From Paramacrobiotus metropolitanus (lineage: Eukaryota; Tardigrada; Eutardigrada; Parachela; Macrobiotidae): a DNA stretch of 64,000 nt. A program made the position numbers and the translations under genes. The notes beneath the pieces are model-generated. The model did not search any database and had not been told where the DNA came from. It worked only from the letters and a program-made list of their open reading frames with translations. Below, in pieces: positions 1-64,000 of this stretch. Within the stretch, counting starts at the first letter, position 1. Each line of letters opens with the position of its first letter. The DNA lies in assembly GCF_019649055.1 (NCBI RefSeq), contig NW_026570264.1, forward strand, positions 992,001 to 1,056,000. The letters are read 5' to 3'.

Positions 1-900
1 GCAGGCCCTGCTCTATTTTGCTCAGTAATATTGCAGTTTGGTCATACGTTCACCTAACGGGCTCTGTGCACTGGATAGCTTTGGCAGCTCGGTCACCCAC
101 CTACCTAACGGGATCTATGCAAAGGACAGTACTGGTAACTCGGTCTCGAGTATATGCGCTGGACAGTAGTGGTAGCTCGCTCATTAGATCACTTAACGGA
201 GTTCGTGCACTGGATAGTAGTGATAGCTCGGTCACGCGTTCACCTAACGGGCTCTGTGCACTGGACAGTATTGGTAGCTTGGTCACCCATCTACCTAACG
301 GGATCTATGCACTGGACAGTATTGGTAGCTCGGTCACCCATCTACCTAACGGGATCTATGCACTGGACAGTATCGGCAGCTCGGTCACCCATCTACCTAA
401 CGAGATCTATGCAGTGGACAGTAGTGGTAGCACGGTCACTAGATCACTTAACGGAGTTTGTGCACTGGAAAATAGTGGTATCTCGGTACTTTTTCACCTA
501 ACGGGCTCTGTGCACTGGACAGTAGTTGTAGCTCGGTCACGTACTCACCTAGCGATTTTTTGACGCACTCAATCACTAGGTGAGTGACTGACCGAGCTCA
601 ACCTGTCCAGTAAGAAATATCGCTAGGTAAGGAGAAAAATCGCTAGGTGAGGATGTGACCCTGCTACAACTACTGTCCAGTGCACAGAGCCCGTTAGGTG
701 AGCAAGAGCAAAGTCCGCTCGATGACTCACTCACCTAGAAATTCTGCTCAGTGGGCAGTAATGGTGTTTTGGTCACTCACTTGTCTAGTGATTTTTCTTA
801 CTGGTCAGTGGTGGTAGCTCGGTCACCCACTCATCTAGAGATTCCGCTCAGTGGTCGGTGATAGTGTTTCGGTCACTCACTCGTTCGGTGATTTTTCGTG
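1..900. repeat. 51-bp tandem repeat block with an orientation switch
   Basis: From the window edge to about 560, a unit of 51 bp recurs on the + strand; its recognisable pieces are a CACTGGACAGTA core, a GCTCGGTCAC core and ACCTAACGGG. Because 51 is divisible by three, all frames stay open and give repetitive peptides, which I do not believe are genes. From about 570 to 730 the same pieces occur in reverse complement (CTGTCCAGTGCACAGAGCCC, CGCTAGGTGAG), and from 740 to 900 diverged copies return to the + sense. The array is cut by the window edge. The change of orientation suggests the arms of an inverted-repeat element rather than a simple satellite. Confidence 0.8.
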
Positions 901-1535
901 TTGATTTTATATTTGATTTTTTACATTTTATACCGGTTGATTTTAAACGTGTTTCGAGCTCGGCAACACCGGCAGCAATGTTTGAATAACGCGAGTGTTT
1001 GAATAAGTACAATAATCTATTTAGTTTTCGGTTTAATTAGTGTGATAATTATGTCAATTGGTATTTTGTATTGTATCTAGGCAAATATTTCTAAGTTTCA
1101 AGGTGACCTTTAAGATGGGTTGGATCATTCTGGTCTTGATGCCGGCTTGATACCGGCTCGATATTTTCATAAAAAAAACACATGCCGGCCACTTCTGAAC
1201 TATACCGGATCTAATGGCGTTGTCCGTTTTTCCAGAAGTTTTATGGTTATAGAGATCTCAAAACTATGGGGCGCCGCGCGTAGTATAGATCTTGTACTTA
1301 ATAACACTATAACAGTAGCGCTACCCGGGTACTGTTGTTACTGTCATTATGCGTATAATGACACTTTTTCCGATCAGATACTACTCGTGATGGGTTTTGA
1401 TTGCTCTACGTATTTTTCTGGCACTGTCTTTTAACTGCCATTAAATCCTCACCTGTTCGGTCGGTCGATTACTTCGTATCGCGTCAGCCTGGGCAGAGCC
1501 GGTGTGTTACGCTAATGCACAATTGTGCGTTGCAG

Positions 1536-2059
1536 TATTTTGCCGCCTATGCGAAGAGACTTTTAAAAGAAGCAAAAGCGGAAGACTCCATGCAATACAA
1601 AGGCGACAAGGGGAATCCCCAGGCTTCTGCAGCCACCGACCTACAGGTACGCAGTAATAGTCGCATAGATAACAGTGTTGCTTTTATTGCTGGTCAAGAA
1701 AAGGGTCAGTTGAATAGTAAACGGTTGCAGTTCTAATAAGTTTGTATGCACTGTAATTTAGCGATTTTATTTTGAGAATTAACGCTTACAGTAAGGCTAA
1801 TCTGCTAGCGGAAGCCGAAGTAATTATTATTTCCACTTTTACACTTGTTTTAATTTGCTGACAAAATGCACTAAATCCCTTCCGATAGCTCCATACAATG
1901 CCGCGCGATGCAGTTGCTTGTACAAGAGACCAACAAATAGATTCGGAAATAAAGCGCTTGAGGGATATTATTGCGGAACAGACGACCGTCATAGACAGCT
2001 TGAAGAAGCGTGTGGGCTCAGTTGAATGTCGCCTTCTTCCCAAGCCTCCTTCGTTCTGA
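1536..2059 (+). CDS. Small coiled-coil protein, last two exons (family member A)
   Basis: I do not recognise this family. It is called from comparison with two relatives at 46.3-49.4 kb. Exon 1536-1646 (37 codons, including the stretch AYAKRLLKEAK and ending ASAATDLQ) lies between acceptor GCGTTGCAG and donor GTACGC. Exon 1889-2059 follows acceptor CCGATAG in the same phase and ends at TGA 2057-2059. The second exon encodes a heptad-rich helix, IDSEIKRLRDIIAEQ followed by VIDSLKKRVGS, that probably forms a coiled coil. Both splice acceptors are conserved in the copies at 46.4 and 48.8 kb, the best evidence that the exons are real. The frame is open upstream to 1401, but no homologue of the relatives' first exon is visible, so the 5' end is missing or unrecognised. 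Function unknown. Confidence 0.5.
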
Positions 2060-3275
2060 TCGTCCCATTCTGATCGTAATCGTGCCGGCCAAGGTTTTCA
2101 TAATGCGGTGCAAACAGTTCCAGTTCGAAGCTGCTACAGTACGTGAATAAAGATACATTAACAATTTGTTCACATCAAAAAGATTTTTTCCCAGATCGTT
2201 ACAATACTTCTACCCAATTATTATGTTTTGAATTTGCAGCATTAGGTTTTACATGTGTTCACAAAGCATACAACAGCTGCAAAATGATAAGATCGTAACA
2301 TACGAGAAGCGAAGAAACCGGCACAAACAGCTCATATGTATTGTTAGGCAAAATGGATTTTCGCAATGGAATCTGGACTGCCGGGTTGCCGTTTAGAAAT
2401 AATTTATGCGGTAAAATGAAGCGCAACAGTTCCTACGGCCGCAAAATAAGATATAGGTAGCGACAAAATCAGTTTAAACGAGAAACCATTTTATTTCTCT
2501 ATTGCACCAGACATGCAAAACAAAACAGGATCAGTTTTGTCCAAGTGTTTCACCATGTTGTGTCTAACTGCTTTAACCAGCTTACCAGGAATGCAGCATG
2601 ACACCGCCGCGAGCGGAAGCCGACTAATCTGCTTCTAGTCAGAACTAGTTAATATGATTCTCCTTTTTTACGTGCGGGAAAAGGTTGTACTAAAGAGTCC
2701 TGCGATTTGGTGACCTTGTGATTCTCGAATCTGGTAATCGTATTTGTAGGTGATTCAAGACCTTGCCTCTTCCAACCTGAAGAGTCGACTGCTTCCTGAA
2801 AGCGCAGAATAGCAGCTCGACTTGAGATGCTCTAAGAACATCGTTTTTAACCCTATAACTAAGCACTAAGCACCCTATAACTATTAGTCTATAACTAAGC
2901 AGAAAGAGCCTTTTGAAGATTTATTGTTCAGCTTTTTTCTGCTGGCTACAACCCTCACTCAGGGGAGTTTTTGCGCCAGAAATTGGTATCGAGATTTAGC
3001 GAGGAAATGCAATTTCTGTTCTCGATACATTCAGCGACATAGTTGAGAAGGAACATGTGTATTTTCCCTACTACTGCAATTTGGCTGAACGGGGATAAAG
3101 TCATGAGTCATGACTGTTTTTGTTTAACTGACACTTTCTACTCTTGCAATATACAGAGTATTATCTATGGTCTGGCGTTCCAACAGAAACGGAATAATCT
3201 TGTACATTGTGTGGGGAACTCCTAAAATTAAGCGCTCCCCGTGCACAGTGCACACCAAGAACTCAAATGAACGTT
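2060..3275. other. Intergenic stretch, no gene seen
   Basis: No reading frame here shows splice-supported coding character. Around 2860-2900 there are short imperfect repeats of CTAAGCA and CCTATAACTA. The right part borders the likely 3' end of the ORP gene on the minus strand. Confidence 0.5.
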
Positions 3276-3281
3276 TTTATT
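3276..3281 (-). terminator. Candidate poly(A) signal of the ORP gene
   Basis: The minus strand reads AATAAA here, about 410 bases beyond the TAA stop at 3690-3692. No canonical hexamer was noticed closer to the stop, so this is a plausible end of the last exon, with a 3' UTR of roughly 0.4 kb. The C-rich + strand at 3370-3560 would be the G-rich 3' UTR. Inferred from position only. Confidence 0.4.
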
Positions 3282-3689
3282 AACGCCGTTGCCAAATCAC
3301 AATCAATCAGAAATTAGACAAACATGGTAAACAGAACCCGTTGCAACCGACCTGGCCACGAATTAACGGCTAAATGAACCGCACCCCCCTCCACCCCGTC
3401 CCATCCACCGAGCAACCAAACGGGCAAGAAGGGAAGAAAAAAACAGAGAGCCAGAAACAATCAGCACCCCCCCAACTCCCCTGAATTACCGCAACATTAA
3501 TCATCAGCAGCCACCAGCCCCAAACAGGAAAAACAGCAGCGATTATTACGAGCACAACCCCCGTTCTTATCCGGCCCCCTAGATAGGACCGCTACAACCG
3601 TCATCTTCTGCAGGAAAATGCATCACAAGCTAATCGACACAAAACGCTCCCATCGTCGCCGGGAAGATCTGGACCCTTCAGACCCCGCA

Positions 3690-6600
3690 TTATCGGCGAC
3701 TGGCGGGTGAGGAGGGGGAACTGGTGCTCCGCTTGTCCAGCGGCGTGTTGAAGATCCAGTTGCCGTCTTCCAAATGGAAAAACTAACAATGCGAATACAG
3801 GTTAAAGTAGAAATAATAAAATCATCGCAGAACGGCGGCGGTATCCCGATAAAAAAAGTACTACCTAATGTTAAACAATTTCATAAAAATTATTTTAAAA
3901 ACCTTTTTCAGCATGCTGACTTCACTAAGAAATGCATTTATGAAAAAAGTGGATAAACAGCCAAATTTTCGCTATCGGTTTTCCCGCGTATTTTGTGGAC
4001 AGTCAATCAACGTCCATTGATAACAGTCGCCACCACAAAACACAGAAAACGAAATTGTCATTTTGTTATTGTAGTTTGTGAAACCGATCGTATTTAGTTT
4101 ACCACATCAAATTTCTTTCCCGATCCTTTAATAAAAATAATTTCAAACACTTAAATTACAATTTGTAGGCAAATTTAAAACAAGTTATTTTCTTGTAAAT
4201 AAACCAATCTATTTGTTTTGAACTTATTTCCGTTTATACAATAATTATTAAAAATACCGTGAATAAAGTTGTTACTGTGTACCTTATTGGGAAAGCGCTG
4301 GTCGTTGATCTTGCGCTGTTTCTCCTCACGGCGCTGCACCTCCTCCAGGGCGTTCTTCTCCTGCGTGGCCCGCTCGATATTCTCCGTGGCCAGCGCCTCC
4401 GTCACCTTCTTCCACAGCCGGCGCGACTCGAAGGGATCCTGCTTGTCCATGGGACGGCAGCGCTTGCGGATGACCGGCAGGGAGCTGATGTCGATGGTCT
4501 TCGAAGCCGATTTATTCTGCGACTCCTATTCAACCATCAACACATGTCCTAACCGTCACTTACGGCATCCACGAGTTCCGATTTCATTCAACAAATTCAC
4601 CGAATTTTAACTTACTTAATCCTTCCAAAAAATATTTTTTTCCCTGGTGTTGTAATACATTCTTTCTTAGCATTTTTAGCTCACATATTTCCCAACACAA
4701 TAATCGAAATTATGCAGTCGAATACAATTCCATAAATAGAAAAGTGCTTATTAATTCCATAATTCGTTATCAATTTCATAATGATAATACAGTAAGAAAA
4801 ATCACTAAGAAGTAACTATAAATAAAAAAAAATCATCTGCAATAATCTACCGTTAGTGCGGATTCAGAACACACCAAACTACCTAACACTGGATTTCGTA
4901 GTGCAACGGCAGAAGTTTAGGGCAATGACATCGTCCCATTTGCCTACTACAAAATTTAGGGCGCAAAAATTAATTGGTAAATGAAATCTCTTTTCCTTTT
5001 TTGTTAGAAATAAAAATACATTCGGCTGAATCCATCTGTCTGTTGTACTAACTGGTTCAAGACGATATTTCGACGTACATTGGTCATGGCAAATTCGAAG
5101 GATCCATTCCACTCGCCGGATACTTTACACGCCACTTTGCCCTGCGGATTCACCACATCCGCCGTCACGCGATGCAGTTTTCCACCATAGAAAGGCTACA
5201 GAGAAAAACAATATGAAAACCTGAAAATACATGGTAAAAAAAACTTACATCAAAAATATTATAAAAGAGGTAAAAAAGTTCACAGAAAAAAAAATGAAGA
5301 GAATATGTATACTCGTATCAGCAATATCACAATCACAAACATAAAAATTAATAATAAAAAACCTTACAAAAAACCTCAAAAAAATAGTATTACAAACATG
5401 AAATATATTAAAAAACCGTAAATCGAAAATAAGGACAGATAGAAAGAAAATTCAACGGAATAAAAACATACATACTAAAATATCAAGCCATTACGTACAC
5501 GAAATATTAAAAAAAACAACCATAAAGCGAAAATAATAAAAAAGCGCAGTATTCCAAATACAAAATATCAAAAAACCTTAGTATCAAAATAATAAAAAGT
5601 ATTAAAAAATCCAGTAGACTAAACATGAAAACTACATGAAAACTACTAATGAAAATTCAACGGAATAAAAACATACATACTAAAATATCAAGCCATTACG
5701 TACACAAAATATTAAAAAAAACAACCATAAAACGAAAATAATAAAAAAGTGCAATATTCCAAATACAAAATATCAAAAAACCTTAGTATCAAAATAACAA
5801 AAAAGTATGAAAATTCAGTAGACTAAACATGAAAAATTGTTGAGAAAGAAACATCAATTCATCCTGGTAATCGGCACTCTAGCTCGGCATACTGAGGTAT
5901 AAAAATGTAAAAAGAAGGCAGATGAACGTTACTGAAAAATACTAAAACAATCCAATCAATTTACAAAAAAGCCCAACAGTAAATTATAAGTAGATAACAA
6001 TTTGAAAAAATTAAAAATAATTTTCATCGAAAGGTAAATTCCCAGACCGCACGAAAACGGCAAATCTTACCTTGGTATGAAAGACAACTTCGGCGGAATA
6101 GCCGGATTTCTTGCACTCCAGCTGCACCTTCCCGCCCAGCTCGCACCAGGGCACGGTGAGGATGGAGCGGGCGTAGGCGGAGGGCAGGGTGAAGGTGTAC
6201 TCCTCGCCGTACTGGATGACGCTCAGCTTGGCCATGCCGATCATGTTCACGCCGATGGACAGGCCGTAGAACTTGGACTGCGTGTAGATGGACGCGTTCA
6301 TGCACAGCTTCTTCTCCGGACACTCCACATAAAAGGCCGTTACTGTGCAGAACAGAAAAATTATATCAACTAATTCCCAAATTATTCAACACAAAATTTC
6401 CCATAAATTCACTAACATGCATCGCAGTGACAAAATTATTGGGTAAATAATTAGTAATTTAAAGCAATATTATTAGTAGCATTTAATTAAAAACAAAACA
6501 CATAAATACAGTACATAAATTTTTATTAAACCAACAGTAACGGAAAAATAATTTTCACATTTAATTTATTCAATACTCCCTGATTAAAGCACGGTAAATT

Positions 6601-9600
6601 AAAGGCGAAAATATTTAACTACAATTTATTCTACTACATCGCGTATACACCGGTACTTATCAAAGGAGAGATGTTACTACTAGAGTAGTATTTATTTAAA
6701 TGTACAAATACGATGAGCAATATTATCGGCATTTGTTAAAGAAGGACATAAAAACAAATACTAAGCTAATAATATAAAATTAAGTTCCCGGAAAATATTT
6801 CAATAACATTGTTTCACAATTTGATTATTTTTAAAAACATTATTAATTAAAAATAGTCGAATAGATAGGGAGCAGCGTACCGGGCGGATGATGGGACACC
6901 TGTTCACCGACGTATTTCAGCCGCAGCAGACTTTTGGGCCCGGTGGACGACGGAGCGATCTCACTGGACGCCACGGCCGACGATTCGCCGGGAACTTTCC
7001 AGGAACCTGAAAACAGAGCAGCAGTGCTAAAAACAAACAGAATTTGCAAACTGTGAAAGAAACTCTTGCAAGCGCAAAAGAATGCCAATCAGTTGACCAA
7101 AAACACAACTACGGAAAACAAGAAATTGTAGTACGACGGCTCAAGCTTGTAACTTATCACTGATCGCTGCTGTCAGTTATTTGATAACAATATTAATATC
7201 CAGAAATCAAAATCGAAATTTAAAAAATGGTCACCAAAATTTTTTTGATTCCGTTATAATTATTCGTTTCTTCGTGTGGCTGTCCACAGAAAAATCTAAA
7301 TTCGACCAGACGTAAATAATATGAAAAATAATATAAAAAAATTCATCGGTAAGTCGGCGAAAAAACAAACGCGCACTTCATCTTTTCAATTTGTCACGAA
7401 CCTCACAACACTCAAATAAGAAAATTCCCTAAATTAATAAAAGAACAATTTGTGAAAAAAATACTCCTATTGATCACATCACGCTGCAGCAGTAGAAAAA
7501 CAGTATTCGTGTTAATCACACATTCACACCGGCTAAACTTACAGTGAAAGGTTTCGCCAATGATGGGATTGTAGGGTTTTTTGGCCTGGGTGCCCTGCAG
7601 CGACAACGGCCGTGAACGCACCGCGCGTCATTAGTGTTTTCTAATCTGCACGGCGCATTACCTTGCGGACAATGTGGAAGGACGTCAGGTACCACTCGAG
7701 GACGGCCAGCATGCGCTGCTCGGGCGTCTCCATGTCGGAGATGCGCAGCAGGACGTACGCGTGGCCCATGTAGTCGGCGAACATCTCCAGCAGGGACCGG
7801 CGCTCCAGGATGAACGTCGGCAGCGTCACCTGGTGAAGTGCGGATCATTATGCGTCAATACGCCGGCGTTCATCCGCTTATTGACCGCTAACACCGTCGT
7901 TAACAATTAACAGCATAGTGACGCATGTTCACGCTTCAAGGTGCATCGCAGTAAAACCATTAACTATCGAAAGACGATCAAAATCCTTTCGGTTAAGTTA
8001 TTAAAAAAAATCCAGCCTAATTTTTATTACGCCTTCGGTTTAAATTATCAAAAATACTAAGAGCATTAAAGAAATTTTAAACCATTAAAATTATTAAAAT
8101 TAAAACTTAACAGAAATCCCTGCAATAAAATTATTAAAACGAAGATTAAAATTAACACCAGCAAAATGCCTTTCGATTAAAATAATTTGTAAAAAAATAG
8201 ACCTTATTCTGATCACGTTGTCAATCAAGCTGCTGTAATTTAATGGGTAATGATATCCGAAAAACCCACAACAGAAAAACAGGATGCCATGCTAATAATC
8301 ACTATCCGAAAAGGAAAGTTTACGCAATAAATTAAAATCCGCTGGTAAATTAATCAGCAATATTTAAATTCAGTTTACAGGAAGCACGCAATACTGGATT
8401 CTACAAAATACAAATTCAACCCTGGCGTAAACACAAAACCCCAGTAAATAATTCTAAATAGGTAACGCAACTTCTGAACTTGTAAGAACTAAATTCTGGG
8501 AAAAATAGAAATCGTGATTTCGGAGGTCTTAGTGAGAACGCGGTAAAAACTGAAATTTAATTATATCAGTTAATCTATAACAAAAGTTTGACCGTAAATA
8601 TTGCTGTTAACACCAAGATACTGAGTATTGAGTAACAAGCTGATTGTGAGATGATTCCGGCGTAGGATTACACTACACTACGCTTTTCCTTATTTCTGCA
8701 GTGACATTCTTTCATCCATTCCGTCATATTTATCTATTATTTTACCACAACAATCTATCTTGTTGTTTATTTACTGTCAATGTATTAATTAATTTTTAAC
8801 TGATTTTATTCAAAATATTTAGTCGATGTATTTATCCATTATGATGGATTTAAAACAATCGAAAAGGCAGGAATGCCCACATTATTAAGCCCAATCTCCG
8901 CCCCCGTTTAACTCGATTTGCATTGACAGCCGATTATCGAAGACAAACGACAGAGCTCAGGAAAAAGCGCATTTGGTTATTTTCTGGGAATAATCGGGCG
9001 GATAGGGGAAGAGCAAAGCGGATTGCGGTGATTAAATGCCCAGTTGTGCGGCTGACACCGAACGGGACCAGATGGATTCGATTACCCATCATCCCGGCCG
9101 ACATTTCCGGCCTGGTTCGTTGGCAGCCGTGCATGGCTCAACTTTCCCGTTGCCAGCGAAGCGGAGCAATGAACCCCGCCACACGACCGGCCTTTCCCAA
9201 CCCCTCCATTTCCCATTGAAATCCAATTATTCCCCACTTTTTTACCCACTTCTCATGAGGCTTAAGCGGATGTGGATGGCACGTGTTCGCAGAGAAATTT
9301 TATGGAAGATACGCGGGATTCGGTTTCATAACTGTTCCCACGCAAAATTACGAGCTGCGCCCTTTTAAAGCGGAAACGCTTGCATATAAGGTTGCTTCAA
9401 CAACAAAAAAGCCAAAAAATTAATCATTCACCGAATGAAAAAATTAGAAACAGAAAAATTTAAAATGTCCAGTCAGTAAACGCTCAGTTAACAAAGAGTC
9501 ACGAAACACCGCAGTCTGATATGCAAAGGAAAACGTTATTCTGCAGTAAATAGCAGAAAACGAATAAATGCAGCAACAAGCTCCCACTGTTTTTATACAA

Positions 9601-12600
9601 AAAACTTAAAATTAAATCCTTAAAAAATACTTCTGCAGAGATTTCCAAAAATATTTTTACCAAAATTCGTGGAACTACTCAAGTAAATACGATGATATCG
9701 TTTCAGCTACAAAAATGCACGTAATAACAAAATTACAGAAACATTATGAAAGAATTAAAGACATTTAGAAAATAATTTAAGAATTAAATTGATCAGAGAA
9801 AAATTTAATAACTGAAATTACAGAAACATTATGAAAGAATTAAAGACATTTAGAAAATAATTTAAGAATTAAAATTAATCAGAGAAAAATTTAAAGATTT
9901 AAAAAATAGCAGAATATACATATAATTAGGAAAAACTTAAGAGAATCAAAGATAGTTAGGGAAAAATTTCAAGATCTCAAAACATATTTAGAGTATAAAT
10001 AATTCGGGAAAAAAACAGGCGGACAAATTTCGCAAAACTGCATAATTTTCCGAAAAAAATCTTTTAAACAGTCGTAGAGCGTCATGTCGCTTCCGCTACC
10101 CACACTTCACTCAACGCCTCCCGTTGTGTTTACTGTTTAAACGCGCACGTCAATCCCATTTCGATAAACGATCAAACAAACGAAATATTCCATGCACCAT
10201 ATTAACCGTGTATAAACAGCGCGCACAAAGTGCTCCACACATCCCGTGTGTATGCCCTGAAAACACCTCACTCCGGCCTGTCAAGCAAACGGAAATGGAT
10301 ATTCCCGGCTGCCCATTGATTCCGCACCGCAGTGTGCAAATAGCATCGAACGTGGGTCTGTGCGGGACATGTTGAGGGAATCAAACAAGGCACCCGAGTG
10401 CCTACTTTCCCCTGCTTACAACCGCTAATACCCGCACTCTCCACACCGCTTCCGGTGTCAAGCAGCGTCTTGACAATACCCCACGCCAAACCACGCCGAG
10501 AAAATGCAGCGATTTTGACAAACGTCAAGGCAGAAGTTTTCTTCCGCGAAAAAAATCAAGCAACAAAACATTAAAAATGGGGAGAATTATAATGACATCT
10601 TTATTGCTTATAAGAAATGATAATGATTACAAAAACAGTTCACAATAAATGGTCAATAAATATTACAGTATGAACGATTATAAGAAAAGTGTGAATGGTG
10701 TCCCTATAATTCTAAATAAAAATAATTCTATAATTCTATAAACAATAATAAATATAACTAAATTATATAATAAAAATTATTCTATAAAAAATGATAAATA
10801 TAGATAAATTGTAAATTATATAATTCTATAAAAAAATTCTAATGATAATCATACACACAAAATGCCTTGCATTAACTTGTACAAAAACTACTAGTAATGC
10901 GCTGCCTGTCGCTTCGACGCAGACATTTTAACGAAATAAGGAAAAACGTAGTGCAACGTCTAAGAAAATAAAGTGCGCACATGGAAACACGCTTTGCTAA
11001 CACTAAAACTCCGTGGTGTATAATAATGAAATATTGTTTTCTAGTTTTTTCTTTTAAAACGGAACTATAAAATTATTTTAGCGCAAATTTTTTCATTTTT
11101 TTAAAGACAATTGTTATTATTTACAAGATTTTTTACAAATAACACAGAAAACCAAGCATATATTTTTTAAAACCACAGCAAAAAAGCAGAAGCAAAATCG
11201 CAAAAATTCTACAAAAAGATTCATATTTCAGAAAAACACCACCAAATACAGCTGTATTCCAGCAATGTCAGATACAAATTAAATATGGCGAAAACCTGCT
11301 ACGAAATAGTAAAATTTCATGGTTCAAATTCAAGGGTATTAAACTAACGTCCACTGCATAATACTGTAAATTAAACTGCAAAAGACGAGAGAATTTCGCG
11401 CCCACCTTTGTCAAATCCATGCCGATCTTCAGCTGGCCAATTAAATGCAGAATCACGCTCTTCTCGCTCTCCACCGAGCCCAATTCCCCGGAATCGGTCT
11501 CCTCCTCATCGGTGACCTCTTCCTGATCATCGGCAAAGGCCGGTGGGCGGGAATCCTGACGGAGGATCTTCGGCGGCACCCCGGAACCCGAGGAGCTGCG
11601 GGAACGCGGTCCCGGATTGGGTTTGGCCGGCGGTGTCTCCGCGCTGACCACCACTAACTTGGCTTCGGCTTCCTCCGTCACCGGCAGATTTTTCCCGCGT
11701 AAAATCGGCATTTCCACGGTGGGCGGGGGTGTCTCAGCAGCCTCTTCTGAATTAGCTAAAGTACCTAAAATAATTAAATTAAATTCGTTTTCAGATATAA
11801 ATAATTCAGTTCGATTTCAGAACCAGAAGGAAATCGGTAAAATTAGGCAACCTAGAAAACATAAATGCCCCCGTAAAAAAACGTAATTTTCAATAGAAAC
11901 GAATATCGAGAAAATTTTTAACGTAATAGAAGAGCAGCATATGTGAAACGAGAACAGCCTGGTTGCAGAAAGCCTCGCTTTGCAGGGCCGCTGCTCTACG
12001 ATGAACTACGGAATCCCCATGTGTTACAGTAAAATTCAATGTAGAAATTCAAATTAGAATTCAGCATCGCTACTTTCGTAAATCCATAACGACAGTTATT
12101 AAAAATTTTTTCCACAACTGCCATTAATCACAGCGAAAATAGTATGCGGAAAACTGAAAAAAACTTAAATGCACATCAGAACAAAGATTTACTGTATCAT
12201 AAAATTTAAATGTTGATCATAATCATTAATTTCCTAACCCACAGCAAATACGCAACAGAATTTCCTCTGTTTTTTTAATATAAGCGATAACACTGTTAAA
12301 TTACCAACGCTAAGTTAATCCAGGAATTCAAAATTAAATTAATAAAACTTGAATAAAAGAAACAGCGAAATAATATTTCGTTTTTCTCTTTTATTCAATT
12401 AAAACTTTTATGTAAAAATACATATTATGTAAAAATAAAAATCGAAAACACATCGCAATGCTAGCTCCCAGTTGACAATATTCTGAAATAGAAGACAAAC
12501 AATATGACCCCAAATCCCCAAACAGAAAATTAAACAGAAAATAATTCTCAAATTGTCGTTAATTTTCCCTAAAATTATTGGCAATTTCCTGAAATTATTT

Positions 12601-15600
12601 CGATCGAAATTCCAAACACACAGAATAATTCCCCAGTTTTATCACGCAACGCCGCGTCTCCCGCTGCCAATCTCCCAACAAACAATTCCCAGAAAATCCC
12701 CACAAAATCAAAATTATAGCCACTTACGAATCGGGGCGGGCGACACACTGCGCCGCTGCTCCGGGGCGGGCGACGCCGTCGTCAGCCCCTCCACCCGTCC
12801 CCCCTGGACACTGGATGAGCGCGGCGTCCCCTCCTTCCCACTGCCGCCGGACGACGATCCCTGGGGGCTCTCAAAGGGCGTCGACGTGTCCACGTCCCGT
12901 TGCTGCGCGGTCTGTGGCGTCTGCTTCAAATCATACGTATTCACCCCGCAATACCCTGTTCCCGTCGTCTCGGGCACATCCGTGTTCATCAGGGCAAACA
13001 GACACTGGTGCAGGCAGTCCCATTGTGCCAGGGAGGTGGATTTCAGCAGGAGGAGGTCGGGAGTGTGGCCGGCCGTGCTGGGATCATCCGCGGGATTGGA
13101 GTGCTACGATCAACAACGCATCAGACTGAATTTCTGCGGGAATTATTACAGAATTTTATCGCACGCGCGTCAGGCTGTGTTTTTCGCAACGAAGATGGTG
13201 CGGGTTGCCCGGGTAACAGGGCGGGTATGAGCACCGCCGATTGGGGGGATCGATCGTGAGATGCGTACGTTGCCTGGGGTCATGATCAACACATCCGACC
13301 TGATCCCGATGATGCTGCGCGGTGTCAGTAGACCCCGCGGCACCACTGGGACACGCTGATCAATAATCGTTATCCCCACAGATTCACCGCATTACGCACA
13401 TGTACGCGATGTGATTTGTACGCGGGAGTTTATACGCAAAATTCCCTAAACACGTATATATACGGGCCACGGCGCAAGAATGTCAACAAGCCTAAAAATA
13501 GATTTTTATGCGGGGAAATTATTACAAACGAGTGATTATGAGTCAGTGTCGTCAAGCGCAATATCCGAAAAAAATCCTTATGAACAGGGAGAAGTATCGA
13601 GAGGGAAAACCATTTTTAGCTATGCAATCATGGAATAAATACGGCATTCTGTGTATGTATTTTTTTCGATAGCATTTCATTTCTTCCAGATAATTTTTTT
13701 TATTAGTGCAGATTCAGTGATGCGTAAATACGAGTAGATAGTAGATACCGTGACAAAAATTCATACGTACTCGTAGTATTGTCACAGTTCAAATTGCCTT
13801 CTCAATGACCTTCTGAACACGAGAAACCGTAGTACACAGGCTGATATACGTTGCGCTTTGGTGGTCCAGTAATGAATATAAATTAATCAGAAAATACAAA
13901 AAAAAAGCCTTTGATAACACAAACTACCACCGATTATAATTTTTTAAATATGATATTTGTTGAGCGAAGCTCGCCTTGTACACATTGAGAAATAAACGTT
14001 ACTTTAAATATAATGTTTATTTCTAGTAAAACCACATACTGTCGGCGCCTAACCGTAAAACCCACCCGGAAAAACCGGCCCGAGCGCCACACAACGGCGC
14101 ACGGATAAAGTTCAAGCGGTTTCCGGTGGATTTTGAAATCCAATTTGAATTTTTGAAATTAATTATTAATTATTTTTCATCCTTGCTTCCAATTTTTTTC
14201 CGTTGTTTTAAGTATGAAATTACCACAGATCTCGAAAAGATACATGCTTTTTTTAGTTTCAAATTTATCGCACCGGATCCTCCGTGAATTCGCCAATCTT
14301 CCCGAAATTTGGTAAATTTACAGAGACAACAAACAGTTTTTGATTTTTTCTATTTTAATTTTTTCAACGGACGAACCCACGTTGCATTTTTCAAGTACCC
14401 GAACCAAACTACGGAAAAAAATAATCGTCAGGCTAAAAAAATACGAATATGATCGATGCAAATGGTAAACCGTTACACCAGTGTACAATTTCAAACTCGA
14501 GATTTTTTCGAACCGGCGTTGTGAAATACACTGCACTACGATTAATATCTGACAAGTGTCAAGCGTACCTCAATCAGCTTGCACATCTCCATGCGTTTAT
14601 CGCGGATCTTGGCGATGATATTGCGTGCCGGGCCGAAGGGCTCCTCGAACTTGACTGTGGCCGGTTCCGAGGAGAAGCTGCGTCCAGCCATCACCGCGGA
14701 ATAGGCCGGTGGGGGCGAGTAGGACCGGTTGAGGCTGCTGGTGCGCGGGGTGCTCTCGCGCTCCTGCCCGCCGGCACTGCCGCCCCCGGGGGTGGACGGC
14801 GGGCCGGTGCTGTTGCTGCGCGGCGGAATGGCCGGCTCGTTCAGGCCGTAGTTGGGCGAGATGACGCAGCGCAGCAGGTTAACCCATTTCTGGCGCTCCT
14901 TCGTGTCATGGGCTGCGGAAATAAGCAATTCATTATTTTTAAAGATACGGGCCAATTAACGGAGCATCGTGCTAGTTTCGTTTTGATCGATCTATTCCAG
15001 CACCTAATTTTCCCCATAATTTCTGACAAAAGAGTACGAGTGAAAATTCAGGAAAATAATTTAAAAATGCCGCAGTTAAATTATGGATACAAAATATTAT
15101 TAACCTCTGATCGATATAGTTCCGCGAATCTACATACCTATACAAACATCAAAACATTTTAAAAAATGGCAAAATTGTTAAATTAAAATTAAAGAAACTC
15201 TTCGCCGGGTATTTCCACGCATTTGCCTTAAATTGTTTCAGCAAGAAAGCATTTTAAACAATGGCGACAACAAGCTCGAATTCAGAATCAAAACAGCTCT
15301 GCTTGGGTGTTCCCCGAATTTTCTTTTAAATATTTAAACAATAAACTTAAGAAATGGAGAAATTGTGTACAAAAGCCGAAAGACTTCAGTGGGACTTTTA
15401 AACCGATTTGTCCTTGAATAAATAAACACAAAATTATTTAGAAAATAAACCCAATAAATTACTATAAAAAAATTATGCTATAAAAACTTGAAAGAATTTT
15501 TCTCGGTATTTTCACAAGTTTTCGTAAATTATACGCTTACATCATACCACACGCATGGAAGCATTTCAAAAAACGGCACAAACATTAAATAAAACTTAAA

Positions 15601-18075
15601 AACAACTCTGCTCGGTTTTCCTACCAATGAACTTAAAACTACAGAAGCATATCAACCAAAGAATCCAAAAAGATTTGTTAAGACAATAAAATGGCCTTTG
15701 CTTCGTATACAATACAAAAAGATTGATCAAAATATTAAAAGGCTCTTGCTTGATTTTTCTGCAAAATTAAATTACGTTTTTAGAAGAAAATATCTCACAA
15801 AAGGAAGAACAAGAAAACCCAGAAAAGGCTGATAGATGACTGCCTTATTTTCGCACGAACTGGCTAAGAATTTATAAATAAGAATATTTTTACAAAAGGG
15901 CAAAACATGTAAAATATCGAAAGGCTGCTGTCTGATTTTTACACACGCTTACCTTTGAATTTATACACCTCGCCGTTAGCTGAATGCAGAACGAAGATCT
16001 GGGCGTCTTCCGAACTGGGCGACACGGTGGCACCGGGAAGTTTGACAACGGCACGGGGACTCTGTCCGCGATCCTCTTCCGTCTGGAAACCAATTAACTG
16101 TTAATTTATGCACACATGCAGACATTACAGCTACCATAATTACCTCATCTGGATATTACAGTAATTTAATTCGTAAAAGAAAAATAAGAGACACGATACA
16201 AAGTAAAGCTGCAATTTGTAATTTCATTACCATATTAATTTTTATTTTGATAGCACCCTCTCCGATCGTCGAGGTTAAAAAAAACGAGATGTGTACTACC
16301 TGTACTTGCAACTCAAAGGCACGGTTAACGAGCATACATAATTATATGTAAAAGATTATATAATTTATAACTGTAAAATTTCCCATTAATATTTTATCCA
16401 TTTGCGCGAAATGTGAAATGCACTACACTACGATTCCTCGCGTTACAGCAGTGAGTAGTACGATAATTTACTGTGCAGTTGCACTGTATACACAGTTTTT
16501 CCATTATTTTTGCCATTGACCATTCTACGCCAACACCACGGTTTAAACTGCTGGTGTTGATATGAACATCAAGATAAATAATTAAATAATGCGAAATGCA
16601 GCCGACTCATGCCCGATTCCCATCAAAAACCACGTGAGAAGTTACGTTGTCTCACAAGTCAGCGCCAAAGTCATCAGTTAATGGCAATCTTACAAGTGCA
16701 TCGTTTGTTACAAAATACACGAAATAGGGGAAAAACAGAATGTATGTAAGCAAGTTAAAACAACCCAAAAAGTGACAAAAATACAAAACTACCCAAGTAC
16801 AACACAAAAATCTCTATTTAAAAACAATTATTAACTGCCACATAACCAGGACTGAAAACATCTCACATATTTACGAAAAACGAAAAATATGTATTTGTTG
16901 CAATAATATTACAGAATCATTACGTTTAGCCCAAAACACGAACACCACTAACATACGAAAAGCAAGAATATTATTTTTTAAACGTACATGTGTCTATTTT
17001 TTTCAAAACGGATAAACGACGTACTCCAGTTCACTTGTCAAAATCCATACATTATAAAAACAGGATCAAAGAAATGCAGTAGCAACAGGAAACACGAAAC
17101 CCCAATAAATCTTCAACAAAAATCCGACGAATAAATGTGTTAGAAAAGATAAGAAATCATTAACGCCTGAACAACGCAGTATAATCGGCTATAAGTAGTA
17201 AGAACGAAATCCTAAAATATCAGCAGCGGAAATTTCCGCTACGGTCGGTTTTAACGCGGTCATTAATGGCCATAACCGCTGTCGTCGTCATGTTTAAAAA
17301 ACCCAAACAAACCAAAGAAAATACCTACAAGCTACAACTACAGTTATCCAGGTCAGATTACTTTCTACTCTATTTACAAATTTATCTATAAAGAATTACA
17401 ATAAAACTAAAATTTAAATTTTACCAACTTTGAAAAAAATCATCAGATAATTCGATTAGTGCGAGAAAAAAATTGTTAAAAATTTTGTAGAAACCATACA
17501 GCACGGTTTTCGAATAATCACCACCAACGGCGTTAATTATCGCTAACACAGAAAGCAAATTTCAATTTTAAAATCTATTTGTCAGAAAAGGGAAGAATAT
17601 TCAAGAAATAATTCATTTTTCACTCGTAACGGCAAATTGCAAGAAAAACGTTGTTCAAAAAATGATCTTAAAAAAAATAAAACCTGATTTATTAATATTT
17701 CTTATCAAGAATTTCTGAATTATGTACAAGAAAGCGTGAAGAACACACCGCAAACGGCAAACGTACCAAATAATACTCCAGTGTGCAGTGCACCGGATCC
17801 AGCACGAACCAGCGATTCTGCCAACCACGCACCACGTTCGTCCACTTCGACAGCACCCCTTCGTGTTTCCTACGCGCAAAACCAACCCAAAATTAATTCA
17901 CCGGACAGAGCAATCATCGGACAATATTCTACAATCCAATTCACTGGGAAGAAAAGCTAACAAAATGCAAAATACGAAGCAGAAACCCGAGAGGGAAAAA
18001 TTAGGGAAAATCTCACGTTGGCGCCATCGACGACGACGGTCCGCCGTTTTTCCCATCCTGATTAGTCCCCGCCAT
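3690..18075 (-). CDS. OSBPL11: Oxysterol-binding protein-related protein, ORP10/ORP11 type (complete, 13 coding exons)
   Basis: Lipid-transfer protein of the OSBP/ORP family; ORP10/11 relatives exchange lipids such as phosphatidylserine and PI4P at membrane contact sites. Coding exons in order: 18075-18017, 17869-17767, 16082-15953, 14912-14569, 13103-12728, 11764-11406, 7829-7662, 7594-7543, 7006-6881, 6342-6071, 5195-5079, 4525-4283, 3782-3690. Every junction is GT-AG and the phases join to 2442 bases (813 codons plus TAA). The ATG at 18075 has A at -3 and G at +4. A PH domain covers about residues 21-116 ([20 protein letters not shown] early, [10 protein letters not shown] at its end). A Ser/Pro-rich linker and an acidic patch ([13 protein letters not shown]) follow. 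The lipid-binding domain runs from about 435 to the end, with [33 protein letters not shown], the OSBP signature EQVSHHPP (about 564-571), [14 protein letters not shown] and [27 protein letters not shown] lies near the C-terminus. FHCSW and [11 protein letters not shown] favour ORP10/11 over ORP9. No FFAT motif was noticed. The 813-codon length is slightly above the human relatives (about 750-765). Exact ORP10 versus ORP11 assignment is not possible; the symbol is the nearest orthologue name. Confidence 0.95.
5446..5840. repeat. Intronic tandem duplication, period about 205 bp
   Basis: Within the ORP intron between the exons ending at 6071 and starting at 5195, the block beginning GAAAATTCAACGGAATAAAA at 5446 recurs at 5651 with only a few differences (for example CGAAATATT against CAAAATATT). 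The second copy runs to about 5830. The sequence is A-rich on the + strand and non-coding. The close match implies a recent local duplication. Confidence 0.85.
7830..11405 (-). other. Longest ORP intron (3.6 kb), no gene inside
   Basis: This is the intron between the exon ending MDLTK and the exon starting with LPTFILERR. It is A-rich on the + strand, that is T-rich in the sense of transcription. Reading frames at 8923-9368 and 10124-10528 are open but have no conserved motif or splice support. The only structure I see is the short tandem duplication near 9.8 kb. Confidence 0.75.
9731..9900. repeat. Intronic tandem duplication, period about 85 bp
   Basis: The segment beginning AATTACAGAAACATTATGAA occurs at 9731 and again at 9816, followed in both copies by the same AAAGACATTTAGAAAATAAT text. 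Two near-identical copies lie head to tail inside the large ORP intron. Confidence 0.85.
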
Positions 18076-18877
18076 CATAATTCAATTTGTAAAAAAATCC
18101 CTGAATAATTTGCCAAATTTTCCACAAGAATTAGGATGTAAAAGACAGCAGAAATAACGTCAATATCAAAAGCAGAAGAAAGAACGCGGAAAATCGGAGA
18201 CTGACGATGGCGGATTGTCAACGGCGAAATGATCAGTCAAATTGTTCTCGTCGCGCGTCAAACACCAACAGGGATCATTATAGAGTGCTATTAGAGCGTA
18301 TTAGCGAGACAGGAATAGATACAAATCAGGATAATGCCCTGCGGATGCCATGAAACACAGCTGATGGGGCAGGCAAATTATCCAGCGCCACGGGAGACAC
18401 AGCGAACTCAACACATCACGAACTGACGCTTGCGTGTGATCGAAGGCACTGCCGTCTAACGAAAGACAATCCACGAGCGCGCTGCTGAAAAAATTATACA
18501 AAGAAAGAAATAAAAAAATCAACAGTAATTCTTGCTTTTACGGATTACTTAGCAAGGCTGACAAACTGATGGAAAAAGTGGAGGACAACGCGAAAATGGG
18601 TGAAACAGAAACTGTAAAGTGTAAAATTATTAAGTTTTTTGATTTACGAGCGAGCAGGCACTGGCAGCGCTCGGTGCAGACGGTGCAATTCCACTCCGCT
18701 GTGACTTCCAGTTCCACCAGCAGTGCGGGTACGCAGTTCCATTTTACACGAGCTGGCATTTCCGGGTGGCGAAGCTAACACTCACATGCCGTTGTTACAA
18801 ATATCGAAATGTAGATACAGTATGTATATATAGATACAGTATAATACTTACATACAGTACACATGTACATGCGTGCA

Positions 18878-19574
18878 CAGGCCCGTCGCGAGACCCCTGT
18901 GCAATTTTCAAAAAAGAACTCCTCCAACAGTTTTCATCGGAAAATTTTTTTGAATACACCATTGGATTTGTCGTGAAATTCTGAACAAAACGGTTGAGGC
19001 CGATTTTTGAAATTCGCAATTCCCCCTAGACCCTTACTACGGGCGGTCCCCAATTCGACAGCCTGACTTCTGGGGAATTCCCCCGTGCACTTTCAAAAAT
19101 ACACTTCTCCTACAGTTTTTATAGCATATTTTTTCTGAAAACATTCCTGAACTCGCCGTAAAATTCTGAACAAAACGGTTGAGGCCAAATTTCAAAATTC
19201 GTTCCTCCCCAAGCACGTCCACCCGAGCGGTCGCCTATGTCTCAACCCAAGTTTTGGGGCTTTCCCCCCTGATCCCTCAGAAATAGAGAAACCATTTGCG
19301 CTTGAAATACTAATTGTATCACTGAAAAAGGCTCGAGAAGGTGTCTTTGACTGCCCTTGGGGGCCAGGGGGGAATGCCCCAAGAACTGGGCTGTCGCATT
19401 GGCGACCGCCCGCAGTAGCGGTCTGGGGGGAAATGCGAATTTCAAAAATCGGCCTCAACCGTTTTGTTTAGAATTTCACGACGAATCCAATGGTGTATTC
19501 AGAAAAATTTTCCGATGTAAACTGTAGGAGGAGTTTGTTTTTGAAAATTGCACAGGGGTCTCGCGACGGGCCTG
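18878..19574. mobile_element. Non-autonomous hAT element (MITE) with 8-bp target duplication
   Basis: The ends are CAGGCCCGTCGCGAGACCCC on the left and its reverse complement on the right, with inverted repeats reaching about 150 bp inward. The flanks at 18870-18877 and 19575-19582 are both TGCGTGCA, an exact 8-bp target-site duplication, which is diagnostic of the hAT superfamily. The outermost 27 bp can itself fold (CACAGG against CCTGTG). A diverged second copy of the subterminal module (ACAGTTTT, then AACAAAACGGTTGAGGCC) lies inside at about 19090-19200. The GC-rich middle encodes nothing recognisable, so movement would need a transposase from elsewhere. Confidence 0.9.
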
Positions 19575-19582
19575 TGCGTGCA

Positions 19583-20560
19583 TCATGAAAAAAAAAATTT
19601 TAAAACTTAACTGTCATGCAATTTTTGACTTGAGAATATTTACAGATATTGTACAGTACGTACATGCTGAGCGCACGTACAAGTACTGTACACCGCACCA
19701 CAATACCATCTAAAATTCTTTAACAATTTTCGTTTTCCATTGAATTAGGTGTACATTATCCTTTTTTCCGTGCAAAAGAGCAAAATTAATATAGATTTTG
19801 GTTGGACTCAGGGTAGGTAATGTATCATGCGTGAACGTACAGATCAGTATACGAGTACAGCATGACTTCGGATTCCGTCCGGGTTTTTTTATGGGTAAAT
19901 CAGGCAAAGCTGAAAATATACAATAATACGAGTATCTATAAAATTTCCGGGCAAGTTACCTGTATGTCAAGTACATGCAGTTGTCGATGACGAATATAGA
20001 ATGACACAGTGCAGCAGAAATCAATCGTACAGTACCCGGCTAAAAATAAACTGCATATTATTTTGACATCGACTGAAGGGCGTAAACCTTAAAAACGGTA
20101 AAAGGCAAAAATTAATGCGACCGCATACTAAGTTCAGATCGAATTATTTAAGTATTTCGCACTCCTTTGTTCTGCTAACTGGAAAGAATATACAGCGTTA
20201 AGCAACTGCGTGTATGCACTTACAATTTTACAGTGTGCCGCACTTATGTAAGTATCTGCTTTCACTTACCTCACGCTAATGTGACATTAGCGTTAGTGAT
20301 TTTTATAACCTTTGCGTTCGAAGTTGCGTTTAGATAAAGATTTTGAACTCATTACAGTATTGCAAACAACTACATGAAGTTATTCGTAAAAACACATCGC
20401 GAAGGAACTGCAGAGTATGTAAGTTATGATAGCAATTATCTAAGTAATATATAGATATTAGACTTATTTTATTGAATTAATCCGATGGTGGCTTCAGACC
20501 AAGTACTGCTAAAGTCAAGCTCAACTTCATAACCTTCTAGAAAACAATAAAGCAGAACTT
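19583..20560. other. Intergenic stretch, no gene seen
   Basis: No supported reading frame. There is a small inverted repeat at about 20274-20295 (GCTAATGTGACATTAGC) and several GTACAGTA-type palindromic words, which are frequent throughout the window. Confidence 0.5.
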
Positions 20561-20562
20561 GG

Positions 20563-21655
20563 TTGGAGTCGAATTATAAAAACGCCAGTTTCCTAATTCG
20601 GTTAGGGTACTGCAAGTTTCGGCAGTACGAGTGCAAGTGCTTACATGTACCTGCAGAAATGCAGAAAACGCAGAAATACAGTACGTCTAAGATTGGTTAC
20701 CTGTCATTTCCGGCGTTCCGCCAGGCAAAGTACGTACTGGGCCCGTTGCTATTTATTTTGTACATCAGTGACTTATTGCTGCACAGCAGTTTCGAGATTG
20801 AAGCATTTGCGGATAATACCATTGCTCACTGCCGTGCGAAAACGAAAGCAGCAGCTGCTGAGAACTGAGAAGCTCTACGATGCGCTGGAGACGGCAGCGA
20901 AGTGGGTTGAAGAAACCAGACTGGCAGTAAATGTGAAAAAGTGCGCGGCTGTGTTTATTTGTACCGAACAGAAGAACCGAAAAGAAATCGACCCGCAGGT
21001 GAAGTTGACGGTTGAACGGTCAAACATTGCTTGTAAGCAGCATACAACGTACAGTACTTGGGCATTGAAGTGGACCACAACCTGCAATGGACTAACAATT
21101 GTAAGCAGTATGTGAAAGTGAAGGGAAACACCAACTACGGCTTTTCAAAAGAGCAGGTGTGAAATGCCCGGGCCCAACATCCCCCAACGAGTAACCATGC
21201 ACTTGGGGTATGTCCAGCCATACATAAGTTACTGTGTGTTGGCCTGGTCATTAGCGTCTTTGGGAGAACGGGAGAAGTTGATAGAGCGACAGCACACCGC
21301 TTTACGGACCTTCACGGAGGATGCGGTTTGGGTAACACCGCAACTTTACGAACAGCTGGGCATAGTTCCAGCAGTCCAGCGATAGCGCCAGAAGGAAGCA
21401 GTGTGGCTGTACAAGATCCGCAACCGGGTCAGTTTTGACTGCCAGCATACATGTGTGACTTTGTTCCATACAAGGACATTAGCACGAGGTACGACTTCCG
21501 CCGGAAAGAAAGTTTTGATGTACATGCTGCAGAACTACGAACTGGAAAGACAACCCTGGCGATGAGGCTGAAAAATTTGTTTAACAAAGTAGTGGGAAGG
21601 GGGGGAATGGGCTGTTTGGTTGTGGATCTGTTGAGACTTTCCTGTCCTTGTTGAA
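20563..21655 (+). pseudogene. Degenerate LINE reverse transcriptase (C-terminal half)
   Basis: The reverse-transcriptase fragment of a non-LTR retrotransposon, spread over several frames. VLGPLLFILYISDLL followed by FADNTIA corresponds to the region leading to the catalytic FADD box, with the second Asp replaced by Asn. A frame change near 20868 leads to KWVEETRLAVNVKKCA (the usual W, L, N, KC spacing); another near 21055 gives YLGIEVDHNLQWTNNCK, and a further one gives LGYVQPYISYCVLAWS, typical of the region after the polymerase domain. The segment ends near 21655 with TTGAAATAAAAAAAAATC, a possible poly(A) tail. At least three frame changes and a mutated active site make it inactive. Clade not assigned. 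Confidence 0.85.
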
Positions 21656-21659
21656 ATAA

Positions 21660-23019
21660 AAAAAAATCATGTAGTTCTTATTATTTTTTCTGTGTTTGTG
21701 CAAGTATGTATTGTACTCACCAGACTTCAAAGTGTCTCAAGGGTTTGTCTGCTCAATGGAATAAACTAAACTAACTAAACGGGATGATACGTAATATCAT
21801 ACGACCAAAAAATTTTCCGCGAGTACAGGAGTAAAGGTAAGCTTGCAGCGAACAATCAATGCAGAATCAAGAATGGCAAAACAAACGGCATAACTTGGTA
21901 TTTCAGTTATGTCAAAAGCTGGATTTATCGTCATTAGTTCGTGTGCAAGGACCGAAACGCTACTTGCACAGCCGGTGCGGCAAAGCATGGTGACCGTTGT
22001 GGAGCCCCATCTTAGCCATCACACCACGTCTTCCATTTTACAGTACTATGTGTAAACTAGACTAAAACGTTGCCTGAAGAAGACTGTAGATAGAGTTTCC
22101 CCGCTAACTTCACGGATCTTCGGGCCGACGAAACGGATCAGTTCAGCGACGGCCGTCACAAATGTTCCGAGTGCTACGACTGCCAGAGATAGAAAGGTAT
22201 CCCAAATCCTCAACGAAAGCATACGTCCGTTGTTTAATGTTTTCAGCCAACTGTGACCCTATACATTTGCCGATCTCACATGCACGCTAGCTGGATAAAA
22301 GCCGGAAATGCATAGCGTCACCGGCTGAATGAAAGCCGGACGGTCACAGTGTCCCAAAATGTCGACCATCTCTCATGGGAATTAAGATCATATCATCCAG
22401 CTGTTTGCAGTCCTTGACTAAGCGAAGCGACAATGAAAAATGTGGCGTTCTTACGTCGGTCACTGTCGCATTGCCACTAAATGGACACCTGCATGGTGGC
22501 CTCTGTTACCAACATAAAAAATGCTAAGCTAACGAAGTCACCAGCAGTATATGCACTAGTAGAGATCCAACTCAGCTTAAAATTACTGTGGGCTCCTCTG
22601 AATCAGAAGACGTCCGCAGATCACCGTAACTTTTGCCCTTAAAGTTTTTTCTAATAAGTACTGTAAGCTGGGCTTCGAATCGTATACAACGTCGGCAATA
22701 TTTATTTATGTGACTAACAAAAATCCGTAAGTACGTGATTTGTACAAACCTATCGATGAGCCGCACATACAAAGGGCGTGCCACAAATAAGTTTCTATAT
22801 TTTGCCCCCGCCATTTTAAGACATACACTAAAAATATATTTTTCGTTACATACGTCATTTGATTATGTAAACTATCCCGGGCAAAAGGAGTCAGAAGCTC
22901 AGTACTTCACATGAAGTGTTGACCTTTACCATTCGCGAATTCACGGCATATGGCAAAAGCTGCAGTACGGTGCAACACTTAACATGAAGTATCGACTGAA
23001 TTAGTTATATCTGTATCTA
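21660..23019. other. Intergenic stretch, no gene seen
   Basis: Several frames of 60-80 codons occur but none carries a motif or splice support. CTAAACTAACTAAAC near 21766 may be a trailing part of the LINE insertion. Nothing else is recognised. Confidence 0.5.
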
Positions 23020-23955
23020 CAGAGGGTTATTCAGCCAAGTGTGGTCACTTTTTGGAAAATTTCTGCTTAGCCGTTGCAGGCTTATTTTACTTTTTTAAAA
23101 ATTTTATCAGATAACCACAACATTTAATCATATTCTGAATTCAACCGAGCCAAGATTTCGCTATCCTGTAGCCCAGGAAAAAATTAAGTTTATCCCCCCC
23201 ATGTTGGCAACAGTTGACCAGTTCAGCTATAGGAAATGGATTCCCTTTACTCAAAATTAATTTAAAATTTGGGTTTTCGCCATAATCCATTGAAAACCTG
23301 TCAGGGGTTTCGAACAATCCTTTTTCAGAAGGAATTACTAGTTTTTTCGATCAGGAAGCAACATCCTTGTTTTCTCAGCAGTGCTCCCGGGAGCACATCT
23401 CTGGTTCTGGATGACTTCTTCCTCTCTGCCAGGCTTAATCCGCGGAGCGTCCTTTTCGATCAATGAACATTGTAAATTGTGAAGAAAGACCTGCGTTACA
23501 ACTTTAGTTTGTGGAGGAACGAAAAGGATAGCTATAGCTCCGTGAGTAAGAATTCGCACAATGAGCATGGCTCCTGCGAGTGTCTTCCTGTTTTCGCGTT
23601 TTTTCCAACCGTCCTACCGCAAGAACGCGCAAGAATATGGAATCGTTTTTGCTATGAAAAATATTCGGATCGTCGTTTTTTACAATTAAAACCATCCAGA
23701 TTTGAAAAGCAGACGATCCTTTTAAGGCCAGATCATCGAAAGCCAAATTTTGCCTGGTCAAAGGTTTAGAGTCGGAGTCTTTAGGTCAGTAGCCAATCTT
23801 GCGGGCTGTTTAAGCTCGATTGTCACAAAAATTTGCAAAAAGCATCAAAACTAATTTGTCATAATAAAACAATTATTAGAATCTGACTCTGCGCTACAGC
23901 TGAATTATAGGAATTTTTTTAATGCGCTGACCACACTTGGCTGAATAACCCTCTG
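23020..23955 (-). mobile_element. Tc1/mariner-like element, decayed
   Basis: The inverted ends are CAGAGGGTTATTCAGCCAAG on the left and the matching reverse complement ending CCCTCTG at 23955. Both are flanked by TA (23018-23019 and 23956-23957), the target duplication of the Tc1/mariner superfamily. The 936-bp length is somewhat short for a full element. On the minus strand near 23340-23500 the translation contains FLHNLQCSLIE and then QNQRCAPGSTAEKTRMLL, which aligns with the mariner-type block normally written QQDGAPAH. The Asp of that block is not present, so the catalytic triad is lost. No continuous transposase remains. Confidence 0.8.
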
Positions 23956-23959
23956 TATA

Positions 23960-25190
23960 ATATTATGTGGATATACAGTATACTAGTACTACTTTACAGA
24001 ACTTTGGGTAAAATTTAGACGTACGCCATTTCCTGGAGACAGTGTACCCAGTAAGCGGTAAATGCACACGTGCAAGCTTGTCCGGTAATTTCCTACGTAA
24101 AGGTACAGCTAGCGCGAAGTTTGCGCTTAGAACGATGGCCACATCACTACGTTTATTAAAATCTCTAATTAATGCGCTCCGCAGGTAGATTGTCGCTTAC
24201 TGCACCGACCATTTTTTAGCCACCTTCCGCCAGGCAGTTATGATGATTGTCATAAAATTATATGGAGTGTACCAAGCCACCAGCCAGCCAAATGCAAGTT
24301 ACGTGTTTAAACAATATGGCGTGGCGCGCCGCAGTGTGAAGTTTGGCATAACACGCAAAATTGTGTAAATCGCTGCATTGATTCGTCAGAAATTACCGGA
24401 AAAGCATGTACAAATATACCGCATTTTGTTCAGTCGAATACAAGTAAAGCAAAATACAAGACAATTGATTGCACGATTTTCCAGCTACAAAATTTTGTGG
24501 AAACGTTTCAAGGAGCTCGAATAATACTACCATAACCTTATTTTGGGTGCCCCGGCAGTGCTTTGGGTACGAGGGTGCTCAGGAGGGAAACCGCGTGCTA
24601 AATAAAACCGCTACAGCTGGTACTGACAATGATGATTGCAATTTAAACAATAGAAGCTGTTTAACTTTACCTGTTCGGCATTCGCAACTTTTTCTCTGCT
24701 TTCTGTTTCCACAGCTTAGGACGAAATGCTCGCATACCCAACATATCCACATTCAGTACGCATGCATCGCAGTGCTCTGCGACTGAGTTCAAATTAACCG
24801 GTTCATACAGGTGCACTGCACCGAATGCGTACAAAATGCTGGATCTAGGGTTATGCGACCATTTCGTCCTAAGCTGTACTCTACAGGCTGATTCATGGTT
24901 ACAAACTCGTTGCGCAGCTAAATGATTCATGGACTCAGCTGCGCAACGCACGCAACGCTAAAGCTGTCCATGGTATAATAGTACTCGTACATAGTGTACG
25001 TGGTTTTTCTACGAGGTATCTGGAATTTGTACTAATCAGCAGATCCAATCTCCATTCGATAGGGATCCAGCTAGTGATTGCGCGTCTACAGTCTACATTT
25101 CTGTAAGAGTGAACTTTTCGATAATCCAGATATTAGTATTTAGTTTTTGAGTGTTTATCGGTTTTTTTATTCCTGTCAGATCGATCTTCC
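23960..25190. other. Intergenic stretch with a short inverted repeat
   Basis: CAGCTTAGGACGAAATG near 24712 and its near reverse complement near 24855 (CATTTCGTCCTAAGCTGTA) form an imperfect hairpin about 150 bp long. Otherwise no gene was recognised; the open frames at 24469-24951 are the two strands of this palindromic region. Confidence 0.45.
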
Positions 25191-25193
25191 ACC

Positions 25194-25296
25194 ATGGGTC
25201 TCCTTCCCGTCATTCCTGTGGTGATTGTGTTGATCTGCGTCCAAAGCATCTGTAGTTGTCCCGTTCAACAACAACGGAATCTTACTATTGCGAAAT
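25194..25296 (+). CDS. Candidate first coding exon with a signal peptide
   Basis: The ATG at 25194 sits in a strong Kozak context (CCACCATGG). It encodes MGLLPVIPVVIVLICVQSIC followed by SCPVQQQRNLTIAK, a typical hydrophobic secretory signal with likely cleavage near the Ser-Cys pair. The unspliced frame stops at 25302, so this should be an exon. Two overlapping donors are possible, GTAGGT at 25297 and GTAAAC at 25301. The first leaves phase 1, which fits the immunoglobulin exon that begins at 38091. If they join, the intron is 12.8 kb and full of transposons. The alternative is that this belongs to another gene whose remaining exons I did not find. Confidence 0.5.
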
Positions 25297-25500
25297 GTAG
25301 GTAAACTGGCTTTTGGTAGGATAATTTCGTTTTCAACTCTTTTTCCACACGATGTTGCACTTAAATGGAACGATTTTGCGCATATTACTTTCGTTCTTGC
25401 GGCCGATGAACTGGACTGTCACGTGATCATAGATGAGACGCTTAAAGCACGGAGCTTACGGGCCGATCGTGTGCCAGTGAATGCCATAGACTTGTATGTA

Positions 25501-25664
25501 CTGTAGCGGCTCCACCAAGTTATACCACAGAGTTTGTGTACGGGGAAACAGTACCCAGAGTGTGTGCATTAATTATGCACGCGATGCATGGGCATGCACA
25601 CGCTGCGCGGATGCAGTTTTCCCATACACGAACTCTGTGGTATAACTTGGTGGAGCCGCTACAG
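25501..25664. mobile_element. 164-bp MITE with TA target duplication
   Basis: The terminal inverted repeats start CTGTAGCGGCTCCACCAAGT on the left and extend about 48 bp with only a few mismatches; the right end closes with GCCGCTACAG. TA flanks both sides (25499-25500 and 25665-25666), which suggests mobilisation by a Tc1/mariner-type transposase. The centre has a smaller palindrome (GCATTAATTATGC). It interrupts a decayed coding sequence. Its right edge was later the target of a hAT insertion. Confidence 0.85.
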
Positions 25665-26282
25665 TACGTCCAGGCCCGCGCTGGCGTTTTTTGGGTAGGG
25701 GGGGCGGAAGGCCGCCGGTGGGCGGATTTTAGCCAAAAAACCGCCGGGGGGGCGGACGATTTTTTTGGGTCCGCCGGGGGGCGGATTTAATTTTTTAAAA
25801 TTAATTTTAAATACTTAATTTACCAGTTACCACTAATTCCGTTGTGGTCTTGTGGACAGTCACAAAAACCTGTAGATTTATTGCAGATTAACTAACAAAA
25901 TAATGAGCATTCAAATTCAGTTTTTACGTTTATTCACTGAATTTCACACTCTACACTGTAAAAACAACAATACCGCCCGTAAGCCAAAAATACTGTACTG
26001 TCTGTACACAGGTAAAATTAAAAAAATACCAGAACGCAGAAGCTCCTAACATTCCCACAGTGCGCAGCCGAAATCGCCAGAAATAATCAAACAAATTGTA
26101 GTTATTATAAAAAACTGAAATGGCATCGGGAAGTAGGCTTCCGTGGTGAGAATACTGTTCCACTCCTTTAATCCAGGAATCTGCGCAATACAGCAAATTT
26201 GGTTATAAATTTAAGTTGGAACCATTAGAACCGTGAAATCAGCTACACAGCCTACATGTCAGACAGACTCACCAGTAAATAT

Positions 26283-26677
26283 TCAGGCTGGCAGTGGGGA
26301 GGCCTCCAAATGTTCTCCCTTTGGAGCACTCACGCTACGCCGGTGCCGCAGCAGAACTGTGTCCTCTTTGGGCACAAAGGTGGCTCGGTCCAACGAGGAC
26401 GTCGACGAGGATGGAGATCCATCACCAGCAGCCCGCAATGGCACTCGCTTTCCGCGAAGCCATCGGGAAACCACGTACAGCAACAGCAGCAGCAGCAGAA
26501 GAAGCAGCGCTGCCAGTGCGCAGTATCCCAGAATAGCTGCTTTACTGTACGGGTTTCCCCCGCCGCCATGAGAATCCTCCGTGGTGCTGTAGCTGATGGT
26601 GCTGCGGACGGCGGGCGGGCTGCTGGGACTGGGAGATCGAGTCGTCGTTGGCATCGCAGACGCAGGAGCCCAACTGA
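26283..26677 (-). pseudogene. Transmembrane exon-like segment carried inside the hAT element
   Basis: On the minus strand an acceptor (TTTTCAG) is followed by an open frame that ends at TGA 26283-26285. It encodes a Ser/Thr/Pro-rich stretch (TTTRSPSPSSPPAVRSTISY), then SKAAILGYCALAA followed by a run of ten leucines, YVV and a basic stop-transfer RWLRGKR, then a Ser-rich tail. That is the plan of a type I membrane protein's last exon: juxtamembrane stalk, membrane helix, short cytoplasmic tail. The GC-rich codons contrast with the AT-rich surroundings. I infer a host exon captured by the transposon. The ten-leucine run may owe something to CTG/CAG repeat expansion. Parent gene not identified. 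Confidence 0.4.
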
Positions 26678-26721
26678 CTGAAAATTCTTATGTTACAAAT
26701 TTGTAACATAAGAATTTTCAG
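26678..26721. repeat. Perfect 44-bp palindrome with no spacer
   Basis: The two 22-bp halves are exact reverse complements meeting at 26699/26700, without any loop. It abuts the acceptor of the captured exon; the last bases of the minus-strand palindrome are the AG of that acceptor. Confidence 0.95.
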
Positions 26722-27632
26722 TTCAAAAGTACCTTTTGAGGAAAACGAAATCCTCGCCGAACGACCATGGCGCACAAAAAGAGTCGAAATAACAAAATAA
26801 AAAATTAAAACAGATGAAAGTTAAAAGTTTGCAAGCAATCAAATGCACTAGCTGCAAGCCGTGTATGGAATGGTCGAATGGTGAATGCGCTCGTACAAGT
26901 GTGAGTGGCTGGCCAGTTGACGGAAATTTGTACAGTGCAGCCAGCCGCTACAGGCGCTACTCGTTGCACAGCTTGCACTTGACGGAAATGTGTGTTCGTA
27001 TTGTACAGTGCAGCCAGTCGCTGCACTGTACAGATTTCCGTAAAGTGCAGGGTAGTGTACAGCAGTTTTACAGACAAAATCCAACTACCAGAAATATAAT
27101 AAAAAAACTAAGAAATGCAATTTAATTTTTATTCAAAAATAAAAACCGCCCCCACGGCGGACCTTCTGTCAGGTAACTGTCAAACGCGCCCCCCCCGGCG
27201 GCCATAAATCTAGAAAGGGGGGGGCGGCCGCCCCCACCGCCCCCCCCTCCAACGCGGGCCTGAGTACGTCTCCCTGAGCGGCTGGCAAAACAGCCTGCTA
27301 TGTTATGAAATTGGTCGCCTCGCAGTGTTGCATCCCATAGACTCATACGTTAAGCACATCGACTTGTGTTTTACACATTTTTGAATAGAACCATGCAATC
27401 GATATCTCCAACGATAGAGAAAAAATTAAGAGGTTTTTCGATACCAAACAAGATCCCATTGATGGCGATTAAGCCAAGATATTCCCATTTCAAGTTCTCG
27501 TAGACATAGCATAGGACCTACCCTGACCATGCTTCAATGCTGTGTCTACGAGGAATCCCTAACGGCTCTGTGTTGCCTTACTCGCTTTTAACAGCACCTT
27601 ATTTGGTTTGAAAAATCTTCTTTATTTGTTGC

Positions 27633-27848
27633 CTAATTTTTAAGATATCGGTTAGTTAATTCTGTTGAGAAATAAACGAGGTGCAAGTGTTTGAGGTTAA
27701 CACAGGAGTCAATGGAGAAAATAACGACGAGGCGACCAATTTCACAGCACAGAACGGCGTTTTGCTGTCGCCTGACAACCGCCCGCTGCAGGCGTACACG
27801 GTTGAGGCAATCGACTGCCCCTAATTCAAACCATCTAATAACATTCAT
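27633..27848 (-). pseudogene. Inverted relative of the split gene at 27.3 kb
   Basis: The minus-strand frame includes ELGAVDCLNRVRLQRAVV and then VLCCEIGRLVVIFSIDSCV. The matching + strand text at 27270-27385 reads LLCYEIGRLAVLHPIDSYVK. The DNA agrees too, for example GTGAAATTGGTCGCCTCG against ATGAAATTGGTCGCCTCG. The two copies lie in opposite orientation, about 300 bases apart. The fragment is short, has no recognised domain, and is probably one exon or a relic. Confidence 0.45.
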
Positions 27849-27849
27849 T

Positions 27850-30220
27850 CTTCATCTTTTGCCAAAACATTTGTCATCGTATAGCATAGAATTTTTCTCT
27901 CTTTCTTTTTGAGCTATCGCGCAACCGTGTCTGATCGCACCTTACAGAAATATTTTTGGTACCGTAATTGGATTAACATTAACATAGTATACACTAACAT
28001 AGTATACATTCCGGCGCCTCATCTACAGTCCCGTGACTTTTTCATTTCTTAGGCTTGTATAAAGTCGGTCCTGGTAGAACATACTTGCCTAAAACTGTAG
28101 AAGCAAATAGAATACCAGAATTCTACGTAGAAACTTGTGCTGATATCATGAAGACGAGGATGTTTGTGTAACGCTGAGAGCACCCAACATTGTTGGTCAT
28201 TGACTCATTGCTCATTATGACCGTAAGAAAATCGTGTTTCTCTGTGCATGCATATGAAATCCATGGTATGACACCGCGTGATGTACCGTCCTTACGTTGT
28301 CCGTCGGTTCGTATGATTTCATTTCCGGCTCGGCTCCGTGAGATCAGAGCATGAGTCACCGGCTTTCAGCTGGCTGTACAATTGATAGACACAGCGGCAT
28401 TATCCCAGCATCCCATAGGAAGTGGGATTTATTGTTGTGTGTTTAATAAAAGTAACAAAATCTTTTGGTGGATGCTGCAGCACGGTTGTTTGCACGCGGT
28501 TAGGCTGCGTGCGCCGTGCAAGGAGGTCGGAAACGGGTTTTGGCTGTGTGCACGGCTGAATTCTTCTTAAACCGTTTAAATCTTTGTACGAATTATTTTT
28601 CTAAAGCCAAAGTTTGGGTTGGAATATGACAGCGGAAACTAAGTGCCTAATTGCGTAATTTTCTGATGAAATTAGATCAGAGACGAAAGGGTGGATGTGG
28701 TCAGGGAGCGGTGCCAAAACCAGTGGGGCGTTGTTGGGTTTCTGTGCGGTAGCATTGCCCATATATTGGCTAATTCTTAGTGGTGCTCAAATGTAGCTTA
28801 ACATGGTCACCGTGCTACCCTCCACCCATGTAACAAAAGCGTAACGGTTACGTCGGACCACCTCACACCCACGGCCTTTACGTAAAACTTGAATCGCGCC
28901 TTTACGGGTTTTCCGGGAACGGCAACATGTAAGCAACAAAAGGGAACCAGAAACGATACGAGGATATTTAAAGGTCAGATTCGATGCCATCAACATACCG
29001 GCAGGGTCAACAAAAGTCTGACGAAGATAAAAAAATTGTTTTATTTATTGTATACCTGGATCGTGGCATACTACAAAATACAGTTTGTCCCAAAGGCGGC
29101 TGAGAAACCTATGACAAAAGGCAGTGGAATTACAATCTAGGATTCAAAACTATTTAAACGTAAACGCGAGATTCCGTGCATAGAGTCAAAAGCCATGGCG
29201 ACCTCTTGCGCACGCATTCAGGCTGAGCCAACACACCCAGAAAGGTCACCAGTGCACGCATCCAACGTCCGTTTTTACCCGTGCACGCAGCACTTCGCTA
29301 TTACCTCCTTTCCTGATGCGTAATTTACCGCTTGGCGCTTGGTTGATTAGTTACGCTTTTCGTCGAATTCTTTGCTTTGTTTCAAAAGTTATTTTACTTA
29401 AATTTTCTTGTTCTTGTTGGCAGTTTCGCTAGTTATTTTGAAGGTACTAATGTGAGGCTTTAACTGGACACGGAATGTATTATTATACAGAGTAGTACAA
29501 AATGTCACCGCAGCCTCCTTGCACCCGGGACCGGTGGCTGAACCAAAATGGCGGTCTGTTTTACCCGACTGCACCGGGTCTGTCCGATGTTTAAGCGGCA
29601 TCGTTTCGGCTTTATTCGAAAGAGCAATGTTTACAGCATACATAAGCTAAAATCAAGCCAACATTTGTATACAAAGGTTACGCATTATACTGTACAAAGA
29701 CTTGTAAAGAAAAAGTACCCGTAGAAGGTATTAGCGTGGGGATTCTTCGCTACTTCCATGGTAATATGGTTGCAGACTTGCAGTGAAACGTAGGTCGACC
29801 GTTGCAGTTGGTGACGGTAGCGTAGCGCACAGCGGTACTTACATACCTTGGCGGGTGGAGTACATACAGGATACTTGTAATCGATAGCCCCGCCACCGTG
29901 TAATTTATTTGACTTGTTCCACGATTTTACAAAATAAAAAAGAATAAAACGAATCTTATCTATAATTTTATTCAGTCTTCGGTGATGCGAATTCGTGGCA
30001 ATGAAATGTCGTAAGGCTCAAGAATTTTCTGTATACACAAAAAAATATTGTTATGTCACATACGGTCACGAACGTCTGCAGTTGCGCTCACTGGTAGACA
30101 AGTGTTTATGTAACTGTTGTGAACCATCTTAACGTAGTAATTTGTGTCTAAAGACGTCTGTTTTCTGTGCTCATTTCTCTGCGCGATGCTGAAGTGGTTG
30201 AACAAATCAGTTCCTGTCAT
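27850..30220. other. Intergenic stretch, no gene recognised
   Basis: Several frames of 60-85 codons occur (28123-28359, 28787-28996, 29398-29643) without motifs, splice signals or relatives elsewhere in the window. ACACTAACATAGTATACATT near 27990 is a small repeat. I find nothing I can support. Confidence 0.5.
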
Positions 30221-30224
30221 GAGC

Positions 30225-31230
30225 GTGTACAGTAAAGATCGTTAATGGATCCGATAGTATTCTCCGTTGTGTGTATGGTAGAAGGTAGGAGAAACGTTCA
30301 TTTATCATGGCGCTCCTGGGTGGATGCGTTTTGCAACTGTAATAGTTCGGTGACCTTTCGGGTCTTATGTCGTTAGGATGTTGAATCGCATTGATTTGTA
30401 TCATCTGTATTCGTCGCTCTGGGATACCCACAGTCAGCATGTCAACGAATTTGTTGTACGGCTGACCGATGCGGAGGAAACCATGGTATGCAATCCTCGT
30501 TATCGTAATGGCTCTGGTGAACGGAACAAGCATAACGATAATTACATTTACTGCGTTTGAGAATGTTTCTGGTGAATGTGACATTCGGAGCATGCAAAAC
30601 AAAATGCATTCATAGTTATTGTTCTCGTCAAAACGGGCTCGTCGTCGAACTGTTTTACGATTTTTGCAGTGCATGTTGCTGGTGCAACTATTAACTGCAG
30701 CTATCCTGCAGCTATAGCAATTTTTCTGTAACAGTTATGAGCATTCGCAGTGCGCATCAACATCTAGCCATATATACTGGGCAGTTCTTTTAAAAATATT
30801 CATATTACCGTACCTACCGGCAGAATATACCGGTCGGCTCGGTGTCGTGCTTTCACGGTGGCAAAATACTTTTAACGATCAGTTTGCCTATTCGGCAAGA
30901 ATGATCGCAAAAGTGTAAGGTGTTGATGTTCTATTGGGAATCGAGTAGCATTGTACAGCGACTTGCGTTGTGCAGCGCTTTGATGACCTTTATGGCTAAA
31001 ACACTGGCCGTTAATTGCATGGAATCTTATTGCCTGTTACAAAGTCCCTGCTGGCCACGTGGTGTGTGTGGGTGAACGTAAATCTGAGCGTAGCAAGATT
31101 GTCTGATTGTGTTACTGTAAATCGGAAAAATTAATGTGCTGTTTCGTGTATCTGTCATCAGGGTGTACAGTAAAGATCATTAATGGGATTCGACAGTAGT
31201 ATAGCGTATGAGAAACATTCATTCATCAAA
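30225..31230. repeat. Dispersed repeat, copy 1, with flanking direct repeats
   Basis: The block 30530-31130 is related, in inverted orientation, to 44100-44720. Shared landmarks include CTGGTGAATG near 30570, GAACTGTTTTA near 30650, TTCTATTGGGAATCGAG near 30930 and GCTGGCCACGTGG near 31050. The block is also bracketed by two diverged direct repeats that begin GTGTACAGTAAAGATC, at about 30226 and 31164, and run roughly 75 bases each. This could be a small unit with direct terminal repeats or a repeat within a repeat. No coding potential is clear. Confidence 0.6.
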
Positions 31231-31712
31231 ATACCAACACGATTCACGAAACCCTTGGATTTAGAATAAATACTATGTAGCAGATAGAAATCTAGGCAAT
31301 TTCCTCATTCAGGAATCCACAATCAATAGGCATTTTGGACAATGCAGTAGTGAAGACACGTACAGCATAAAATTCTTGTAAATCCTACTCTAATAAGTAG
31401 CAACAACTGCAAAGAACAGCTGCAGTGAATTCATATGAATAATGTTATCGACCGGAGCGAAACAACCAACAAAAAATGGAATTGTCGGCCTCCCGATCTG
31501 TTTGAGTCTCGGAAGTAAAAGATGTCTTCCTTATTATGCCATCACTTCCTTATCCCGTAAATAACTTATACCGTCAGAACTTTCTATACCATCCTTATTA
31601 CGCCATCCTTGTTATATACAATATGGAGAGAGTGTATAAACTAACAGAATCGCAATAATTTTGTTGACCTCGAGACGATCGTGATCGAAGATCGTTAGTA
31701 TTATTATAGTTA

Positions 31713-34700
31713 CTAGGAAAATGCACTATTGCGTGCATGAACAGACCGGAGCGCAGCCTTAAGGATTGGAGGTAGTTTTCAACGCATACAGAGTATTTGA
31801 GTATGCGTTGCGCTTTTATCAGCGCACCAAAACGACGAGACGTACTTAATTATGATGAGGCACACTTATTAAATTTTCGAAAGCTACTTTTCGGCAATTA
31901 AATGTTCTTCTTCGTTGATCAAATGAAGCGTTTCCTCGTTTTTATGTCGGGAAGACAGAAGAATAGAAATCTGACGAAAACAGGATCGGAATTATGAGGC
32001 AAGGTTTTGGCAGAGGTGGCGGCGTATTGGTGGAAATGATTAATCTTTCCCGAGTAACACAGCCTGGCCCGGGACAGGCCCTTTGGCCTTTCCCGTGCTT
32101 ATATAAAGAAAATTACTGGATAGACACAGCCAACCAATTGGTCTTCCAGTGGCTGTAATATAACACCTATCCGGGATTCATGCTAATACTTTTTGAGTGT
32201 TTGGGTTCGTTTTTTGGAATGGCCTCATCGGTTCTACGAATCCAGTTTCAGAACTGGTCAACCCTCGTTGCATACCTTGATTTTTCGCATATTGTAATCA
32301 CTTTATTAGTACGAGTACTGTAGTCACTTTAAGTCCACCGGGAGAAAATTTAGATCAGTTGTTCTTTGTTCTTAGACCTCCCGAGGCTGTTTTCTGCTGA
32401 TTGAGTATACTGTGTTGTGATGTTAAATGTTTTCTGTAAGCTGAATGGGTGAAAATAAAAAAAAGAGTAAGTCACTTTAGTTGCTTTAAGCACATTTTAA
32501 GTTTATTTTAATCACTTGAAGTACATTTTAATAACTTTGAACACTCATATACGTTTTCGTATTTTCGTTACTGTGGCTGGCACCACTCCTCCTGACTCCT
32601 GGGTAGTTTTTGGTCAATCCGGGCTCGGCCTTCGGCCCGGCATGTTCCGGGCTAAATATGGGACACTTCGTACACGGTTATTTTTCTGGATCACCATTAT
32701 CGACTTGTATCGGTATTTCCTATAGGCCACCATTTTCAAATGCAGTCTCCGTCGCTACCTACAGTCTTTCTGGTCACCAATAGTCATCTGAGTACTCTCG
32801 GGCTACCTGTGGTCTTGGCGCTTGTGTAGTCTTCTGCAGGTCGTGTAGCCACCGGTAGTCGTAGTTTTGTGAAGTTTTCTGTAGCTTGGATAGCAAGTAA
32901 TTAACGGCAAATGGTGTTGCCATTTTATCTTCGTCGCCAAAAAGCTTTCAAAATTTTGAAAATCCTAAATTTAAGAAATCTAACGAAAACCTATGAAAAG
33001 GCTAAGCAATCTGAATATCACATCACCAAACAAACTATCAAATACAGGAATCGCTGTTGTCCAGAGATGGGTACTACGTACGGATGACTGCGCACACTAC
33101 GGTAGTCTACAAGCTAAGATTGTGGACTCCAGAAATAGTCGTGCACAAAGCGTACCAAAGTTCTCCCGAGCCGTTACTTACACAGTATTAATGTAATACA
33201 TTAATATGTATTACATTAATACAGGTATGTATTAATGTAATACAGGTATGCCGTTATGTAGGCGGCTACACAAAGTATGTTAAAAAAAGCAGGTGAATAT
33301 TCACATAGAAAAAAGACAATGATGTAAATTGAGAAAAACTCTGCACAAATTGCTGGCTTTCGGTAAATTTCAATGGTAGCTATTTTCCATTTTCCTAAGT
33401 CACTTAGCAAAATATTGTTAACTGCGGGCCTTGGCCCGAGCCATGACCCTTCTCTTGGGTTTTACTGCCTGAGTGCCTCTTTCTAGTTAGTATGTCCCCG
33501 CGACGCGTGTGGGAACGCTAATGAGCAAGTAAGGTAATAAGGAAGTGCCAACCCAATAAGGAAGTGACCTTCTACTTCCGTAACAGACAGACAGACAGGT
33601 TTCTACTTTTGCTGACGTAGAGGACCTCTAATTCAACAAAAATCGCTTTTCTATCTTTTATACTCGTACAATAGGATATTTATTATGACGCAAAAGGACG
33701 TCTTTTCTAAAAGTAAAAGTACAGTCGGTATAACGGAACACCGAAAACAACTAATTCTAATTCATCTAATTCTGTCGTTTTTCGTTTTTACTTACCCTTC
33801 TTCCATCAAACCATTGTGCAAATTCAGGAGCATTCTGTAAACCATATTACAGTAGTTAAGAGAGTGTACTGGAGCATGGCGCCAAGTTCAAGCAAGTACT
33901 GCACCTATGAGAAAAGCTTCATTCTCGCGCACGAGCAAGCAATTTTTTGCATTGTTTTGTGGCATTGTGTAGTCCAATGGTTGTTATGCACTGGCGTAAA
34001 AACCGTTATTAGTGCGCGCAACATGCGGCAAGCTTCAGTAAAATAAAATTTCAAAGTTTAAAAGGACGGAGGTGTAGAGTTACAATACCAACCGATCTTC
34101 AAATTCCGCCCTAAAACGCCACTAGAAAGACGATCGTTTTTGCACAGGTCTAAGTTGTGTTTAAACTATCGGAATTTTATTTTATCCAGATCTCCCGAAC
34201 CAGATGTTGCGCGCATAAATAGTTTTCACGCTAGTGTATACAAATCGTTTGGCTATGAAATGTTTCGAACCAATGCGAAAACGGGCTTCAAAGTGCGCGA
34301 AAGCAGACATTTTCGTACAGATACACGAGTTTGGTACTTACCATGCACCGGCTTACCTCCGTTAAGTTCTTCTTACCTTTACACGAATTTGGCACTTACG
34401 TATCTTTAACCGGAACATTTCGCTTACAGATGTGATCCGGCAGAAAGGTGGACGTCTCATCTACCAATCTGCCGGAGGTCGGCAGATTGGTGGATGCGAT
34501 TTCACTGAACATCCACCATCCACCCGTCCACCTTTCTGCCAGCTACAAGTGTAACGAAGGTGACAATCTATAGTTACGGCAATAGGCTGCTACGAAAATG
34601 GTTCCCGCTTGGTAGGCTACAATTGCAAAGCTAACAGCAAGAAGCTGTCATTTCGCATGCCAAGTTTTTACTGATTTTCGTAAGAAATAAAAAATTTGAA

Positions 34701-35131
34701 AGATTAAGTGCGCCATCGACGCCAGTTCACTCGCCCGGTCTTGAAAATTATCGCGCCGGTGCGCCAGTTTCTGGCGCAACTGTTTTCATTTTTTTTCCCT
34801 CCGGGAGGGTTGGGGGGGGGTGGAGTGCGCCCCTCCCATTAAAGACGGGCCTGTCTGTATACAAATTTGATACCATGTACCGGGCCACTTCCCTTCATGC
34901 GTTTAGGCTTGCTGTTTCTATGTGTACAGCCTCTGATTGTGAGCAGAACGGTAATGGTAGAATTTGCTGGCTGAGGTATTTTTGTTTGGCTGAGCTCGAG
35001 TTTAATAGTCAGATACTGAGCAGTCAGAGTTGAAGTTCGGAAGTCAAAGTCAGGGCAGATCTTGAGAGCTAGCCCTGCAAGTACACGCTGCGCTCCGGTC
35101 TACCACTTGCACGCAATGTGCATTTTCCTAG
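31713..35131. mobile_element. 3.4-kb element with TIRs and TA flanks
   Basis: The left end CTAGGAAAATGCACTATTGC continues through GTGCATGAACAGACCGGAGCGC. The right end is the near-exact reverse complement (GCTGCGCTCCGGTC to TTTTCCTAG). TA follows both ends (31711-31712 and 35132-35133), consistent with a Tc1/mariner-type duplication. The interior has no transposase that I can recognise. It contains an hAT-like end around 34740-34852 (ending GACGGGCCTG) and a hairpin at 34450-34545 (CAGAAAGGTGGACG against CGTCCACCTTTCTG), so it has been invaded. Short AATGTAATAC palindromes cluster at 33187-33250. Confidence 0.6.
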
Positions 35132-35139
35132 TACTGGCT

Positions 35140-36100
35140 AAGTAAAAAAATTCTTACCCTCTTGGTTCCCAGAAGCAAAATTGTGGCACCAGTCCAGTGG
35201 AAGTGGGTCTAGGGTACTCTTGCTTGTCAACCTCCGCGGCAAAAATTGGGACGAAAGGTTGAGTAAGCTGGAGGGAAGTTCGGAAACGAAATTAGTAAAT
35301 GTGTTTACAGTGAAAGGCGCAGCATACAAGAGCCATCAGCTTTCGTCAAAATCTGAGCTCACAATCTGTCAGCTATACAGTACTTGCCTGAGCACCGTAT
35401 TATGAGCAATTACAACGATAGCAAGTGATTAATATTATACAGTGGCTGAACGAAACTAATTTACCGTAAAGCAAGCGTGACTGATTTCCTGCTTGGTGTG
35501 GGGGAGCGCTCTGATTTCGCCCGATGCTTCAACTTGGAGAGAGTATACCAGCACAGTTTAGTACACATGCTCTGTATGCTGCAGCTCCATCTGTCTCCGA
35601 TGACCTATCGAAAAACCGGTTACGCTTGCTTTACGATAAATTCGATTTCGTTCAGCCAGTAGCCACTGTATAATGTTAATCACTTTGGCGATTGTTTGGT
35701 AGCAGAGTACCGAATGGCGAATGCTCTGAGCCGAGCAAACGAAGCGGTACGCGGCAGCTTCCATTAGGAGTCAACTGCGTCTTTGCCGCTAACAGGGCCA
35801 ACGCAGTGGACTGCCGATTTGACAGTGCATATTCGCCCACCCTATTCACCGGTGACAGTCGTTTTACCGTCGGTCAGAACTAGCCGCCTTACAGATGTAG
35901 ACCGATAAAGCTATACGATTGCTAACTCGTCTCTGTATACTACCGCTATCGTATCTTTAGTTGTTTACTGCCGTAATTATCACCTATCAACGTCCTACCG
36001 ATCGTTCTATGTATCGTCGAAACTTTTCCAGGGGTTGTTTTACCGCTGTACAGAGTATTTGGGTCGCACAAACAAGTGTTAAACTACTATTGTAATAGTA
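35140..36100. other. Intergenic stretch, no gene recognised
   Basis: Segments near 35458-35500 (CCGTAAAGCAAGCGTGACTG) and 35618-35680 (CGCTTGCTTTACGAT, then CAGCCAGTAGCCACTGTATAAT) are inverted relatives of each other; with ATTATACAGTGGCTG at 35434 they form an imperfect hairpin, probably another MITE of about 250 bp (35432-35675). The rest shows nothing. Confidence 0.5.
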
Positions 36101-36106
36101 ATACTA

Positions 36107-37181
36107 GGGTTGAAATTCACGAGGCTTAGACCCACTTGTGAAAAGAAGTGAAATGAAAGTGAAATCAAGTGAAATGAAATGAAACGTGAAATAAAAAATT
36201 AAATTTAAATAGATTATTTTGGCTTTTATTAGGGTTGCAAACAGCCGAAAGCAGTTAAAATATTACTTAATACTGCAACTGCACGGTACTAGTAGAAGTT
36301 TAATATTTCAAAAAAATTCGTTGTAAGTGGATTACTAAATTTATTATTCAGTACAGACTATACAGTAAGTGCAAAAAGATTGTGCAATTTGCTTTTGTTT
36401 TTACTACAGAATAAGATAAAACTGTTTAAAACTAAAATTAGGAGTAGAAGTTTGAAAATGGTAATCGGTGTATAAGAACAAGGCGTACAAAGAAAATGTT
36501 CATTTCGATTCAAAAAAACAGCGCAGTAGCGTCTGCGGCACGGAATTTCTTTCGAGTTAGATACTAGTCGTATTTGGGCGCGCGGCGCGCCTTTTGAGCT
36601 TGTCCGTGCGAGGTCTAGCTGTAAGTAGCCGAGAAATTTCATTATTTGCATTTGATCTTAATTGCACTGTAAACACCTCTAAAGATTATTTCTTTCTTAT
36701 CAGCTGTACGAGATCCCAGTTTGACAAACCGAGTTCTTCTACCTTGGCACGAATAGTTTTCTTTAATTAGCCGAATTCTTAGTATTACTGGGAAGAAGAA
36801 TAGAATTTAATCTTAGGCGTTTTGGCTAGCTATGCATTTAGATTTCTGAAATTACCTGCACTAAAAGCGTACGAAAAACGTTTTCTTCTCTTCCAGTTGC
36901 AACATTAATGCTTACGCGCAGTGCTGTTTAATGCAGGGAATCGAATTAGAAGCGGTCACACAAAAAAATACAACGGTGTGAACATTTTCGTTGCAAGAAA
37001 TATAGGGAATCGCTCTAGTTTCGTCCGCTTCTGATGCATTTCAAGCGATTTCACGATTTCACCATTTCATGCATTTCACGTTTCATTTCACTTTCACGTT
37101 TCACGCGAGGGTCCGCGTGATTGTGAAATGAAAGTGAAATGAAAAGTGAAATGTGAAATGGTGAAAGCGTGATTTCAACCC
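36107..37181. mobile_element. 1.08-kb element with GTGAAAT-rich ends
   Basis: Ends GGGTTGAAATTCACG and CGTGATTTCAACCC are inverted, each next to TA (36105-36106 and 37182-37183). Inside each end is a run of short GTGAAATGAA-type units on one side and TTTCATTTCAC-type units on the other, so the arms can pair over more than 100 bases. The AT-rich interior (36220-36900) is non-coding; the minus-strand frame 36358-36651 has no motif. Superfamily uncertain; the two-base TA duplication is weak evidence for Tc1/mariner. Confidence 0.6.
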
Positions 37182-37184
37182 TAT

Positions 37185-38090
37185 GTAATACGGTGGACTA
37201 CCGTATCACGATGGTCATTACCATCAGTTTTCGAGTTGACTTATGGCGTTGGATTGGCCAGGAAACGAAAATTTACGCATTTCCGATTAAAACATTGCTG
37301 TCATTCAGTAGAGATTTACTTGTACTTTCTGCCTCGCTATTACATATTTCGGGTAGAAGAACTGTTACTTCTTTTAACACAAAGAACAGCGATATTTTAG
37401 TGACTGTGTTTGGCCAAGAAGCCGGCAATCAGATCTCCGGGCATTTTCTTGTCATTAAATCCTCGTGCTAGCATTTTTCAACCTACTAGCGTTTTAACCG
37501 ATCTCGTAAAAACTTGTTTCTGCAATTGTTGCCTTGGCTACATTTACCATATAAACCGCAATTTATTGTTACGGCATCTCATGCCAAAACATTGTAGCGA
37601 AAATTTGTAGAAACAGAGATAAAACACCGGCATTTCTTTTGAAAGTCACTAAATGCTGCATACTCCTTCCAGCTCATGCATTAAACCAGTAAGTTTTTTC
37701 TCTGGATAAGAAAGGCCTTTTTCTAGACAAAACCGTTGAAAACGTTCGAAATAACAAATAGTTTTTCGAGGAAAGAAGTGCCACAAGATTCTGAATTTTG
37801 CCAACTGGCCCAAATAAATTTCGACATGGCTTTAGTAGCCACCATTACAAAGGAGCATTGCTAATTTTTTCGCAAAATATTTTGCTGACTTTGGGTAGCG
37901 AATACAGTTTTTATCGAATGAGTCTGAAGAGTTCACGGTGTGGCAAGCGGTTTGCGAAAACCAAGGCAAAATCTGAGCCCGACATTTTTTTGAGCCACCC
38001 CGGTAGCTCTGGAAACATGCAGCTGCCACCTGTTGCGCTCTCTTTTTTCCCTTAAACAAAGGTTGATAACCATAATATATTCTGTTGTAG
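37185..38090. other. Stretch upstream of the Ig exon, nothing recognised
   Basis: The frames at 37169-37471 and 37798-38055 are open but show no domain or relatives. If the exon at 25194 belongs to the Ig gene, this is intron. Confidence 0.45.
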
Positions 38091-41000
38091 TGAATCAGAT
38101 TTTGAACGAAGCCAAGCAACGCAACGGCAACGGGACCATGCATCTGCAGGGATACGGTCGCGGTCCGGAGTCTCAGGAATTCTTCACGGCGGAATGGCCT
38201 CCCTTGACGGAGATCATTCGGGCACCCGAAGGTGGCACGCTGTTTATTTACTGCAACAACAGCCACAACACGAACCGCACGAAGGTACTGAGTTTCTATA
38301 GATTTCAACCTTGACCAGTTTGTCTAATTCAGCTTTGGGACACAGCCTGACCATGAGCTGCACCGCATCGTACAGGAGAGAGCGTGTTTTGAAATGTACA
38401 TGTTTTGAAATCGTACATGTTTTGAAATCGTATATGTTTTGAAACGCTGCAGAATAATTTCGCTGTATTCTGATACAACAACCACCTTTCGTTATGGAAA
38501 GGGCACACATAGTGACATAGCAAATTATTATGCTTTATTATTTTCTACAATAGACCTGCCGAAAAAGCAGCTGTTGAACAGTTACTTTACCTGCTATCGC
38601 TGACGTTTGGTGACTTCCTCGTGTATTATTCTACCTCCGTAATGATAACGCCACCCCGAAATTCATAATCCTGTATACTGATTTCCGTTACGCATTACGT
38701 AAAAGCCGTAGTTCTAAATTAGCTTTTGTGTACAGTAATTTTCCTTCTATTGCTGACTTGTGAGTGAAGAATTAGGTTGTCCGCAACCAAACTCGTCTAA
38801 CCAGTTGGGTATAGCGTCCTTGTAACAAATCCCACTTTGTGGTAAATTTTTAGTTTTGATTGCCTTCTTTTTGCTTTCGGCTCGCAGGTCCGATTTGTTC
38901 TACCTTGACAATTTCGACTGAATCCGTCATTTTATTTTTTTTATCGCTGTACTGTTTTAATCCATTCATTTACTAGGAAAAATGCACCGATAGCCGTAGG
39001 GTTGTCATCACGTCGTCACACACTTTCACAATCACGCCGTCTTCCTGCTCACAATCCCATCATGCCGAACAATAGTGGCCGTGATTAAAAAATGTGATAA
39101 GTGATGGGACGGTGATGTGGTGTGATGAATTTGTGTTATTAAAAATGGAAGGTCAGAATCCGGGTACCTGAACTATAAAGCACTGCGCATCGGCAGTGAA
39201 TACATTTATAAATGTATTTCTGACAAATTTTGTGATCAGTGCAGTTTCAGATTCAAGAAATGCGAGAAGTTCTAGCTACTGACACATATTGCCATATACT
39301 TTGAATGGCTTGGTTCACCTCTGATTTAATTTGATTGCTCAAATGTTTGCAGAAACTTGCGTCCGTTCAAGATCGACATTGTGACTTGGCTCTATTTAAT
39401 TTTGTAAGATTATCTGCCGAAATAGACGGAGATCGAGTTGCCACACGGTGACCGTTGTGGAAGACTAGGAGCTGATTATCAGATATAGTACTTGACGTAA
39501 TTCGTCAGCGGCTTTTTAATCCTTGAAAACTATTGCAAAACTGCGAGAATCATCAAATTCCGTTGCGTGCAAATTTTTGGTTTTGGACTGTTGTTCTTTA
39601 CTAATGGCTTTTCCTGTTACAAACAGCTAGCATAAAGATTGTGGATTTTGTTGTAAAAATGTCAGAAATTAATAAATGTATCCCGCCAATCACGTCACTT
39701 CCGGCTCACATTCCCATCACATTCCTCCTCCAAAACCTTGGTTGGATAACAACCCTTCCAATGAACCTATCGGGGATAGGTTCATTGGAAAACCGGAGCG
39801 CAGCGCTCAGCAGGGCATATCCCTGCGTTTAACAATTCTGAAAATTTGTATTTTTGTGCTGCATACTTTGCTTAAAAAGTTTCTATACTTAGCTTGGCCC
39901 ATTATTTCAATCAGTACCGCTTTAGGGATCATTATATTAATCACTTTACCAGACTGACAGCATCTTTGGCGGGCGGCTACATGAACAACCACGGCTGACT
40001 TCAATGCAGTCTATGCATTACCATTCAGTCTATGCAGCTTATCAGTAATGCAATCTATGCAGTAAGACCCGCACTGCATCTATGCAGTAAAAAGTGATTA
40101 ATATATTGATCCCTAAACCGGTTCTGATTAAAATAATGGGCCGAGCGAAGTACTTATAGTTGTTTAACAAGAAATGATGAAAAACTAATTAAGTCACTAC
40201 ATAGCGTTTCAGTGCAGAACAGCTTTTTCTGTTCCTACTTATGTACCTATTTTGCCGCCATTTTGCCAGGAGTGGAGTGTGGACCTTTAGAACTGAGTAC
40301 CGGTGCATGCGATACTTCTATAGCTTATTTTATCAGTGTCAAATTTTTGATTTTTTATTTATTGTTTACAGGTAGGTGCGGTAAGCAGTTTTAAGTGATT
40401 GAAGACTGCGGTTACAAAGTTGCCTCGCAGAAAATTTTTATCGCACGACTCTTTAATCAGTCTGTCAATCGCTCCGATGAAGAATTTTTGCAAATTTCTG
40501 TAATTAAACATTTCTTGGTCGGCACTGGGTAAATACTTTCACAAAGAGGCGGTCTAAAGCCGTCCTTGAATTCTCAGTCGAGCCGCTAGGTGAAATTTGG
40601 TAAAACACAACTGTTTGTAATCACGGAAATGGCCTTTTCTGCACTGTGGCAGTATGTATATAGCCGTTGAATTTACGCGATACCATACCCTACCCTTTGT
40701 ACCACTGCACACAACCAAATTTTATAAGACATGTGCGGAAGCTAGTCAACCACCTTTCTGCAGAAAAAGAAAATTGTCTGAATGCATCCGGCTTGCCTTA
40801 TTAATAGAAATATCATATATGAAATCTTATTTAGTTCAGCGCATGTACAAAGACGGAGAGGCGAGTATCTGTAAGTACGAAGACGGCAAGACGTCATCGG
40901 TAAGACGGAGAGACGAATACATTTTTTTAGTATTAACTCGCTAAATCTCGAAAGTTTATTTTGTCAAACTTTCTTCCATTTGGGAAAGAAGTTCGAAAAA

Positions 41001-42127
41001 AATAAATTTTCGAGATCACTTTACGAACCGAGAGCGTTAATTGCGTAATTCAACTGGGGTCAAGATATACCGTCATGCGCATTCGACGAGCAATGTCGCA
41101 TCGTTGCCGCTGGACTTTACAGAAAGTTTGCTGTAGTTACCATATTTTAGGCTGACGTGCTGGCTAGCGCCACTTCGAATCTTTGATGTCGCGTTTCTGC
41201 GCAAATAATTCTGCACTTCCTTTAAGGACGTCGTATTTTTACTTTCTCATATGAGGTCATTTTTACTTCCTTATATGACGCCATTTTTAACTTCTGTAAC
41301 GGACAGACAGACAGAAAAGTTTTTATTTCACCTGAATTAGACTTCCTTCGCTGCGCTCCGGTCGATGACAGGTTTAATCGAAGTATCCTACAGATAATTG
41401 GGCTATTTCAAGTTAAATTTATAACGCTTATTTTAACTGTCGGTTTTTACCCACAGGTTTCCCATACCATGATTCCGCCGGCGTACACTTACAGAGGAAG
41501 GCAGGTCTCTCTTACAAATGGCACATTGCCCCACGAGTGTTCAAGGGAATGAACTATCGCTGCAATTTCACAAGAAATACCAGTGCTGGGGAAACCATTA
41601 TGTGGAGCTGGAAGCGGGCAAGCGAGTACGATCCGGCGACTGGTGCGTTCTCCATCGCGTTGGAGAACTTCACGTACGGCCACACCGGTCAGTACGAGTG
41701 TCTGCACTCCAACGGGAGCCAGTTGGTCGTGACGCAACGCTACTGGGTCAGCGCGACCCTCTTCCGCCACGAGGTCTTTGATCCGCCCATGAAGAACATC
41801 ACCGTGCGCTACGGCGACCCAGCGGAGATGGTCTGCGCGGTCCGCTTCAACTTTCTACGCGGACAGCTTATGCACCGCTTCCTCTGGCGCAGTGGAACCT
41901 ACCTGTTGATAACCGACTCTATCGCGGAGTTGGCCGATAAATCCAAGTCGTGGTGGGGATTTTATGGGCGTTTTGAGGTGGGGATCAATCCGCAGTCGCG
42001 CTGCCATTCCACTATGAAAATCGCCAGCGTGACATGGAAAGATGCCGGTCTGTACGAATGTTGGTTCCGCATTAACGATCGTTTTGACGAGTGGATTATG
42101 CAGGAAGCTTATTTACAAGTCATTTAA
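38091..42127 (+). CDS. Secreted immunoglobulin-domain protein (5' end uncertain)
   Basis: Two exons are visible. Exon 38091-38284 follows acceptor CTGTTGTAG and ends at donor GTACTG in phase 0; it includes EFFTAEWPPLTEIIRAPEGG then TLFIYCNNS, an Ig B-strand with its cysteine. The last exon ends at TAA 42125-42127. Acceptors at 41457 (CCACAG) and 41495 (CTTACAG) are possible; only the second keeps phase 0, otherwise an exon is missing between. The last exon holds two Ig-like units: NYRCNF, IMWSWKRAS and HTGQYECLHS, then AEMVCAVRF, HRFLWRSG and DAGLYECWFR. Seven N-glycosylation sequons (such as NRT, NFT, NTS, NGS, NIT) point to an extracellular protein. There is no C-terminal membrane helix, so it is probably secreted. 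The signal-peptide exon at 25194 fits in phase. Ligand and role unknown. Confidence 0.7.
39756..39790. repeat. Short near-perfect hairpin
   Basis: Arms TTCCAATGAACCTATC (39756-39771) and GATAGGTTCATTGGAA (39775-39790) are exact reverse complements separated by GGG. It lies in the candidate Ig intron, just before a GGAGCGCAGC motif seen in several other repeats here. Confidence 0.9.
39868..40180. mobile_element. MITE of about 310 bp in the Ig intron
   Basis: Two arms of roughly 85 bp are inverted copies: the left arm contains GGCCCATTATTTCAATCAG and TTTAGGGATCA, the right arm the corresponding CTGATTAAAATAATGGGCC and TGATCCCTAAA. Between them is a short array of TCTATGCAGT-type units (40000-40090). 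No reading frame. The outer ends are not sharply defined, so target duplication and family are unassigned. Confidence 0.65.
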
Positions 42128-42411
42128 TCAAGAGCCACCACTAAGCTAGGGTAGGGCTTTGCTAACTGCGTGTACATATGCCTTTGAGATGATGTTCTCT
42201 GAAGCTCTTTGGTTTGTTCAACTCAGTGATTTGTGTTGAAGGTTTATTTGTTTACTTTGGAATAGTCGGGAATTTTCGTTACATGTTTACGTTTACTGTA
42301 GAACAATCATGACATTTTCCGTCATGACGAACTGTATACGTACGTGACTGCACGTCACATAACACTCCCTTTCCTGAATTTTGAAGCACTGCGAAAACTG
42401 AAACATTGTAT

Positions 42412-42655
42412 TGTCAGGGCGGGCTTATGATTCAGCCCTTCTCTCATTGGTTGGTTTTGGGTTTTTTCCTGTCTGGGCATTTGCATGCGTTTTGATGGCT
42501 CTATAAGGCAGCTGGGCTGCCTACAGAGACCAGTTGGTTCTTGGCTTGCGCGCAAAGCGCGGGGTGTGTTCAGATTTCGGCATTAAAGCCTACATCCGGG
42601 TTCGTTTTGTTCCTCCGTCGTTGGACGATGCGCGCTTAGCCAGCGCCATCTGATA
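42412..42655 (+). repeat. 5' LTR
   Basis: Promoter side of the LTR retrotransposon. It contains a TATA-like box TCTATAAGGCAG at 42500-42511, matching the usual place of an LTR promoter, and ATTAAA at about 42582, a possible poly(A) signal. The TGTCAG/CTGATA ends form an imperfect short inverted repeat. Confidence 0.9.
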
Positions 42656-43309
42656 TGGTAGCAGATCGTGGTTACGTTCGTATGTTGCACAGCGGGCTTG
42701 CCCCGCTCACGGGCCACCTCTGAGTTGTGGACCAGATCGCGTGATCGCGCCCTGTGCCAACCCCGGGTACGGAGCTCACCCGGCTCCCCCGGATTTCCCG
42801 TCAGTCGCCGGAGCTGTGCCGTCACTCCCGCAGAACGCGGAGGAAACTGCCTCTCCCAGAAAGGGATGGAGATATCGCCAAGCCAGAAGTGCAGCGATGG
42901 ACGGACAAACCCACAGCCACACCGTACCGATGACGGATGCCGACGGTGGACGCAACCCGGACCAGCAGGAAACCTGCGGACCCTTCACCACCACCAACAG
43001 CCATGCCAACCCCGATCCCTACGGCCGGATCGACCACCATCACCACGCCGAGAAATTCACCCCACCAAAACCCTGCCCGCCCTACCTGGGACAACAACCT
43101 TTCCCCCGGCGGAGCAGCTGATTTTCCCTACCCGGAGCAGCGTATTTTTGTGTTTGCAGGGTCATGGCCGTACCTGTGCCCCAAACCCCTGCCCGATTTT
43201 CCCCAGACCATGACCTTTCCCCAGACGGATAAAATGCGGAATCTACCGATTTCCGCATCCGACCCTGGATTCTGGCGCGACAGTTCGTTGACCTAGGCAC
43301 TGGACCGCG

Positions 43310-43470
43310 TGAAGCCGAACCAGACCGACCGAACCCGAGCCAAACCGACCGAGAACCACTCCTAAACCGAACCTGATCCGAGCCGACCAAACCTGGACCG
43401 AGCCGGACCAAACCTGACTGAACCAGATCCCATACCGGACCACGTGAGCCGACCGAACTGGAACCGAGCC
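43310..43470. repeat. ACCGAACC-type low-complexity tract
   Basis: Repeated words such as GACCGAACC, GAGCCAAACCGACCG and CTGAACCAGA fill this stretch inside the LTR element. It creates long but meaningless open frames on the minus strand. It may have grown by slippage. Confidence 0.8.
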
Positions 43471-43597
43471 ACCCGGTAGTACAGTCTATTAGACATAGTA
43501 CAGGGACCGTACCGGTCCCTGTATCCACTGTTCTTTTACGGCGCATCACGCCATTTACCTGCACTTCGCAGGAGCTCAATGTTAGACCGTACAGGGA

Positions 43598-43841
43598 TGT
43601 CAGGGCGGGCTTATGATTCAGCCCTTCTCTCATTGGTTGGTTTTGGGATTTTTCCTGTCTTGGCATTTGCATGCGTTTTGATAGCTCTATAAGGCAGCTG
43701 CGCTGCCTACAGAGACCAGTTGGTTCTTGGCTTGCGCGCAAAACGCGGGGTGTGTTCAGATTTCGGCATTAAAGCCTACATCCGGGTTCGTTTTGTTCCT
43801 CCGTCGTTGGACGATGCGCGCTTAGCCAGCGCCATCTGATA
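43598..43841 (+). repeat. 3' LTR
   Basis: Same length as the 5' LTR with only a handful of substitutions (for example GGGATTTTTCC against GGGTTTTTTCC, CTGCGCTGCC against CTGGGCTGCC). It is preceded by ACAGGGA, a weak polypurine tract, and followed by the GTAT target duplication. Confidence 0.9.
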
Positions 43842-44099
43842 GTATCGTTTATCAAAACAAAACAACAGTAAAATACAGCAAATCACGAGTAAAAATAAAA
43901 ACAAACGATATGGCACGGAAAGGTTACGGCGACGCATTCCCCATGTGCGGTACCGGAACAATGGCATCTGATCACGGTTTGGTCGGAATCCTCCAAGGCA
44001 GCACGCTGCTAATGGATTTGGCTAAGCGGAAACTGCTCCGTTGATCCCATTACCAAGGAACAAACCATCCGAGGCGTCGCACAGGATGAAATTAATACC

Positions 44100-44720
44100 A
44101 AAAGATACTGACATTCTCTGTATGCGCACTTAACATGTTGGCTTGTGACAAACTGCGAAACAGCCCATTTTTCGATTTTACACGATCAGGAAATCTTGTT
44201 AGGCTCGGCTTGACGTTCACCCAAGCCATGTGGCCAGCAGGGATTTTTACTTTGCAACGCGCAATAAAATTCCATGCAGTAGACGCCCATCGTTTGTTTT
44301 CCCAACAAAGGTCTTCAAAGCGATGCACAACGCAACTTGCGGTACAATGCAGCTCGATTCCCAATAGAAAATCAGCACTTTACACTCTGCGATCATTCCA
44401 CACGGATCTTTAAAAATATTCTGCCACCGTGAAATAAGGACAGATAATGCCGACCGGTATAAGTTTGGCCGGTAATAATTTAAAGGGACTGACCAGTATT
44501 TGGCTGGGTGTAAAGGCGCGCCGCGAATGCTCATAGCTGTTACAGCAGAACCCGTGCGATAGTTGCAGTTAATGCGGTTGCACCAGCGACATGCACTGTA
44601 AAAAGCATAAAACAGTTCGACAACGAACCCGTTTTCACGAGAAGAATAGCCATGAATTAACATATTCGTTTGTTGCGAATGTTGCATTCACCAGAACCAT
44701 TCGCAAACGCAATGAATTTA
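44100..44720. repeat. Dispersed repeat, copy 2 (inverted relative of 30.5-31.1 kb)
   Basis: Landmarks in reverse order and complement of copy 1: CCATGTGGCCAGCAGGGA near 44227, CTCGATTCCCAATAGAAAA near 44352, TAAAACAGTTCG near 44610 and GCATTCACCAGAACCATTCG near 44683. The frames at 44135-44687 are not conserved as protein between the copies, so this is a non-coding repeat family. Confidence 0.6.
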
Positions 44721-45058
44721 ATTAATCGTCACGAATGAACCGTTCACCAGGTACTTTTACGATGCGTTCCAGTGGTTTTTATACTGCCGAGAACTGGATC
44801 GTTGGGGCTGGTGCAATCCGTACTCAATTTGTGTTTCGTCGCAGCACACGATCAAGTATTCGATACTCGTACAGCGTTAAAGTTTTTTTTTCGTTATTTC
44901 AGTTAAAGTTGAGTAATGATGGAACTCGTCGTTTATGTGCAAGTTTTTTTTTGGATTAACCCTCTCTTGGATGCCTATACTGAAACAACAACCCGCGTCA
45001 GTAGTTCACTTCCTAGATCCACATAATCAGATCGGCCGCAACTTACGCAATTTAATAT

Positions 45059-45742
45059 TTAGATAACTTGATTACTGAGGAAAGATGTTTTAGCCGGTGA
45101 AATGCGCTTGTGGGGAACTGGTGGTCGAGGCGGTGTCGGAATGCGCGAAGCTTTCAACGTTGCGTCCTTAATGATGTTGTCAAGGTTCGCTAAAGCTTCA
45201 GGCGTTACGCGCCGGATAGTGCGTGGCGAGGCTGGATTGCGTTCTATGGATTTTGCTGCAGATCGTCGTGGCGAGGTCAGGTTGCGTTCTGGGGATTGAG
45301 GCGTAGATTTTGATCCGTACCGAAAGAAGCGTGACGAGGTGGGACTACGTCTCGGGGACTGTACAGATTGTCAAGGTGGTGATCCTCCGTTAATTGGCTG
45401 CACGGGAACTTGCTCCGGTGGTATTGCAAGATCGTTTCCTGGTTGCGGTTGTTGCAGATTTTCTTCAGCAATTTGTTGCGCTTGGATGGCTGGTTCCGGT
45501 GGGGCTGTCAGATCTTTCTGTGGTCGAGTGGCTTGATCCAATTTTGCGTATTGTTCTTGAAGGGTGAGTTCCGGAAGTTTCACACGATTTCTTGTTGCTG
45601 GTCCGTTTGCTTTCGGGTCAGAAGGAGGCGAGTCGGGGACCGGAATTTGGTCGGGATCACGGGCGTTGCGCTTGTGCTCAGATGATTCTTCAATAAGCGT
45701 GCGGTCGTCGTTCTTCCGTTTGGTGATGTTGAACGGAAACAT
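45059..45742 (-). CDS. Ser/Pro/Arg-rich disordered protein, unrecognised
   Basis: The minus-strand ATG at 45742 opens 123 codons (start MFPFNITKRKNDD, then polar and Pro/Gln-rich) ending at 45371. Directly after, in another frame and following an acceptor-like CTGTACAG at 45351-45358, an open frame reads SPTSSRFFRYGSKSTPQSP with repeated S-P-R motifs (SPRRSAAKS, NPASPRT) and then VTPEALANLDNIIKDATLKA, up to TAA at 45059. A very short intron of about 50 bases (weak donor GTTCCC) or a frameshift would join them. Composition is that of a disordered basic protein, such as a nuclear or gag-like protein. No domain recognised. Confidence 0.4.
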
Positions 45743-46351
45743 CGGGCATAGCCAAGATATTAGCGTTAAGCAAAAATATAAGCATTATGCAAAAACAAAA
45801 GGTCAAGAACGACCAGTTAAAGTGTTAGCGGGCGCTGGTCCGTGCTATACAGATAGAATGCATAGCGAGCCCCTGGAGCCACCAAAATGGTGGTTTAGCG
45901 TTAGCGTTTATTATCCATGTATTGCTCAGTCGTCAGGCTGCATAGCGATATTGCATAACGGTACAGTAGCCGGCTTATATACAGAATTGTATATCGGTAA
46001 TGAGAACGCATAGATGTGAACTTGTAAACAAGACGTGAACTAGCATAACGGAAGTGTTATGCCGGAACTGCTCAAGGGCATATTTATCATAGACATTCAT
46101 TACTATCGTAACAGCAACAAATAAAGATAATATATCGACATATAAACTACGTATAAAGAGAATGTAAAGTTAATTTTGGAAGGTAAGGTATACGATCGGA
46201 CAAAACACACAAAGGATAATCGCACTTTATTGCTGCAGCGGTTACTGAACAATTCTGTCTGCGGCGCACAATGTGAAACGCTTTGCTAATTAGGGGAGGG
46301 TCGCGGAGGAAAATTATGGTCGTCGATTTTTTTAAGACGTTCTTCATGTTG

Positions 46352-47705
46352 TCACTTGTCGATGACAGCCGCTTGTTCCGCAATGATATCTGTTAAGCGC
46401 TGGATCTCCAAGCAGTGTTGATCTCTTGTGGAACTGCTTTCGTCGCACGACGTTGGCTGGAGCTATCGGGAAAGGATTAGTTAGTTAGTGAGCGAACGTG
46501 AACCAGGAACGGTAACACTGCGTTGCTTATCACAATTTAGCTAAACTTTTACGCTAGCGCCAAGTACCTAAACCCCTGAATTAGGAAATCACTTCAATTA
46601 CGAGTATAATAAGGAAAAAATCACAAAATATGTTGCTGATCGAAAACCTCTTTTCTTTGGCAATCTTGTGTTCTCTTTTGGTTGGTGGTATTAGCGTAAA
46701 TTTGTAACAGCATCAAGTAGGTACATAACCAGGTACTGTACTCACGACTGTAAAAAGGTACTGTTCTCGTCAGTGTACTGCATGTGATATCCAGTCTGGC
46801 TTTGTCTTACAAAATCCTAAAGTTCAGCCGCAGATTATTTTATTATTCTCGTTTTTAGCACAAAATATTTGAATATTATTTGTGTTAATCCTTAGAAGCC
46901 GTTGCATCTCGTTGCATCTCGTTCCACTTTACCGCTGCAGATCTGCTGGAGGTCTTGCATTCCCCTTTGTCATCAATGCAGCGACTGCATCCTCCCGATT
47001 TAGCTTCTTTCAAAAAATACAGTACCTGGTTATGTACCTACTTGATGCTGTTACAAATTTACGCTAATAAAACACTTCAACGCACCATTGACAATAACAT
47101 ACCACAAAGCTTCGGCCAAGTGCCAAGAGAATAAGGAACAAGGCCAGGCCGGAAAAGTTCTTGATTCTATGGCATTTAAGCAACTATACACTCTGTACCA
47201 CAATCCAAATATAAAATTATCAATATCCCAAATAATTCCAAATACGCATCGGGTCCATGGGCGTTTTATATATACCTTACTTACAACATTACTTATAGGT
47301 AAACTGTTATAGGTAAACGGTCAGTGTGCAAAGATACACGGAATTTTGAGAAAGCTTTTAGGATTCAGTATAAATTTTTAGAAGACTCATCAAAATCTCC
47401 TTGCAGTCACCATGTGAATAGATTATAGGTATGTATACGTACGTAGCTTTAAGTTTTACCCACCCCGATTTTGCGGGCAGCGGTTGCATCATAAGTCGAT
47501 CTCAGCAACTGCCATTTTGCGCTGTTCTTGTAGCCCGCCAGTAGCTGTTATAAATTTCCGCTTGCTTCCCGAGATATATCAACAGGTCAATAATATCCAT
47601 ACGGATTTTACCAACATCCGTCTCCGACGAGATGGAACGGTCATAAGTTGCGATCTTATCGACAACGGAGGTTTGCCATTCTCCATCATCCTTTTCACGA
47701 GTCAT
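46352..47705 (-). CDS. Small coiled-coil protein (family member B), likely three exons
   Basis: Relative of the gene at 1536-2059. Exon 1 includes ATG 47705 and DDGEWQTSVVDKIATYDRSI then SSETDVGKIRMDIIDLLIYL, a helical segment; its frame stops at 47502, so a donor must lie before that. Exon 2 ends at 46933 (donor GTAAAG) and reads KEAKSGGCSRCIDDKGECK, with four cysteines not shared by member A. Exon 3 is 46462-46352 (acceptor CCGATAG, as in A) and reads TRDQHCLEIQRLTDIIAEQ then AAVIDK and stop. Exons 2 and 3 join in phase 0 without a stop. The 5' boundary of exon 2 is disturbed by a 52-bp inverted repeat and the conserved AYAKRLL segment is absent, so the copy may be damaged. Function unknown. 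Confidence 0.45.
46689..47069. repeat. Exact 52-bp inverted repeat flanking exon 2 of member B
   Basis: 46689-46740 and 47018-47069 are exact reverse complements (left arm starts TATTAGCGTAAATTTGTAAC). The 277 bases between include the exon reading KEAKSGGC and part of the following intron. The related loci at 1.5 and 48.8 kb lack these arms. This is either a young TIR element that landed around exon sequence or a fold-back duplication; no target duplication beyond TA is evident. Confidence 0.9.
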
Positions 47706-48189
47706 GACAATAAATTCTTGTAGCGTTAATGGTAATACAGATGCACGCTGAGTGACCGGTATCGGTAAACGTCGGTGACAAGTTCAAAAATAAGCCAGCT
47801 TACCAATCTTTAAGCTCCATTAAATTTTAAAAAAGCACGATGTTGTTTTCGCTGACAATGAGCACCCTGCCGTACATGTACCTTCACTACTTGACAGCTT
47901 ATGATACGACAGATACGCCAACTTATCATGAACAATCATGAAGTCGCATGGTAAAACTATTGAATAATGCGATAACAGAAACTGCTGCTGCGATATACTA
48001 TCAATGTCCCGCTTAAGAAAACCTATACATCACATAAATACACGGTGAATAAAAGAGCGAAAATAGGAAATTTATACGTCACTTTTCCGAAGCAAGTAAA
48101 GTATCCTACAGTAGTAAAAAGGTAAAACTTTTCGCCTTTCAGTAATAAGTTATTGCTCATAGGTTGTGACAATAAGTTATTGTTTCAAG

Positions 48190-49441
48190 AGCGCACGAGA
48201 GATGCTGCCAAGTCCGCTTTTGGAACAGATGTTGTCCATGGCGGCTGCCTGTTCTGCGATTACCTTCCTCAAGCACCATTATTTCTTGGCCTTTCTGTGG
48301 ATCTTCTGCAGAAAGGCTTTCTTCTCATGGCGTAGGCTGGAGCTATCGGAAAAGATCCAATTGGGTTTTTGCAAGTGCGAACGAGGATGATAATTGACTG
48401 TTTTGCTACGGACAATTAGAGAAGGCATCATCGCTAGCGCTAGTTAGTTAAATATTACGTAGGTAATTCAGGTATATAACAAGGAAAAATCGGTTAGGTT
48501 ACGGTATGACCTGTTGCTAACTAATGCCTGTTTTCTGGCGACTTGTATTCTTTTACCTTTGTGCGGCAAACGTAGCAGCAATATAAATCGAGTAAGTGAA
48601 TGCTGAATATGAAGTCTGGTTTATCCTACACAAAACAATCCTTAGATTTTTTTATCGGTATATCTTTACAAGGCGACACTTGTGTGAGCGTTAAGTACAT
48701 ATATTTTTATTATCTTTAGTACACGATATTTCAGTGAAATTTCTTCGAACCAAAAACAACGGGGAACAACTTTACCGTTGCAGATAGACTGGAAGCCTTG
48801 CAATTTCCTTTGTCACAGCTGCACTGACGGCATCCTCCTGATAGCTTCTTCCAAAAGCCGCTTCGCGTAGGCGATAAAGCTCTGCAACACACAATTTGCG
48901 ATAGCACAGCACGACGGGATCGGACTAGTGCCGACTGACGCGGAACAAATCAGCGAAGGAAAAATTTCTTGATTCTGTGATATTCAACACGCTGCAAACC
49001 ATGATAAGTGCGAGATAAGTACGCTTCTAAACTTCGCTTACCCAGTTTTTTTCCGCGTACGGTGATTCATAAGTCGATTACAATGTCTGCCATGCTGCGC
49101 TATTTTTATAGCCGTGATGAATTTCAGCCTGCTGCCCGAGATAGAACAACAGCTGGACAATGTCCGCACGGATCTGATCAACATTCGTCTCTGACGAGAT
49201 TAAACGATCGCATTCTGTGATCTTATCAATAATAATTATACGTTCGATATTCCCCGTCGTCGTTGTGCCGGTTCCTGGAAAACAATCCATGTAAACGGGA
49301 AAGAACTGTTCTCCGAAAAGCCGTAATATTTATTATATACAGCAGTCGACGCGCTTGCGAGTTCGAAAATGTGTCAGCAACCGTTAACCGGTCTTTCAGC
49401 TCGAATTGGAGGACGAGAGGCAGTACATGATGTTGGCTCAA
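48190..49441 (-). pseudogene. Coiled-coil family member C, frameshifted
   Basis: A tandem relative of member B in the same order and strand. The exon 1 counterpart at 49080-49290 reads DKITECDRLISSETNVDQIR then ADIVQLLFYLGQQAEI, but its upstream part (NDDGEYRTYNYY) is in another frame. The exon 2 counterpart (about 48875-48770; acceptor TGTTGCAG and donor GTAAAG conserved) reads FIAYAKRLLEEA, then shifts frame to SGGCRQCSCDKGNCKASSL. The exon 3 counterpart (48346 downwards; acceptor CCGATAG conserved) has stops in every frame before VIAEQAAAMDNI. Three independent lesions argue for a pseudogene. The B and C units repeat with a period near 1.7 kb, so they arose by local duplication. Confidence 0.55.
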
Positions 49442-49449
49442 ATACGGTA

Positions 49450-50415
49450 CGATTTTCCTTTACTTCGTATGTGGTATTATTACCGCTTCCGATACGTTAA
49501 CTTATCAGGAGCAACCCTGAATGAAACCTAAATGTAAAACTGAAACAATGCGATCAGAACAGCTATTGTTGTACACTATCAGTGCTCCAGCTTATTACGA
49601 TTATCAGTGCTCCAACTTATTACTTATACGTGCCTGTCGTACCATAAGTGCAACGCTTAATTAGAGGAAAAAGCACAGAAGTTTTTACACCGTTTTAATT
49701 TTTATCCAGATCCAAGTCAAAGCAAATACTTAATCTTTGGCTCTTCAAAATGTTGGACTATGATACCCAAAAAATCTAGAATCTTGATACCTCAAAGTAG
49801 GATATGTCTGTGCATAAAAACAGGACCCTAACAGAAATTTATCCAAAGTACTATTTTTGTCATGACTTTGCTGTTTTGGTTACGAGCACGTACGAATTAT
49901 TTCAACAAACAGTCGTAAATCGAATGCCTAAAACTGTAATATTAGAACCGACGTTCGCTTTCGTCAAACGATAAAACGTTTCAGGTCTCACTCCGAAAAC
50001 GGATTCTTCGCAGTCAATCCCACAAGCGTGCGCTTTGTTCATGCATCGTCCTAGACTACGAATGATACGTTTCCACTTTCCTGCGTCGATAGGTTTAGTG
50101 CCTTCAGTACACTACAGCTTTACACTGTACAGTAATGTACAGCAACAGCTTGTGATACAGCAAGGTAGCCTATGGCCTAAAATGAGGATTTACGTGCACT
50201 TACGCGGAGGATCGATACCACCCAGCCGCATTCCACTTCGTATCGATTGACCGTGAGCCTTACTTCCTCTCAACCACCATCTTTGTTGCTAACTGAACGT
50301 TTCATTGCTCTTAGTCAATTCAGCACATGTATACAGGGAACGGATCGCAGTCTACAGTGTATATTATGGTAACGTTCGAACAGTGCACCGAATAGCACAG
50401 CATGCAGGTCAAGCT
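49450..50415. other. Intergenic stretch, no gene recognised
   Basis: GTGCTCCAGCTTATTACGA and GTGCTCCAACTTATTACTT at 49582 and 49610 are a small tandem duplicate. The + frame 50035-50250 is open without motifs; it may or may not be an upstream exon of the next gene. Confidence 0.45.
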
Positions 50416-50419
50416 GTAA

Positions 50420-51363
50420 AGCCAGAGGCAGTGGAAATACGATGTTGTACATCTGATTCCAGGAGGATTATGCTTGTCATATGATGTAAACGATTTAAAA
50501 AACCAACCAAATTTTCCGGGCAAAATCGGTATTTATCATGGAGGATTTTTGTATGCGCGAATACACACAACTCCGTTGGCAACGGATGTTTACAGTCGAT
50601 TTATTGTCGACGTTGTGGACGACACTGGAGGCGATAACAGGACCATATACTGTGGCTATGTCTGTGGAGTGGAAAATGACCACTGTTGGGTGCGAATGGG
50701 TTCCATGCAGCAGCTGCGACTTGTCCCCATGAGAAAGCTGCGCAGGGTGGGCTTATCAGGTCAACATTCCAGTTACAGCATCCAGGTTAATGAAATCGTC
50801 AAAGGAATAGATGTCCTGGTCAGTACTGACGAGGACCAACCGGAATCATGGCATCCCGCACTCTCCGCTGAACTCTTTTGCTACGAGAATTTGAAGCTCT
50901 TGAATGTCGAGGTGATCTTGCCGAATGACACGGTCAAAAAGTACCGCGTGTGGGACGGGAATAATGCGTGTCTGAAACGTGTACGTCGGGCGGGACCACT
51001 GGGGCCCCCCGTTACCAGGGAGTCCTTTCGCCGGGTGCTAATCTCTTTGCGCAAGTTCCAAAAGAAAATCCCGGATATTGCGAATGTACTGCAACGCATC
51101 AAGGACATGCCACACCTCCGGAGTCAGTTCCTGACGAGATGTGGTGCAATGAGGCAGATAATGTTTCTCGGGATTGTGGATGAGTGTGTTGCCGTGTTAG
51201 TCGCGAAAAGTCGCACCCAGGGACCCGAGGAATGGCGTATTCGGAGTATGCGGTCTACGCCATTCAGCGGTTCCTAGCTTCACTAACGACGGGTACCCTG
51301 AAGATTGCGGGCAGAATGGTGGACAAACTTCTGAGCGTTATTGTGGGCATGGAACGTAAGTAA
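50420..51363 (+). CDS. Unrecognised protein of about 270 residues or more
   Basis: An open frame from 50420 to 51277 has no stop, and no plausible ATG close to its 5' limit, so it likely begins at a splice acceptor (GCTGTAAAG lies just upstream). The protein starts with a beta-rich half (GKIGIYHGGFLYARIHTT, VYSRFIVDVVDDTGGDNRTI, ENDHCWVRMGSMQQLRLVPM), a pattern that loosely recalls Tudor-like or SH3-like barrels. A basic helical half follows (RESFRRVLISLRKFQKKIPD, DIANVLQRIKDMPHLRSQF). From 51232 a second frame reads MAYSEYAVYAIQRFLASL then IAGRMVDKLLSVIVGMER, ending at TAA 51361-51363 or at a donor GTAAGT at 51356. Whether the two are joined by a frameshift or belong to alternative products is unclear. 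Function not known. Confidence 0.5.
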
Positions 51364-52629
51364 CCAATGTACTTTACTCTGTAGATTGCCGTGACACGAA
51401 ACCTTGCAGGTTGTCATAAAAGATTCTCTACCGTTCCGAAACTAGAAATCAAGATTGTCAAATTAATTTGAAAATCTAGTTTTATTGATTCGTTCAGAAT
51501 CGTCTTCATTGTAGTTTTGTTGTGCCTTTTTCAACAAAGTTGCTGAAAGTTTTCATAAAACCCTGGCTATACGTTCGACTTTTTGGCCCAGTCTAATTCG
51601 CCATATCTCAATAACCGGGGCGTTGCGCCCACAAATTTGTAGCGATGTATGTTGACAGCGAAATTAAGTGAACCTTTTATCGGCATCTGCCATTACACAT
51701 AATAATACGCCTGCGCGGGTTTACACTAATAAAAGTTCCGAATTTTAAAAACTGAAAAAACATCCAAAATCATTAGCGTCTTTCGTGAGTTTAGGACGCG
51801 CGTTAAATGTACCCAAAACAGTCGCTGCATTCCTTCTGACTACAGCTAAACTTAAACTTTGTCTCAAAAAGGCTGAAATTACACGAATCTTGCGGCCGAA
51901 GAAACGGATTGGCTCCGAGAAAGCCAATCCAAATGTCCCAAGCGTCTCGACATCGTAATTTTATTATGATGTCGAGCGAAATCTGTATAGCTGTACAGGG
52001 TACATGCCTGTGACTGTAAATTTGCTAAACATTCTCCAGTGCAATGTAGTGATGTACAGGTATGTACTTGCTATTTGTAGATCTGGACGACCCCAATGAA
52101 TTGCGGTTTAGTGACCTTTTTGCGGAGCTGCATCTGGCTGTATTCTCCTATATGTTTTTGATCAACATCAGATTCGCAGGTGCGGTATTCGCCCAATTTC
52201 CTTTAAGGGAATTTCCTAAGCGTTTTTCTAGCAAATATGAGAGTGGCGACGAAAGTTCACAGTAGTTCCGATGCCTGTGCTTTTTTATAGCTGCAGAACA
52301 AAGCCGTTCAGGAGGTCACACAAAAAGTCGTTCCTCTGTGAAACGGTGTATTGCTGTAGTCAGCATACTCATTTTTTGCTACGATGTCGCCGTATCGGCA
52401 ATGCGCGTCGTATGTGACCGGCAAAAATGTCCCCCCTGTCCCCCCGGACATTTTTGCCGTGTCCCCCCTGCCACCATCTCCAAAACGGTAACCCTATGGT
52501 CAGAATGGTGACGTGGGGGACCTACAACGGAAAGCTGATTTTCAGGGCGATCGATGACCTTTGAAAAACTGCCACCAGCGTTACCACAGCGTTACCAGTC
52601 CAAAACAGCTGAGGACATCAGTCACCGAA

Positions 52630-53115
52630 GGGACATTATTGCCGGAACGAAATTACTAGTATCCGGCATGGGGGACATTATTGCCGGAACGAATTTAGTG
52701 GTGTCCGGCATGGGGGACATTATTGCCGGAATGAAATTATTGGTGTCCGGCATGGGGACATTATTGCCGGAATGAAATTATTGGTTGTCCGGCATGGGGG
52801 ACATTATTGCAGGAATGAAATTACTGGTGTCCGGCATGGGGGACATTATTGCCGGAATGAAATTACTGGTGTCCGGCATGGGAGACATTATTGCCGGAAT
52901 GAAATTATTAGTGTCCGGCATGGGGGACATTATTGCCGGAATCAAATTATTGGTGTCCGGCATGGGGACATTATTGCCGGAATGAAATTACTGGTGTCCG
53001 GCATGGGGGGCATTATTGCCGGAATCAAATTTTTGGTGTCCGCCATGGGGGACATTATTGCCGGAATGAAGTTAGTGGTGTCCGGCATGGGGTACATTAT
53101 TGCCGCAATGACTTT
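52630..53115 (+). repeat. Left minisatellite arm, about 11 copies of a 42-bp unit
   Basis: Each unit reads GGGGACATTATTGCCGGAAT followed by GAAATTATTGGTGTCCGGCAT on the + strand. A few units are 41 bp, having lost one G, or 43 bp. The array ends in decayed units (TTGCCGCAATGACTTTCTTG) near 53120. Because the unit is a multiple of three, open frames such as GMGDIIAGMKLLVS arise; I do not consider them genes. Confidence 0.95.
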
Positions 53116-53259
53116 CTTGGTATATGGCAAATGCGCAATATATGGCAAATGCGCAATAATGTCGAAAAGATTTAATTTTTATGGTGGTAATTTCCTGCAG
53201 CCTACTACGAACGTTTGTATTGCGCCAGAAACTTGCGTTAGCGTACAGTCTGTAATTTG

Positions 53260-56200
53260 ACTGTAATCATTTAATGTTCACATAATGTTTGCCGTGTCAA
53301 AGTTTTTATATTTGCTGCTTCTTCGTGGAAACGTTCCGAGATGCAGAGTTGATAATAATTTCTGGCTCCTGAAAAGTCCCCAGCTTATTGCTGTACAGTG
53401 TTAAACTTAGTACCACTGAGTACTGAGACGAGGTTTTCAAGATAGGCAACGGCTTCTTGCTTATTAAATTATTTAGTCCCTTGTAATACTACTGGTAGCG
53501 GTAACAATTTCTGCGTTCATTTATGATATTGGTACAACCTATAACGTCCGAATGTTTTGTGGGCAACACTCACATACACAGACGATTATAACGGAGAAAA
53601 TCTTCGTCTATCTATGAATCATTAATTATTAACAATAGTGAAATTAAACTTTACCGGTTTAACAGACCTTTGTACCAGTACAATGTTAGAGATACTTTGA
53701 AATTAGAAAAACTGCGGTAATCGAACGTAATTTAGATTTCCAAACAAGGGTTAGTACCAAGTTGCCAATGTGCGAGCAGTTGTAATGTTCAGTAGTATTT
53801 TTACACACTGCAGAGTCGAGTCGACTTTACACTTTTTTGCAAACTTGCCGCTTCTTTTCCATACCAAAGTTTGATCGGCAGAAATTTCTGGCGGCGTTTT
53901 GACACTGGTCCAAAAAGGCATTGAAATTTTTCAATTTTTCTGGGCAAAAAATGCAATTTTTTCCCTCACTACGATCTATCTGCAACCTGCACTTAAAAGC
54001 GATCGGCAATAGCGAACGGCCGTAGAATCTGGTTAGGTGTATCTTTTCATATGGCTTCACCGCACGAGCATAAACACAAAGCTTTGCTAGGTTGCCGCAT
54101 AAACATAAAAATATTTGAAAATCATAAAACCTGTATTACACAAACCTAAAGACCAAACATAGTGTATACTGTCACGAAGCAGTAAATAAACAAGAATATC
54201 TATTTGAAACGCGCGCGCTGCTCTCTGACTGAATGTGTGATGAGCATCTTGTTGCTACATTAAGGGTCACTTATTGCTGCACGGCATTTCATCTACGTAA
54301 CATTGTAGTACGTTTAGGCACCCGACATAAATAGTATAACTGCACTACTACTAAGCCACTAGCCAGGACACAACCCGTCTTTGCCGGTATTGTGCTTGCC
54401 GCATCGCGCAGGTGCGACTTTTTCCGTACTTCCAGCCTTTGTACTGCATTTCATGGAGAGATTTCACCGTTGCAGTGTTTGAAACCATTTTAGCAATAAA
54501 TATAGCAGTGATAAAATGGGTACCGCCTAACCGGTAAAAAAATAGGATACGCGGTTGCCCCAAGTCGTGAGTTTAAACAGCCACTGTGCCCACTTAGAGT
54601 CAGATGGCAATGACCGACGGACGCACACTATCGGTTGCGTGTGGTGTAAAAATAATGAAGCAAAATTTAACGTTGAACTATCAATGAACATACCGCGGAA
54701 TATTTCGTAACCAGCACAGCACTCTTATATGGCTACAAGTATCCGTACTTTTTGACACTACTGGGTAGGTCTTTATGAAATAGATTGTGAGTAATCGGCA
54801 TAGCATTTTACATGCAGCCTGAGCACCCCCCCCGCGGCAAGTTGGCAGAATGCCATTGTATTTTTATGGCACACCACGTACGTAGAACAGCAGCGAGTCG
54901 TGCACAGAAGGCACTAGCATTAAAAATAACGGAGAATTTTGTGTGGTCTCTGAAACAGAATACCTTTCGAAAAAAAATATGAATTGCTAGTGAAGTCTTT
55001 AACGTTAACGTAAAACCTGAAATGGCTCTAAACAAAATTATTAAACCACTGCCTTAATCACTGTTTGAAAACTATTTTTTCGAAGTGGATATGGTGCGTT
55101 CGTTTAAAGTAAAATTTTTCAAAAGAAACAAGAGTGGTTTAGCTGTCGTTTTATTTACAAGCAAACCCAAGAGGGTCCGAGAAATTTCGACCTTGTAATA
55201 TCCAGTTTTGAAGGGAGCAAAAACTTTGGGATTACAAACTGGAGCCATAAATGATTTCATGATTTTGAAAATCAGTCGTGGAAAAAAATGTTTTTTAACA
55301 TAAGAATTAAACAACAGCAGTATAAAAAATGAAAGAGGAGAGTATGGGAAATTTTTTAGCAACAAGCAGCAATTAACGGCTGTATAAATACTCTTACTTT
55401 TGTGTAAATAGAGTAATTAAAAGGGGGGAGCATTTGGAATTTTGAAGCAACAATTTTTCATTTGTGCTGAGCACACGTTTTGCTGCATGGACAAGAGTCT
55501 GCAAGAAATGCACTTGACGCATTACGATCAACTAACTACTGTACTTTTCATTGTAGTCGCCTTGCAGTTCAGTAATTTTTGAAGACAGGTGAAACGAATA
55601 TGTCATAAATTGCACAGCATTTTATCAAACTAAGCCGGCAAAGGTCAGCACGCGAAATATAATCTAAATCGAGCAATTTATTACGGCAGCGTCGCGTACG
55701 AGTTGTATCTCAGAGGGATATGTACGGATACTTAAACGCTACAACGCGCTCAGCGCAGTGCGTGCATAGCAGGAAGAAGAAAGCGACCAGGCCAGTCGAC
55801 GTTGCAACGTGCCGGCGGCTACAGTATCTGTATGTACCGTAAAGATTTTTTTAAATTATAACGGTAGCAAAGCTGTACTTTTCTTATCATGGCGAGTGTC
55901 GATAACACAACTGGCATGTCAGTACAATAGTTGAAACCACTACCAGTACCATAGACGGCTCCACTATCTTAACCAGCACCAGAATCAGCAACCGTTCTCG
56001 CTACCAGTAGCAGTAACAGTGCGAGTACCACTATCATTTCCATGAATGTTGACTAATACAAAGTATTATGTCATTGACGTTAATGAATACACCAGAAGCC
56101 ACCAATTCTTCATCCAGTTAAATGCGGCGGCATTCCTTACTGACTAAACAAAGCATCCAGTTTTTACGATGCTGGATTCGATTCGCAATCAAGTTTCATC

Positions 56201-56640
56201 CATATACGAAGCAAGAAGAACAACAGAAACCGTTAAAGAGCTGCTATGGTTGCAAGAAAGCGCTGTATTAAGTTCGCATGCCTATAGGCAAACGAAGTTA
56301 CTTATAAGTGAATTCACTTAAAAGTAAATTATAGGCTACAGATAGTCTGAAGCGAAACATACGGCTGCAGACACCTTAATTATTACAGAATTTCCCAGAT
56401 TAAAATAATGTTATAGTTGAGTGTTGACCAATGTAACATTAAATACACTTCACCCCTGCTGTCGTTTTAGTTCGTTTTTGGGTGGACCAATATACGGCCA
56501 ACATATCAAAGGTTTCTGAAGAACTTTTCAGATTTACGAAAAATTTGAATACAATAAAGCCGCAGCCGGTCCACAGTCATGCAGCAAAAGTTATAAAATT
56601 TCACGATTTTTTTTCTCTACTTCCATAATAAAACAGTGAG
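53260..56640. other. Central region of the Foldback-like element, no gene recognised
   Basis: About 3.4 kb of AT-rich DNA separates the two arms. The longest frames (53827-54060 minus, 55072-55365 minus) show no transposase signature. Short imperfect repeats of ACCAGTA/CCACTA words occur at 55940-56035. It could be captured host DNA or a dead transposase gene beyond recognition. Confidence 0.5.
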
Positions 56641-56649
56641 AAGGCAATA

Positions 56650-58640
56650 ACGTTCCGGCAAAAATGTCCCCCATGCCGGACACCACTAACTTCATTCCGG
56701 CAATAATGTCACCCATGCCGGACAACCAATAATTTCATTCCGGCAATAATGTCCCCCATGCCGGACACCAATAATTTCATTCCGGCAATAATGTCCCCCA
56801 TGCCGGACACTAGTAATTTGATTCCGGCAATAATGTCCCCCATGCCGGACAACCAATAATTTCATTCCGGCAATAATGTCCCCCATGCCGGACACCAATA
56901 ATTTCATTCCGGCAATAATGTCTCCCATGCCGGACACCACTAAATTCATTCCGGCAATAATGTCCCCCATGCCGGACACCACTAAATTCATTGCGGCAAT
57001 AATGTCCCCCATGCCGGACACCAATAATTTCATTCCGGCAATAATGTCTCCCATGCCGGACACCAATAATTTCATTCCGGCAATAATGTCTCCCATGCCG
57101 GACACCAATAATTTCATTTAGGCAATAATGTCCCCCATGCCGGACAACCAATAATTTGATTCCGGCAATAATGTCCCCCATGCCGGACACCAATAATTTC
57201 ATTCCGGCAATAATGTCCCCCATGCCGGACAACCAATAATTTCATTCCGGCAATAATGTCCCCCATGCCGGACACCAATAATTTCATTCCGGCAATAATG
57301 TCTCCCATGCCGGACACCAATAATTTCATTCCGGCAATAATGTCTCCCATGCCGGACACCAATAATTTTATTCCGGCAATAATGTCCCCCATGCCGGACA
57401 CCAGTAATTTCATTCCGGCAATAATATCCCCCATGCCGGACACCACTAAATTCATTCCGGCAATAATGTCCCCCATGCCGGACACCACTAAATTCATTGC
57501 GGCAATAATGTCCCCCATGCCGGACACCAGTAATTTGATTCCGGCAATAATGTCCCCCATGCCGGACACCAATAATTTCATTCCGGCAATAATGTCTCCC
57601 ATGCCGGACACCAATAATTTCATTTAGGCAATAATGTCCCCCATGCCGGACACCAGTAATTTGATTCCGGCAATAATGTCCCCCATGCCGGACAACCAAT
57701 AATTTCATTCCGGCAATAATGTCCCCCATGCCGGACACCAATAATTTCATTCCGGCAATAATGTCCCCCATGCCGGACAACCAATAATTTCATTCCGGCA
57801 ATAATGTCCCCCATGCCGGACACCAATAATTTCATTCCGGCAATAATGTCTCCCATGCCGGACACCAATAATTTCATTCCGGCAATAATGTCCCCCATGC
57901 CGGACACCAATAATTTTATTCCGGCAATAATGTCCCCCATGCCGGACACCAGTAATTTCATTCCGGCAATAATATCCCCCATGCCGGACACCACTAAATT
58001 CATTCCGGCAATAATGTCCCCCATGCCGGACACCACTAAATTCATTGCGGCAATAATGTCCCCCATGCCGGACACCAGTAATTTGATTCCGGCAATAATG
58101 TCCCCCATGCCGGACACCAATAATTTCATTCCGGCAATAATGTCTCCCATGCCGGACACCAATAATTTCATTTCGGCAGTAATGTCCCCATGCCGGACAC
58201 CAGTAATTTGATTCCGGCAATAATGTCCCCATGCCGGACAACCAATAATTTCATTCCGGCAATAATGTCCCCATGCCGGACACCAGTAATTTCATTCCGG
58301 CAATAATGTCCCCATGCCGGACAACCAATAATTTCATTCCGGCAATAATGTCCCCCATGCCGGACACCAATAATTTCATTCCGGCAATAATGTCTCCCAT
58401 GCCGGACACCAATAATTTCATTCCGGCAATAATGTCCCCCATGCCGGACACCAATAATTTCATTCCGGCAATAATGTCCCCCATGCCGGACACCAATAAT
58501 TTCATTCCGGCAATAATGTCCCCCATGCCGGACACCAGTAATTTCATTCCGGCAATGATGTCCCCCATGCCGGACACCAATAATTTTGTTCCGGCAATGA
58601 TGTCCCCCATGCCGCAGACCTGGAAGTTTGTTATGGCAAT
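56650..58640 (-). repeat. Right minisatellite arm, about 47 copies of the 42-bp unit
   Basis: On the + strand each unit reads GGCAATAATGTCCCCCATGC followed by CGGACACCAATAATTTCATTCC, the reverse complement of the left array. Variant positions (ACCAATAA, ACCAGTAA, ACCACTAA; CCCCC or CTCCC) recur in a fixed order, showing a higher-order period of about 506 bp; for example the private variant TTTAGGCAAT occurs at about 57117 and again at about 57623. The array passes through degenerate units near 58600 into the unique block. Confidence 0.95.
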
Positions 58641-58869
58641 AATATCCCTACGGTAACCAGTGCCCCTCACCTGTTTTAGACTGGTAGCGCTGTGGTAACG
58701 CTGGTGGCAGCTTTTTAAAGGTCACCGATTGACCTGAAAATCAGCTTTCCGTTGTAGGTCCCTCATGTCACCATTCTGGCCAAAGAGGTACGGTTTTGGA
58801 GATGGTGGCATGGGGGACACGGCAAAAATGTCCGGGGGGACAGGGGGAACATTTTTGCCGGTCACAGTT

Positions 58870-60255
58870 GTAGGCAATCCAGATATTTTTGTCTTCAGGA
58901 CGTGTAAATGGTTCCGTCGCTTATTATACCAATTGCGCCAACACCAATCGCGACATACTTACATCGAATTTCAACCTTTACATACTTACATCGAAGCTCG
59001 AAAGAGGCATGATTGGCTGGGCTTCGATGTAAATCCATTTTCGCTCGAAGTCTGTCGCGGGGCGTTGACGAAAGCCGTTACACAGATAGGCGTACCTTGT
59101 AACGGGTCTAAGCGACGCCCAGTTACTTACAAACTTCGGTTTTCTGCGATTTTGATTGGCTGGTCAACATTTTGAGTTAGATCGAGGCTGCCCACCACCA
59201 ATAGCAAAATTCGAAATCACGTGGTTTTTCTCCATACTTTCCGCTGTTTGTGGAGTTAACACAGTAAAACAACGCGTTCTGCTGATTTTTTCCAAGTTCT
59301 TATTTTTATTTTTTTTAAACTTTAAGTTTCAGTTTTGTTAATAAAATGGAGATTTATAGTGGTAAATGTTTGACACCCTTATAGTTATGTCCACAGTGCA
59401 GGGAAGCCTGCATTTCTGGGATTCCAGAGAAAAATTGTCAATTTAACTTTACAGTACTGTTTAGCCAAATGGGTTCTCATCTTTGGGACTTTTTTAACCT
59501 GAGCTTTGATGATTGTCGACTGCGTATTACAATTCGCAAAGAAGGCCAAATGTGCTTAATATCTGTTTGGCTTTCTTTGATAATTTTTAATATTCGCGGC
59601 ACAGTTTGTTGGCGCCGTATCGCAGGGAATCCTGCTTGCTGGCTATCCAGCTGCAGCTGATGGTGACTGCCTTCTGTACTTCAGTTCTTGTTCCGCTTTA
59701 ACACCCGACTGCCACTATTATTACTAGACAGCCTTGCACAGTAAGTCGGATAAATATTTCATTTCATATTGATGGGATAAAATATAAATGGGCATGATTT
59801 ATTTTAGTTAGTTTTAATTCTGGCTTGCATTTTATGGCAGTAAATGTGCTTACTACACTATACTGTAGCAGAGCGGGTTCCCGCATTGATCTGGCTACCC
59901 AGAAATACAATTACTTAACCGTATTATGTTACCGTATATTTCTAACTTATTGTAGTTATAATAAGCCTTTTTGGCGCTCTTGTGATCGCGGGTATGAAGT
60001 TAGAGCAATATTCGTTGTAAAGAAATGTTATGTTGCATGGAACATAAAATGTGAGTGCAGCGTCTATTAATGTATGTGCGTCCTGGCTGTTCTGCGCACG
60101 TTGTCCGGGTTAACCCGGACAAACATACACGCAAGCCGTGAAAACGGGCGCGGTTTTGCATACTTTGTATGTAAATGCACGCTGAATTCGGTGTAAGTAA
60201 GTCCCTGATGCGCCTATGCGCAAATTACTATATTATCCTCCGAAATTATACAACA
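58870..60255. other. Intergenic stretch, no gene recognised
   Basis: ACATACTTACATCGAA is repeated at about 58951 and 58981, with the complement CTTCGATGTAAAT at 59021. Frames at 59469-59660 and 59825-60070 lack motifs. Nothing else is supported. Confidence 0.45.
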
Positions 60256-60991
60256 GTGCCTGATCTTACTACGTCATGCTATGGATATCCTCGATATTCT
60301 GATACTGTTCTCACGACAGCAGTGGTCTAACTTTATCGGCGACCGTGCAACCATAATGTACAAACTGTGCAGCACAGTAACAGCCAACACCAAAATCATT
60401 TACCTCATCGGTAACTGGGAGAAATGTTTGCACCATCTGGCGAACATTATTCTACCGTTTCTGCGCGTGAAACTCGATTGGTTGATCATCGCTGACAATT
60501 CCGTCCTAAAGTTTCACGAGTTTATAGAATTCCCTAATCTATCCTGGGTATACTGGCCTATGTTGCGAACGAAAGATGATTTTGCTACATTCCAAACCAC
60601 GTTTCAGCCGGAGGCCGATTATGCCACTGTGCTGCGCCACCTGTAGCTGAAGAACTGCTGCTTTAATAGCAGGCTGTCAATGTGTTTTACGTCGATATCG
60701 TACAAGTGTCCTGAGGACCATCGACTCCGCAACACCCGGTCCTTTCGCTCATTAGCATGTTATAAGGAGCCGGTCGTTTTTGCATTTCCTTATTGGAAGT
60801 ATACGTTTACGGAGTCCACAACATGCACGTAGCCGGCAGCCTTTCAATCAGCGCTGGAAGAGGGGTGTCCCACACTTCCCAATAGCAAAATCAGAGCCAT
60901 GCTAACCTGGCTTGATTCTTTGACGGAGGGCGATTTACGAAAGAAATGCGTTGGGATCTGGACATTTTTTCCGCTGTGTTATGAACTGTGA
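60256..60991 (+). pseudogene. Unrecognised protein gene, frameshifted (or multi-exon)
   Basis: The first frame runs IIQQCLILLRHAMDILDILI, LFSRQQWSNFIGDRATIMYK and then LDWLIIADNSVLKFHEFIEF, ending at 60646. A second frame (60740-60832) reads RSLACYKEPVVFAFPYWKYT, and a third (about 60838-60991) reads FQSALEEGCPTLPNSKIRAM then LTWLDSLTEGDLRKKCVGIW up to TGA. All three have the same aromatic-rich, leucine-rich style and probably once formed one protein of about 240 residues. The N-terminal helix pattern (hydrophobics, SRQQW) loosely recalls F-box motifs; I cannot confirm this. Short introns could replace the frameshifts, but clear GT-AG pairs were not found. Confidence 0.4.
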
Positions 60992-60994
60992 GTG

Positions 60995-62020
60995 TAAATG
61001 GGTAAAATGTTCGACAAAAAGCTTGAAAACGCTTTCAAATGATGACAGTTAAAACGGTGCGGCATTACTGTTGGTGTAGATGGAAGAAAAAAAAGCCCAA
61101 AAACATCGATCACGTCAAAAACGATGTGGCTACCAGGCTGCCTCCGAAGTGTTTGCTCATGCTGACCCTCTCTTTGTTGTTGCCCGTCGCGGATACGTCC
61201 GAGGTTGATGCAGGCTAAGGTGAATCCGACTGAAAGTACACTCAAACGTCAAAAATGAGCACCAGATTTTTTAAAAGGCATTCGTGCACATGCCATCTGT
61301 GGAATAACGCGTTTCCTTGACTATTAATCGTCTCAGGTGTTTTTACATTTCACATTCAGACTTTCAAACCAACCTTGAGTTTAGGGATATGTCGATTTTG
61401 CCGAGGTCAGCTTCTGTGCGCCAGAACAACCGCATGCAGCATAATTCGCCGCATTTAGTGAGCTTGACCACTAAATTCCTTATCTGTAGTCTGTACTTAC
61501 ATATACGGCTACAACGCACTTCCTTGTTACCAAGCCATTCAGGAAAAAGGATGAGGATTCAACAAAAAAGTTAAAATTCGTTCAACCCCTAATTATTTGC
61601 AGTGCTTAGGAGTAAAAACTCTGACCGTGTTGTACCTTTTCACGTTCATTTTTCTTCTTTCCAAGATACGAGTACGTACAATTTAAGACCAAACGGTCAC
61701 GCGCTCCAATACCGAGCGAGCATTCCTTGCGCAAGTGGCGTAGTGCACTGTACGATTACGTTCAAATATACGGCTGTCGCACTGTTCACTGCGCCGCATG
61801 CGCACGGAATGTTCGTTATGGGAACTCGCGACCGTTTAGTCTTTAATTGTATCAATTAAGGATTAGACGGAATTAAAGATTAAAGAATTAAAGATTACAA
61901 TTGTAAATATTAGTTCATAGTCGATAAAGCTAAAACCAATTTGCAATGATGCAGGTATCTGCATACTACACTCGTATAACTGTTTTATCTGTACTGTAAT
62001 AATAATTATTACTAATTTAT
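60995..62020. other. Intergenic stretch, no gene recognised
   Basis: Several frames up to 88 codons exist, without motifs, relatives or convincing splice signals. AATTAAAGATTAAAGAATTAAAGATT near 61870 is a short slippage-type repeat. Confidence 0.45.
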
Positions 62021-62026
62021 TAGTAC

Positions 62027-62560
62027 ATGCCTTGGCGTACGAGGTTCGGACTCACACAGGTGTATCAAACAAGACTATTCACTATGACTCGACTTCCCAT
62101 TCCTCCATACCTCCTGAAGGCTCTGTTTACCCTGGTTACTTCGGGTCATCATTTTCGGACAGAAACTGGACGATGGGATGGAACTGCGCACGACAAGCGA
62201 CTATGCTCCTGCTGTGAGACGGTGGATACGGAGGAGCACAGGCCTTTTCGTGTGTCCGGCGTTCGAACCTCGTCGACAGCTAATTTGGTCCAAGATCGAA
62301 ATTCTGAGACCGCAATGGACGACGCTGACAAATTCTTCTATAATGTTTTGAGACTGGGCGTGTTTTTCAATGACGCTGATAAACACTTGTTGTTTTGGAT
62401 CAACAAATTCATATATTTCGTCCTAAAAGATGCTACACGATGGTACCTTAAGGGCAACGGCCCGGTACATAGCGTCAAAAATTGGGATACATACACTAAA
62501 ACTTTCGCTTTCGCGCACCCCGAATCACATTTTTTAATACATTATGTCATTCTAAACTGA
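62027..62560 (+). pseudogene. LINE 3' end fragment
   Basis: The translation includes SGHHFRTETGRWDGTAHDKR then LCSCCETVDTEEHRPF, which matches the C-terminal Cys/His region that follows reverse transcriptase in many LINE ORF2 proteins (usual form: T..GRW, C..C, E.EHFL..C). The histidine remains, but the final cysteine of the CCHC-like motif is not evident, and no polymerase domain precedes it. It is therefore a 5'-truncated, decayed copy, probably of a different LINE from that at 20.6 kb. Confidence 0.7.
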
Positions 62561-62688
62561 ATCTAAAGCTAAATTATTTGTATGCATTGTTTTGAAAAGC
62601 CTTTGCGCGGGCAACATCTGGTTGCCGAGATATGGCGTACTAAAATGGGCGAAAAGTTTAAATGCATTGTTGAGTACCAAAAGTCTGG

Positions 62689-62836
62689 TTATTACCCGAT
62701 CTTCTTGAAACTTTGCTATAAAAGACATATAAAATTTTTGAAATTCATTTTAAAATCGGAAAAAAATGCTATGGATTCTTTCGACTTCATAGCCATGTGT
62801 CTTTTATAGCAAAGTTTCGAGAAGATCGGGTAATAA
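62689..62836. mobile_element. 148-bp palindromic MITE
   Basis: The left arm starts TTATTACCCGATCTTCTTGA and runs about 40 bases through CTTTGCTATAAAAGACAT. The right arm is its near-perfect reverse complement, ending GATCGGGTAATAA. The AT-rich middle is about 65 bases. TTA/TAA at the tips could be the target duplication. No coding potential. Confidence 0.85.
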
Positions 62837-62919
62837 ATACAAAAACAGTAAGACAGTATTGTGAGGAGAGAAGCGGTTCACGTACAGCGACAAAATCTTT
62901 CAAATGATTTCAACGTATT

Positions 62920-62991
62920 GCGCCGTGGTGCGATGGTACTGCTTACGCGGATCTAACGACGTAGCCGGGGTTCGATTCCCCCATCGGCGCC
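62920..62991 (+). tRNA. tRNA-like Pol III unit (possible tRNA pseudogene or SINE head)
   Basis: The 72-nt segment begins GCGCCG and ends CGGCGC plus a discriminator C, giving a 6-bp acceptor stem. It contains a box A match TGGTGCGATGG (62926-62936) and a perfect box B GGTTCGATTCC (62969-62979) with a GGGG/CCCC T-stem, and is followed directly by TTTTT (62992-62996), a Pol III terminator. The D arm and anticodon stem do not fold well: TACG/CGTA pair around a 12-nt loop containing ATCTAAC, so no amino acid can be assigned. Either a degenerate tRNA gene or the 5' part of a tRNA-derived SINE. Confidence 0.5.
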
Positions 62992-62999
62992 TTTTTCAG

Positions 63000-64000
63000 C
63001 CGTTTCTCGGTTTCCCTCGGATTTCGCCCTGCTGATGTAACAAGTACAAAACAAATGCCATTACATTCACTGATGTCCGAAAATCTAACCGCTAATGATC
63101 TCCAGTTTGTCCTCCACAGAGTAACTTTGACGCTTTCATCAGGAGTCCACTTTTAAATAGCATTAGCGACTCAAGGATCGGTGAAACAAGAGTATTTTGT
63201 GGAGATCTACGCAAACAACCATGTACGGAAACATTGCTAACGTTGCTCGCTACTATTCGACGATTTTGTGACTGCATCCGGGTAACTGTATGCAATTATA
63301 TTTAACCGCAGTTGAATGTTGTGCGGAGGTTCTCTACACCGGTAAAACTACATTCGGTTCCGCGAAAGGTGTATGTAACTCTTATAAAGAGGTTGTGAGC
63401 GCAGGCGTACATGCGTACACCCTCGCTTTGGCAGTCTGTTGTGTTTTGTTGCACGCCCGCCTACGCGTGGCGAAAGCATAGTGTTCTGCGCGCACCCGCA
63501 TCATGTGGCGGCTACGTGCGCACTTTTCACGCTTGCTGCAGTCAGCAATGCGGAGTTGTCCACGAGGAAATTCTATCGAATTTAGTCTGGTTATAAATTT
63601 CTAGCAATCACGCCGTTTCTCGCTTTCTGTAGCGTAGGCGTATTTATAGCATTGCTAGTCTTTTTGGTAGGCAGAATTCCGTCAATTCTGTTCCTACGCG
63701 TGAACCTTCATCAGGTCCACGCTCATATGGTAGCAAGAGTCGTGTTTCTCCAGGATAATCTGTGAGTTTTTTCCGTCCATCCGACGAGGTGTGGAAGAAG
63801 TCTCGCGAGAAAGGGCTCGCGTACGGTCCAGTGGCGAAGGAGCGTTTGGATCTCGACAGCAGATCAGCACCAGTGTGTCTCTACTGAGTAGAGCACGCTG
63901 TACTGACCTGACGCGATCAAGGCTACTGAAGTAGCTCTGATCGGAGGGCACAAGCGCCGAAAAGATCGCCGCAAGAGGCAGAAGCCCGAAGGGGGCGCGA
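63000..64000. other. Right edge, no gene recognised
   Basis: Frames on both strands (63290-63596 plus, 63694-63951 minus) are open for 60-85 codons. The last 300 bases are less AT-rich than the rest and could be the start of a gene that continues beyond the window, but no motif is visible. Confidence 0.4.

Follow-up and report, generated by a model that had tools for sequence, protein, structure and literature searches.

The segment at 52413-58866 of the analyzed window, a stretch of 64,000 nucleotides from the genome of the tardigrade Paramacrobiotus metropolitanus, is one copy of a mobile DNA transposon family. The family belongs to a Ginger1-like lineage that generates 6-bp target duplications and bears Foldback arms, and it is set apart from known systems by their published descriptions. 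The window copy is probably a non-autonomous transposon moved by the integrase-type transposase of its relatives, with arms that are amplified copies of the motif at its tips and that may act as accessory binding sites.

The element consists of two terminal inverted repeats and two oppositely oriented 42-bp arrays surrounding a core (Table 1). The original prediction had described mirrored ends with a unique block of about 210 bp, 42-bp arms of unequal length (about 11 and about 47 units) and a terminal hairpin. Each of these was recovered, as 202-nt repeats that are 92% complementary, as opposed arrays of 11.5 and 46.6 copies, and as a single-strand DNA hairpin of 14 pairs at the tip (-15 kcal/mol, z -8.2; equally stable shuffles 0/200). 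Tips of two related families, folded alongside that of the window, also form hairpins. Comparison of the right arm with itself uncovered 280 consecutive identical bases at an offset of 548 and 96.5% identity over 1.42 kb at an offset of 549; the inequality of the arms is therefore due in part to a duplication of ~13 units (548 bp) within the right arm. The left-arm unit contains GGGGACATTATTGCCGG, which by motif comparison differs in one place from the reverse-complemented terminal motif. Long open frames run across the arrays because 42 bp correspond to 14 codons, and an interpretation of the arrays as protein repeats was rejected, since arrays of 41, 31 and 32 bp in other copies and families speak against coding. 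No recognizable gene was found in the core, the profile scan covering the longest window ORF, and an Rfam search of the window returned no match.

Table 1. Features of the transposon copy, in window positions.
Feature	Position	Strand	Remarks
Target duplication, left copy GTCGTA	52407..52412	+	right partner GTTGTA
Terminal inverted repeat, left, starting TGTGACCGGCAAAAATGTCCCC	52413..52614	+	202 nt, 92% complementary to 58665-58866
Terminal hairpin (recognition-like motif plus inverted copy)	52419..52459	+	folding, z -8.2
Left arm, 42-bp minisatellite, 11.5 copies, 91% matches	52630..53111	+	
Core, 3.5 kb, without recognizable gene	53112..56652	.	
Right arm, 42-bp minisatellite, 46.6 copies, 94% matches, 548-bp duplication inside	56653..58614	-	
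Terminal inverted repeat, right, finishing ...GGTCACA	58665..58866	-	91.5% identity to left end over 200 bp
Target duplication, right copy GTTGTA, one CpG-type difference	58867..58872	+	

A search of the genome (169.8 Mb in 533 contigs; copies are named by contig, such as C1 or C245) with a 214-bp end query identified at least 40 places, the best 40 of 101 candidates. The 22-bp tip, allowing up to two mismatches, occurs at 91 sites (43 forward, 48 reverse), with none for the reversed-pattern control. Exact occurrences of the array motif GGGGACATTATTGCCGG number 1,171 genome-wide (control 0), and the 100 places listed for it, all on C1, form five groups, each at a tip site. We analyzed 25 two-ended copies, comprising the window copy and 24 others, plus the flanks of eight single ends. 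The two-ended copies span 260 bp to 12.2 kb and carry from zero to ~92 units per arm, unequal between left and right, with arms reaching ~4 kb; the 200-bp ends are 100% identical within C46, C419, C219, C31 and C1b.

An exact 6-bp target duplication flanks 12 of the 25 two-ended copies (C103, C58b, C46, C245, C419, C35, C69, C219, C32m, C145m, C69b and C31). Four more match at five of six positions, namely C381, C178, C52 and the window copy, whose GTCGTA/GTTGTA pair has a CpG-to-TpG difference, and seven have no duplication (C58a, C113, C17, C58m, C109, C1b and C1c). C1 has a broken right end, and C59 was excluded from the tally on account of its mirror-image flanks. The center of the duplication is CG in 14 of 16 copies, the exceptions being C58b (TG) and C69 (CA), when the CG-bearing copy is used wherever the two duplication copies disagree; with either copy allowed and a CpG background of 5.06%, the excess has P ~8e-13. 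Among 24 further outward hexamers, drawn from the copies without duplication, C1, C59 and the eight single ends, 13 are CG-centered and 7 have TG or CA.

The joined flanks of the 16 duplication-bearing copies were searched against the genome (best 40 of 48 candidates), which revealed junction-spanning, element-free sites for at least six of them: the window, C245, C381, C219, C419 and C35. Alignments were made for nine of the ten places that span a junction, all except one on C88. The joined window flanks match a paralogous site, C44:985604-985707, in 97 of 114 columns with no gap at the junction, and this site departs from GTCGTA at three of the six duplication bases. Those of C245 match three empty sites at 116, 106 and 103 of 120, while the alignments of C419 (102/127) and C219 (105/125) both have gaps away from the junction. 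Two empty sites of C381 (106/120 and 104/120) show a 5-nt gap adjoining the junction; its 5/6 duplication is ambiguous since both sites are without 5 nt (TCACA) of its left flank. The alignment for C35 is weak (87/119). The original prediction held that a transposon would recur in the genome as loci sharing these ends, differing in arm length and flanked by a short target duplication, and that a single locus without empty sites would speak against it; such ends occur at 91 tip sites, with variable arms and short duplications, and empty sites were found for at least six of 16 copies, the window included.

Copies with coding remnants occur within the same family. C245, C419 and C35 combine window-type ends and 42-bp arms with cores of 6.4 to 7.7 kb, and a fourth copy with integrase pieces, C135, is apparently truncated by the start of its contig. 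The Pfam profile rve (cut-off 32.6) was matched at 33.1 bits in C35, 32.3 in C245 and 22.9 in C419, and PHD (cut-off 24) at 28.9 bits in C419 and 18.2 in C245. Matches below cut-off were obtained with Integrase_H2C2 (cut-off 25.5), at 24.6 (C245) and 21.7 bits, and with Peptidase_C48 (cut-off 20.7), at 20.2 bits in C245 and 19.5 in C419; five of the seven members of A1 match Peptidase_C48 at E<=0.01, with NHW, D and DCGVY motifs visible. On one strand of C245 the motifs follow in the order KYPADV, GH..YYW, GYDLI, LISDNG, CGQVE, KYTGPL, GNHW, DCGVY and YCICRM, of which the YPYY-type (KYPADV/KYPAGV) and GPY/F-type (KYTGP(L/F)) motifs were identified by pattern only. A pattern search of the four integrase copies for CGQVE, which holds the third catalytic residue, found it in C245 and C135 and not in C419 or C35. 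Stops or frame shifts interrupt matched stretches in all four copies, and no intact gene is claimed: the integrase has a stop in the C135 fragment and a frame shift in C419, and the protease match contains one stop in C245, while in C35 it comes in two separate parts and includes a stop. The coding pieces are presumed to be separated by introns. Searched against the PDB, the integrase fragment matched eight sequences at E 0.007-0.013, retroviral (PFV) integrases as far as they are named, and a search by sequence with the Ulp1-like domain found no relative there. An AlphaFold model of that domain had a mean pLDDT of 41 and was discarded. The ORF scan of the gene-bearing copies also included one capsid-type match of 14.8 bits, below cut-off.

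The cores are mosaic. The 13 of 25 that were compared form four groups beneath the same ends (C245/C35/C419; window/C178/C58a/C46; C17/C58b/C69; C103/C113/C1). The window core is common to C178 at ~92% identity and has therefore been carried by two different insertions, and it corresponds to C58a and C46 in rearranged pieces at 67-77%. A frame in C46 and C58a (125 and 134 residues) has 86% identity to a protein encoded at C27:1139878-1140237, with eight weaker matches also on C27, and C46 shares a stretch of 530 bp with the end of the C27 gene at 85%. We read this core piece as putatively captured host DNA.

Relatives of the integrase elsewhere in the genome are likewise associated with arrays. 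Inverted arrays of 31-bp units are found in C58 and C1, at 62-64% identity; in C252 and C284 the stretch fetched shows 32-bp arrays on a single side; the more distant C58c, C19 and C78 have inverted arrays based on 42 or 21 bp; and C11 and C116 have just ~3-copy repeats of 34-36 bp. Tandem-repeat arms are found in six further Ginger-like families, as inverted pairs in four of the six. Tips read TGTGA in the window family, TGTAA or TGTAG in relatives and TTTAA in C284. The tip of the 31-bp family occurs at 182 sites (control 0), and 18 pairs, hand-picked from 100 sites listed and mostly short, include ten exact 6-bp duplications, six matching at 5/6, and a single pair each at 4/6 and 2/6. Six armless elements of this family, only 57-77 bp long, are flanked by duplications matching at 5/6 or 6/6, and the 31-bp family can therefore move without arms. 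Inspection by eye identified exact 6-bp duplications at C58c (GGCGCC), C19 (GGCGCA) and C78 (ATCGGT) and the pair GACACT/GACGCT at C1 of the 31-bp family, and none at C58. The rve cut-off is exceeded in 5-6 of 8 Ginger-like fragments from other families (L038, L042, L055, L084, L079 and L082 reach 32.6). A tree of 13 Ginger-like and five gypsy-like fragments, all from this genome, built on 99 columns and accompanied by a long-branch warning from the program, separates the two kinds with 100/98 support and clusters the 42-, 31- and 32-bp families at 93/93. C58c, C19 and C78 fall outside this cluster yet are armed, which shows that arms occur beyond it.

The relationship between tips and arrays was assessed with a 17-base tip motif and one array stretch from each of seven families, both chosen by hand. 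In five of the seven the tip motif is nearest to the array of its own family, which there also beat 200 of 200 shuffles, although for C252 the margin is narrow; in C19 and C78 the own array ranked third and second and not all of the 200 shuffles were beaten. Pairing permutations as good as the true one number 2 of 5040, a figure to be read in light of the relatedness of the seven families, which means that the comparisons are not independent tests. In C32m, C145m and C69b, TGTGA at the left tip is followed immediately by array-type CCGGCAATAATG, and the duplications are exact, which suggests that an array unit can serve as the end of an element. Given this fit in five of seven families and the recurrence of arms in other Ginger-like families, it is most likely that the arms arose through amplification of recognition motifs. 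Units were also compared among 18 elements with at least four units per arm, sampling up to ten per arm: the mean number of edits is 3.77 within an arm, 4.19 between left and right arms and 5.98 between elements. In 16 of the 18, left and right arm are closer to each other than to other elements on average, but the right arm of the same element is the single closest one in only 5 of 18. These distances make homogenization within elements likely, mixed with shared descent. C58a, which has ends 92% alike, the most divergent arms and no duplication, is probably a recombinant; the arms of C46 are nearly as different, yet its ends are identical and its duplication is exact.

Under the mechanism that we propose, the transposase would be supplied by gene-bearing relatives such as C245, C419 and C35, elsewhere in this genome, and would comprise a YP-type N-terminus, an H2C2-like segment, a DDE core and a GP(F/L) motif, followed by an Ulp1-like protease plus PHD finger. 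This enzyme would move the window copy by recognizing the ~17-bp motif that adjoins the TGTGA tip and would insert it into NNCGNN, giving rise to the 6-bp duplication. The minisatellite arms would be amplified copies of the ~17-bp recognition motif that grow and shrink via unequal exchange, and the enzyme may bind them as accessory sites to the benefit of the element. Alternatively, the arms could be a by-product, a subterminal repeat that spreads by unequal exchange and has no role in transposition. Duplications around the armless 57-77 bp sister elements, the wide variation in arm length and the 548-bp duplication in the window right arm all fit such an origin, but the terminal motif lies inside the repeat unit across several families whose motifs differ, and arms recur in two Ginger-like integrase groups, so we regard a by-product as somewhat unlikely.

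The original designation as a Foldback-type transposon holds for architecture, mobility and independently varying arms; kinship with FB/Galileo does not stand, given the rve integrase and the 6-bp duplications. As described for Galileo, Tetris and Tm1, long inverted arms with variable internal tandem repeats, mosaic copies, copies without matching duplications and proposed secondary transposase sites within the repeats (PMC3573991, PMC4079207, PMC3169594) all recall the present family, and arms of this type are reported mostly from the Mutator class, with Galileo (P) exceptional (PMC4079207). It is nevertheless very improbable that this is a true Foldback/Galileo relative with a Mutator- or P-type transposase as its mover. 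By the same descriptions Galileo is of P type with 7-bp duplications, Tetris has 8-10 bp and its transposase was not found, and Tm1 has 9 bp and a Phantom-like transposase (PMC3573991, PMC4079207, PMC3169594), whereas the duplications here are 6 bp and CG-centered, the gene-bearing copies encode an rve integrase with Ulp1-like and PHD segments, and tandem-repeat arms occur in six further Ginger-like families. Still less probable is a derivative of a Polinton/Maverick or an LTR retrotransposon, both of which use related integrases. Duplications of 6 bp are described for Polintons and some LTR elements (PMC10045372) and TG...CA tips would suit the latter, but the repeats are inverted rather than direct, the integrase fragments lie apart from the five gypsy-like ones, and in the subset of ORFs scanned no match to a polymerase (including polymerase B), a capsid or a reverse transcriptase scored as high as the profile cut-off. 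A search of viral contigs found no relative. The faintest probability attaches to a misassembly or an inverted segmental duplication confined to this locus, which the difficulty of assembling arrays and the artefactual look of C59 (mirrored flanks, tandem ends) might suggest and which is refuted for the family by 91 tips, 12 exact duplications at different places and element-free sites for at least six of 16 joined flanks, exact arm lengths being given as assembled.

The assignment to a Ginger1-like lineage with Foldback arms agrees with several features of Ginger1 as published (Bao, Kapitonov and Jurka 2010, PMC2836005): TGTNR tips, a gypsy-type integrase with a DDE core, a PHD finger, a coding region in several pieces and a CG-centered target. 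The H2C2, YPYY and GPY/F motifs and the Ulp1-like protease of Ginger1 have putative counterparts here, in profile matches just below cut-off or in patterns. In that description the C-terminal protease is Ulp1 (or OTU), with a PHD finger in some members, and Ginger1 has 4-bp CCGG/CCGT duplications and inverted repeats of 40-270 bp, in contrast to the 6-bp duplications and the tandem-repeat arms of up to ~4 kb found here; the words "tandem" and "subterminal" are absent from the main text of the paper (PMC2836005). GingerRoot and IS3EU share 6-bp duplications, and they are described as having mostly TA..TA tips, with TG..CA occurring in GingerRoot, and no HHCC (PMC10045372); the tips observed here are TGTRR, of the TG..CA kind, and an H2C2-like segment scores 24.6 bits, just below cut-off. 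Since the family departs from FB/Galileo in enzyme and duplication, and from Ginger1 in duplication and repeat length, it constitutes a distinct variant by published descriptions. In the literature searched, outside Repbase reports and most subscription journals, we found no description of Foldback arms with a Ginger1-like integrase. We tentatively suggest, as a possibility, a distinct Ginger-like lineage in which the recognition motif has become a family-specific minisatellite with as many as tens of units per side, motif, array and enzyme change together, and the strand-transfer spacing has shifted from 4 to 6 bp with the CG center kept.

Foldback-type arms are here paired with a retroviral-type integrase. 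For such integrases the length of the duplication is described as set by the spacing of the two strand-transfer sites (PMC10045372), and a Ginger-like group with 6 rather than 4 bp around the same CG center would open this spacing to comparison. Families with units of 42, 31, 32 and 21/42 bp provide a natural experiment on the evolution of foldback arms, and the series also bears on how transposons seed satellite-like arrays. If the lineage is indeed distinct, each family would document how an integrase and the satellite-like platform that it binds have evolved together.

The 3' part of a host gene from a cluster on C27 is present in the cores (the parts between the arms) of two family copies, on contigs C46 and C58a, at a DNA identity of 85%, and the reading frame of this part is uninterrupted in both. 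The core of the C17 copy contains a 283-bp segment twice in exact form, at core positions 1697-1979 and 3181-3463, and the frame lying between these repeats gave a zinc-knuckle match below the cut-off. This structure could represent a short LTR-type element that sits inside the C17 core.

At the C59 locus (L027, C59:750190-757450), three left ends stand in tandem with identical flank, and reverse-complementing the left flank gives the right one; this arrangement may be an assembly artefact or a fold-back rearrangement. The left flank of the C381 copy carries TCACA, the complement of the element's TGTGA tip. Alignment of the joined flanks showed that two empty sites lack this motif, which is possibly a by-product of a hairpin or a footprint.

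In the window itself, a 236-residue open frame gives the impression of an immunoglobulin-domain protein. Six members of the related 31-bp-array family (L060-L065), of 57-77 bp, consist of little beyond two back-to-back tips, and their target duplications match at 5/6 or 6/6 positions.

Positions of host-gene pieces in element cores and of other window features
Feature	Position	Remark
Host-gene piece, C46 core	L008 2966-3493	
Host-gene piece, C58a core	L007 3585-4103	
Minisatellites, 51 and 50/100 bp	window 155-551 and 717-897	close to window start
Open frame, 236 residues	window 41417-42127	+ strand
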